Shown: positions 1-45,904 of the stretch, in pieces
How the letters are laid out: every line of letters starts with the position of its first letter
How positions within the stretch are numbered: position 1 is the first letter of the stretch
Source: Deltaproteobacteria bacterium
GTDB lineage: Bacteria > Myxococcota > SpSt-1050
NCBI GenBank assembly: GCA_026416535.1
Contig: JAOAFA010000017.1
Coordinates: 1 to 45,904, forward strand
DNA length: 45,904 bases
Reading direction: 5' to 3'
Program-made: the position numbers and the translations under genes
The notes under the pieces: generated by a model
Databases searched by the model: none
What the model was told of the DNA's origin: nothing
What the model saw: the letters and a program-made list of their open reading frames with translations, nothing else

Positions 1-123
1 ATCATTGAATCAATTATATCTGAGATTTTAAATCCTGATGTTCCATTTTTCCCGATAGAGACAACTAGTTGCAATTACTGTAAATTCTACTCCGTATGTC
101 ATAAAAACACTGCTAATAATTAA
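1..123 (+). CDS. C-terminal fragment of a PD-(D/E)XK (RecB/AddB/Cas4-like) nuclease
   Basis: The open frame runs from the window edge for 40 codons to a TAA. It ends with a Pro-Phe-Phe-Pro segment followed by C-x2-C-x5-C (CNYCKFYSVC). A Cys triad of this kind at the extreme C-terminus, together with one upstream Cys, is the [4Fe-4S] binding tail known from AddB, Cas4 and other PD-(D/E)XK superfamily nucleases involved in DNA repair or end processing. The catalytic core lies outside the window, so the assignment rests only on this tail. The permease gene follows 47 bp later on the same strand and could be cotranscribed. Confidence 0.5.
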   Translation: MIESIISEILNPDVPFFPIETTSCNYCKFYSVCHKNTANN

Positions 124-170
124 AAATTTTTCTTGCTAAAAACAAAATTTGGCTCAAAATCAGATGCCCT

Positions 171-1403
171 ATGCCCTTTAGCATAATTGTTTTATTTATC
201 GTCTTTATCCTTATAGCAATTAGAAAAATTGGGAATATCCGCTTTGAACTTTATCAGATTATGCTAATAGGTGCTTTCCTTGTTTTAATCTCAGGCTCAA
301 TATCCATAAAAAATGCACTTCTTTCAATAGATATCGATGTAATTCTGTTTTTATTTGGTATGTTTATTATAGGTTCTGCAATGGAGGAGAGTGGACTTAT
401 TGAACTATTAGCCTCAAGAACGATAAACAGGGTAAAGACTACTGATGGTCTGATTTTATTGGTTTTATTGCTTTCAGGGATATCCTCAGCCCTACTCTTA
501 AATGACACAATTGCTGTAATAGGAGTCCCTTTGATTATCTCAATATCTGAGAAAAATAATATTTCACTTAAACTTCTCACAATGGCATTAGCGGTCGGTG
601 TAACTACGGGTTCTGTGTTAAGTCCTATCGGAAACCCACAGAATTTACTGATCGCTGTTCGTTCTGAAATGGAAAACCCGTTTGTAACATTTCTGAGATA
701 TCTCACATTCCCCACAATAATCTCTATTCTCGTTTCTTATATTTTTCTAAGAATTTTCTTCAAAGAAGATTTCTTAAAAAAGATCACATCAATAGAGATT
801 CCCCAGATAAGAGACAAGAATCTTGCCAGACTTTGCAATATCTCTCTTGCAGTTGTTGTAGCTTTGATAACACTGAAGAGCATTCTTTTTCTTACACCTC
901 TGCATATAAATATCAGACTTACCTTCATCTCTATCAGCGCAGCAATCCCAATACTGATGTTTAGCCCCAAAAGGACAGAGATACTTAAAAAGACAGACTA
1001 CAAAACACTTATATTCTTTGCTGCCATGTTTATTCTTATGCAGTCTGTCTGGGATTCGGGTTTTATCCAGAATATACTCATGAAAACAGGTAGAGACATT
1101 ACAGATGTAAAGACAATAATAATCATAAGTGTTTTACTAAGTCAGGTACTCTCCAATGTCCCGCTGGTTGCTCTGATTTTACCAATGATACTATTGAGAG
1201 AACCATCGATGGAACTTTTGTGTGCACTTGCCGCAGGTTCTACAATAGCAGGGAATATGCTTCTACTTGGGGCAGCAAGTAATATAATCATTGTGCAAAA
1301 CCTCGAACAGAGGAGAAAGGAGGCAATCTCATTTTTTGAGTTTGCAAAAATTGGAATCCCTCTTACGATAATACAGATGGTAGTGTATATTTTAATGATA
1401 TGA
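171..1403 (+). CDS. Ion-transporter superfamily permease (ArsB/NhaD/CitM/YbiR-like)
   Basis: This is a 410-residue, very hydrophobic inner-membrane protein with about 10-12 predicted membrane spans. It has two pseudo-repeats, each carrying a polar re-entrant motif: LLNDTIAV and SPIGNPQNLLI in the first half, SNVPLVALILPM and LGAASNIII in the second. This layout is typical of the ArsB/NhaD/DASS ion-transporter superfamily, which moves organic or inorganic anions with Na+ or H+. The substrate cannot be read from sequence; small YbiR-type anion permeases are about this length. ATG at 171 is the only standard start available, and no Shine-Dalgarno sequence is visible before it, which is unusual here. 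It converges with the activase gene 82 bp downstream. Confidence 0.8.
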   Translation: MPFSIIVLFIVFILIAIRKIGNIRFELYQIMLIGAFLVLISGSISIKNALLSIDIDVILFLFGMFIIGSAMEESGLIELLASRTINRVKTTDGLILLVLLLSGISSALLLNDTIAVIGVPLIISISEKNNISLKLLTMALAVGVTTGSVLSPIGNPQNLLIAVRSEMENPFVTFLRYLTFPTIISILVSYIFLRIFFKEDFLKKITSIEIPQIRDKNLARLCNISLAVVVALITLKSILFLTPLHINIRLTFISISAAIPILMFSPKRTEILKKTDYKTLIFFAAMFILMQSVWDSGFIQNILMKTGRDITDVKTIIIISVLLSQVLSNVPLVALILPMILLREPSMELLCALAAGSTIAGNMLLLGAASNIIIVQNLEQRRKEAISFFEFAKIGIPLTIIQMVVYILMI

Positions 1404-1485
1404 GACTTTAATCTTTTTGAAGAATTTGACAAAAGTTCTATTTAGGCTGTCTATATCGAAGATGAGTAATTTAGTAATACTTTAT

Positions 1486-4400
1486 TTATTGGCAATAGAC
1501 TACAGGATATTTTAATCGAGAACATCTTTGAATATTATACTCTCTGGCTCCTCTGACCATAAAGTATAATCTATTGAAAATATTTACCTCACTGGCGCAA
1601 GAATCAAAGTCTAAAAATAGTAAATTAAGGTCTGGATAATACTTTTTGAGATTTTTTTCTATTCCTTTTGAAACAACATGATTTGCAATACATCCAAATG
1701 GTTGAAGACTAATGACATGTTTTATTCCACTCTCTGCATAAGCACATATCTCAGCAGGGATTAGCCAACCTTCACCAAATTGATTAACAAGTTCAATTAC
1801 TCTTTTTGCTTTGTAAGCCTTTGTGAATATATCGTGGGAAGGGGTATAATACTTATATCTTGTCAGTATTTTCTCTATTTTGTTTATATATTGAGTGGCT
1901 ATAACTTCGAGCATAATAGCAATTAGATGTCTAATAGAGGGTTTTTCAATATAAGATCTTGTGTTTACTTTTATATTTACAAAAAACTGCATAAAAAAAT
2001 CTGCAATCTGTGGTGTGACCACTTCAACACCTTGAGTTATTAGCCACTCTATTATATTATTGTTGCTAAAATCGTTGTATTTTAAAAATATTTCACCTAC
2101 GACGCCTATTTTTGGAATGCTTTCACATTTTGTTCTAACTCTATTGAAGGCATCAACAGAATTATTTAAAAGTGCTATCAATCCATCGTAATTTTCTTTT
2201 TCTATGTATGGCCCTGACGCCTCGATAAATCTATTCAAGACCGATTTTGACTCTCCTCTCTTTTCCTCCCTTGCGACATTAGCATAGTACATTCTTGAAA
2301 GTGCATCCGCATATAAACCTGTTATAAATGCAATCTTGATAAATCTTTTCCAATCGATCCCAAACCCTGGTTGATTATTACTAATATCTCCTTCGAAACC
2401 GATCGATACCACTGGTACATTCTCCAATCCAGCTGCTACAAGTGCCTTCTTTAACAATGGAATGTAATTAGACGCTCTGCATTGACCTCCCGTTTGAGTG
2501 AGGGCAACAGCTATTCTACTTAAATCATAATCCCCTTCTAAAAGCGCTTTGATAAGTGAACCTATTACAATTATAGCAGGATAACAAACTTCATTGTTGA
2601 CGTACTTTAACCCATACTCGACACATTTATAATCAGCTGGTGGTAGTACTTCTATGTTGATGCCGATGCTCTTGAAAGCCGGCGGGATAAAAGGTGAATA
2701 TATATCTGAGAAATGAGGAACTAAAATTTTTCTCTCTTTATCTTTTTTATCAAAACACATTACATCAACAAATGGTCTCTTTTTGATCTCTGAGTTCTGA
2801 TTTAGTGCCTCTTTCAATGACAAAAGTCTCAATTTTATGGCACCTGTATTAGAAAACTCATCAATCCTTATTAGTAAATGATAGCGACCACCCCTATTAA
2901 CAATTTCTCTTGTCTCATCGACTACAAAAGAGTCAGGACCACATCCAAATGAATTTATCTGTAAAAGGCAAGTCTTTATTGGTTGTTCATTTACCCATTT
3001 AGCCGCCTTAATTATTCTATTTATGTAGGCCCATTGTGGTATTATAAATATCTCTTCAAAACTTATATCCTCATCCTCAAGTGCATCTTCAGTTATCGAA
3101 TCTATGCCAATATCAGATACGATCTTTGCTACGTTTTGATTGATCAGAGGATCGATATGGTACGGCCTCTGAGCAAATACGAATAATGATCTACCCTCTT
3201 TATAACATTTCTCGATTATCTCCCTTGCCTTTTTTACGATGTGTCTTCTGTAATTCAAATAAGCCTCTTGAGCCGCTTCATACGCCCTACTGAAGGTTGT
3301 ATATCCAACACCTAACGCACTCAAATACTCATAACAAGAGGCTTTAAGCAGAGATTCATCTTTGAAATTGATAGGAGGCGAATCGAATCGAATTTTATAT
3401 TTTGTCCAAGGGTCTATAGAACTTTTTAAGACATCCGCATAAGAGGAAACAATCGGGCAGTTGTAGCTATTTATCGATTTATCGTTCTTTTTCCGTTCGT
3501 ATATCATAATTGGGTAAAAAATACGATCAACACCTTTCTCAATAAGATTAATTATGTGTCCATGGGCAAGCTTTGCCGGAAAACAAATATTATCAGACAT
3601 TATAGTTCCTAAACCCTTATTGTATATCTCACTTGTTGATAAATCTGAGATAATTACTCCCAATCCACATTGCTGGAAAAGCTCTCTGAAAAATATAAAA
3701 TTCTCATACATGCCCAAAATTCTGGGTATTCCTACTTTCATAATAGAGTTATTTACCGTGGTAAACTCGAAAAGCAGTTTGTTCTTAAATTCAGCGAAGT
3801 TAAACCCTTTTTCTTTGATATCAGTTCTATTCGAGTAAACTCGCTCACATCTATTTCCATTATAGTATTTTCTGCCGTTATCAAATGAGTATTTTGTAAT
3901 CTCACACTTTATCTCACATGCACCACATCTCAAATAATCAATCTTGTAAGAAATTTCATTATAACCTCTCAACAAAAAGGAGGACTCCTTTGGTTCCCTT
4001 TCATAAATCTCTCTTGCATACAAAGCAGCACCATATGCCCCCATAAGCTCAGGGACATCGGATATAAAGACCTTTTTACCAGTCTCCCTTTCAAATGCCT
4101 TCAGTATGGCCAAGTTTTTAAATGTCCCGCCTTGGACCACGACATTTTCTCCAAGCTCAGATGGGTCACGTAATCTCAACATCTTATATAAACAATTCTT
4201 TACTACTGAATAAGCAAGCCCAGCAGATATATCATAAATAGATGCTCCTTCCTTTAAAGCCTGTTTTATCTTTGAACCCATAAAGACAGTACATCTCGTC
4301 CCGAGATCACATGGTGATTTAGATTTTAATGCCATCTCAGCAAACTCTTCTATAGCTATGCCTAAAGAATCTGCAAAACTACTTAAAAAAGAACCACATC

Positions 4401-5760
4401 CGGAAGAACATGCCTCATTGATTACCAGATTATTTAGAAATCCTTTATCAATGAACATCGCCTTCATATCCTGACCACCAATGTCTAGAACAAAAGATAC
4501 CTCTCTGTTCAGTCTTGAGGCCGCCTTATAATGCGCCATAGTCTCTACTATCCCACAATCTACGTGAAAGGCAGAACGAATAAGTTCCTCTCCATAACCA
4601 GTTACTGCACTGTACAATATCCTAGGTTCCTGACTAGTCTTTTCATAAAAATTTGAGAAGGCGATTCTGAGTCCCTCCTTTAAAGCTTTAATGGGATTAC
4701 CTGCATTTTTAATATAGGAATCAGCAACAATCTGACTATTCATATTAATTAAAACTACTTTTGTGGTTGTTGACCCAGAATCAATTCCGAGAAAGCAATT
4801 GGGTGAGGCATTCGACATCGATGAGGTCCTTAATTTTACTACATTTATACCCTTCATATAGTTTTCTTTTGTCTCATCTTCCTCCAACAACGGATCTAAC
4901 CTTCGTTTGATGTTGTAATTATAACTCCCCAGCGATAGAAGTAGTTTCTTCAAGTCAAAGAGATATAGAGAGAGGTATTCTGACTCAATGAGCGCGGTGC
5001 CAATAGATACAACAAGCTCTGGAAAATCAGGTAATATTATATCGTCATCATTCATATTCAATACTCTTTTGAAAGTATCACGAAGTGCAGGTAGGAATGA
5101 TAAAGGCCCGCCTGAGAATAAAACCTTTGGACAAATATCGGAACCTCTTGCAAGCGAGTTTATGGTTTGAATAGCAACGGCTTGAAAAACAGAGGCACAT
5201 ATATCCTCTATATCATATCTTCGGCTAATCATTGTCTGGATGTCTGTCTTTGCAAATACTCCACATCTTGATGAGATCGGATATAATCTTTTATATCCCG
5301 TTGCAAAGTCATTCAATTGAGGATAAGATATATTAAGTATTTTGCACATTTGGTCAATAAATGACCCTGTGCCACCAGCGCAGTTCCCATTCATTCTTAT
5401 GTCAGGTTGAGCACTTGAAAATATAATTAATTTTGAATCCTCTCCACCGATGTCAATCAAAGTCTTTACTTCGGGATAGAAAGTCTTTACTGTCTCACAA
5501 GAAGCTATAACCTCCTGCACAAAAGGAATTCCAACTCTTTCTGCAATCCCCATTCCTGCTGTACCCGTAATTCTAATAGCTACTCTTTCATTCCCTATCA
5601 CTGAACAGATGTAATCTATAATTTCACAAGTTGTCTTTATAATCTCCGCGTTATGACGACGATAGGCTTTACAAACTATACCCCTATTACTGTTTAAAAC
5701 TGCCACCTTTGCGGTTGTTGAACCTATATCCAAACCGACAAAATACTCAACTTTGTCCAT
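1486..5760 (-). CDS. Giant acyl-CoA dehydratase activase (two BadF/HgdC ATPase domains plus HgdB-like region)
   Basis: This 1424-residue cytoplasmic protein belongs to the CoA-substrate-specific enzyme activase family. Such activases use ATP to drive one electron into 2-hydroxyacyl-CoA dehydratases or benzoyl-CoA-type reductases. Domain 1 (about 1-265) starts with GLDIGSTTAKV and has Cys127 (GNCAGGTGSF) and Cys166 (SSRCGVF). Domain 2 (about 322-590) starts with GIDSGSTTTKV and has Cys451 (EACSSGCGSF) and Cys490 (GTRCTVF). Both Cys pairs are 39 residues apart, as in the family proteins where they bind the subunit-bridging [4Fe-4S] cluster. A further C-x2-C-x3-C (612/615/619) precedes the long C-terminal DUF2229/HgdB-like part (about 660-1400). 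ATG at 5760 has GAGG 8 nt upstream. No dehydratase genes are adjacent, so the partner is unknown. Known relatives of this length occur in anaerobic deltaproteobacteria and Firmicutes. Confidence 0.9.
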   Translation of the reverse strand: MDKVEYFVGLDIGSTTAKVAVLNSNRGIVCKAYRRHNAEIIKTTCEIIDYICSVIGNERVAIRITGTAGMGIAERVGIPFVQEVIASCETVKTFYPEVKTLIDIGGEDSKLIIFSSAQPDIRMNGNCAGGTGSFIDQMCKILNISYPQLNDFATGYKRLYPISSRCGVFAKTDIQTMISRRYDIEDICASVFQAVAIQTINSLARGSDICPKVLFSGGPLSFLPALRDTFKRVLNMNDDDIILPDFPELVVSIGTALIESEYLSLYLFDLKKLLLSLGSYNYNIKRRLDPLLEEDETKENYMKGINVVKLRTSSMSNASPNCFLGIDSGSTTTKVVLINMNSQIVADSYIKNAGNPIKALKEGLRIAFSNFYEKTSQEPRILYSAVTGYGEELIRSAFHVDCGIVETMAHYKAASRLNREVSFVLDIGGQDMKAMFIDKGFLNNLVINEACSSGCGSFLSSFADSLGIAIEEFAEMALKSKSPCDLGTRCTVFMGSKIKQALKEGASIYDISAGLAYSVVKNCLYKMLRLRDPSELGENVVVQGGTFKNLAILKAFERETGKKVFISDVPELMGAYGAALYAREIYEREPKESSFLLRGYNEISYKIDYLRCGACEIKCEITKYSFDNGRKYYNGNRCERVYSNRTDIKEKGFNFAEFKNKLLFEFTTVNNSIMKVGIPRILGMYENFIFFRELFQQCGLGVIISDLSTSEIYNKGLGTIMSDNICFPAKLAHGHIINLIEKGVDRIFYPIMIYERKKNDKSINSYNCPIVSSYADVLKSSIDPWTKYKIRFDSPPINFKDESLLKASCYEYLSALGVGYTTFSRAYEAAQEAYLNYRRHIVKKAREIIEKCYKEGRSLFVFAQRPYHIDPLINQNVAKIVSDIGIDSITEDALEDEDISFEEIFIIPQWAYINRIIKAAKWVNEQPIKTCLLQINSFGCGPDSFVVDETREIVNRGGRYHLLIRIDEFSNTGAIKLRLLSLKEALNQNSEIKKRPFVDVMCFDKKDKERKILVPHFSDIYSPFIPPAFKSIGINIEVLPPADYKCVEYGLKYVNNEVCYPAIIVIGSLIKALLEGDYDLSRIAVALTQTGGQCRASNYIPLLKKALVAAGLENVPVVSIGFEGDISNNQPGFGIDWKRFIKIAFITGLYADALSRMYYANVAREEKRGESKSVLNRFIEASGPYIEKENYDGLIALLNNSVDAFNRVRTKCESIPKIGVVGEIFLKYNDFSNNNIIEWLITQGVEVVTPQIADFFMQFFVNIKVNTRSYIEKPSIRHLIAIMLEVIATQYINKIEKILTRYKYYTPSHDIFTKAYKAKRVIELVNQFGEGWLIPAEICAYAESGIKHVISLQPFGCIANHVVSKGIEKNLKKYYPDLNLLFLDFDSCASEVNIFNRLYFMVRGAREYNIQRCSRLKYPVVYCQ

Positions 5761-6137
5761 TTCGCAAACCTCACAATTAAACTCATCTTATTACAAACAG
5801 ACATAAACTATGAGGTACTAACTATTGACATAAACTTTACAGAACAATAGTAATTTGTCAAGAAATACACACCCTCCATCCAACACTTTTGTACTGTCTT
5901 AATAATTCATTATAGATACTTCTTCTAGTTATTCGATTCTTAGCTTTGACACCAAATAAATATATATTTACTCATGTAGGCAATGAACCATTATTACTTA
6001 CATTCACCACAATGCAGATTAGACAAATCTTAGGGAATAAATTAGTAGGTACGTATTTTAGTTCTTTCAGATTAAATATCTCCAAAAGATTATGTACTGT
6101 GCCAACCCATTCATTCAGTTCTACTTGGGGTAGAGAT
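5761..6137. other. Intergenic region with an orphan plus-strand promoter
   Basis: These 377 bp separate two minus-strand genes. They hold a direct repeat of GACATAAACT at 5800-5809 and 5827-5836 and a consensus-like plus-strand promoter at 5825-5853. I see no convincing protein gene: the only plus-strand frame (from a TTG near 5946) has no ribosome binding site and runs into the 3' end of the next gene. A small RNA is possible but not shown. Confidence 0.5.
5825..5853 (+). promoter_or_regulatory. Orphan sigma-70-type promoter
   Basis: TTGACA at 5825-5830 is followed by a 17 bp spacer and TAGTAA at 5848-5853. The first 12 bases (TTGACATAAACT) are identical to the start of the promoter that precedes tRNA-Arg on the other strand near 20.75 kb. 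It points into a gap with no plus-strand gene, so its product would be an untranslated or antisense RNA. Confidence 0.45.
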
Positions 6138-7742
6138 TTAGAACACCTTGCTTATAGAAAATAGAAGATTTCTGTCACTCTTTCCATTAAACGCATAGGC
6201 AGGGGCGTAATCTATCTTTAGTAAAAACATATCAAAAAACAACAATCTTATACCACCACCTATATCGATTGCACCAAGCCAATACATCTTTTCATCATTA
6301 TAATCCATATAGTAAAATAAGGTAAAATCGGTAAAAACACCTACATGGAAAATATCTTTATAAAGAGAAATATTATACTCTATACCTGAATAGATGGCAT
6401 CTCTTGCATAGTATCTATCAGAAAAGGATGATTTAAAGGAAGAATAGGCTATAGAAAATTCATCAAAGAAGGGAATATCACCGGTAAGCAACTTAAAACC
6501 TAAAAACAACTTTGCATAATCAAAACCAAACAACATACTTTTTGAATAGTCTGAAGAAAAGAACCAATGAGACTGTTTATCGGATGGAATATAGTACCTA
6601 ACCTTAATCTTTAAATGTTCTCTCAAATCCAATCTCAAGTTGGGCTCATCTATAAGATAATTCAACGTAGTAGACACATAGCCTCTAAACAAGCTTATCT
6701 CTTTGAGTTTATTTTCATACTCTTTTACGTACTCAAAATTATGGGTATATAAAAATTCTTCTCCTATTCCACAAGACAAGATCATATCCTTCTTTAGTTC
6801 AAAACCTGCATATAATGAAAAATCTTGAGTAAATATTCTATATTCATTGAGTTGAATATCCCCTCTTTGAAAACTATTATCTGATAAGAGTAATTCAATA
6901 CTAGGTTTAAAATATCTGGCTCTGAACAAAAAAGGGAAGTAAGCCAGTTCAAAGGCGATTAGGGTCAGTACAAGGTCGTTCTCATTATTTCTTAGGTCAT
7001 TCCTTAGATCTACTCCTCCCTTTATGGTTGACTTCAACCTATCATTATTTAAGATGAGTGAGCTATCAGAGAAACTTACTCCAGAAATCAGTCCAGATGA
7101 ATTATAGGTTATGGAACCACCGACTCCGTCCCCCCAATCCCTCTTCTTAACCGCTATAAGTAGATCATAATTTGGTTCTATATATGACTCTGGGGATTCG
7201 AATCTGACTAACCTCTCTATTGTATCTGAAAAATTTAATAACGATTTTTTCTCTTTCTTTATAGGCAATAATCTATACTGTATCTTGCTAAAACCGTAGT
7301 TTTTTTTCACCGCCCTTATAAGGTTTTTCATTTCTACGGCATTAAAAATATTTTCCTTAAACGTGAATACATTTTTCAAGAGGAAAGTGTTTATTGTGTT
7401 CTCCCCTTTTATGATTACCTTCCCAAGTCTCCCCTCATTTATAAAAACATACCACTCATCCATAATAAAAAGGTAATCAACTTCGATAAGTTCATATCCA
7501 TTAGCAATATAAAACTTCTCTAACTTTCTAAGTAGATAGTCCATCTCTCCCTTTGATATATCTTTCCCCTTAAACCTGATAATCTCATCAATCTTCTCTT
7601 CCGAAAATATTTTGTTCCCAAATATCCTAACTTTGGAACTCTTCAATTCAACCCTTTTTTTATTTTCTACTTCTATGAATCTTACTGCTCCAAAGGCGGA
7701 AATACTATCTAAAAACAGAAACAGAGAAAAGATCCACTTCAT
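6138..7742 (-). CDS. BamA/TamA-like outer-membrane protein with POTRA repeats
   Basis: This is a 534-residue exported protein. It has an N-terminal hydrophobic signal segment (about 1-18), POTRA-like sequence with alternating beta and amphipathic helix to about residue 165 (for example VRIFGNKIFSEEKIDEI and LGKVIIKGENTINTFLL), and then a long region of alternating aromatic and polar residues typical of beta strands. It ends in a terminal Phe (SISKVF), the usual signal for BAM-dependent insertion. This fits the Omp85/surface-antigen family, shorter than BamA itself (about 750-800) and nearer to TamA-type or two-POTRA members. Its ATG overlaps the TGA of the aldehyde dehydrogenase gene by 4 nt, so translation is coupled. 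Role (assembly factor or secretion pore) is unresolved. Confidence 0.72.
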   Translation of the reverse strand: MKWIFSLFLFLDSISAFGAVRFIEVENKKRVELKSSKVRIFGNKIFSEEKIDEIIRFKGKDISKGEMDYLLRKLEKFYIANGYELIEVDYLFIMDEWYVFINEGRLGKVIIKGENTINTFLLKNVFTFKENIFNAVEMKNLIRAVKKNYGFSKIQYRLLPIKKEKKSLLNFSDTIERLVRFESPESYIEPNYDLLIAVKKRDWGDGVGGSITYNSSGLISGVSFSDSSLILNNDRLKSTIKGGVDLRNDLRNNENDLVLTLIAFELAYFPFLFRARYFKPSIELLLSDNSFQRGDIQLNEYRIFTQDFSLYAGFELKKDMILSCGIGEEFLYTHNFEYVKEYENKLKEISLFRGYVSTTLNYLIDEPNLRLDLREHLKIKVRYYIPSDKQSHWFFSSDYSKSMLFGFDYAKLFLGFKLLTGDIPFFDEFSIAYSSFKSSFSDRYYARDAIYSGIEYNISLYKDIFHVGVFTDFTLFYYMDYNDEKMYWLGAIDIGGGIRLLFFDMFLLKIDYAPAYAFNGKSDRNLLFSISKVF

Positions 7743-9169
7743 ACATTTAAGTTAACCACCATCAGTTTTGGTTCTGTCAACTCTTCAGCAGCGTATCTGA
7801 CGCCTTCCCTGCCAAATCCAGACTCTTTCACGCCACCATAAGGCATATTATCTGACCTAAATGTGGGGACATCATTTATAATAACACCACCTACCTCAAT
7901 ATTTTCATATGCATAAAATGCCTTGTTCAAATTATTAGTAAACACACCTGCCTGAAGCCCAAATATCGAATTGTTTATCATCTCGATCCCTTCTTCAAAG
8001 GACCCAACCTTCTCAATGGTAACTACGGGTCCAAATACCTCACTTGAGTTTATTTTCATCTCCGGCTTAGAATCAGTAATTACAGTAGGTTTCAATATAT
8101 TATCTTCAACTTCACCACCTGTTAAAACTCTTGCTCCGCCTTTTTTTGCCTCTTCAATCCAATCCAAAACTCTTTCTGTGTTTTCCACATCTATCATAGG
8201 TCCTATATCCACATGTTCAGATAAAGGATCCCCTAGTTTCAGTTCAGATGTGGCCTGCAGAAACTTATTCAAGAATTTATCAAATATACTATGATAAACA
8301 AAGATCCTCTGCACTGATATACAAATCTGACCAGAAAATGCGAACGCCCCATATACACATCTCTTGGCAGCAAAATCGACATCACATTCACTATCAATGT
8401 ACACTCCTGCATTACCCCCTAATTCAAGAACTACCTTTTTTTTAGGAACCAAACTCTTTAGATACCATCCTACATTTGCACTCCCAGTAAAAGATAAAAA
8501 TCTTATATCTTCACTTTCTTTCAATACCTTTTCTACAGTTAGAGACCTCGCTGGAAGCACTGAAAGCATTCCACTATAAAGACCACAACTATTTAGGATA
8601 TCCGCCAACATAAGTGCTGAGACTGGCGTCCTTAGGGCAGGCTTAATTATTATGGCATTTCCAGATAATAATGCGGGTGCAATCTTGTGAGCAACTAAGT
8701 TAAGTGGAAAATTAAAAGGGGTAATTCCAATACCGACACCAAGTGGAACTCTTTTTACAATACCAAAGTGTCTTTTGGAGGCATGACTCTTTTCAAGTGA
8801 GATAAACTCTCCCCTCTCCTCTTCAGCAATAGAAAAAGCTGTTCTAAATACTATGGCTGCACGATCCACTTCCGCCCTTGAATCCTTAATAGGTTTACCT
8901 GACTCCAATGTTATTATCCTCGCAAGATTCTCTCTCACCTTTAATATCTCTTCACTAACTCTCAACAAGACAAGAGACCGTTCGTATTGAGGCAATCTAA
9001 TATATTTTTTCTGCGCCTCTTTAGCTATCTCTATAGCATTCTTATATATCTTTTCATCGCAGATAGTGACTTTGGTTACAGCCGATCTGGTAAACGGATT
9101 TATTATTTCTACAGTATCATTTGTGTCTATAAACTCATTTCCTAATAATGCCTTATAAAGACTTTTCAC
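7739..9169 (-). CDS. NAD(P)-dependent aldehyde dehydrogenase
   Basis: This 476-residue cytoplasmic enzyme has the standard ALDH-superfamily layout and length. The general base Glu249 lies in LELGGNAG, and the nucleophile Cys283 in FSGQICISVQR. The cofactor-binding segment has TPFNFPLNL and IIKPALRTP, and the C-terminal signature includes EVFGPVVTIE and PYGGVKESGFGREG. ALDHs of this subgroup include succinate-semialdehyde, lactaldehyde and non-phosphorylating glyceraldehyde-3-phosphate dehydrogenases; the substrate cannot be fixed here. The start is GTG at 9169 with GGAGG 7 nt upstream. The gene sits 15 bp downstream of the pseudouridine synthase and overlaps the outer-membrane gene, so all appear to be one transcript. 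Confidence 0.92.
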   Translation of the reverse strand: MKSLYKALLGNEFIDTNDTVEIINPFTRSAVTKVTICDEKIYKNAIEIAKEAQKKYIRLPQYERSLVLLRVSEEILKVRENLARIITLESGKPIKDSRAEVDRAAIVFRTAFSIAEEERGEFISLEKSHASKRHFGIVKRVPLGVGIGITPFNFPLNLVAHKIAPALLSGNAIIIKPALRTPVSALMLADILNSCGLYSGMLSVLPARSLTVEKVLKESEDIRFLSFTGSANVGWYLKSLVPKKKVVLELGGNAGVYIDSECDVDFAAKRCVYGAFAFSGQICISVQRIFVYHSIFDKFLNKFLQATSELKLGDPLSEHVDIGPMIDVENTERVLDWIEEAKKGGARVLTGGEVEDNILKPTVITDSKPEMKINSSEVFGPVVTIEKVGSFEEGIEMINNSIFGLQAGVFTNNLNKAFYAYENIEVGGVIINDVPTFRSDNMPYGGVKESGFGREGVRYAAEELTEPKLMVVNLNV

Positions 9170-9184
9170 AGACTTACCTCCAAA

Positions 9185-10141
9185 TTATTGTGAAAAATTT
9201 ATATCTAACATATCAAGTACTCTCAAAAGATCTTCCTTCAATAATGCCCTCAAAGAATATGCACTACCGTTGTATTCAAACTTAGTTTCAAACGCATGCA
9301 AAAACTGTCTTCTGAGCCCAAAAGTCTCTTTTGCCCAACGATTGATTGTTGAATCACCATATAATTTATCCCCCACCAGTGGGAATCCAAACTGTGAGAG
9401 ATGTGACCTTATTTGATGTGTTCTACCCGTCTTTATTATTACTTTGAGAAGGGTAAAGACCTTGGAGTCTGATTCAAATTTCCTTGAAATTGCCAATCTA
9501 CTTACTAAACTCCTACCAACTTTGTTATTAGAAATTCTCATGGGCCTGTCTTTTCTTATTACAGGTGCGTATATTTCCCTTTTCTCTTCGCTTAAGCTCC
9601 CAAAAACTAATGCGATATACTCTTTGTAAATTCTATGTCCTCTTTGAAGGTCATTAAAAATCCGCAAAAACTCATAATTCTTGGCAAAGATTAACACCCC
9701 TGATGTCTCAATGTCGAGCCTGTGTACAGGAGTGGGGGGGAATTTCAGAGGTGAAGCTTCATATCTCAAATACTTGTAAATAGCACCTAATAAAACATCC
9801 TCTTTGTGTCCCACTCCACCATGAACAGCAAAACCAGGAGGTTTATTTATTGCTAAGAAGTCTTCGTTTTCAAAAATAATATCTAAGTCTACTAATTCGC
9901 ATCCTGCACTGAGATTATCTTTCTTAATGCTCTCAGAAAGAAGATCTGGAGAAACATGAAGAATTATACTATCTCCCTCTTTCACTCTAAAATTGTGAGT
10001 GATCTTTTTTTTATTAACACGTACCTTCCCTTTTCTTAGTAATTTAAAGATTAAAGACATAGGAAGTTTGGGGTATACCCTCTTTATGAATCTCTCAATT
10101 TTTATTCCATCGAAATCCTTCTCTACAATAATCTCAGCCAC
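9185..10141 (-). CDS. RluA/RluD-family 23S rRNA pseudouridine synthase
   Basis: This 318-residue enzyme isomerises uridine to pseudouridine in rRNA (or tRNA). It has an N-terminal S4 RNA-binding domain (about 15-75, with LLRKGKVRVNKKKITHNF) and the RluA catalytic domain. The catalytic Asp143 is in the family motif HRLDIETSG, and the downstream motif RTHQIRSHLSQFGFPLVGD is intact. I place the start at GTG 10141: GGAG lies 7 nt upstream, and this GTG is 2 bases past the stop of the CAP-domain gene. An upstream TTG at 10162 would extend into that gene with no ribosome binding site. Exact site specificity (RluC, RluD or RluA type) is not determinable. Confidence 0.9.
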   Translation of the reverse strand: MAEIIVEKDFDGIKIERFIKRVYPKLPMSLIFKLLRKGKVRVNKKKITHNFRVKEGDSIILHVSPDLLSESIKKDNLSAGCELVDLDIIFENEDFLAINKPPGFAVHGGVGHKEDVLLGAIYKYLRYEASPLKFPPTPVHRLDIETSGVLIFAKNYEFLRIFNDLQRGHRIYKEYIALVFGSLSEEKREIYAPVIRKDRPMRISNNKVGRSLVSRLAISRKFESDSKVFTLLKVIIKTGRTHQIRSHLSQFGFPLVGDKLYGDSTINRWAKETFGLRRQFLHAFETKFEYNGSAYSLRALLKEDLLRVLDMLDINFSQ

Positions 10142-10142
10142 T

Positions 10143-11366
10143 TTAAAACTCCATGGGAACAATAAAGATCTCAGTTATGAACCACTGTGGTTCTTCATCT
10201 CCCACTTTATAAATTCCAATACCAACCTCTGAGTAAGCAGGATCTAGTATACTTGCCCTATGGGCAGGTGATGACATAAATAGGAAATGAGCCATTCGAG
10301 GAGAACTATTAAGACCTATATTCTCTGCCATCTTAGAGAATCTAATATTTTTTGATCTTAAAATCTCTTCGGTTTTCTTGCTATCCACTTCGTGACCAAA
10401 CAACTGTTTCTCAGCCATCATCTTGCTCTTCTCAAATGCTATTTGAGACAATTGAGTATTCAATTTTACTGGTGCTATATTTAACTTCTTTCTTTCAAAA
10501 TTTATCGCCTTGTACAACATCTCTTTAGCCTCTTCTTCTGAGACAGTTTTAGTATGGTCCTCAAGGTTTACATACGTCATAAGTTCCTTTTTTATATCAC
10601 TAATGTCCATATTCACATAAATAGGGATAAGGAATATAGGCTCTGCACCAGTCGGACCTTTTGCAATTATCTGTACAAGATATTTTCCTAAACCACCATC
10701 CAATTTATATGAGTCGTAAAACTCCCCTTTCTCGTTAACCGCTGGCCTTGCTTTATACACACCTCCAGAAGGTGGAGAATAATATATGATTGGTTCCTTG
10801 TACCCAGACCTAATCCCAAACGACAAATTTAAATAAGAACCCTCCGTCATAATTTTCGGAATGTCTGTTGCATAAACTATCCTCTTACTACATATAATTG
10901 TCGCGATCCTTCTCTCATCCTTAAAATCTGCAATACCCACTCCACACATAAATAATCCCCTTTTTGAGGATAGATGAATGTACGTCTTTATTGATTCTTT
11001 CAAACTATCCTCAGATTTATACACAAATGCGGTGGGGAGATATTGAAAATCATATACTCCGTATGACCACAAAAGTGGTCTTAGAGCAGTTGTCTCAACC
11101 CTCTTGGGGACTTCTCCTTTCTTAGCATATAAAAGTGAGAGATATCTCGAAGCAGCACAGAGTTTGCCATCTATTTCGAAATACTCTCTATAATTATCGC
11201 TCGCTAAGCCAATCATAATTGAAAATAAATTTGATTCCTCCTTTTTTAGTGTATGAGAAAAGACTCTTGGATTGTAAGTATTTGTAAATTGAGGTCTTTG
11301 AGTCTGCTCAGACCATAACACGAGGACATAAAGAGTAATCAATGAAAATACAAGGCTTCTTTGCAT
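10143..11366 (-). CDS. Exported CAP/SCP-domain protein
   Basis: This is a 407-residue protein with a signal-like N-terminus (MQRSLVFSLITLYVLVLWS) and an unassigned middle region. The C-terminal CAP/SCP domain (about 280-405) shows the family landmarks: E-containing N-F-E-R-K-K-L-N-I, a G-H-E stretch (KQLFGHEVD), AENIG, and SPAHRASILDPAYSEVGIG. CAP proteins in bacteria are secreted or periplasmic and mostly of unknown function. I choose ATG 11366, which has GAGG 8 nt upstream; a longer frame to 11414 lacks a ribosome binding site and would bury the signal peptide. It leads a likely four-gene minus-strand operon (CAP protein, pseudouridine synthase, ALDH, BamA-like). Confidence 0.82.
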   Translation of the reverse strand: MQRSLVFSLITLYVLVLWSEQTQRPQFTNTYNPRVFSHTLKKEESNLFSIMIGLASDNYREYFEIDGKLCAASRYLSLLYAKKGEVPKRVETTALRPLLWSYGVYDFQYLPTAFVYKSEDSLKESIKTYIHLSSKRGLFMCGVGIADFKDERRIATIICSKRIVYATDIPKIMTEGSYLNLSFGIRSGYKEPIIYYSPPSGGVYKARPAVNEKGEFYDSYKLDGGLGKYLVQIIAKGPTGAEPIFLIPIYVNMDISDIKKELMTYVNLEDHTKTVSEEEAKEMLYKAINFERKKLNIAPVKLNTQLSQIAFEKSKMMAEKQLFGHEVDSKKTEEILRSKNIRFSKMAENIGLNSSPRMAHFLFMSSPAHRASILDPAYSEVGIGIYKVGDEEPQWFITEIFIVPMEF

Positions 11367-11435
11367 ACACCATACCTCAGAGTAATAAATATAATAAATT
11401 TCAACATTTATCAAATATCAAATAATCCATTTCGT

Positions 11436-11449
11436 TTCCAAGCTTGGAA
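11436..11449. promoter_or_regulatory. 14-bp perfect palindrome, possible operator
   Basis: TTCCAAGCTTGGAA is a perfect inverted repeat 70 bp upstream of the CAP-domain start and about 300 bp upstream of PBP1A. Dimeric regulators commonly bind sites of this size, but no repeat copy was noticed elsewhere in the window, so a role is only inferred. Confidence 0.3.
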
Positions 11450-11697
11450 GTGCCAAGATAAGATATGCGATATTTTGTATACCAAATAATCTCAAGTCAT
11501 TAGATGGGTAAAATATATAACACCTGTAAAAATGCTATTCACCTTTGATTTAATCTCTTTCTATGAATTCTGGACAAAATAAAGCATTATTGCTTGTGAC
11601 TATCCAATTCTAATTTTAATATCCAAAATTTTTTGTATAACAAAAAGCACATATCTCTGGATATTAAACACTCTTCAAATTCCTCTTCCATTTTTTA

Positions 11698-11728
11698 TTG
11701 AAAATTGTATAAAGTATTAGCATATACA
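11698..11728 (+). promoter_or_regulatory. Candidate promoter of the PBP1A gene
   Basis: TTGAAA at 11698-11703 and TATACA at 11723-11728 are separated by 19 bp (or CATATA at 17 bp). An AGG lies 9 nt before the ATG at 11748. The spacing is not ideal, so the call is moderate. Confidence 0.4.
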
Positions 11729-11747
11729 ATTTATTAGGTTATGCTGT

Positions 11748-14141
11748 ATGCACAAACTTAGGTTCATCAAATTTGTATTAATAATCTTAACTATATTCAT
11801 TTTAATGGTGTTGAACATAGGTCTGGCAATTTACTTATACTACTCCAAGGATTTACCAAAAATACAAACACTCAAGGATTATAACCCCCCCATAATTACA
11901 AACATTTATGATAGAAATGGGACCCCCATTTTTAGATTGTACAATCAAAGAAGGACAATTATCGACATAGAAAAACTCCCCAAACATGTAGTAAACGCCT
12001 TTTTAGCTGCGGAAGACGCGGATTTCTTTACTCACAAAGGAATAGACATCTCGACAGTATTTAGGGCACTTATGGTAAATATCTTATCTGGCAGGATAAA
12101 ACAGGGTGGTTCTACCATTACCCAACAAGTTGTAAAAACACTTCTTTTAACCCCTGAGCGGACATTAGACCGTAAAATTAAGGAGGCAATTTTATCATAC
12201 AGAATTGAAAAGAATCTATCCAAAAAGGAGATATTGCACTTATACCTCAATCAAATATACTTTGGTGCAGGGAATTATGGTATTGTAGAGGCATCCAGGT
12301 ATTTTTTCAACAAGGACCCTGAAAATCTTACTATATCTGAAGCAGCCTTCTTATCAGCTCTAGTAAAAGCACCGGAACCATCGGCAACCTTTCAGAATCC
12401 CCAAAAAATCAGAGATAGACAGCTCTACATTATAAGGCTGATGGAAAAGAATAAATTTATATCATCTGAGGAGGCAAAGCACGCCCTTTCAACACCTCTA
12501 AATTTCGAGTTTGTTAAAGAAGAACCGGAAATGAATTATTCCATTTCACATGCATTAAAGAAAATTAAAGAGACTACCGATATTTCAAAGCTGTACCTTG
12601 GGGGGTATAGGATTACACTAACCATAGACAAAAACATCGATGATGCTGTCCAAAGGGAGTTAACACTATATTTAAATGAAATAAATTCTTATAAATGGTC
12701 TCCAATTGCTAATTTAACCAAAGAAGAACTTTACACGTTAGAAAAATACATGAGGAGTAAAATAAGCGAATTCAGGAGCCATTACCAAAAAATAAGCGAT
12801 ACGTTCGGGGTAAAGAATGTTTTTAGCAATAAAAAGATCGGCTTTAAATTGGTAAAACCTATTAAATCTGACCTGTCTGCTCTCGAAAATATAGAAAGGC
12901 AAACTAAACTTTCTGTTATAAAAGAAGGAGATCTATATGTTGGTATAATCGTGTTCTCCAATAAGAATAAAATCCAAGTATTTACAGGAGAAACAATAGA
13001 GGAATTAATTACTCCTAAAGACAAGAACAGAGAAAATACGTTTAAACCTGGTGATGTGATCCTATACTTTTTAAATAAAGAAAATAAGATAACATTGGCG
13101 AATCCTCCTATAATACAAGGGGCTGTCATCATTTTAGACAACAAAAGTGGCCAAATACTTGGGATGTCTGGCGGCTATGACTACAATATCAATGAGTTTA
13201 ATCGGGCTACTCAGGCCAAGAGACAACCAGGGAGCGCATTCAAACCTATATTGTACTCTTATGCCATAGAGAGCGGGAAATATAATATTGTATCAATTGA
13301 GAACGACGCACCTGTTGAATATACGGATCCCCAGACAGGTAAGATATATAGACCTTCAAACTATGATAAAGATGAATTCAAAGGTGAAATGACATTAATT
13401 GATGCAATAGCCGAGTCAAAGAATACAATATCAGTAAGACTTATTCTTAATTTAGGCTTAGAAAATGTGTTTTCATTTGTCGAGCGTTTAGGTTTAGAGA
13501 CAGATATAAGACCCTACCCCTCCATGGCATTAGGTGCCTTTGAGATCACGCTCTTATCACTATCAAACTTTTATTCGGCACTGGCTAACGAAGGGGTTAT
13601 TAAAAAACCAGAAATTATTTTGTCAATAACAAGCAATGACAATGTAGAACTGCTCAAACCAAATCCCACAGATAAACAGATTATTATGCCAGAGACAGCA
13701 TATATAATAACTCGTATGTTAAAAGAGGTAGTCATTAGAGGGACTGGCACTTTAGCCAATGTTGATGGCATAAGTATAGCCGGGAAGACCGGAACAACTA
13801 ATAATTACACTAATGCATGGTTTATAGGTTATACACCAGACATAACCATTGGTATATTAATAGGTAGAGATGACAATCGCCCTATTGGTAAAAATGCAAC
13901 AGGTGGTCATATAGCAGCCCCATTATTTAAGAGATTATTGCAGAATCCAGCCATATCAAAGCTCATAGATAACAGAGATTTTAAATGCCCTTCTTCTATA
14001 AAATTTATACTAACTAATATTCATACAGGGAAGAGGTGTGATGAAGAATCACAGGATTGCCTATTCCTCCCATTTAGAGAAGGTGAGGAACCTATTAATA
14101 GTTATGATTTACAACCAGACATTATGAAAATTGAACAATAA
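11748..14141 (+). CDS. Penicillin-binding protein 1A (bifunctional transglycosylase/transpeptidase)
   Basis: This 797-residue class A PBP polymerises and cross-links peptidoglycan in the periplasm, anchored by one N-terminal membrane helix (about 8-30). The GT51 domain (about 50-230) has the catalytic Glu89 in AAEDADFF and the motifs GGSTITQQ and LNQIYFGAGNYG. A middle insertion of OB-like sequence (about 310-450) follows. The transpeptidase domain has the active-site Ser496 and Lys499 (QPGSAFKP), Ser557-Lys558-Asn559, and Lys680-Thr-Gly-Thr683. All catalytic residues are present. Length matches the mrcA/ponA type. It is preceded by its own promoter-like sequence and followed by a separate promoter for the Nudix gene. 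Confidence 0.95.
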   Translation: MHKLRFIKFVLIILTIFILMVLNIGLAIYLYYSKDLPKIQTLKDYNPPIITNIYDRNGTPIFRLYNQRRTIIDIEKLPKHVVNAFLAAEDADFFTHKGIDISTVFRALMVNILSGRIKQGGSTITQQVVKTLLLTPERTLDRKIKEAILSYRIEKNLSKKEILHLYLNQIYFGAGNYGIVEASRYFFNKDPENLTISEAAFLSALVKAPEPSATFQNPQKIRDRQLYIIRLMEKNKFISSEEAKHALSTPLNFEFVKEEPEMNYSISHALKKIKETTDISKLYLGGYRITLTIDKNIDDAVQRELTLYLNEINSYKWSPIANLTKEELYTLEKYMRSKISEFRSHYQKISDTFGVKNVFSNKKIGFKLVKPIKSDLSALENIERQTKLSVIKEGDLYVGIIVFSNKNKIQVFTGETIEELITPKDKNRENTFKPGDVILYFLNKENKITLANPPIIQGAVIILDNKSGQILGMSGGYDYNINEFNRATQAKRQPGSAFKPILYSYAIESGKYNIVSIENDAPVEYTDPQTGKIYRPSNYDKDEFKGEMTLIDAIAESKNTISVRLILNLGLENVFSFVERLGLETDIRPYPSMALGAFEITLLSLSNFYSALANEGVIKKPEIILSITSNDNVELLKPNPTDKQIIMPETAYIITRMLKEVVIRGTGTLANVDGISIAGKTGTTNNYTNAWFIGYTPDITIGILIGRDDNRPIGKNATGGHIAAPLFKRLLQNPAISKLIDNRDFKCPSSIKFILTNIHTGKRCDEESQDCLFLPFREGEEPINSYDLQPDIMKIEQ

Positions 14142-14155
14142 ATTTACTATTATTA

Positions 14156-14185
14156 TTGACTTAGATTGTGAATAAAATGTATAAA
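14156..14185 (+). promoter_or_regulatory. Promoter of the Nudix-metallophosphoesterase pair
   Basis: TTGACT at 14156-14161 and TATAAA at 14180-14185 are 18 bp apart. AAGGAGAGG lies between this and the ATG at 14204. It starts 15 bp past the PBP1A stop codon. Confidence 0.6.
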
Positions 14186-14203
14186 ATTTAAGGAGAGGCT
14201 TTT

Positions 14204-14626
14204 ATGCCAAACTACAAGAATCCATATCCGACAGTCGATGTAATAATAGAGTACGGGATGGGAATAGTCCTTATAAAGAGGAGAAACCCTCCGTATGGTT
14301 GGGCACTACCGGGAGGATTTGTAGATTATGGAGAATCATTACCTCAGGCAGCAATAAGGGAGGCAAAGGAAGAGACCTGTCTTGATGTTAAGCTAATAGA
14401 ACAATTTTATACTTATTCCAAACCAGATAGGGATCCTCGCTTTCATACAATAAGCACGGTATTTATTGCAAAGGGAGAAGGGAGACTCAAAGGTTCCGAT
14501 GATGCCAAAGAGGCCAATGTGTTTTTAGAGAAAGATCTACCTTGTAATATTGCCTTTGATCATAAGGAGATCTTGAAAGACTATTTTCTATATAAAAAGA
14601 CAGGGAAAAAACCCAAAATTAAATAA
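14204..14626 (+). CDS. Nudix hydrolase
   Basis: This 140-residue hydrolase of nucleoside-diphosphate-linked compounds has a Nudix box spanning Gly38-Leu60: G38-x5-E44-x7-R52-E53-x2-E56-E57. The Mg2+-binding Glu residues are intact. The Gly usually found near the end of the box is Cys59 here. N-terminal PYPTVDVII and [17 protein letters not shown] resemble ADP-ribose/ADP-sugar-type and housekeeping Nudix proteins. The substrate (ADP-ribose, oxidised nucleotide or other) cannot be told. It has a strong ribosome binding site (AAGGAGAGG) and is followed after 3 bp by the metallophosphoesterase gene, so both are probably cotranscribed. Confidence 0.9.
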
Positions 14627-14629
14627 GGT

Positions 14630-15784
14630 ATGAGGCACTCAACTATAGTCTTTGTCTCATTTATACTTGTAGTCTTGATTGTATATATATCAGCCCATTT
14701 TTATATTTATTATCGAATGAAAAAATCCTTAGAGTTTGGCAGGATTACAAACCTAGTGGTTGGAATGTTCTTCGTTGTTATGATACTCTCCCCATTTATA
14801 ATAAAAATATCAAGTAGCAAAGGATTGAATCTCATATCCATATTTTTCACGTATACTGGTTATATGTGGATGGGTATTATTACTATATTGGTTATCATAC
14901 TTTTGTTTTTAGACACGATACACATAATAGTAATGAAGCTTCTCACCCTCTACGACGTCAGGAAATATCAATCTATAGATAAATATTTGTTTCTTATTGC
15001 ACTATCTGCCTCGCTTCTTGCTACTGCAATAGGTTTTTTTGAGGCAAAAAACATAAAAGTCAATAATATCAGATTAGAAAGTAATAATCTCCCAAAACAA
15101 AAGCCGTTATTAAGAATCGTGCAGATATCAGACCTACATATCAGTCAGACGCTGGGGTCAGAATTCGTGTCAAAAGTTGTCGAAAAAATAAAAAACATCC
15201 AATATGATATCCTTGTAATAACAGGTGATACTATTGACATAGATCCAAGAAAAAATAAGAAAATAGTAAATGCCTTGAGCTCGCTGAGTGCACCCCTAGG
15301 AAAATACGGTGTCACAGGTAATCACGAATTCTATACTGGGATCGAGATATCTCTTGATTTTTACCGGATGTGTGGGATAAGACTGTTAAGAGGTGAGAAA
15401 TTAGAACTCATAGATGGGATTGTTTTAGTCGGAGTAGACGATGATAATGGGGAAAGATTCTCAAATTACTCAGATATCTCTGAAGAAGATTTAATTACCA
15501 CATCTGACAAAATGAAATATGTTATACTTCTAAAACACAAACCATTTGTGAATGATAAGATTAAAGACAAAGTAGATATACAATTGAGTGGACATGTTCA
15601 TGGTGGTCAGTTCTTCCCATTTAGCTTGATTGTAGGACAATTGTACAAGTATTTTCAAGGACTCTATAAGATATCAGAGAGAATGTATTTATATGTATCA
15701 AGAGGCACAGGCTATTGGGGACCACCTATTAGATTTATGACACCACCAGAAATTACAGTTATTGAAATAAAAAGAAAGGAATGA
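14630..15784 (+). CDS. Membrane-anchored calcineurin-like metallophosphoesterase
   Basis: This is a 384-residue protein. About four or five N-terminal membrane segments (roughly 1-140) precede a metallophosphoesterase domain. Metal ligands are in order: Asp168 and His170 (ISDLHIS), Asp200 (TGDTID), Asn231 and His232 (GNHEF), His in LLKHKP, and GHVHGGQ near residue 325. This is the YkuE-type arrangement, where a phosphodiesterase domain is held at the membrane; some relatives act on lipid A precursors or UDP-sugar lipids, but the substrate is not known here. It starts 3 bp after the Nudix stop. It converges with the next minus-strand gene at 14 bp distance and no terminator is visible. Confidence 0.87.
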   Translation: MRHSTIVFVSFILVVLIVYISAHFYIYYRMKKSLEFGRITNLVVGMFFVVMILSPFIIKISSSKGLNLISIFFTYTGYMWMGIITILVIILLFLDTIHIIVMKLLTLYDVRKYQSIDKYLFLIALSASLLATAIGFFEAKNIKVNNIRLESNNLPKQKPLLRIVQISDLHISQTLGSEFVSKVVEKIKNIQYDILVITGDTIDIDPRKNKKIVNALSSLSAPLGKYGVTGNHEFYTGIEISLDFYRMCGIRLLRGEKLELIDGIVLVGVDDDNGERFSNYSDISEEDLITTSDKMKYVILLKHKPFVNDKIKDKVDIQLSGHVHGGQFFPFSLIVGQLYKYFQGLYKISERMYLYVSRGTGYWGPPIRFMTPPEITVIEIKRKE

Positions 15785-15798
15785 TTTTAACATGAATA

Positions 15799-16302
15799 TC
15801 AACTTTCCTTTTTGACATATCTGTTATTTTCAAATACTAGAGACCCTCTCTTGAATTGATAATAATGGTTTTTACAGAAGCCCTTTGATATGGCAAACTT
15901 ATCACAGTTTTCCACAACACATCTCTTTTTTTCCTTCCTCGCCTCGATATTCTTTAGTAATCCCTTTCTTTTGAGTTGGTAATAATGGTTTTTACAGAAA
16001 CCTCTTGAGAATACAGGTCTACTACAACCCTCATAATTACAATATTCTGGACATACTCTATTCTGTATTTTTGTCAATCCTTGGACGTCGGAGCTTGGTA
16101 ATTCACCGCCACTCTTTGTTTGTGATTGTTTAAATTTCTCTAAAATCCTCTCTATCTCTATTATTCTATTGTGAATATCCTCTAATTCATGAAATTTTTT
16201 TTCTATTACTTCGTTTACAACACCTATGACACCTGCCTGTATTATCTTCCTTAAATCTTCGATAAGTCTTCCAATAGTATAATTTATAAAATTATGCGAC
16301 AT
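15799..16302 (-). CDS. Small protein with two C-x4-C-x9-C-x2-H modules
   Basis: This is a 167-residue protein without a signal peptide. The first 60 residues are rich in Ile/Leu/Glu and look helical, with coiled-coil character (for example EDIHNRIIEIERILEKF). Two modules follow at about 100-133 and 136-166: YC-NYEGC-(x9)-CKNH and RC-VVENC-(x9)-CKNH, each followed by YYQ(L/F)KR. This Cys3His pattern suggests small zinc-binding folds, known in deltaproteobacterial proteins of unknown function. The same module pair recurs in the protein at 42454-42678. The start is ATG 16302 with GAGGAG 5 nt upstream. A nucleic-acid-binding or oligomeric role is possible but not shown. Confidence 0.72.
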   Translation of the reverse strand: MSHNFINYTIGRLIEDLRKIIQAGVIGVVNEVIEKKFHELEDIHNRIIEIERILEKFKQSQTKSGGELPSSDVQGLTKIQNRVCPEYCNYEGCSRPVFSRGFCKNHYYQLKRKGLLKNIEARKEKKRCVVENCDKFAISKGFCKNHYYQFKRGSLVFENNRYVKKES

Positions 16303-16385
16303 ATCAACTCCTCAAAGATAAAAGTTGCTACAATTATATAAATTTGTGCTACCTTGTCCAATAAAAAATGAGTGATTTTTAAATT

Positions 16386-16799
16386 TTATCTGTCAGCATC
16401 CACCCCTAACTTCACACCTTTAACTGCAGAATTTATAACGAATACTCTTATGTTATTAGATTCCTTATCTGCTGGGAAAAACCAAAAACCGATTTTATCG
16501 GGTTTATATCCATTAGTAGTGCCAACAAGGATTTCTCCGTCTATGAAGAATATTTTTATTTTTATACCTCCTGTAGTAGGTCCTGTAAATGTCTTTCTCT
16601 CCTGAAACTGAGGATTCCCTTCAAAAGTCTTTACAAAAAAGACAGCCTTTAAATGGTCCATTTTAATTTCCTTTGAAATAACTTTATTACTTATTGTGAC
16701 TTGAAGATGAAATGTCGGTTTTTCCGGATTAAAATCAGTGGTAGTACCTTTTAGTACTGCACCGTTTTTGAACCTAGCAACAACTTTGTTTGAGAACAT
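16386..16799 (-). CDS. Conserved hypothetical protein with two SH3/beta-type repeats
   Basis: This 137-residue protein is mostly predicted beta strand. Two related halves carry the motifs VARFKNGAVLKGTTTDFNPEK (first part) and IKIFFIDGEILVGTTNGYKP (second part), suggesting an internal duplication. I recall similar proteins annotated as DUF6982-like in deltaproteobacteria, but I cannot confirm the family name. No catalytic residues or signal peptide are seen. I choose ATG 16799, which has GGGG 5 nt upstream; a GTG codon directly before it (16802) is less well placed. Function is unknown. Confidence 0.7.
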   Translation of the reverse strand: MFSNKVVARFKNGAVLKGTTTDFNPEKPTFHLQVTISNKVISKEIKMDHLKAVFFVKTFEGNPQFQERKTFTGPTTGGIKIKIFFIDGEILVGTTNGYKPDKIGFWFFPADKESNNIRVFVINSAVKGVKLGVDADR

Positions 16800-16877
16800 C
16801 ACAACCCCATTCGTCTTTTCACATTAATTATCCATAAACTTCAAACTTTAGTCAAGGTAATTTTTATAAAACTTAAC

Positions 16878-16906
16878 TTGCAAAAAGACAAATTAGCTTC
16901 TAGTAT
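16878..16906 (+). promoter_or_regulatory. Candidate promoter of the TIMP-like gene
   Basis: TTGCAA at 16878-16883 and TAGTAT at 16901-16906 are separated by 17 bp. AGGAGG at 16921-16926 lies 9 nt before the ATG at 16936. Confidence 0.5.
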
Positions 16907-16935
16907 AGATAGGTTTTAACAGGAGGTATTATTTG

Positions 16936-17871
16936 ATGAAGAAAATATCTCTGATTGTTATTGTCATTATTGTTGTCATTTATCATGGTGAGTTGTTTGG
17001 TTGTAAATGTATTGATCCCGAGTCAATACCGATTGATGAAACAATAAAAAAATCGACAACAATATTTATAGGAGAGGTCATTTCAATTGAGAGCGAACAA
17101 AGGTATTTAAAAGTTAAATTCGATGTACTTGCCTCATATAAGGGAATTAAAGAGAGATCATATATAGTTGTCAAAACAGCCAAAGATGATGCAGCTTGTG
17201 GTTACCCTTTTAAGGTAGGTAAACGGTATTTAGTATTTACCTATGGAGAAGATGCCTTCTATACAGGAAGATGCTCCAGAACTAAGTTGCTTAAAGATTC
17301 AGGAGAAACTATAGCAATGCTTCCAAAACCCATATTCTCAGTTATAGAGGAGGCAGAATATCATATAAATAATGAGAGAAGGATTGATTCACTCTTAAAG
17401 CAAATTGAAAGAGAAATTGCAAAATACAATAATGAAGATTTGCTAATAAAAATTAAAGATGTTAGACTAATGATAAAGGATTATTATCAATCCCAACCTT
17501 CTAAGGAATGTAAATGTCCAACTATAGGTTGCCCTCCATGTCCTCCCTGCCCCCACACAACAACGTCTTATCAAACAAACCAGATAAATGAACAGGAATT
17601 CGCAAAATTTTACTCAGAATTCAAAAATGCATCTTCAGATAATGATAGGCTCAGAATACTCGAAAGTCTGCTTGGTTCACAAGATTTATATCTAAGTGTT
17701 TCTCAGATAATTTCTCTCTTAAAAGAAGTGGATTTTTCATCCAACAGGAAAAAATTCTTTAAGATAATCAAAGGACATGTATCCGATCCTCACAATATTT
17801 ATCAAATATATAACCACCTTGATTTTGAATCAGAAAAGGAGGAGGTTAAGAAAATACTTGAGGGGAGATAG
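16936..17871 (+). CDS. Exported TIMP/NTR-like domain protein with Cys-Pro linker
   Basis: This is a 311-residue protein. A signal peptide (about 1-21, cleaved near LFGCKC) is followed by a netrin/TIMP-like domain (about 22-125). Cys residues begin it (CKCI), and it continues through FIGEVISIE, YKGIK, a mid-domain ACGYPF and a late GRCSRT; this Cys pattern is typical of bacterial NTR/TIMP-like proteins. A helical segment follows, then a Cys/Pro-rich linker (CKCPTIGCPPCPPCP, about 192-206), then a Gln/Asn- and Ser-rich helical C-terminus. The protein is probably periplasmic or surface-anchored. The start is ATG 16936 with AGGAGG 9 nt upstream; a TTG 3 nt earlier is less likely. Function is unknown. 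Confidence 0.75.
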   Translation: MKKISLIVIVIIVVIYHGELFGCKCIDPESIPIDETIKKSTTIFIGEVISIESEQRYLKVKFDVLASYKGIKERSYIVVKTAKDDAACGYPFKVGKRYLVFTYGEDAFYTGRCSRTKLLKDSGETIAMLPKPIFSVIEEAEYHINNERRIDSLLKQIEREIAKYNNEDLLIKIKDVRLMIKDYYQSQPSKECKCPTIGCPPCPPCPHTTTSYQTNQINEQEFAKFYSEFKNASSDNDRLRILESLLGSQDLYLSVSQIISLLKEVDFSSNRKKFFKIIKGHVSDPHNIYQIYNHLDFESEKEEVKKILEGR

Positions 17872-17872
17872 A

Positions 17873-18232
17873 TTATTTTTTAATAATTAGATTCAAAGGA
17901 GAGATAGTCTCTATACTCTTAAATATCAATTGGCCATTCTGTGAAATGAAGGAGATTTCATAGGAGGATTTACCGATATCGGCATCAAGGAGTTCACTTT
18001 TTACAACAACAACTTGTTCATCTTTAAAAATCTTGTCATCGTTATTAAAAATTGACTCTGGAATACACCTCCAAACTATGCCATTGGTAAAAACAACTTT
18101 AAGGGACGGCACTGGTTCCCCTTCTTCAAACATTTCCAAAATGTTAAATCTTTTGCTCAAAACAAACTTTGATAAAGCAAAAAACAATATATACCCTGAC
18201 TTGGATGTATCGTTCGCGTCACTTTCTTGCAT
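17873..18232 (-). CDS. Hypothetical protein
   Basis: This 119-residue, cytoplasmic-looking protein has no signal peptide and no motif I recognise. It is mostly predicted beta strand in its second half (for example VVFTNGIVWRC and EQVVVVKSELL). The weak ribosome binding site makes the start (ATG 18232) uncertain. Its stop codon lies 1 nt from the stop of the convergent TIMP-like gene. The even codon use and lack of an alternative frame support it as a real gene. Confidence 0.55.
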   Translation of the reverse strand: MQESDANDTSKSGYILFFALSKFVLSKRFNILEMFEEGEPVPSLKVVFTNGIVWRCIPESIFNNDDKIFKDEQVVVVKSELLDADIGKSSYEISFISQNGQLIFKSIETISPLNLIIKK

Positions 18233-18347
18233 AATACTTTTGTGTTTTATTTATCATTGAAGTTTACCCAACATAATAAGCAAATCTGTAAAGGTAGAGT
18301 TCATTTCAATTAAATTCCATTTTGAATCAAACAAACTAAAACTTATC

Positions 18348-19517
18348 TTATTGACACACCCCCCCTATACATTTCTCAGGGTAAAAGCAATCTCCACAAC
18401 TACCTCCACATCCATCATGACCACACTCTTTATTATTACAATCAGGTAGACAACATACATTATTATCACATACCTCATCCACTCCACAACAAACTCCACC
18501 ACAACTCAAATACTCGCATTCACATACCCCGTTCGCATTACACCTCTGCAAATCTCCACAACTACCACAAGTCCCACCACACCCATCAGGACCACATTGC
18601 TTCCCAAAACAATTGGGCGTGCAACACGTATTGTTATGACAGACCTGACCCTGATTACAACATGCCCCACCACAACTCAAATACTTGCATTCACATACCC
18701 CGTTCGCATTACACCTCTGCAAATCTCCACAACTACCACAAGTCCCACCACACCCATCAGGACCACATTGCTTCCCAAAACAATTGGGCGTGCAATTTTT
18801 GCACCAACCATTCTCACAACCATTTTCACAAACTATAGTTTCAGAATTGTATTTACATTTAAACTCATTACAACTCCCCTCGCTATAAAAAACAACTAGC
18901 CTTTTATCTGATTCACAGTAGTTCTTCGGAGGATTAGTACACTCACCACAACTCCCTCCACAACCATCGGATCCGCACTCCTTATCCTTACAATCGGGTT
19001 GACACGAAAGACAAGCACCACTACTACATCCATAAAGACAAAATGCGATACTCACCCATTCAAGGCAACCATCACTATTCGAATCCTTACACTCATTTAC
19101 GTATTCCTTTTGGTTTATAGTTTTACATATTTTCACTCCTACTTGTTCGCACTCATTTGTGCAACCAATATCGGAAAAAGCTACATCAGATAGGTCGGAA
19201 GTAACGTCACTTATATATACATCAGGGTTATCTACTATGTCTTCAAAGGTTAAATCCAGATCTTCCAAATCTGTTCTCTCATCCATCAAAACATTATCTT
19301 CCTCTATATCTATTATGCCTACATCTATTATATCATGGTATATGTCCAAAATATCAACCTCAAAGGTATCAATCGTTATGCTATCTCTAATAACATCTAA
19401 TGATATAGTGTCGAGAAGTTGTACATCTTTCTCCTTATCTAATTCAGATGTATCGTGCATACAATATGATGTAAAAATAAAAAGCAACAAAACTAACAGG
19501 TTAGACAACCTATTCAT
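18348..19517 (-). CDS. Cys-rich surface lipoprotein with acidic tether and CGxDGCGGxCGxC repeats
   Basis: This is a 389-residue lipoprotein. The signal peptide ends with a lipobox-like FTSYC (Cys19). A long, very Asp-rich, low-complexity tether (about 20-115) follows, then a Cys-rich region. Four modules of the type CxxxCxxKxCGxDGCGGxCGxC are seen, with intervening C-x5-C-x6-CC units. Two of them are near-identical at the DNA level. Such modules are known from myxobacterial and deltaproteobacterial cell-surface proteins of unknown function and resemble small disulfide-rich folds. Its ATG overlaps the TAA of the TPR gene by 1 nt (TAATG), so translation is coupled. Repeat number may vary among strains. 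Confidence 0.82.
   Translation of the reverse strand: MNRLSNLLVLLLFIFTSYCMHDTSELDKEKDVQLLDTISLDVIRDSITIDTFEVDILDIYHDIIDVGIIDIEEDNVLMDERTDLEDLDLTFEDIVDNPDVYISDVTSDLSDVAFSDIGCTNECEQVGVKICKTINQKEYVNECKDSNSDGCLEWVSIAFCLYGCSSGACLSCQPDCKDKECGSDGCGGSCGECTNPPKNYCESDKRLVVFYSEGSCNEFKCKYNSETIVCENGCENGWCKNCTPNCFGKQCGPDGCGGTCGSCGDLQRCNANGVCECKYLSCGGACCNQGQVCHNNTCCTPNCFGKQCGPDGCGGTCGSCGDLQRCNANGVCECEYLSCGGVCCGVDEVCDNNVCCLPDCNNKECGHDGCGGSCGDCFYPEKCIGGVCQ
18496..18624 (-). repeat. Intragenic tandem repeat, copy 1
   Basis: This 129-bp unit lies inside the Cys-rich lipoprotein gene. It matches 18667-18795 at 171-bp offset (57 codons) with one mismatch (C for T at 18514). Sharing over 128 of 129 bases implies recent duplication or gene conversion. 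Confidence 0.9.
18667..18795 (-). repeat. Intragenic tandem repeat, copy 2
   Basis: This is the second copy of the 129-bp unit, offset by 171 bp. It encodes the same Cys-rich module (NCFGKQCGPDGCGGTCGSC). The in-frame period means gain or loss of a unit keeps the reading frame. Confidence 0.9.
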
Positions 19518-20236
19518 TAAAATTCTCCTGAGAAGGTTAGATAAAATCCATTATTCATCGGAGTTATACTTGTTACATTTCTGATATAATAACCCTTATA
19601 TAGAAAATAAGCTGATGAGCCGAGTAAAATACAACCCGTAACATAACTTACAAGTGAAAGATTGTCGTAAAAATGAATATCATCAATTTTTCTCGCCCTT
19701 GTTTTTTCATCATAATCTTTCTCCCTAACCTCATTATATATTGAGTCAGATTTGAGGTAGAAAACTGGTCCAAGCGCCAAAGAAAGTAAACCTAAAGAAC
19801 CGAGTGAATATCCTATAACTTTATTTGTCAATGCTCGATTCTTTTCTTTATCCCCAACAATAACTCTTTCTGGTGTTCTAATTGCCTCTTTAAGATTATT
19901 TATCAATTCCTCCACCTCGTGTCTATCCTCTGCCTGCGGATTTAATAAAATATACTGTTCATAAAACTTAATTGCATTTGCATAGTCACCAAGTTTATCA
20001 TAACACTTTCCTATATTATACAAGATCTCGGGTCGAGGATACCTCGAATACGCCTTCATAAAAAGTTCTAACGCCTCTGCGTACTTTTCACTTTTATAAA
20101 GTTTTTTTGCCGCCTCAAAGTGAATTTTTGCACTCTCTTTATCTTCATAGCTTTGATCTTTGATCTGAGAATGAAGATCACCTACAAATATTAAACAAAA
20201 GAAGATGGCAAATTTATAAACCAATATATATTTCAT
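19517..20236 (-). CDS. Exported TPR protein with C-terminal membrane segments
   Basis: This is a 239-residue protein. A signal peptide (about 1-23) is followed by two to three TPR motifs (about 35-110: AKKLYKSEKYAEALELFMKA, then LYNIGKCYDKLGDYANAIKF). Two hydrophobic segments follow near 145-165 and 195-217. This myxobacterial-type layout, with a TPR domain ahead of one or two C-terminal membrane helices, suggests a periplasmic protein-interaction module anchored in the inner membrane. Its ATG overlaps the TGA of the PilZ gene by 4 nt, and its TAA overlaps the lipoprotein start, so it is the middle of a coupled set of three. Its partner is unknown. Confidence 0.8.
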   Translation of the reverse strand: MKYILVYKFAIFFCLIFVGDLHSQIKDQSYEDKESAKIHFEAAKKLYKSEKYAEALELFMKAYSRYPRPEILYNIGKCYDKLGDYANAIKFYEQYILLNPQAEDRHEVEELINNLKEAIRTPERVIVGDKEKNRALTNKVIGYSLGSLGLLSLALGPVFYLKSDSIYNEVREKDYDEKTRARKIDDIHFYDNLSLVSYVTGCILLGSSAYFLYKGYYIRNVTSITPMNNGFYLTFSGEF

Positions 20237-20622
20237 TCCAACTTTATGATGCTATTCCCTTTAAAATTTGATATGATGCCAGTAGATTCCAATTGATCGA
20301 CGAAATTAATATACTCCTCAAGAGTCTTCTTTGCCGCCGATGGCACTGCCACAAATAAGATTCCGATTCCACTCTTCTTTTCCTCATCCTCTTTTGCGAT
20401 CCTTGTAATCTCACCTATAATTTTTATCTGCTCTCTCGCTGTTGTACCCGGCAATATAAATGACAGATACACCTTATCTCCTACATTAGGTGTTTCCTTA
20501 ATGTTTATAAAAATTCCACCACTTGACACATCAATTGCCTGAGCCACTCCAGATACCCCGCCTATTGTGTACTTAACTTGGAAGCCAACAGGTATGCGCT
20601 TGAATTTCCTTTTTTCGATCAT
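20233..20622 (-). CDS. PilZ-domain (c-di-GMP binding) protein
   Basis: This is a 129-residue single-domain PilZ protein. The N-terminal RKFKRIPV has the R-x3-R-type c-di-GMP motif, and DVSSGGIF provides the (D/N)-x-S-x2-G motif. The central beta-barrel strands are present, and the C-terminal helix begins near residue 95. PilZ proteins bind c-di-GMP and act on partners in motility, secretion or surface processes. The start is ATG 20622 with GAGGGG 6 nt upstream. Only 18 nt separate the tRNA-Arg CCA end from the ATG, so it is likely on the tRNA transcript. It is first in the PilZ-TPR-lipoprotein set. Confidence 0.88.
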   Translation of the reverse strand: MIEKRKFKRIPVGFQVKYTIGGVSGVAQAIDVSSGGIFINIKETPNVGDKVYLSFILPGTTAREQIKIIGEITRIAKEDEEKKSGIGILFVAVPSAAKKTLEEYINFVDQLESTGIISNFKGNSIIKLE

Positions 20623-20640
20623 ATCAGTCCCCTCGCTATA

Positions 20641-20719
20641 TGGCGCCCCCGACAGGAGTCGAACCTGCGGCTGACAGGGATTAGGAATCCCTCGCTCTAT
20701 CCTACTGAGCTACGGGGGC
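20641..20719 (-). tRNA. tRNA-Arg (anticodon CCT/CCU)
   Basis: Read on the minus strand, this sequence folds as a cloverleaf. The acceptor is GCCCCCG pairing with CGGGGGC, the D-arm stem is GCTC/GAGC, the anticodon stem AGGGA/TCCCT encloses the loop TTCCTAA with anticodon CCT, and the T-arm is GCAGG-TTCGACT-CCTGT. The discriminator is G and the CCA end is encoded (20641-20643). The variable loop has 7 nt (GTCAGCC), 2 more than usual for class I. The anticodon CCU reads AGG. Confidence 0.93.
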
Positions 20720-20731
20720 GCATTAAATCAT

Positions 20732-20760
20732 AAGATAGAGTGAAAATTAGTTTATGTCAA
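20732..20760 (-). promoter_or_regulatory. Strong promoter of tRNA-Arg (and probably of the PilZ gene set)
   Basis: On the minus strand, TTGACA (20760-20755), a 17-bp spacer and TATCTT (20737-20732) form a sigma-70-type promoter. The -10 ends 12 nt before the first tRNA base (20719). No other promoter separates the tRNA from the PilZ gene. Confidence 0.78.
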
Positions 20761-20928
20761 GATTAGTAAGATTAATATTTTTACTTGTTAGAATCCTTCC
20801 CTCCATCATATCTATGATACTTTGGTGGGACCAATTAAGTTCATGATATCATAATTATTCTCAGTCATACCTTAGCTTCCTAGCAATGTGTTAATAAAAT
20901 TAATGAACCTGTAGTGGAGGATTAAATT

Positions 20929-22385
<1,457 letters not shown>

Positions 22386-22867
22386 TATTTAACCCTATGT
22401 CAAATTAATTTTTTACCAGAACTTTAGATGAATATCAAAAAATCTCTTTGTCAAAAGTCAATTTTTGTTCATTATACAACCCTTTTCCCACGGCATAGGA
22501 ACATACTAGCTTAGTAAAAGGATGTATTTCGTTATAAAATACTAGCAGATTCATCCATTTGCCAACAAGGTTTTCTATAACACAACATGCTAGTTAACAG
22601 ATATTCATTTTGCTTAAAACAAATGGATTTGTTATTCATCAATAACTAATCAAGATTAGAGCAAAAAACAAAACAATTATGGATTTTTAGTATTCTTTTA
22701 CTTCAAATTTTGCTACATCACAAAAGACTTATTTAACTCAAACAAAAAATGCCTCACTAAAACATCTGTATTGGTTAAAATTGCTTGATTTTTTAAAACG
22801 TTAAATTATTATACCGTCTGTTTTTGTTAGTCGTTTATCCCGAATTTCTTAGTTATAGGAGCTAGCA
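22386..22867. other. Intergenic region
   Basis: These 482 A+T-rich bp lie between the divergent small lipoprotein and PpiD-like genes. I see no frame with a plausible ribosome binding site, no RNA gene and no clear terminator. A promoter candidate lies near 22785-22814. Confidence 0.6.
22785..22814 (+). promoter_or_regulatory. Candidate promoter of the PpiD-like gene
   Basis: TTGATT (22785-22790) is followed by TTATAC (22809-22814) at 18 bp, or TATTAT at 16 bp. An extra TTGCTT starts 4 bases earlier. The match is moderate. Confidence 0.4.
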
Positions 22868-24466
22868 ATGTTAGACAAGCTTAGAAAGGAAAAACAATCT
22901 TCATGGAGTTGGGCTTTAACATTGATGATAATCGTTACATTTTTATTTTTCTTCGGCCCTGGCAGTTTTAGGAGAACAAAAAGCGGTTGTGGTGTAATAT
23001 CTTATGCTGCCAAAGTAAACAATTCTGTCATTTCCATAGAAGAATTTAACTTTGCATATACTTCAAGATTCAGAGAGATGCAAAGATACAATCCCAATTT
23101 TTCGAGAGACATGGCAAGGAATATGAACTTGAGGCAGATGGTCATGGATGAACTCATAGATCTTGAGATACTCTCACAAGTTGCTAACAGATATAATCTT
23201 GTTGTGTCCGATGAAGAGGTGGCTAAAAGCATAGCTGAAATTCCCATGTTCCAACAAAATGGTGAGTTTGACTATAATTTGTACGAAAAGATCGTGAGAT
23301 ATCACATGCAGATTACTCCAAAAAAATTTGAAGAGAAACAGAAGAAAAGGATACTCGCAGTTAAAGTCCTCGAACTTATTAAGGATTCTGTAAAAGTGGA
23401 TGAGGAGTCCGCACTTAATGATTATCTAAGGAGGAATAATAAGGTCAATCTCTACTACGTAAAGTTTGATCCAAGGATACATATTAAAAATGTGCAAGTC
23501 AGTGAGAGTGAGATAGATAATCTTTTGAAAAACGACTATCAAAAGATAGAAACCTACTATAATACAAATATATCTGAGTTCAGCCAACCCAAGCAATACA
23601 GAGCACGACATATTTTATTAAAGCTCGCCCAAAATGCAAGTGAATCTGATGAAAAGAAGGTATTAGAAAGGGCAAGAAAGATCATCTCTGATATAAAGGC
23701 AGGGGCCAAATTTGAAGAACTCGCTAAGCAATATTCAGAAGACGAAGTAAGTAAGGTAAGGGGAGGTGACTTAGACTACTTTTCAGAAGGTAGGATGGTT
23801 AGACCTTTTGAAGAGGCTGTTAAGAAGTTAAAAGAGGGAGAGATAACCGAAGAACCTGTTAGGACCATTTTCGGATATCATATAATAAAGTTGGAAGGGA
23901 CAAAAGAGGCAACAAAAAAAGAGTTAAAAGAGGTTGAAAGAGAGATTGCTAGAAGATTAATCTCTGAAGAAAAGTCCAATGAGATAGCTAAATCTGATGC
24001 AGAAAGACTCCTTTCCCAAGCAAAGAAAGGAAGAAAACTTGAAGAGCTTGTCCCTAGGGAAAAAGAGCACAGTGATGATACAGTAGTAATAAATCCTCCT
24101 GATTCTGAGACAGTGGTATTAAAAGAGACGGGGATGTTTAATGTGAGCCAAAATTACATACCAGGAATAGGTGCCTCGGAGGAATTAATAAAAAGGGTTT
24201 TTACTAACAACGGAATTGCTGAGGACTTAACCGATATTTTTAAAATTGGGGGATTCTATTATCTCGTTTCTATAAAAGAGAAGGAGATAAAGACCAAAGA
24301 CGACTTTGAAAAAGAGAAAGATCGATATATAAAAATGCTTGAGACATCAAGGCAAGGGGCAGTTATTCAGGATTTTATTAAGTCACTACGGCAAAAGGCG
24401 AAAGTCTCTATTAACACAACACTAACCTCTTATGATGAGAGACATTCAAGAGAAGAAGAGTTATGA
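22868..24466 (+). CDS. PpiD/SurA-like periplasmic peptidyl-prolyl isomerase
   Basis: This is a 532-residue membrane-anchored periplasmic foldase. An N-terminal membrane helix (about 14-31, ending in FFFGPGSF) is followed by a SurA-N/PpiD-like chaperone region with amphipathic helices (about 40-195). A parvulin (PpiC) rotamase domain spans about 230-335 (RARHILLKL, LAKQYSEDE, GGDLDYFSEG, FGYHIIKLEG). A C-terminal helical and beta region follows. The layout fits PpiD/SurA with one PPIase domain; the full length of PpiD is typically about 620. The ribosome binding site is AGGAG 9 nt upstream. The cmk gene follows after its own promoter-like sequence. Confidence 0.85.
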   Translation: MLDKLRKEKQSSWSWALTLMIIVTFLFFFGPGSFRRTKSGCGVISYAAKVNNSVISIEEFNFAYTSRFREMQRYNPNFSRDMARNMNLRQMVMDELIDLEILSQVANRYNLVVSDEEVAKSIAEIPMFQQNGEFDYNLYEKIVRYHMQITPKKFEEKQKKRILAVKVLELIKDSVKVDEESALNDYLRRNNKVNLYYVKFDPRIHIKNVQVSESEIDNLLKNDYQKIETYYNTNISEFSQPKQYRARHILLKLAQNASESDEKKVLERARKIISDIKAGAKFEELAKQYSEDEVSKVRGGDLDYFSEGRMVRPFEEAVKKLKEGEITEEPVRTIFGYHIIKLEGTKEATKKELKEVEREIARRLISEEKSNEIAKSDAERLLSQAKKGRKLEELVPREKEHSDDTVVINPPDSETVVLKETGMFNVSQNYIPGIGASEELIKRVFTNNGIAEDLTDIFKIGGFYYLVSIKEKEIKTKDDFEKEKDRYIKMLETSRQGAVIQDFIKSLRQKAKVSINTTLTSYDERHSREEEL

Positions 24467-24549
24467 ACTAGATCTTTGATCTGCTACTTTTATAGTGTTT
24501 AGTTAAAAAACCAAATAGTTTTAAGGGGAGAAGCTGTTTATTTTTACTC

Positions 24550-24578
24550 TTGTAATGTGAATTTCGCTTTGATATATG
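24550..24578 (+). promoter_or_regulatory. Candidate promoter of cmk-ispH
   Basis: TTGTAA (24550-24555), a 17-bp spacer and TATATG (24573-24578) lie 28 bp before the GTG start of cmk. The cmk ribosome binding site AAGGAGG follows. Confidence 0.45.
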
Positions 24579-24605
24579 ATGATAACCATTTTTTAAGGAG
24601 GCTTT

Positions 24606-25268
24606 GTGATAGTAACGATTGATGGACCTGCCGGATCTGGTAAAAGTACGGCTGCTCGAGGATTAGCAGATAAATTAGGATTCTTTCATCTTGATACAGG
24701 GGCAATATACCGTTCAATAGCATACTTAGCAAAGAAAAGAGGGATATCCTGGTTAGATGAGGATGAGATTGAGAAAATAGCATCCAACGTAAATATAAAT
24801 TTTACAACCAATGGCGGTGAAAAAAGGGTGATAGTAGATGGAGAAGATGTAACAGAAGACATAAGAAAGTCAGACATATCAATCGGTGCATCTGATATAG
24901 CCAGACATAAAAAAGTCAGGATGGCTTTGGTGGATGTTCAACGAAGATTTGCACTAAATAAGAGCATTGTCGCAGAGGGTCGAGACATGGGGACTGTAAT
25001 CTTTCCTAATGCTGATGTAAAGTTTTACCTTGATGCCTCACTCGAAGTGAGAGCAAAAAGAAGACAGATTGAACTATTATCCAAAGGGATAAAAGAGGAG
25101 TTTGAATGTGTCCTTGAGGATATTAAAAGGCGCGATATGCAAGACTCTCAGAGGGATATTGCCCCTCTAAAACCAGCGGAAGATGCAATTATTATAAATA
25201 CGGACAATATGGGGATAAAAGAAGTATTGGAATTGCTTTATTTTGAGGTAAAGAAGAGATGGAAATAA
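24606..25268 (+). CDS. cmk: Cytidylate kinase
   Basis: This 220-residue CMP kinase phosphorylates (d)CMP to (d)CDP. The P-loop is Gly7-Thr15 (GPAGSGKST), then DTGAIYRSIAYLA (acceptor nucleotide), EGRDMGTVIFPNA and LEVRAKRR with DIKRRDMQDSQRDIAPLK. All Cmk motifs are present and the length is standard. The start is GTG 24606 with AGGAGG 4-5 nt upstream. The 3' end overlaps ispH by 10 nt, the common cmk-ispH pairing in bacteria. Confidence 0.96.
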   Translation: MIVTIDGPAGSGKSTAARGLADKLGFFHLDTGAIYRSIAYLAKKRGISWLDEDEIEKIASNVNINFTTNGGEKRVIVDGEDVTEDIRKSDISIGASDIARHKKVRMALVDVQRRFALNKSIVAEGRDMGTVIFPNADVKFYLDASLEVRAKRRQIELLSKGIKEEFECVLEDIKRRDMQDSQRDIAPLKPAEDAIIINTDNMGIKEVLELLYFEVKKRWK

Positions 25269-26107
25269 TTGTTGCTAAGAGTGCTGGTTACTGTTTTGGT
25301 GTAAAGAGAGCAATTGATATGGTTGAGGAAGTCCTTTCAAATAGCATGGGTAAAAGGATATATTCTCTCGGCGAGATTATTCATAATCCACAAGTAGTTA
25401 AGCGACTGAAAGATAGGGGATTAATGGTTGTTCTGGATGTTGGTGAGGTCGAAAAGGAAAGTATAGTCGTTATCTCTGCACATGGGAGATCTGAAAAGGA
25501 TATTTATAAGTTAAAAGAAAAAAAATGCATGGTAATAGATGCTACCTGTCCATTTGTGAAATTTCCTCAAAGCGTTATAAAAAAGTTGTCTAAGGAGAAT
25601 TACTTTATAATACTTTTTGGGGACAATAATCATCCAGAAGTAAAAGCCCTAATATCATATTCTAAGCCTCAAAACATTGCTGTAGTGGATAGTTTTGACG
25701 TGAATTTTGAACTATTTAAGGCTTCAAAAGTAGGCGTTCTTGCTCAGACTACACAAAACAAAGATGATTTTATGCAGTTAGTATGTATGACTGTAAAAAA
25801 ATTTAAGGAATGTAGAGTGTTTAACACCATTTGTGATGCAACGAATATAAGGCAAGATGAGACAATAAGTATAGCTAAGAATGTAGATATTATGGTCGTA
25901 ATCGGTGGGAGAAACAGTGCTAATACAAAAAGATTATATGAGATATCAAAGTTATATTGTAAAAAAGTAATTCATATTGAGACCGAAAAAGAATTAGATA
26001 TGAAAATTTTTGATGGTATCAATAAAGTGGGAGTTACTGCCGGAGCTTCAACACCACAAGATATTATCAAAGAGGTAGTAAAGAAGATAAAGTCATCCAA
26101 CAGGTAG
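25259..26107 (+). CDS. ispH: 4-hydroxy-3-methylbut-2-enyl diphosphate reductase (IspH/LytB)
   Basis: This 282-residue Fe-S enzyme makes IPP and DMAPP in the last step of the MEP pathway. The three [4Fe-4S] ligands are Cys12 (AGYCFGVKRA), Cys97 (DATCPFV) and Cys192 (TICDATNIRQ). Other family motifs are GEIIHNP, AHGRS, GGRNSANTKRL and VGVTAGASTPQ. The length fits single-domain IspH, without the RpsA fusion seen in some Firmicutes. Its ATG lies within the cmk 3' end, so translation is coupled. The organism therefore makes isoprenoids by the MEP route. Confidence 0.96.
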   Translation: MEIIVAKSAGYCFGVKRAIDMVEEVLSNSMGKRIYSLGEIIHNPQVVKRLKDRGLMVVLDVGEVEKESIVVISAHGRSEKDIYKLKEKKCMVIDATCPFVKFPQSVIKKLSKENYFIILFGDNNHPEVKALISYSKPQNIAVVDSFDVNFELFKASKVGVLAQTTQNKDDFMQLVCMTVKKFKECRVFNTICDATNIRQDETISIAKNVDIMVVIGGRNSANTKRLYEISKLYCKKVIHIETEKELDMKIFDGINKVGVTAGASTPQDIIKEVVKKIKSSNR

Positions 26108-26474
26108 GGCCTTTTGCACTTTCAAATAATCTTAACCTATTGACTAGCTATCTGAATAATGCTTCATGTGCTATGAAATCCATACCTTCTCTAAGTAGAC
26201 TCTTTATGACAACTTAGGTGTCTAACTTCTTCTCGTTATTCTATCACCTTCTACAATAAATGCAGGATCATGTTTTTTAAAATTCCCTCATTTAACAAGT
26301 CAAAACACACCCTTGGTCTCTGTTTTTTACTTAGCTAAAGCACACATTAGTGGATAAAAAATTCAGCAATTATCAAAGAATTATGATTATTTCAAGGTTG
26401 TTTTTAATATAACACTTGCTTGTTAGAGACACCAATTGTAAATTCTAGATATTTTAGAGGACTTGATTTAAATC
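26108..26474. other. Convergent intergenic region
   Basis: These 367 bp lie between the convergent ispH and purF. They are A+T-rich and show no ORF with a ribosome binding site, RNA gene or terminator that I can defend. Confidence 0.6.
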
Positions 26475-27908
26475 CTACTGACAGTGACCTTTGGAACTGG
26501 ATTTTTTGTATGCTGGTAGACGAGTTGGATACTTACCATCCATACATGCAAAACAAAAATCGTCAGGATTTTGGCCACAATCTCTAATCACATTTTTTAA
26601 ATTTTCAATTGTGAGATATTCCAAATGGTCTGCTTCAACAAAGCCCTGTATCTTTTTTTCATCAAACAACCTTTCGCTGGAGGCAATTAGTTCTGCCTTA
26701 GTTGGTGTATCAATACCATAAAAACATGGAAATCTTATAGGAGGAGAAGAGATACAAAGATTCACAGTCTTTGCCCCCGCATTTTTTAGCATCCTTACAA
26801 TCTTACGCGATGTTGTCCCTCTTACAATCGAGTCATCCACCACATAAACATTTTTATCTTTAATGACTGTTCTAACTGGATTGTATTTGAGTCTGGCCTT
26901 TTCTTCTCTCTCATCCTTCGATGCGATAAAAGTCCTCCCCGTTGAGTGGTGCCTAATTAACATAAATTCAAATGGAACTTTTGATTCCTGATGAAAACCA
27001 AGGGCAGCTACATTGCTGGAGTCAGGAACGGAACCTACAATAGAATTTTCTGCTCTCAACTCACCTAATTGCCTTGCAAGGTAGATACCCAAAAGCTTTC
27101 TAAAGTCATAAACCGAGAGATTAAATATACAGCTTTCTGGTCTTGCAAAGTATATACATTCGAATACACAATGAGAATAGTGTTTTACTGAATTTCTAAT
27201 ACTTTTGGAAGCATCTAGTGACTTTGGCTCTTTATTTGGAGAAAAAATTACTATCTCAGCTGGTTTAATCTCCCTTACAAATCTTGCCTTAATTACATCT
27301 AGCCCACATGTCTCGGAGCTTACTATCCATGAGGTATATCCATTTTTCTTTCTCATTCCATAGACAATAGGTCTAATCCCCATCTTATCCCTAAATGCGT
27401 ACATCTTCCCTTTATAAACTAGAATTGATGAGAACGCCCCTTCAACATCGTTCATCAGCTGAACAATTGCGTCAACCGGATCTTTTCCATGCTGTATGAG
27501 ATATGCCAGATATTTAGCCTCAAGCTCACCGTCATTACGACTTGCAAAATACACCCCTTTCTTCTCAAGTCTCTTCCTAATATCCGTGTAATTTACAATA
27601 TCTCCATTTGCACAGTACATAAGAGGGGGATCCAAAACTATATGAGGTTGTGCATTGTCAAGATCTGCCGGCCCCGCTGTCGGATATCTTACATGTCCAA
27701 TTGCTATATTGCCTTTAAGTCTTACAATGTCATATTCTGTAGCTTCTACCCTCCCCATCTTTTTTATTAGGTTGAATTTTTCGTGCTCATTTGCAGATGT
27801 AGTACAAATACCCCACTGCTTCTCTCCTCTATGTTGTAAATAATACAATCCGTGGATACAGCTTAATGCCGCCTCTTCATAACCACAAACTCCAAAGATT
27901 CCACACAT
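26475..27908 (-). CDS. purF: Amidophosphoribosyltransferase
   Basis: This 477-residue PurF makes 5-phosphoribosylamine, the first committed step of purine synthesis. I choose ATG 27908, which has AGGAG 9 nt upstream; the longer frame to 27935 contains that ribosome binding site. The protein then begins Met-Cys, so the N-terminal nucleophile Cys2 (MCGIFGVCG) needs only Met removal and no propeptide cleavage. The N-terminal glutaminase domain has QHRGEKQWG and CANGDIVNY. The phosphoribosyltransferase part has VVDDSIVRGTTSRKIV for PRPP. Cys residues in CVFECIYFARPESC and FCFACMDGKYP resemble the Fe-S ligands of the Bacillus-type enzyme. Confidence 0.95.
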   Translation of the reverse strand: MCGIFGVCGYEEAALSCIHGLYYLQHRGEKQWGICTTSANEHEKFNLIKKMGRVEATEYDIVRLKGNIAIGHVRYPTAGPADLDNAQPHIVLDPPLMYCANGDIVNYTDIRKRLEKKGVYFASRNDGELEAKYLAYLIQHGKDPVDAIVQLMNDVEGAFSSILVYKGKMYAFRDKMGIRPIVYGMRKKNGYTSWIVSSETCGLDVIKARFVREIKPAEIVIFSPNKEPKSLDASKSIRNSVKHYSHCVFECIYFARPESCIFNLSVYDFRKLLGIYLARQLGELRAENSIVGSVPDSSNVAALGFHQESKVPFEFMLIRHHSTGRTFIASKDEREEKARLKYNPVRTVIKDKNVYVVDDSIVRGTTSRKIVRMLKNAGAKTVNLCISSPPIRFPCFYGIDTPTKAELIASSERLFDEKKIQGFVEADHLEYLTIENLKNVIRDCGQNPDDFCFACMDGKYPTRLPAYKKSSSKGHCQ

Positions 27909-28281
27909 CTTTATTGTCTCCTTAAAAAGAGGCATAATTTTATATTACCATTTGAGTAATAAGTAAACAAAAAACATGTTGTGCACCAAGTTAGTCTCTT
28001 ACTACGTGGCTATAACATTAAAAAACCTCCCCATCTATTGTGAATGAAATCTACTGGCATATACCCAAATACTAAACTCTCATCAGAGAGGAAAAGATAA
28101 GGGCGTAAGATAATTAACCCGTATTGAATCAGCAGCTAACCACATGCCATTGTTAATAGACTACAAGGCTCTCACTAAAAAGATAATGTATAACACTAAG
28201 TGTTTGTCAAGTTACAAAATTTGTTTGCTCAAATTTAGGCGATATGTTAAAAAGTTCTCGTCTTTCAAAGGAGGAACTTTG
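27909..28281. other. Divergent intergenic region between purF and gcvPB
   Basis: These 373 A+T-rich bp contain the purF promoter candidate near 27942-27970. I looked for a glycine riboswitch ahead of gcvPB and saw no match to its conserved core. No gene is seen. Confidence 0.55.
27942..27970 (-). promoter_or_regulatory. Candidate promoter of purF
   Basis: On the minus strand, TTGTTT (27970-27965), a 17-bp spacer and TAATAT (27947-27942) precede the purF start. An overlapping TTTACT-N17-TATAAA reading is also possible. Confidence 0.5.
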
Positions 28282-29742
28282 ATGAGACTTAGAAGAGTTG
28301 GTGTTTCCACAAACGAACCGCTTCTCTTTGAAATTGAGCATTGTCTGGACAAAAAGGGCGTAGACACTGAAGGTGTAAAAATAGACAAAAAGTATTTACG
28401 AACAGATGAACCACATATCCCTGAATTAGATGAAGTAAGTGTTGTAAGACACTATACTCGTCTATCCCAATGGAACTATGGTGTAGATACTGGTATGTAT
28501 CCGTTGGGTAGTTGCACCATGAAATACAATCCAAAATTTAATGAATATGCTGCAAGATTGAATGGTTTTTCCTCTATCCATCCATACACGCCCGAAGATT
28601 TAATGCAAGGTGTTCTTAGAATAATCTATGAAATGGAGAGATACCTTTCTGAGATAGGTGGTTTTGAGAGAGTAACGCTAATTCCATCAGCAGGAGCACA
28701 TGGAGAATACACGGGGCTCATGATGGTAAGGAAATACCATTTAGACAAAGGGAACCCTCGAAAAAAGGTATTAATTCCTGATACTGCACATGGAACTAAT
28801 CCAGCCTCTTGTACCTTGAATGGCTATGAGGTTGTTCAAGTCAAATCTTCATCAGCTGGATATCTTACAAAAGAGGAATTACTAAAACACATAGACGAAG
28901 ATGTAGCTGCATTAATGGTAACTAATCCTAATACACTCGGGATTTTTGAAAAAGAGATTGCAGAGATTGCAGAGATATTACACTCGAAAGACGCCCTCCT
29001 TTACTGTGATGGTGCCAATATGAATTCACTTATAGGAATAGCCAAGCCAGGCGATATGGGTGTAGATGTCCTCCAATACAATCTCCATAAATCTTTTTCC
29101 ACTCCTCACGGTGGCGGTGGGCCTGGTTCAGGACCAGTAGGTGTTTCGAGAAGACTTGTTGACTATCTACCTGTGCCATTAGTTGAAAAAATCGGAAATA
29201 AATATGTACTCGTGTATGATAAACCCAAGAGCGTTGGTCAGGTAAAGGCATTTTATGGGAATTTTGGGATTATAGTTAGAGCCTATTCTTACATTAGAGC
29301 CATGGGTGCAGAGGGGTTAAAAAAGGCAACTGAATACGCTGTTCTGAATTCGAATTACATAAGGAAGAGGCTTTCAAATTACTACCATCTTCCATATGAG
29401 ACTCCTTCAATGCACGAGTGCGTATTTACGGACAAGAAGCAAAACGAAAAAGGCATAACTACTATGGATATTGCAAAGAGATTAATAGACTACGGATTTC
29501 ATCCCCCAACTATTTACTTTCCTCTCGTAGTTCATGGGGCTATCATGATTGAACCAACAGAATCAGAGAGCAAAGATTCGTTGGACAGATTTATTGATGC
29601 AATGATAGCTATTGCCAGAGAATCTGAAGAAAATCCCGATATTGTAAAGAATACTCCTACACTCTCTCCGATACTAAGAGCTGATGAGGTAAAAGCGGCA
29701 AAGGAATTGAAACTAAAATATGAAAAAAATAGGTGTCTCTAA
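28282..29742 (+). CDS. gcvPB: Glycine dehydrogenase (decarboxylating) subunit 2, GcvPB
   Basis: This 486-residue protein is the PLP-bearing half of two-subunit P-protein of the glycine cleavage system, which decarboxylates glycine and passes the aminomethyl group to GcvH. Family motifs are PLGSCTMKYNPK, GAHGEYTGLMMVRKYH, HGTNPAS, and the PLP-binding Lys270 in LHKSFSTPHGGGGPG. I place the start at ATG 28282 with GGAGG 7 nt upstream; an open frame to 28144 lacks one. No gcvPA, gcvT, gcvH or lpd lies in this window, although gcvPA normally directly precedes gcvPB. The permease start overlaps its stop. Confidence 0.93.
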   Translation: MRLRRVGVSTNEPLLFEIEHCLDKKGVDTEGVKIDKKYLRTDEPHIPELDEVSVVRHYTRLSQWNYGVDTGMYPLGSCTMKYNPKFNEYAARLNGFSSIHPYTPEDLMQGVLRIIYEMERYLSEIGGFERVTLIPSAGAHGEYTGLMMVRKYHLDKGNPRKKVLIPDTAHGTNPASCTLNGYEVVQVKSSSAGYLTKEELLKHIDEDVAALMVTNPNTLGIFEKEIAEIAEILHSKDALLYCDGANMNSLIGIAKPGDMGVDVLQYNLHKSFSTPHGGGGPGSGPVGVSRRLVDYLPVPLVEKIGNKYVLVYDKPKSVGQVKAFYGNFGIIVRAYSYIRAMGAEGLKKATEYAVLNSNYIRKRLSNYYHLPYETPSMHECVFTDKKQNEKGITTMDIAKRLIDYGFHPPTIYFPLVVHGAIMIEPTESESKDSLDRFIDAMIAIARESEENPDIVKNTPTLSPILRADEVKAAKELKLKYEKNRCL

Positions 29743-31373
29743 TGTCTTTTATAAAAGATGTCTTCTATAGAAAGCCTATTGACAAGATTATATCCGAATC
29801 GGAAAATTCAGAAAGGTCACTTAAAAGAGTCCTTAATGCCTCGGACCTCATCCTCTTAGGCATAGGGGCGATAGTAGGAGCTGGCATCTTTGCCACTGTT
29901 GGGACAGCAGCTGTGGGAGACATAGTAAGGCCCGGTGCCGGTCCGGCGCTTATCATCTCATTTATTTTGACTGCAATTGCCTGTGGATTTGCAGCACTAT
30001 GCTATGCAGAACTTGCATCCATGGTGCCAATATCAGGATCTGCTTATACCTATGCATATGCTACATTGGGACAAGTAGTGGCATGGATCATAGGTTGGGA
30101 CCTAATTATCGAGTATGCAGTTGGGAACGTAGCTGTTGCCATCTCTTGGTCTGGTTATTTTAAGGAATTAATGTCAGGATTGGGTGTTAAAATTCCAGAA
30201 TGGCTAACCACTGATTATAGGAGTGCCTTTTCAGGTAGTAGAATCTATGAAGCTGCATCTTTGCTCGCAGGAGGAAACAGCATGGAAGAGGTAAAAACGC
30301 TGTATCCAAAGGCAGCAGAGTACATAAGTGAACAACTCTCATCAGGTCAGACATTAGACTTTATACTCAGTTCTTTCCAACATGCACGCAATGCTGTTAT
30401 AGATTCTCCCAGGATATTCTCACTCCCAATAATATTTAATTTGCCAGCCGTAATGATTGTGCTTTTAATAACGGTGATACTCGTCATCGGAATAAAGGAG
30501 TCTTCATATTTTAATGCGGTAATGGTCGGTGTTAAACTACTTGTCCTTGGACTGTTTATCGTAGTCGGACTCTTTTATGTAAGACCTGAAAACTGGACGC
30601 CATTTGCCCCAAATGGATGGGCTGGTATTCATGCAGGCGCTGCCATCGTTTTCTTCGCATACATAGGCTTTGATGCTGTCTCAACAGCTGCAGAGGAGAC
30701 AGTAAACCCCGCCCGCAATCTCCCGATTGGGATAATTGGATCCCTTATAATATGCACAATCATATATATTCTGGTTGCGGCTGTGTTGACAGGAATGGTC
30801 CCGCTTTCCGTATTCACACAGTCTAACAAAGCCGAACCACTGACAGTAGCGATGAATTATCATAGACTAAACTGGATTGCAGGTATAATATCATTTGGCT
30901 CAATTGTGGCTCATACAGCTGTCCTTCTTGTCTTTCAGCTTGGCCAACCAAGGATATTTTTCTCAATGGCGCGCGACGGATTGCTCCCGCGCTCCTTTGC
31001 AAAGGTTCACAAGAGATTCAGAACTCCGTATGTCACAACAATATTAACTGGGGTTTTTGTGGCCTTCTTTTCCGCATTTACAAATATTGATGAAATGGTT
31101 GACTTGACGAATATAGGAACGCTTTTTGCCTTTATTATTGTATGCCTTGGGGTCATTATATTAAGGATAAAAGAGCCCAACAGACAAGGCGGATTTAAAA
31201 CTCCTTTCTTCCCCCTTATTCCAATACTCGGAATTCTAAGTTGTATATACCTTATGCTAGGATTACCCAAAATAACATACATCAGATTTGCTATATGGTT
31301 ACTCATCGGGTTACTAATCTATGTCATATACGGCTATAGGAACGTCAAGTTAATCACAAGGGAGGAAAAATGA
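29742..31373 (+). CDS. APC-family amino acid permease (cationic amino acid transporter type)
   Basis: This 543-residue integral membrane protein has about 12 to 14 membrane spans. The N-terminus shows the APC consensus LIGIGAIVGAGIFATVG-like segment (LILLGIGAIVGAGIF) and SGSAYTYAYATLGQ. Later FFAYIGFDAVSTAAEE and GAAIVFFAYIG fit the CAT subgroup of the APC superfamily. There is a 90-residue soluble-looking loop near 170-230. Amino acid uptake is the likely role; the substrate is unknown. I place the start at ATG 29742, overlapping the gcvPB stop by 1 nt (TAATG), in preference to the GTG at 29733. It overlaps panB by 4 nt. Confidence 0.9.
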   Translation: MSFIKDVFYRKPIDKIISESENSERSLKRVLNASDLILLGIGAIVGAGIFATVGTAAVGDIVRPGAGPALIISFILTAIACGFAALCYAELASMVPISGSAYTYAYATLGQVVAWIIGWDLIIEYAVGNVAVAISWSGYFKELMSGLGVKIPEWLTTDYRSAFSGSRIYEAASLLAGGNSMEEVKTLYPKAAEYISEQLSSGQTLDFILSSFQHARNAVIDSPRIFSLPIIFNLPAVMIVLLITVILVIGIKESSYFNAVMVGVKLLVLGLFIVVGLFYVRPENWTPFAPNGWAGIHAGAAIVFFAYIGFDAVSTAAEETVNPARNLPIGIIGSLIICTIIYILVAAVLTGMVPLSVFTQSNKAEPLTVAMNYHRLNWIAGIISFGSIVAHTAVLLVFQLGQPRIFFSMARDGLLPRSFAKVHKRFRTPYVTTILTGVFVAFFSAFTNIDEMVDLTNIGTLFAFIIVCLGVIILRIKEPNRQGGFKTPFFPLIPILGILSCIYLMLGLPKITYIRFAIWLLIGLLIYVIYGYRNVKLITREEK

Positions 31374-32209
31374 GAAAAAAGATAACAATCAGTCACCTGA
31401 TGGAGATGAAAAGAACAGGAGAAAAAATAGCTATGCTTACAGCTTATGATTATCCAATAGCCAAGCTCATTGATGAGGCTGGGATAGAAACTATACTTGT
31501 TGGGGACTCTGTATCTAATGTAGTATTAGGATACCCGGATACACGCCCTGTGACAATGGATGAGATGATCTACCACACTAAGATAGTGACACGCGCAGTA
31601 AAAAGTGCCTTTGTAATCGGAGACATGCCTTTTATGAGTTATCAAATAAGCGTAGAAGAAGCTATAAAAAACGCCGCAAGATTTATAAAAGAGGGGATGG
31701 CAGATGCCGTAAAGTTAGAGGGCACCTTTTTTGAGACAATAGAAAGGATGACTAACGCAGGGATACCCGTTGTGGGTCATCTCGGTCTAACACCACAGAG
31801 CGCTTCACTTCAGGGCGGATATGTGGTTCAGGGCAAATCTTACGAGAAAGCAAAGGAGATCATAAAAAATGCTGAAAACATAGAGAGGGCCGGTGCAATT
31901 ATGCTTGTTCTTGAGATGGTTCCAAAAGAGGTTGCCTCTATAATATCACATAGACTAAAGATTCCAGTAATTGGAATTGGTGCAGGACCTGATTGTGATG
32001 GACAGGTACTCGTAATCCATGATATGCTCGGATTAGGGGGAAACTTCAAGTTCCTGAAAAGATATTCAAACTTAGATACAATAATAAAAAACTCAGTAGA
32101 GGAGTACATAAGCGATGTTAAAAATAAAAAATTCCCAACAGAGGAACATACATTTTCGATGCCAGAAAATGAACTAAAGAAACTTATAAAAAACTATAGA
32201 AAAAAATAA
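31370..32209 (+). CDS. panB: 3-methyl-2-oxobutanoate hydroxymethyltransferase
   Basis: This 279-residue PanB transfers a hydroxymethyl group from 5,10-methylene-THF to ketoisovalerate, making ketopantoate for CoA biosynthesis. Motifs include LTAYDYPIAKLIDEAGI, VGDSVSNVVLGYPDT, GDMPFMSYQ, VKLEG, GHLGLTPQS, and IGIGAGPDCDGQVLV. Length is standard (about 264-280). GGAGG lies before ATG 31370, which overlaps the permease TGA (ATGA). panC and panD are not nearby. The pairing with gcvPB, a source of methylene-THF, suggests a shared C1 pool. Confidence 0.95.
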   Translation: MRKKITISHLMEMKRTGEKIAMLTAYDYPIAKLIDEAGIETILVGDSVSNVVLGYPDTRPVTMDEMIYHTKIVTRAVKSAFVIGDMPFMSYQISVEEAIKNAARFIKEGMADAVKLEGTFFETIERMTNAGIPVVGHLGLTPQSASLQGGYVVQGKSYEKAKEIIKNAENIERAGAIMLVLEMVPKEVASIISHRLKIPVIGIGAGPDCDGQVLVIHDMLGLGGNFKFLKRYSNLDTIIKNSVEEYISDVKNKKFPTEEHTFSMPENELKKLIKNYRKK

Positions 32210-32215
32210 ACTGTT

Positions 32216-32244
32216 TTGACTCGGGCTGATGTTTAAGATATAAT
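32216..32244 (+). promoter_or_regulatory. Consensus promoter giving a likely leaderless mRNA
   Basis: TTGACT (32216-32221), a 17-bp spacer and a perfect TATAAT (32239-32244) lie just past panB. Only 8 nt separate the -10 from the ATG at 32253, so transcription would start at or within a base or two of the start codon. No Shine-Dalgarno sequence exists. Confidence 0.75.
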
Positions 32245-32252
32245 TTTATAAT

Positions 32253-33443
32253 ATGAAAATTCATGGAATTAAAACTATAATTTCATTTATACCAATGCTC
32301 ACCCTCTTTCATTGTTCTCCGGAATCATCCCCTTGTAAATTTGACACAGATTGCAAAGGAGACAAGGTCTGCAGAAATGGGAGTTGTGTTGGGCTCTATG
32401 AGAACATAGATATTGTTATACTCACAGATATTAGCCATGATACTGATATTCATAAAGATGCTGCAGATGAATTACAAAAAGAGGACATTCAACTATTTGC
32501 CGACTATGAAACAACCACTGATGAAATAGACTTTGATATTTGCCAACCAGAATGCGAAGACGAAGGCAAGCGAGTGTGTAATGAAGATGGATATTTAGAA
32601 TGTATCAATACAAGCAGAGACAGGATATGTTTAAAAAATGTATTTCATCCATGTAACCCAGGAGATGAATGTAGGAATGGACAGTGTGGAAAAGACGAGT
32701 GTGTCAGAGGTGATAAACTATGCGTGGATTCCAAAACATACAAAATTTGTGAAGAAGATACCCACGGATTTCTTAGGTATATAACTAAACAGTGTGATAT
32801 TGGTTTTAGTTGTAATAGGAGCCTCTGCTGTCCAAATGATATGGTTGAAATAGAGGGATTCTGTATTGATAAATATGAGGCAGCAGTCTCCCTCAAACCA
32901 GACTGTTCCACTGACATCTTGGGGCAATATGGTGACAATTACCCTGATAGCTTCCCTGACAATGTAGACATCAATACCAATCCCCCTTCAGAAAAGCTAT
33001 TTACCTGTTCAATAGAAGGAATATTACCATCAAGATTTATCACATACAACCAAGCAAAAACCGTATGTCTTCTATCTGGTAAAAGACTCTGTACAAAAGA
33101 GGAGTACATAATTGCATGTACAGGTAATAACCCGAAGTATAAGTATCCTTATGGGGAGAGTTATAATAATGATATGTGTAATGACTTCTACCAAAGAAGA
33201 AAAGATGTCACTGTAACTGGCTCATATATTAAGTGCAAGTCAACTTATGGCGTATTCGACATGTCAGGTAATGTCGAAGAATGGATTGAATCAAATTCTG
33301 ATGATAAAAACGTTTTCTACACAATAGGTGGATATGCCGGTTGTAACACCCTTTTCCCAAACGGGTGCTCTGAATGTTCAAAAACAGTGGAGAGGAGTAA
33401 TCTTACTTCAAATAAATATGTAGGATTTAGGTGCTGCAAATAA
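32253..33443 (+). CDS. Lipoprotein with Cys-rich region and FGE/SUMF1-like domain
   Basis: This is a 396-residue lipoprotein. The signal ends at the lipobox MLTLFHC (Cys21). A Cys-rich start (CKFDTDCKGDKVCRNGSC), an Asp-rich tether (about 50-95, DIVILTDISHDTDIHKDAAD and beyond) and a second Cys-rich region (CQPECEDEGKRVCN, CNPGDECRNGQC) follow. The C-terminal part (about 205-396) is FGE/SUMF1-like: MVEIEGFCIDKYEA, GKRLCTKEEYIIAC, YPYGESYNNDMCN, VFDMSGNVEEWIES, and GFRCC at the end. The known catalytic CxxxxCR-type stretch of formylglycine generation is not seen, so a binding role is more likely than catalysis. It converges with the FHA gene at 1 nt distance. Confidence 0.8.
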   Translation: MKIHGIKTIISFIPMLTLFHCSPESSPCKFDTDCKGDKVCRNGSCVGLYENIDIVILTDISHDTDIHKDAADELQKEDIQLFADYETTTDEIDFDICQPECEDEGKRVCNEDGYLECINTSRDRICLKNVFHPCNPGDECRNGQCGKDECVRGDKLCVDSKTYKICEEDTHGFLRYITKQCDIGFSCNRSLCCPNDMVEIEGFCIDKYEAAVSLKPDCSTDILGQYGDNYPDSFPDNVDINTNPPSEKLFTCSIEGILPSRFITYNQAKTVCLLSGKRLCTKEEYIIACTGNNPKYKYPYGESYNNDMCNDFYQRRKDVTVTGSYIKCKSTYGVFDMSGNVEEWIESNSDDKNVFYTIGGYAGCNTLFPNGCSECSKTVERSNLTSNKYVGFRCCK

Positions 33444-33444
33444 T

Positions 33445-35406
33445 TTATTGACCTTTGCTTTTATAATACTGCTCAAGAATCTGTCTTACCTGATTTGCAT
33501 CAGGGGCATCTGGCTGGAGTTTGAGATATGTTTCATATTCCTTGGCCGCCTTATCTACTTGTCCTATCTTGGTGTACGCAACCCCCAACGAGCGATGTGC
33601 AGCGGCTAAATTAGGTTTCAATTTAATGGCCTTTTGATAATTGGCTATGGCCTCTGCAATCCTATTTTTCATAAGGAGTTTATTCCCCTCAGCCGTATAA
33701 TCTTCAGCCGTGGGCTCAGATGATGAAGGAGGCTGTTCTTGTGGCTCCTCTTTTTGCTTTTGTTTTTGTGGAGTCAATTTCTCAGCTATGGCCGCCTTCT
33801 GCTTTTGAGAACTTGAGGATTCTTCCCTTTCTTCAACTTTGACTGATTCCCTCTTTTCCTCTTTAATAACTTCCTTTACACTTTGAGGTCCTTTCTGCTG
33901 CATAGCAATCTGCTGATCCACTTCTTTTGTTTCTCCTGTAAGTTTTGCCTTTTCCCTTAACGCTACCTCATTACCAGGATCAAGCTCAAGCACCAAATTG
34001 AATTCAGAAATAGCTAAGTTCTTTTTTTTCTCTTTTGCAAAAGCCATCCCCTGCTTTAAGTGATAATCTATGTAGTTAGCCTTAAGGGACGACATCTCCT
34101 TTATCGCCAATTTGTAGTAATAACTATCTTTATCTATTGAATTCAATCTTCTCCATGCATCATCCCAATTCTTGAGCGATAATGATGCCATGGCCTTATC
34201 ATAATTCTCCTTCGTTTTCTCCTCCATTGTTACCTTGCTTAAAAGCCTTTTAATCTCCTCGTCATTGGGATATTGACCAGCAAGGACTGACAACTGATTT
34301 TTAGCCTCTCCCCAATTCGCAGACAACATATGTCTCTGAACTTCTTCAAGCCCCTTTTGATAGGCGCTACTTTTGTTAGCTAAATTATCTCTTGGAACAC
34401 CTCTTGTAAAAAGAAATATGAACGCAACCACCACAACAGCTGCAATAGATATACCCACGGCAATAAGAGCTATAGGCTTTTTTGTTAGTTTTACAGGCTC
34501 TGTCTTTGCAAACTCATCATAAACAGCTTCTCTCTTTTCTACTTTCCCTTTCGGTTTCTTTGGGAGCCTAACAACGGCAGTCTCCTGGTAAACCTGCGAA
34601 GATTTTTCATCGATGAATTTCAACTTTAGATGCCCTAATTCTATGATATCTCCATTCTTCAACTCAGTCTTAGCATACTGCTCCCCATTGACAAGAACCC
34701 CATTGGCACTCTTCATATCTAAGATTTTAAAAACATTGTTCTCATAGATTATCTGTGCATGTTCTCTTGATATAGACTTGTGATCTAGAACAATATCATT
34801 CTCCTCTGTTCTCCCTATTTTCATTACAGTTTTATTTAATACAAATTCTTGAGAAGGTAGATGACCTGAAAAGAGCACGAGTCTCGCCGTGCTATTTGGA
34901 ATCACCTGAGCCTGTTGTTGAACAGCAAATTGTATATTAGGGGGTCTGACTACAGCAGTTGTTTCATAATAAGGCTCCAGTACCTTCTTTACAGGGGTAA
35001 TCTCTTCAACCTTATCTGATTGAGGTTGCTCTACTGGTGTGGGCGCATATTGGAATGTCGTCTCCAATTTCCTCTGGACAGATGGAGGGAGTTCCTGTGT
35101 TATTTCGTCTCTATCTTGCTCAAATTTTAAGATTATCTTATAATCACCAATGTGAATTATATCACCGTCTTTAATGAAAGAACGGCCATGTATTCGGTCC
35201 CCATTAATCTTAACACCGTTATAACTATCCAAATCCTCAATGTAGATACCTTGGCTATCTTTAACTATCTTGGCATGATACCTCGAGACATTTCTCTCCG
35301 TTAATCTAATTACATTACCCTCTTTTCTACCAATAGTGATCTCAGGCCACTTTAATGGAACCTGAGTTATTCTACCTTCATCATCTTCAATAATTATTTT
35401 ATACAT
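33445..35406 (-). CDS. Double-FHA, single-membrane-helix, TPR protein
   Basis: This is a 653-residue protein. FHA domain 1 (about 1-98) has TIGRKEGNVIRL, SRYHAKI and NGVKING; FHA domain 2 (about 175-268) has IGRTEENDIVL, SREHAQI and NGVLVNG. A basic linker, one membrane helix (about 310-333) and periplasmic TPR repeats (about 350-490, 570-640) follow, separated by a Gln/Glu/Lys-rich low-complexity linker (about 500-570). FHA domains bind phospho-Thr peptides. Thr-containing segments TTAVVRPP (about 147) and TAVVRLPK (about 275) flank the second FHA domain and could be phosphorylation targets. The ribosome binding site is weak. Such proteins are common in myxobacteria with Ser/Thr kinase signalling; no kinase gene is nearby. 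Confidence 0.87.
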   Translation of the reverse strand: MYKIIIEDDEGRITQVPLKWPEITIGRKEGNVIRLTERNVSRYHAKIVKDSQGIYIEDLDSYNGVKINGDRIHGRSFIKDGDIIHIGDYKIILKFEQDRDEITQELPPSVQRKLETTFQYAPTPVEQPQSDKVEEITPVKKVLEPYYETTAVVRPPNIQFAVQQQAQVIPNSTARLVLFSGHLPSQEFVLNKTVMKIGRTEENDIVLDHKSISREHAQIIYENNVFKILDMKSANGVLVNGEQYAKTELKNGDIIELGHLKLKFIDEKSSQVYQETAVVRLPKKPKGKVEKREAVYDEFAKTEPVKLTKKPIALIAVGISIAAVVVVAFIFLFTRGVPRDNLANKSSAYQKGLEEVQRHMLSANWGEAKNQLSVLAGQYPNDEEIKRLLSKVTMEEKTKENYDKAMASLSLKNWDDAWRRLNSIDKDSYYYKLAIKEMSSLKANYIDYHLKQGMAFAKEKKKNLAISEFNLVLELDPGNEVALREKAKLTGETKEVDQQIAMQQKGPQSVKEVIKEEKRESVKVEEREESSSSQKQKAAIAEKLTPQKQKQKEEPQEQPPSSSEPTAEDYTAEGNKLLMKNRIAEAIANYQKAIKLKPNLAAAHRSLGVAYTKIGQVDKAAKEYETYLKLQPDAPDANQVRQILEQYYKSKGQ

Positions 35407-35447
35407 CTTAGCCAGTTCATCTCAATACTTAATATATACTAATACCA

Positions 35448-35475
35448 TAAAAAAAAGCCATCTTCAAGATAGAGT
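35448..35475 (-). terminator. Candidate intrinsic terminator of the outer-membrane barrel gene
   Basis: On the minus strand, a stem CTATC/GATGG with loop TTGAA is followed by C and eight T. It lies between the barrel gene stop (35493) and the FHA gene start. The stem is short (5 bp), so efficiency is uncertain. Confidence 0.45.
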
Positions 35476-35492
35476 GATAGTCACCCAAATTA

Positions 35493-36350
35493 TTAATATA
35501 AATAGGATACATTAAAACTAAGCATGTTAAACAAATAGGTATTATATCCTGCTACTGTATAACCATACCTAAATTCTAGGTTAAGATTTTTGATTGGTGA
35601 ATAACCCACCCTCGGAATTATGTTAATTGACCCTGAATCTTGTGGAATTGTCTCAAAGGGGTTAGTGTTATCATCCATTGAAAGAGGTAGACTTATACCG
35701 ACTCCTATTCCGGCATAGAGAACCTCCATTACCTTATATGCGTAGTTTAGTTCCAGCAGATACTGGTTTTCCGGTCTCTCATCATAAAAAGCAAAACCAG
35801 TGCTACCAAAAACCAAGTGCGAATTAAACTCCTTTTCGAATAAGTATCTAAATCTTAAAAAGAACCTGCCATCACCAATATTATATGGTTCTGGATCATA
35901 CTTATTTGATGTAGGTATAAAGATAGATGCAGCCACTGAATGTCTGAAGAAGTACTCCTTCACTATAAGCCTAAATCCTACCTCAAAATCCAAAAGCCTC
36001 GTCTTCTCTATAGGACTCCTCAGAAAGGGTTCATCAATATAGTACTTAGTCATTTGGTCTTCTTTGGAAGCGACTTTTCTATTAGCATGCCAAACTCTAA
36101 ATCCAAAATCAAAATTTAATTTTTCTAGCAACCCATATGTCAACCCCAGGCAGTAGAAACTCTCATTGTACTCTCTTTCAAGACCAGCAGGCATTGCCTC
36201 AGAACTCCCATTATAATAGGTTTTAGTCGGTAAATTAAAATCCATGGAAAAATATGAATATAATTCTTTGTGATTTACCTTTACAGGTTCTTTAGCAAAT
36301 ACAAGTAAGCTAACCGACATCAAAGAGATAAAGAAAACAAACCTTTTCAT
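35493..36350 (-). CDS. Outer-membrane beta-barrel-like protein
   Basis: This is a 285-residue exported protein. A signal peptide (about 1-19, ending VFAKE) is followed by an alternating hydrophobic/polar pattern with many aromatics and a terminal Tyr (SYLY), typical of an outer-membrane barrel of about 12 strands. Loops are Pro/Asn/Gly-rich (PTSNKYDPEPYN). No family is recognised; it could be a porin-like or phenol-uptake-type channel. The ribosome binding site is AGGAGG, and the gene has its own promoter-like sequence. Confidence 0.7.
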   Translation of the reverse strand: MKRFVFFISLMSVSLLVFAKEPVKVNHKELYSYFSMDFNLPTKTYYNGSSEAMPAGLEREYNESFYCLGLTYGLLEKLNFDFGFRVWHANRKVASKEDQMTKYYIDEPFLRSPIEKTRLLDFEVGFRLIVKEYFFRHSVAASIFIPTSNKYDPEPYNIGDGRFFLRFRYLFEKEFNSHLVFGSTGFAFYDERPENQYLLELNYAYKVMEVLYAGIGVGISLPLSMDDNTNPFETIPQDSGSINIIPRVGYSPIKNLNLEFRYGYTVAGYNTYLFNMLSFNVSYLY

Positions 36351-36381
36351 AAGTTCCTCCTATAGTTAAATAGATATTTTC

Positions 36382-36409
36382 ATATTACACAAAACTTAAT
36401 CATTGGCAA
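36382..36409 (-). promoter_or_regulatory. Candidate promoter of the outer-membrane barrel gene
   Basis: On the minus strand, TTGCCA (36409-36404), a 16-bp spacer and TAATAT (36387-36382) lie about 32 bp before the ATG at 36350. Confidence 0.45.
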
Positions 36410-36505
36410 TAAAATAAAACTACAGACTTTTGATGTATGATTACAAATTCACAGGCAACAACCAACAAATATACAAAAAACCAAAAGTCCCTGACATTGA
36501 TATTG

Positions 36506-37249
36506 TTACAAATTGTTCATACGTGCAAATATAAAATATTCCTGATTTCCTCTCTCCCCCTTTATTCTTGCGGGCTTTATTCCCAGGATTTCAAATCCAA
36601 GTGATGTCAAAAACTCCTTAATATCAAATAGTACATTTTCCACTATCCGCATGTCATCTACGATACCACCTTTTTTTACCTTGTTTCTTGGTACTTCGAA
36701 CTGTGGTTTTATTAAAATCAACATCAGCCCTCTATGTTTTAGAATCTCTACAGCATTTGGAATTATTTTTTTGACTGATATGAATGAGACATCCATCACA
36801 ATTAAATCTACTTTTTCACTGATAACAGAGACATCAAATTTTCTGAAATTGCACCTTTCGAACAGAATCACCCTGCTATCATTTCTCAGTGAATAGTTTA
36901 GAACTCCGTAACCTACATCAAACCCATAAACTTTGGCCGCTCCTTTCTTTAGAAGGCAATCAGTAAATCCCCCTGTTGAGATCCCTATATCGGCACAAAC
37001 AAATCCTCTAACATCAATTCCAAAATCAGAGAGGGCACCTTCAAGTTTTATCCCACCTCGTGAGACATATTTCTCCTCTCTAATATTTAACCGTACAGAG
37101 TTATCAAAACGGGAATGAGGAACTCTGACTGTCTCTTCGTTGACCTGAATTTTTCCTGACATAATAAGCGATTGAGCCTCTTTCTTATCCTTCGCGATCC
37201 CATGCAGCAGCAACAGGTCATCAAGCCTTATTTTTTTATTGCCGTTCAC
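36506..37249 (-). CDS. tlyA: TlyA-family rRNA 2'-O-methyltransferase
   Basis: This is a 247-residue enzyme. An N-terminal S4 domain (about 6-65: RLDDLLLLHGIAKDKKEAQ, GKIQVN) precedes an FtsJ/RrmJ-like methyltransferase domain. The SAM site is ADIGISTGGFTDCLL, with a K-D-K-E-type pattern of residues (Lys in YVSRGGIKLEGAL and Asp in VMDVSFISVK). It methylates ribose of cytidine in 16S and 23S rRNA in characterised members. The start is GTG 37249 with AGGA 4-5 nt upstream, 6 bp downstream of the amidohydrolase stop, so these are cotranscribed. Length is standard. Confidence 0.9.
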   Translation of the reverse strand: MNGNKKIRLDDLLLLHGIAKDKKEAQSLIMSGKIQVNEETVRVPHSRFDNSVRLNIREEKYVSRGGIKLEGALSDFGIDVRGFVCADIGISTGGFTDCLLKKGAAKVYGFDVGYGVLNYSLRNDSRVILFERCNFRKFDVSVISEKVDLIVMDVSFISVKKIIPNAVEILKHRGLMLILIKPQFEVPRNKVKKGGIVDDMRIVENVLFDIKEFLTSLGFEILGIKPARIKGERGNQEYFIFARMNNL

Positions 37250-37255
37250 TTTGTC

Positions 37256-38581
37256 CTAAAATCTGTCCCAGAGTTTCTTTGCAAGCTCCCTTGACTTTTT
37301 ACATACCTCTTCCTCATCAACATCAATTTTTAGCTTTTTATCTTTCATCAAAATCCTTCCCCCTACTATGGTTGTATCCACTACCTCTTGCGAAATACCA
37401 TAGATAATATGTCCTAGAACAGTACTTTCATCAAATTGAGTTGGCGGGATATAATCAATCAAAATTATATCAGCAGCAGCACCTTCAGATATCTCACCGA
37501 GTCTTATACCGAAATGATTAGATGCAAACTCAGGATTATTATAAAGAAGCGTACTTGCAATTTCCACAAAGCCTGCACTCGGATTATCTTGTTTCAAATG
37601 CTGGGCCCAGAGCGCCACTCTTAACTCTTCCAACATGTTTACAGTCATTGCATCCGTCCCGAGCAAGACCTTTATACCTCTCTTATTCATTCCTACGACA
37701 TCAGCGATCCCAACAGCGTTATTTAAATTGGATTGCGGGTTGTGAGCGACAAACGCCCTATTCTTTGAGATTATATCCATCTCCTTCCAATTTATATGAA
37801 CGCAATGAGCAAGTACGCTCTTATAGTTGACAATCCCAAATCTACTAAGTCTCTCAACTACTCTCATCCCAAAGCTCTTTTCAGCATGATCTTCATCCGA
37901 TAATGCCTCTGCACAGTGAATGTGAAATCCTGCACCAAGGCCGTTACCAATTTCAGATGAAATCTTCAGAGTATCATCACTCACTGTAAATGATGCGTGA
38001 AGCCCAAACATCGCTTTGACAAATTCCGAGTTTTCCTTATTTGACCACTCAATAAACTCCTTATTCTCTGACATCCCTTCATCCCGAATCTTTTTCCCGT
38101 CCCTGTCGGAAACCTCATAACAACATGAGACCCTGAGTCCTACAACAGCGGACGCCTTTGCAATCTCAAAGAGAGAACCCCTTATTGCAAATGGGCTTGC
38201 ATGATGGTCAATAAGTGTTGTAGTTCCATGCTTTATTGCATTTATCATCATTATGAGTGCTGAGTAATATACATCTTGAAGAGTCAGCTTTTTATCAAGC
38301 CTCCACCATAGATTTTTGAGTACCTCTGTAAAATCCTTCGATGGTCTAGCCTTCCCGAGCCCCCTCACCATAGTAGAATAAAAGTGCATATGATTATTAA
38401 TAAAACCAGGCATCACAACCTTATTCTCTGCATCTATGACTGTCTTGAACTTGCCATTAAAAGACTTTGACGGCCCAATCTTAGAAATCCTGCTCCCCTC
38501 AATAAGAACAGAATGATTTTTAAGAACTCTATTTTCTTTACCCAGCGTAATTACTGTGCCGTTTTTTATAAGTATTGACAT
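37256..38581 (-). CDS. ssnA: SsnA-like amidohydrolase (guanine deaminase/TrzN superfamily)
   Basis: This 441-residue metal-dependent hydrolase has metal ligands His64 and His66 (NNHMHFYST), a mid-sequence HIHCAEALSD, a later LAHCVHI and LLGTDAMT. The stretch LKNLWWRLDKKLT and the DHHASP motif match E. coli SsnA, a putative aminohydrolase of the purine/selenium-associated gene set. The length equals SsnA (about 442). Its natural substrate is not firmly known in any organism; a heterocyclic amine or amide is likely. It is followed by tlyA and preceded by the fused oxidoreductase gene. GGAG lies before ATG 38581. Confidence 0.85.
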   Translation of the reverse strand: MSILIKNGTVITLGKENRVLKNHSVLIEGSRISKIGPSKSFNGKFKTVIDAENKVVMPGFINNHMHFYSTMVRGLGKARPSKDFTEVLKNLWWRLDKKLTLQDVYYSALIMMINAIKHGTTTLIDHHASPFAIRGSLFEIAKASAVVGLRVSCCYEVSDRDGKKIRDEGMSENKEFIEWSNKENSEFVKAMFGLHASFTVSDDTLKISSEIGNGLGAGFHIHCAEALSDEDHAEKSFGMRVVERLSRFGIVNYKSVLAHCVHINWKEMDIISKNRAFVAHNPQSNLNNAVGIADVVGMNKRGIKVLLGTDAMTVNMLEELRVALWAQHLKQDNPSAGFVEIASTLLYNNPEFASNHFGIRLGEISEGAAADIILIDYIPPTQFDESTVLGHIIYGISQEVVDTTIVGGRILMKDKKLKIDVDEEEVCKKSRELAKKLWDRF

Positions 38582-38596
38582 ATATTTCTCCTTTTC

Positions 38597-41086
38597 TTAT
38601 TTTTCAGAAAGCATCTTCAATTCTCTTTCAGTCCTATCCCTCATATAAAGGGCACCTGCGAAGCACTTCTGAACACATATTGAGCAACCAATACATCTTG
38701 ACGGGTCTGTCTCAGGTATCCTCTTTCTGTTCAGTTTTATCGCAAGATATGGACACCTTGTGCAGTTACCGCAGTGCTGACACAGATAATCTTTGACCTG
38801 CGAAATCTTTTTAACAGAAGAGAGTTCCATAAACGGAGTTATTGGTTGTGGGAGTGCGGCACCTCTCAATTCAAGGACTGAGCTAAATCCCCTGTCCTTC
38901 ATAAGATAACTAACACCCATCATCAAGTCATTGATAATCCCATATCCATACTTCATAACAATAGTACAAAACTGAACAGTATTAACCCCAAGTGCAAGGA
39001 AATCTGCCGCAGCCTTATAGTCCATTGGTCCACCGTTCCCTGACACCTCAACACTCATCTTTGAGACATTGGCAAGGGTAAGATAACTTATGGGGAGTAT
39101 ACCCTCACCGCTCATACCCACAATTATACCCTCTTCCCATCTTTTCTTATTACCCTTTCTAAATGCAAGAGTAGGAAATGTATTTGCAAGAGTAATCCCT
39201 GCCTTTTTTTCTGGGAACCTATCAAATACATCTTTTATGGCTTTCACAATCGGATAAATAGATGTAACCGCTGCTGTTAATTTAAACAATTTGGGGATAT
39301 TAGGATCAGAGACTTGCATAACCCAATCAACGATCTTTGCCGTAAGTTCAGGGTTCTGAGAAACAATATCTCCCTTAGTACCGTCTCCCCCCTGTGGACA
39401 ACTGAGACTATATTCAATCCCTTTAACACCCACGCTTTCAAGTTTTCGTGTGTTTGATTGCCATACCTTACTATCCTCCTCATCATTACCCGTAACAGGT
39501 CCTCCTGTTGAGACGATTGTGAGTCTGTCTGGAAATTCCCTGACCAGTCTTTCAGCCTCTTTTGCAACCCTTTCAAGTGGATGTGCTGAGACATTGTCAC
39601 AGTTTGCATAAGTTGATTTTGAAAATGCAAACATATATTCTGATGGGATGTGGATTGGTACATTATCAAATGTGGTCTTCATCACCCCACCTGCCCAACC
39701 AGCCTCATATGCCTTTTTCATCTGATCATAGCCGTCGGATGGTGGTGCAGCAGACAATATAAATGGAGAAATAATATCCTGCCCAAAAAATTTAGTATTA
39801 AGTGGAACTGGTGTCTTTACAAAACCCTTTAAAATATAAACACTCTTAAAATCCCTTTTAATCTTTGGCTGTCTCTCTCTTTTGAGGAAGGCATCAATCC
39901 TGGTGGCTGCGTTTTTCCCACTCGCAACTGCCTCCACAACCGTCGTAGGGCCATTTACAAAATCCCCTGCATAGAATACACCCTTCTTCTCAATCCTGTT
40001 GAAAGCACCTCTAGCACCGATAGCCTGGACAAGAAAATCAAATTCATTTCTTGTCTGCTCTGTACCTCCTACATCTCTTACTAGAGATGGATGGAATTTT
40101 GTGTCCTCTTTCAAGAATACCTTTAGTGTCTCAAGTAATAGCCTGTTCTTATGTTTTTTTACAGACCTAACTCTAGTTCTGAAGGAAATATGAATATTAT
40201 ACTCAATCAGTTCCTCAAACTCCTTTTTCGTGATTGGCAATTCCGATAACTTTTCAAGTGCAAAAAGCTCTACTGTCTCTGCACCACTCTCCTTTGCAAC
40301 AATAGCACAATCAACAGCAACCGCCCCACCTCCAATAATTGCAACATTCTTTCCTTTGATTTTCATTTGCTTGTAATCTCTGAGATAAGTAATCCAATCT
40401 ATTGTATGCTCAGAACCAGTGATTTTAAGAGTAAAAGGCTTACTAAGTCCAACCGCCACAAGCACTGCATCATATTCATCAAGAAGTGATTCGGCATTCT
40501 CAATTCTTTTATTAGCTTTAACGTTTATATTACCTAAGGAAAGGAGAAATTCAATATCAGACTTTAAGACTGATTTATCTAGCCGTGTATCAGGGATAAG
40601 ATTACACATCCCGCCAAGTCTGTCTGATTCCTCGAAGATAGTGACTTCATATCCCATTTGAACAAGTGCAGATGCAGCACCAAGCCCTGCAGGACCACCA
40701 CCGATAACCGCTACCGAAAATGAATTCGGTTCTGAGACATTAAATCGTGGTAAGACCTTCATCTCTTTTGCCTTCTCAATAATAGTTGCCTGGACCGCAG
40801 GGATATTTATTGGATTATCAAATGTTTTCCTTGAACAAGCTGCCATACAATGCCTATCAGGACATACAGCCCCACATATCCCACCAAGAGGATTCGCAGA
40901 ATATATAAGTGCAGCAGCCCGCTCAAAATCAGAAGGGTGAAACTTCCTTACAGCCATAATGAAATCAGCAGGTGAACAATCTGCTGGACAGGCTTCTTTG
41001 CAGGGCTTCTCTTCGCAAAATTCACATCGTTCTATCTCAGATAAAAGCTGAGCATCCGTAAGGAATTTAATCTCTTTCTTTGTCAT
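38597..41086 (-). CDS. Fused PreT-PreA/dihydropyrimidine dehydrogenase-like Fe-S flavoprotein
   Basis: This is an 829-residue protein, close to E. coli PreT (412) plus PreA (411). The N-terminal Fe-S region has CEFCEEKPCKEACPADC and CGAVCPDRHCMAAC. FAD- and NAD(P)H-binding motifs are AVIGGGPAGLGAASAL and VAIIGGGAVAVDCA (GltD/PreT type). The C-terminal half is an FMN barrel of the dihydroorotate dehydrogenase type (SLSCPQGGDG, GVMKTTF, SGNGGPMDYKAAADFLALG), then two ferredoxin clusters (CQHCGNCTRC and CIGCSICVQKC). The first cluster has C-x2-C-x2-C-x2-C, one residue shorter than usual. The Cys general acid of mammalian DPD is not seen where expected after LSCPQG (I read GDIVSQNPEL). The substrate may thus not be a pyrimidine. 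It sits between SsnA-like and RocD genes. Confidence 0.82.
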   Translation of the reverse strand: MTKKEIKFLTDAQLLSEIERCEFCEEKPCKEACPADCSPADFIMAVRKFHPSDFERAAALIYSANPLGGICGAVCPDRHCMAACSRKTFDNPINIPAVQATIIEKAKEMKVLPRFNVSEPNSFSVAVIGGGPAGLGAASALVQMGYEVTIFEESDRLGGMCNLIPDTRLDKSVLKSDIEFLLSLGNINVKANKRIENAESLLDEYDAVLVAVGLSKPFTLKITGSEHTIDWITYLRDYKQMKIKGKNVAIIGGGAVAVDCAIVAKESGAETVELFALEKLSELPITKKEFEELIEYNIHISFRTRVRSVKKHKNRLLLETLKVFLKEDTKFHPSLVRDVGGTEQTRNEFDFLVQAIGARGAFNRIEKKGVFYAGDFVNGPTTVVEAVASGKNAATRIDAFLKRERQPKIKRDFKSVYILKGFVKTPVPLNTKFFGQDIISPFILSAAPPSDGYDQMKKAYEAGWAGGVMKTTFDNVPIHIPSEYMFAFSKSTYANCDNVSAHPLERVAKEAERLVREFPDRLTIVSTGGPVTGNDEEDSKVWQSNTRKLESVGVKGIEYSLSCPQGGDGTKGDIVSQNPELTAKIVDWVMQVSDPNIPKLFKLTAAVTSIYPIVKAIKDVFDRFPEKKAGITLANTFPTLAFRKGNKKRWEEGIIVGMSGEGILPISYLTLANVSKMSVEVSGNGGPMDYKAAADFLALGVNTVQFCTIVMKYGYGIINDLMMGVSYLMKDRGFSSVLELRGAALPQPITPFMELSSVKKISQVKDYLCQHCGNCTRCPYLAIKLNRKRIPETDPSRCIGCSICVQKCFAGALYMRDRTERELKMLSEK

Positions 41087-41213
41087 AACCAGACTCCTTT
41101 ATGCAACTTAATCGAACTCATCAAACAGAAAGCTTAATCTATAATAATTCACAAAAAATTGCAAGGGAGGGGTTCGCTTAAAAATTGAGGTTTAATTATA
41201 TTAGAATATTCTT

Positions 41214-42422
41214 TTAATCCAATTCCTTAAATACTTTTTCAATCTTCTTAATGGCAAAATTTATCTCTCGCTTCTTGATGTTTAGCGGGGGTGCAAATCT
41301 AATAACATGGTCGTGTGTCTCTTTACACAACAATCCCTCATTCATAAGTGCCTCGCAGAATCTCCTTGCCCCACCAGCCTCTTTATACAATTCAAGCCCG
41401 ATAAGCAATCCTCTACCTCGGATCTCCTTAATATGTTGTGACTTGATCTTTCTTAATTGCTCTATGAAATAATTGCCCATCTCATAAGAATTTTGAATTA
41501 ATCCCTCCTCAACCAATACTTTTAATGCCACCCGTGCAATATATGCAGCTAGTGGATTACCTCCAAAGGTAGAGCCATGCTCACCCCAAGTAAAAAGCCC
41601 CAATATATCTTTACTTGAGACCACGGCAGAGATGGGATATATACCACCACCCAAGGCTTTACCTAATATTAATACATCAGGTCTAACACCGTCCTCATAT
41701 TGATAAGCAAAGAGCTTACCTGTCCGTCCAAGACCTGTCTGGATCTCATCAAACATTAACAGGACATTATTTTTTTTACATATATCATAAGCCTTTTTCA
41801 AAAAACCATCAGGAGGGACATTAATTCCAGCCTCACCCTGGATCGGCTCTACAAGGAATGCAACAGTATTTGGAGTTATTGCCTTTTCTAAGGCGTCTAT
41901 ATCACCAAATGGAATTATCTTAAAGCCCGGTGTAAAAGGCCCAAATTCATCTCTATAAAGAGGCTCTGTAGAGAATGACACTATCGTCGTAGTCCTGCCA
42001 TGAAAGTTATTTTCACAAACAATGATTTCAGCCTCATAATGGCTTATCCCCTTTTTCTTATAACCCCACTTACGAGCTATCTTGATAGCCGTCTCGACTG
42101 CCTCGGCACCCGAGTTCATCGGTAGAACCATCTCCATATTACAGAGCTCCGCCAGTTCTTTACATAAAGGTCCTAATTGCTCGTTATAGAAAGCCCGAGA
42201 AGTAAGGGTTATCTTCTTAATCTGATCTTTAACTGCTTTTATTAATCTGGGATGCCTATGACCATGGTTTAATGCCGAATAACAGCTCAACATATCAATG
42301 TATTTTTTACCTTCGCTATCCCACACCCAAACCCCTTTACCTCTGGTCAATACCACAGGTAGGGGATGGTAATTGTGCGCACCGTATTCTTCTGTCATAT
42401 CTATTATCTCTTTGCCTGTCAT
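41214..42422 (-). CDS. rocD: Ornithine aminotransferase (class III aminotransferase)
   Basis: This 402-residue PLP enzyme transfers the delta-amino group of ornithine to 2-oxoglutarate. The PLP Lys255 lies in LILGKALGGG. Other motifs are MNSGAEAVETAIKIARKWGY, NNFHGRTTT, FLVEPIQGEAGI, LMFDEIQTGLGRTG, and SYSALNHGH-like start residues (LSCYSALNHGHRHP). RocD is favoured over acetylornithine or beta-alanine aminotransferases by HNYHPLPVVL and the overall sequence pattern. I choose ATG 42422, which has GGAGA 8 nt upstream; ATG 42437 lacks one. It lies 127 bp upstream of the fused oxidoreductase in the same direction. Confidence 0.9.
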   Translation of the reverse strand: MTGKEIIDMTEEYGAHNYHPLPVVLTRGKGVWVWDSEGKKYIDMLSCYSALNHGHRHPRLIKAVKDQIKKITLTSRAFYNEQLGPLCKELAELCNMEMVLPMNSGAEAVETAIKIARKWGYKKKGISHYEAEIIVCENNFHGRTTTIVSFSTEPLYRDEFGPFTPGFKIIPFGDIDALEKAITPNTVAFLVEPIQGEAGINVPPDGFLKKAYDICKKNNVLLMFDEIQTGLGRTGKLFAYQYEDGVRPDVLILGKALGGGIYPISAVVSSKDILGLFTWGEHGSTFGGNPLAAYIARVALKVLVEEGLIQNSYEMGNYFIEQLRKIKSQHIKEIRGRGLLIGLELYKEAGGARRFCEALMNEGLLCKETHDHVIRFAPPLNIKKREINFAIKKIEKVFKELD

Positions 42423-42453
42423 GTTCAATTCTCCCATAAATCAAGGTTATATT

Positions 42454-42678
42454 TTATGAAACTGTATTGCTACTTTTCTTTTTCAATCCTTTATAATGAT
42501 CAGGGCAAACCTTGCCGTATACTGCCCTGTTTTTGCATTCTGGTTTAATACACCAGTCAAATCTCTTCTTTGGCAACTCCCCTCTTCTCCAGCTTTTGTA
42601 ATGAGTGTTGCAATACCCCTTTGCACGATAAGGTCTTTTGCATCCTTGGATTTTACACCTTTTTTCTTCTCGGTTCAC
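42454..42678 (-). CDS. Small protein with two C-x4-C-x9-C-x2-H modules
   Basis: This 74-residue basic protein consists of almost nothing but two modules. Module 1 is CKIQGC-(x9)-CNTH then YKSWRRGEL; module 2 is CIKPEC-(x9)-CPDH then YKGLKKK. Module spacing and the Cys3His pattern match the protein at 15799-16302. The start is GTG 42678 with AAGGAGG 7 nt upstream. The strong ribosome binding site and the shared motif argue for a real gene. It ends 32 bp before the ornithine aminotransferase start, so cotranscription is possible. Function is unknown; a zinc-binding, nucleic-acid-binding role is plausible. Confidence 0.78.
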   Translation of the reverse strand: MNREEKRCKIQGCKRPYRAKGYCNTHYKSWRRGELPKKRFDWCIKPECKNRAVYGKVCPDHYKGLKKKSSNTVS

Positions 42679-43390
42679 AACAAAACCTCCTTAAATATCA
42701 TATAAAGGGAAGACTTATCTATTACAACAAACCCTAAATGTCAAATAATTATAAGATTCCAAGTGTTTTGTTATTGTGCCATGATCTCATACTTTTTACT
42801 TCCAATTGAGGAGATGTTTTCGTCCCATACCTTTCCTTTCATACCCTTTGTCCTATATTAATCTGCAATCCCCAGGAGATTAAGTTGGCTCCTCTAATTT
42901 TATGATGGGATCATCCCTTCATGTTGACTCTTTACAATTTCAGCTATTTCTCCCTTAAATAAAGCTTCTACAATAATTGGCTATCGAGATATTAATCATT
43001 TTTTGGTGCAAATTAAAAATACAAGATTTTAATTTCGAACTTATTTCCACGGGATAGACACTTGTTAGTTGTTCTGGTTCATACTATCTTATCACCTACT
43101 CTTCGCCGGCTATTAGATATAAACATTAGAATAGGGATTTATCTTAAAAAGCATATCAAAGGATGTAATCCAAGTTCATTCGGTATTACACCTTGGGAAT
43201 CAAAATTAAGCGATCTAAATTTTATTTACTTTATGAGATGCTGAAGTGTTTTTTGAATAAGAGGTCAGGAATGCCCCTTACATATGCCCCAATACGACAA
43301 GGATGTTTTATCACTAAATGATTGACCATAACGTTTTACTTTTTTATAAGCATATATTATAATATTTATTCACCTCATGGAGGAAAAGTT
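42679..43390. other. Longest gene-free stretch of the window
   Basis: These 712 A+T-rich bp lie between divergent genes. They contain a small inverted repeat (GGGAT-C-ATCCC near 42907) and the promoter at 43322-43350. The open frame at 43017-43244 (about 76 codons, TTG start possible) has no ribosome binding site and no recognisable homology. It may be remnant DNA. Confidence 0.5.
43322..43350 (+). promoter_or_regulatory. Promoter of the choice-of-anchor-D lipoprotein gene
   Basis: TTGACC (43322-43327), a 17-bp spacer and TATAAG (43345-43350) lie 40 bp before the ATG at 43391. GGAGG precedes that ATG by 7 nt. Confidence 0.65.
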
Positions 43391-45364
43391 ATGAGATTTA
43401 AAAATTTCACCATAATCTGTGTTATCCTTACTATATATAGTTGCAGTTGTGAAGATGAGACAGTCCTTAGTACAATATCTCCTGACATCAAAGTAGTGGA
43501 TGAAACAAAGACAAAGGAAGTAACCGAGCTTGCATTCGGGAAAGTAGCCAAGCTGTTTAAGAAGGATGTTACCATTTATATTTTAAATACGGTTCAAAAA
43601 TCACGAGATTTGGAAATAAATGAGATCAACTTTGTTGACGGCAAAAAAAATCCAGCACCACCTTATTTATTTAAGGTTGATAGGACAAGTCTTAAGGTGG
43701 CAAATGGTAAACCAGAGGCAGTCGTAGTATCATTTATACCAGCGGATATTGTTATCTATAAATATTTTCTTTTGATAAAAAGTAATGCCCAAACAATTAG
43801 TAAAAGGGAGTTAATGATACCGATAAGTGGTGAAGGAATGCTCCCTAAAATGAGCATTGATAAAAGAGAGATTGACTTTGGTAATGTGTGGGTTCAATCT
43901 ACCCAAACACAGAATTTTGTAGTGTCAAACTGGAATGGAACTGGTGCCGGTCCACTCTCAATATTTAAGTTTGATTTCTCAAATTCACCAGAGTCCTTCT
44001 CCATTACTGAGCCAGATACGAGGAATCTTCCTATTATTGTAAATCCGGGTAATTCTCTAACAGTTACAGTAAGCTTTGTCCCTCAAGAGATTAGAGATTA
44101 CGCGAGCGTTCTAACAATACACACGGATGATCCCGAAAATAGAGAAGCCAAGATTAACTTAAAGGGCAGGGGAATAGAACAGCCTAAAAATGAACCCCCA
44201 ATAGCAAAAATATATGCCAAAGTTAAAGGTGAGTGGGTTGAGTGTAATGAAAAACAACCTGTCCAACTTGCAGTACCAGGTGAAATTGAGTTTTCAGGAA
44301 AATTCTCTATAGACCCCAATAATGACCCAATTGTAGGATTCATCTGGAATATTGCAAAAGATGAAAATAATAAAGAAATAATCCCTGAGGGATCAGACTA
44401 TTGTTTCGACTGTGCTATGGGGAGAAATACACATTTTAAGGAGTCCAGAAAGGAAGTAACTAAGTTCTTTGGAGATATCGTAGGTGATTACAAAGTAAGG
44501 CTGATCGTAAAAGATGCCACGTTTCTCGAAAGTAACCCGTCATTTTGTCCTATAAAGGGTTATGCCGCTCAGGCGCTGCATATAGAACTTAGATGGAATA
44601 CGCCGTTGACAGATCTAGACCTTCATTTAATAAATCTCTCGGCCATATCCTATGAGCCTAAAGGAAGTGATGGTACCTTCTCCTGTCCATGTGATTGTTA
44701 TACAGGCAACAGAAATCCAGACTGGGGAATACCTATACCGTATAAAAACGTATGCACCTCAGATGACGCCAATAGTCTTGGTGACATAGAAGAATCTCCG
44801 ATAGATACAGGCAATAAAGATCAGTGTTGCTCCAATCCAACAGGCAACACCTGTGATCCAGAGTGTATCCCCAATTATGGTGTCGATGCCGTCTGCATAA
44901 GCTCAAATGATGCTGGTGAATCTGTCCTTACAAAGGACCCGGCTTGCTATAAGGGAGGGAGTAGATGTGTCCTCACGTGTGAACCTGATGAATCTGATCC
45001 TAATTATCAAAAGGCTATCGAAGATAATCCCACGCTTGATATCGATGATGTTGAGGGTTTTGGTCCTGAAAATATAAATATTATATCACCATCGGCAGGG
45101 ACATATAGAGTAGTAGTATATTATTTCAATGACCAAGGAATAGGTTCATCTGATGCGTGGGTAAAACTATATATAAATGGTATAAATAAACCTGAGTGGA
45201 ATTTTGGTCCGTTTACACTTAATAGATCAAAGCAGGCTTGGGATGTGGTTGATATCCAATGGCCTGAGAGCGGAAGTGGAAACGCTGTCAAGATCACTCC
45301 TCTGCGACCATGGACTTTGAGAAGTATATCGAAATGCATAGGCTGTACATGCAAACTGAGATAA
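43391..45364 (+). CDS. Lipoprotein with choice-of-anchor-D/ASPM-SPD-2-Hydin-like domain
   Basis: This is a 657-residue lipoprotein. The signal is short and ends at TIYSC (Cys17). Immunoglobulin-like beta repeats of the ASPM-SPD-2-Hydin/choice-of-anchor-D type follow (about 40-260; MSIDKREIDFGNVWVQ and GNSLTVTVSFVPQEIRDYA). A PKD-like segment (FSIDPNNDPIVGFIW) and a Cys-rich stretch (about 440-560; SCPCDC, DQCCSN, CEPDESDPN) follow, ahead of a C-terminal domain with LTDLDLHL and SAGTYRVVVYYF, resembling pre-peptidase/DUF2135-type sequence. It ends CIGCTCKLR. I choose ATG 43391 because of GGAGG upstream; frames from 43322 lack this and a signal. Surface structural role likely. Confidence 0.78.
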   Translation: MRFKNFTIICVILTIYSCSCEDETVLSTISPDIKVVDETKTKEVTELAFGKVAKLFKKDVTIYILNTVQKSRDLEINEINFVDGKKNPAPPYLFKVDRTSLKVANGKPEAVVVSFIPADIVIYKYFLLIKSNAQTISKRELMIPISGEGMLPKMSIDKREIDFGNVWVQSTQTQNFVVSNWNGTGAGPLSIFKFDFSNSPESFSITEPDTRNLPIIVNPGNSLTVTVSFVPQEIRDYASVLTIHTDDPENREAKINLKGRGIEQPKNEPPIAKIYAKVKGEWVECNEKQPVQLAVPGEIEFSGKFSIDPNNDPIVGFIWNIAKDENNKEIIPEGSDYCFDCAMGRNTHFKESRKEVTKFFGDIVGDYKVRLIVKDATFLESNPSFCPIKGYAAQALHIELRWNTPLTDLDLHLINLSAISYEPKGSDGTFSCPCDCYTGNRNPDWGIPIPYKNVCTSDDANSLGDIEESPIDTGNKDQCCSNPTGNTCDPECIPNYGVDAVCISSNDAGESVLTKDPACYKGGSRCVLTCEPDESDPNYQKAIEDNPTLDIDDVEGFGPENINIISPSAGTYRVVVYYFNDQGIGSSDAWVKLYINGINKPEWNFGPFTLNRSKQAWDVVDIQWPESGSGNAVKITPLRPWTLRSISKCIGCTCKLR

Positions 45365-45613
45365 TTAATTCTTATTCAAGATATGTGCACTTTTGTCATC
45401 TCTTCCAACTCTATTTTCTCCTCTATTCTTCTTACTAGGCCACTTTTGGTGTCTAAAACAAATCACTAACCCAAATTTAAAACTAAACACTATCGAATTA
45501 AAAGCTAATTTTCCATATCCTAAACACAAAAAAGACTTCTTGACAACTTAAATAAAGAAAGATAAGGTGATCGATGCTGGCAATAATAATAATCCACAGA
45601 CAAGGAGAAATTT

Positions 45614-45904
45614 ATGAAAAAAATTCTTGTTTTAGTTAGTATGGGGGTTGTTTTTCTCTTCTCTGCCTGCACAGATGAGAATACACAGCAAGAATTTACA
45701 GACGCACAAAATCTGACTGATATAACCGATACTCTCCCTGACAGCGGATATGAGAAGGTTCTACTTACAACAGAGATAAACGAATCAGGTAAAATAGTTG
45801 AGACAGAGGGAATAAAGATAAATATCCCGGCAGGTGCAATCAATACATCCTCAACAATTCAGATAAGTGAGGTGAGAGATAAGACACCTTATGATAATAA
45901 TCTG
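45614..45904 (+). CDS. Lipoprotein, 5' part (truncated by the window)
   Basis: 97 codons are visible. The signal peptide ends at VFLFSAC (Cys19), followed by an acidic Asp/Thr-rich tether (TDENTQQEFTDAQ, NLTDITDTLPDSGYEK). A start of a ZU5/IPAGA-like domain (INIPAGAINTSSTIQI) is then seen. ATG 45614 has AAGGAG 7 nt upstream. The tether resembles those of the lipoproteins at 18348 and 32253. The remainder is outside the window. Confidence 0.75.
   Translation, partial: MKKILVLVSMGVVFLFSACTDENTQQEFTDAQNLTDITDTLPDSGYEKVLLTTEINESGKIVETEGIKINIPAGAINTSSTIQISEVRDKTPYDNNL

Follow-up and report, generated by a model that had tools for sequence, protein, structure and literature searches.

The analyzed stretch of DNA, here called the window, is 45,904 nt long and comes from a Deltaproteobacteria bacterium (contig JAOAFA010000017.1). 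Within it, a gene for tRNA-Arg(CCU) lies immediately upstream of a gene for a PilZ-domain protein, which raises the question of whether the two share one transcript and, if so, whether the tRNA has any bearing on the expression of PilZ. The initial annotation placed a promoter, TTGACA-N17-TATCTT, 12 nt before the tRNA, and this was borne out by a promoter scan, in which the motif matches the consensus at 10 of 12 positions and the tRNA begins 12 nt on (Table 1). The promoter is credible because the same geometry (a match of at least 10/12, 4–25 nt upstream) is present at 17 of the 43 tRNA genes of the genome that have enough upstream sequence, as against 1.6% of shuffled upstream sequences. 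The stretch from the upstream tgt gene to the tRNA promoter (20720-20928) has no terminator-like site, and tgt transcripts may enter the unit in this species.

Table 1. Features of the tRNA-Arg(CCU)-PilZ unit in the window, and loci of other tRNA-CDS pairs considered in the text.
Feature	Position or locus	Strand	Remarks
Promoter TTGACA-N17-TATCTT, tRNA-PilZ unit	20732..20760	-	-35 at 20760-20755, -10 at 20737-20732
tRNA-Arg(CCU), anticodon CCT	20641..20719	-	ARAGORN; Rfam RF00005, 60.3 bits; CCA encoded at 20643-20641
18-nt junction TATAGCGAGGGGACTGAT	20623..20640	-	Shine-Dalgarno GAGGGG at 20634-20629; no terminator, no promoter
Possible hairpin	20620..20642	-	C-A of CCA + UAU (20642-20638) with AUAUG including the start codon (20624-20620); Shine-Dalgarno in loop
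PilZ-domain protein, 129 aa	20233..20622	-	ATG at 20622; PF07238, 1.1e-12
TPR protein, 239 aa	19517..20236	-	TPR domain confirmed; signal-like N-terminus; start overlaps PilZ stop, 4 nt
Cys-rich lipoprotein-like protein, 389 aa	18348..19517	-	No Pfam match; start overlaps TPR stop by 1 nt
tRNA-Leu / trigger factor; tRNA-Val / thrS (threonyl/alanyl-type synthetase); tRNA-Trp / secE; tRNA-Arg(ACG) / greA	L047, L054, L058, L060		Gaps of 30-57 nt; kept in genus
tRNA-Arg(CCG), then stand-alone PilZ gene	G000 contig C1, L062, 2560-2122		Same genome as the window; 29-nt gap
tRNA-Arg(CCG)-PilZ pairs, all loci	L062, L097, L170-L173, L176, L178, L180, L181, L188, L207		Families f1 (two genomes), f2, f14 and f5 (eight genera)

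The gap between the tRNA and PilZ had been described as holding only the PilZ Shine-Dalgarno sequence, with neither a terminator nor a second promoter, and the sequence scan agrees. No terminator-like sites were found between positions 19000 and 23500, where shuffled sequence would be expected to give 2.0, and the consensus scan detected no other minus-strand promoter-like site (9/12) in the tRNA or the gap. These absences are informative because the same genome does carry such elements after other tRNA genes; read by eye, tRNA-Met at L051 and L037 is followed by a hairpin plus T-run, and tRNA-Gly at L041 by a separate promoter (TTGACA-TTAAAAT) within the gap. As in a mixed operon, the tRNA and the CDS lie on one strand behind one promoter, with an interval free of terminators and promoters. 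Further downstream, the PilZ, TPR and lipoprotein genes, which were proposed to be coupled, overlap by 4 and 1 nt. The PilZ protein scores 48.5 bits against its Pfam profile (cut-off, 22.5) and is likely to bind c-di-GMP, since it has both motifs of c-di-GMP receptors, RxxxR (RKFKR) and D/NxSxxG (in the DxSxxG form, DVSSGG). PilZ proteins of M. xanthus influence motility and development, and one stand-alone member showed no nucleotide binding in vitro (PMC8316039).

The same-genus comparison was made with G001, the sole other genome of the genus. Alignment shows that its locus (L031) retains the promoter and spacer, the tRNA and the 18-nt gap with its Shine-Dalgarno sequence, followed, as in the window, by PilZ (88% identity), TPR and Cys-rich lipoprotein genes. 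The upstream tgt is missing and the DNA beyond the promoter does not align with that of the window, so the arrangement is conserved in a relative, albeit of the same genus, whose other flank differs. Because conservation sets in at the tRNA promoter while tgt is not kept, the unit starts there; a conserved role for tgt was rejected, as it is absent from this locus in G001. Since the relative keeps the whole anatomy without the upstream tgt, co-transcription of tRNA-Arg(CCU) and PilZ is very likely, and the shared transcript originally proposed is supported, at the level of sequence, by this anatomy and by its conservation in a second species. Beyond the genus the picture changes. In G002, from the same order, no tRNA lies near the PilZ orthologue (45% identity, best in both directions among the compared paralogues), and a further 28 tRNA-Arg(CCU) loci retrieved from the phylum all lack a PilZ gene in their vicinity. 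Separation of the two genes in close relatives had been named as evidence against a shared transcript; they stay together within the genus but not in G002 or at the 28 other loci, and the CCU pair is restricted to the genus, only two species having it.

The best-supported mechanism is promoter sharing, by which PilZ would gain a tRNA-type promoter. Most likely, a single tRNA-type sigma-70 promoter transcribes tRNA-Arg(CCU), pilZ, the TPR gene and the lipoprotein gene as one tRNA-mRNA operon. The 5' end of the tRNA would then be made, presumably by RNase P, and a cut within the 18-nt junction followed by trimming would produce the CCA end. The PilZ mRNA that remains would have a strong Shine-Dalgarno sequence in a leader no longer than 18 nt. 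The main effect would be to pass tRNA transcription, and with it a presumed growth-rate control, on to PilZ and its neighbors. Against a single promoter it can be said that tgt lacks a visible terminator, so that in this species some of the transcription through the unit could originate at tgt.

Co-transcription need not carry any regulatory meaning for PilZ in particular, and the two genes may be adjacent by coincidence, in a genome where tRNA genes sit tightly against their neighbors. About nine of the 44 tRNAs are followed within 60 nt by a same-strand CDS with a Shine-Dalgarno-like site, and six of these units, both PilZ pairs included, recur in G001, which is a minimum number, as only part of the tRNA loci of that genome were fetched. 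In this lineage, units of tRNA and mRNA are commonplace (Table 1), and that of the window is not exceptional. The restriction of the CCU pair to one genus also fits with coincidence, as does the estimate that about 0.13 tRNA-PilZ neighbors would arise by chance (from 17 PilZ domains, 44 tRNAs and roughly 2,900 genes). What a coincidence accommodates less easily is that a single genome has two tRNA-PilZ pairs, both with a tRNA-Arg and both kept in the second species, and that one of them, with tRNA-Arg(CCG), has been retained across four families. On balance, coincidence is possible, if somewhat doubtful.

This second pair, of tRNA-Arg(CCG) and a stand-alone PilZ gene, is also found in G001 (L097), where the gap is 26 nt. 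A profile of the CCG-linked PilZ (A1) was used to search 195 genomes from the phylum, and ARAGORN was run on the 50 best loci; among these 50, tRNA-Arg(CCG) lies directly before an A1-type PilZ in 12 genomes of four families. The gaps are mostly 15–60 nt long (171 nt in L176), and no terminators were seen in them by eye. The surroundings of the tRNA differ between families. In f1 and f2 only 1–8 nt separate it from the stop codon of the gene before it, which encodes Big_7 repeats, and so it has no room for a promoter of its own, while by-eye reading in f5 gives it a promoter-like site, CTTGCA ... TGCTATnAT. Five f5 genomes (L248, L250, L251, L269 and L274) have the order PilZ-tRNA-PilZ on one strand, with the first PilZ gene ending 50–133 nt upstream. 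In f15 and f11 (L278, L279 and L280) the tRNA and PilZ are on one strand and 2.2–3.6 kb apart; at L278 (f15), the genes between them look, by eye, like those for an MlaC-type protein and a TolC-type outer-membrane protein. The tRNA-Arg(CCG) loci examined in f9 mostly have terminator-like hairpins, and no PilZ gene was found at them. In a tree built from few alignment columns for 50 PilZ domains, the tRNA-adjacent members need three changes, a number as low as this being reached in 0 of 500 shuffles, and this would fit a single gain and two losses of tRNA adjacency.

The CCU and CCG pairs most likely arose separately, because the PilZ protein of the window groups with a paralogue (L122) and shares only about 30% identity with the CCG-linked PilZ, outside whose clade it falls. 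Duplication of one tRNA-Arg-PilZ module into both pairs was rejected, as neither PilZ protein is the other's nearest paralogue. That there are two pairs, both with a tRNA-Arg, is suggestive, but once the CCG pair is given, one more would arise by chance with a probability near 0.1. A broader functional coupling of tRNA-Arg and PilZ in the phylum can be imagined, in which an old CCG operon (PilZ-tRNA-PilZ in one family) and an independent CCU operon would both make the output of a c-di-GMP effector depend on tRNA transcription or 3' processing, and we regard this as unlikely. Were such coupling real, a c-di-GMP effector would be tied to growth-rate-controlled tRNA supply, and gene order alone would link lifestyle switching to translation capacity. 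The CCG pair offers a natural test series, with the same PilZ occurring with or without the tRNA, and, in other families, the tRNA occurring with a hairpin that resembles a terminator.

A more specific proposal, that tRNA maturation controls PilZ, can be given a structural form. The CCA-U of the precursor would pair with the PilZ AUG, and the 3' cut, by removing one arm of the hairpin, would permit translation, so that PilZ output would track tRNA processing. The putative stems are CATAT/ATATG in the window (five pairs) and CATTTT/AAAATG in the sister species (six pairs at L031), one pair being altered on both sides in a compensatory manner, and the AUG is predicted to be more open once the tRNA is removed. 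The comparison comprises only two sequences, however, and the pairing is partly forced, CAU being the complement of AUG. The chance of an equally long stem in random gaps is 5% for the window and 2% for L031, which is weak, and the energy of the window stem (-1.8) is average among random 24-mers. Moreover, the CCG pairs of the genus have no encoded CCA, so such a hairpin is impossible there. The modeled folds suggest a statistically weak hypothesis of gating by the hairpin, and a switch of this kind is quite improbable. Sequestration of the Shine-Dalgarno sequence by the acceptor strand (CCCCC with GGGG) was also considered and is absent from the minimum-energy fold. The further idea that PilZ is tied to arginine-codon supply is unsupported because AGG is common, being the second most frequent Arg codon; it accounts for 179 of 561 Arg codons (32%) in the window's long ORFs, not all of which need be genes, and the PilZ gene has two. 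A PilZ transcription start hidden within the tRNA gene, with the tRNA transcript ending by other means (Rho or decay), is very improbable, for although non-sigma-70 promoters escape consensus scans and one of unusual type would go unseen there, the tRNA sequence is constrained, no minus-strand site reaches 9/12 in the tRNA or gap, and a terminator is absent.

Promoter sharing of the kind favored here has precedents. The tufB operon of Salmonella and E. coli (thrU-tyrU-glyT-thrT-tufB) has four tRNAs and tufB behind one promoter (PMC6134099). As in the window, tRNA comes first and is followed by a protein gene under the same promoter, but the downstream product is a translation factor, whereas the window has a single tRNA, an 18-nt gap and a PilZ operon. 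In E. coli, the secG-leuU mRNA and tRNA are in one precursor (Mohanty and Kushner 2008, cited in PMC3985628). The likeness to the window is that mRNA and tRNA share a precursor. The tRNA there is presumably downstream of the mRNA, going by the name of the transcript, which is the reverse of the order in the window. Closer at hand, the secE, thrS, greA and trigger factor units have the same succession of tRNA, Shine-Dalgarno-bearing gap and CDS, and are likewise kept in the genus; they differ in that their genes serve translation, transcription or secretion, whereas PilZ serves signaling. No papers describing a tRNA-PilZ link were found in the open-access literature. A close counterpart is the CCG pair, in which a tRNA-Arg immediately precedes a stand-alone PilZ gene that has its Shine-Dalgarno sequence, across a gap without terminator or promoter. 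It differs in its tRNA, its PilZ subfamily, its lack of an encoded CCA and its conservation in four families, and in this genus 7 nt separate it from a Big_7 gene upstream. The tRNA-mRNA operon is a kind of arrangement already known, and the unusual part is the conserved linkage of tRNA-Arg(CCG) and PilZ.
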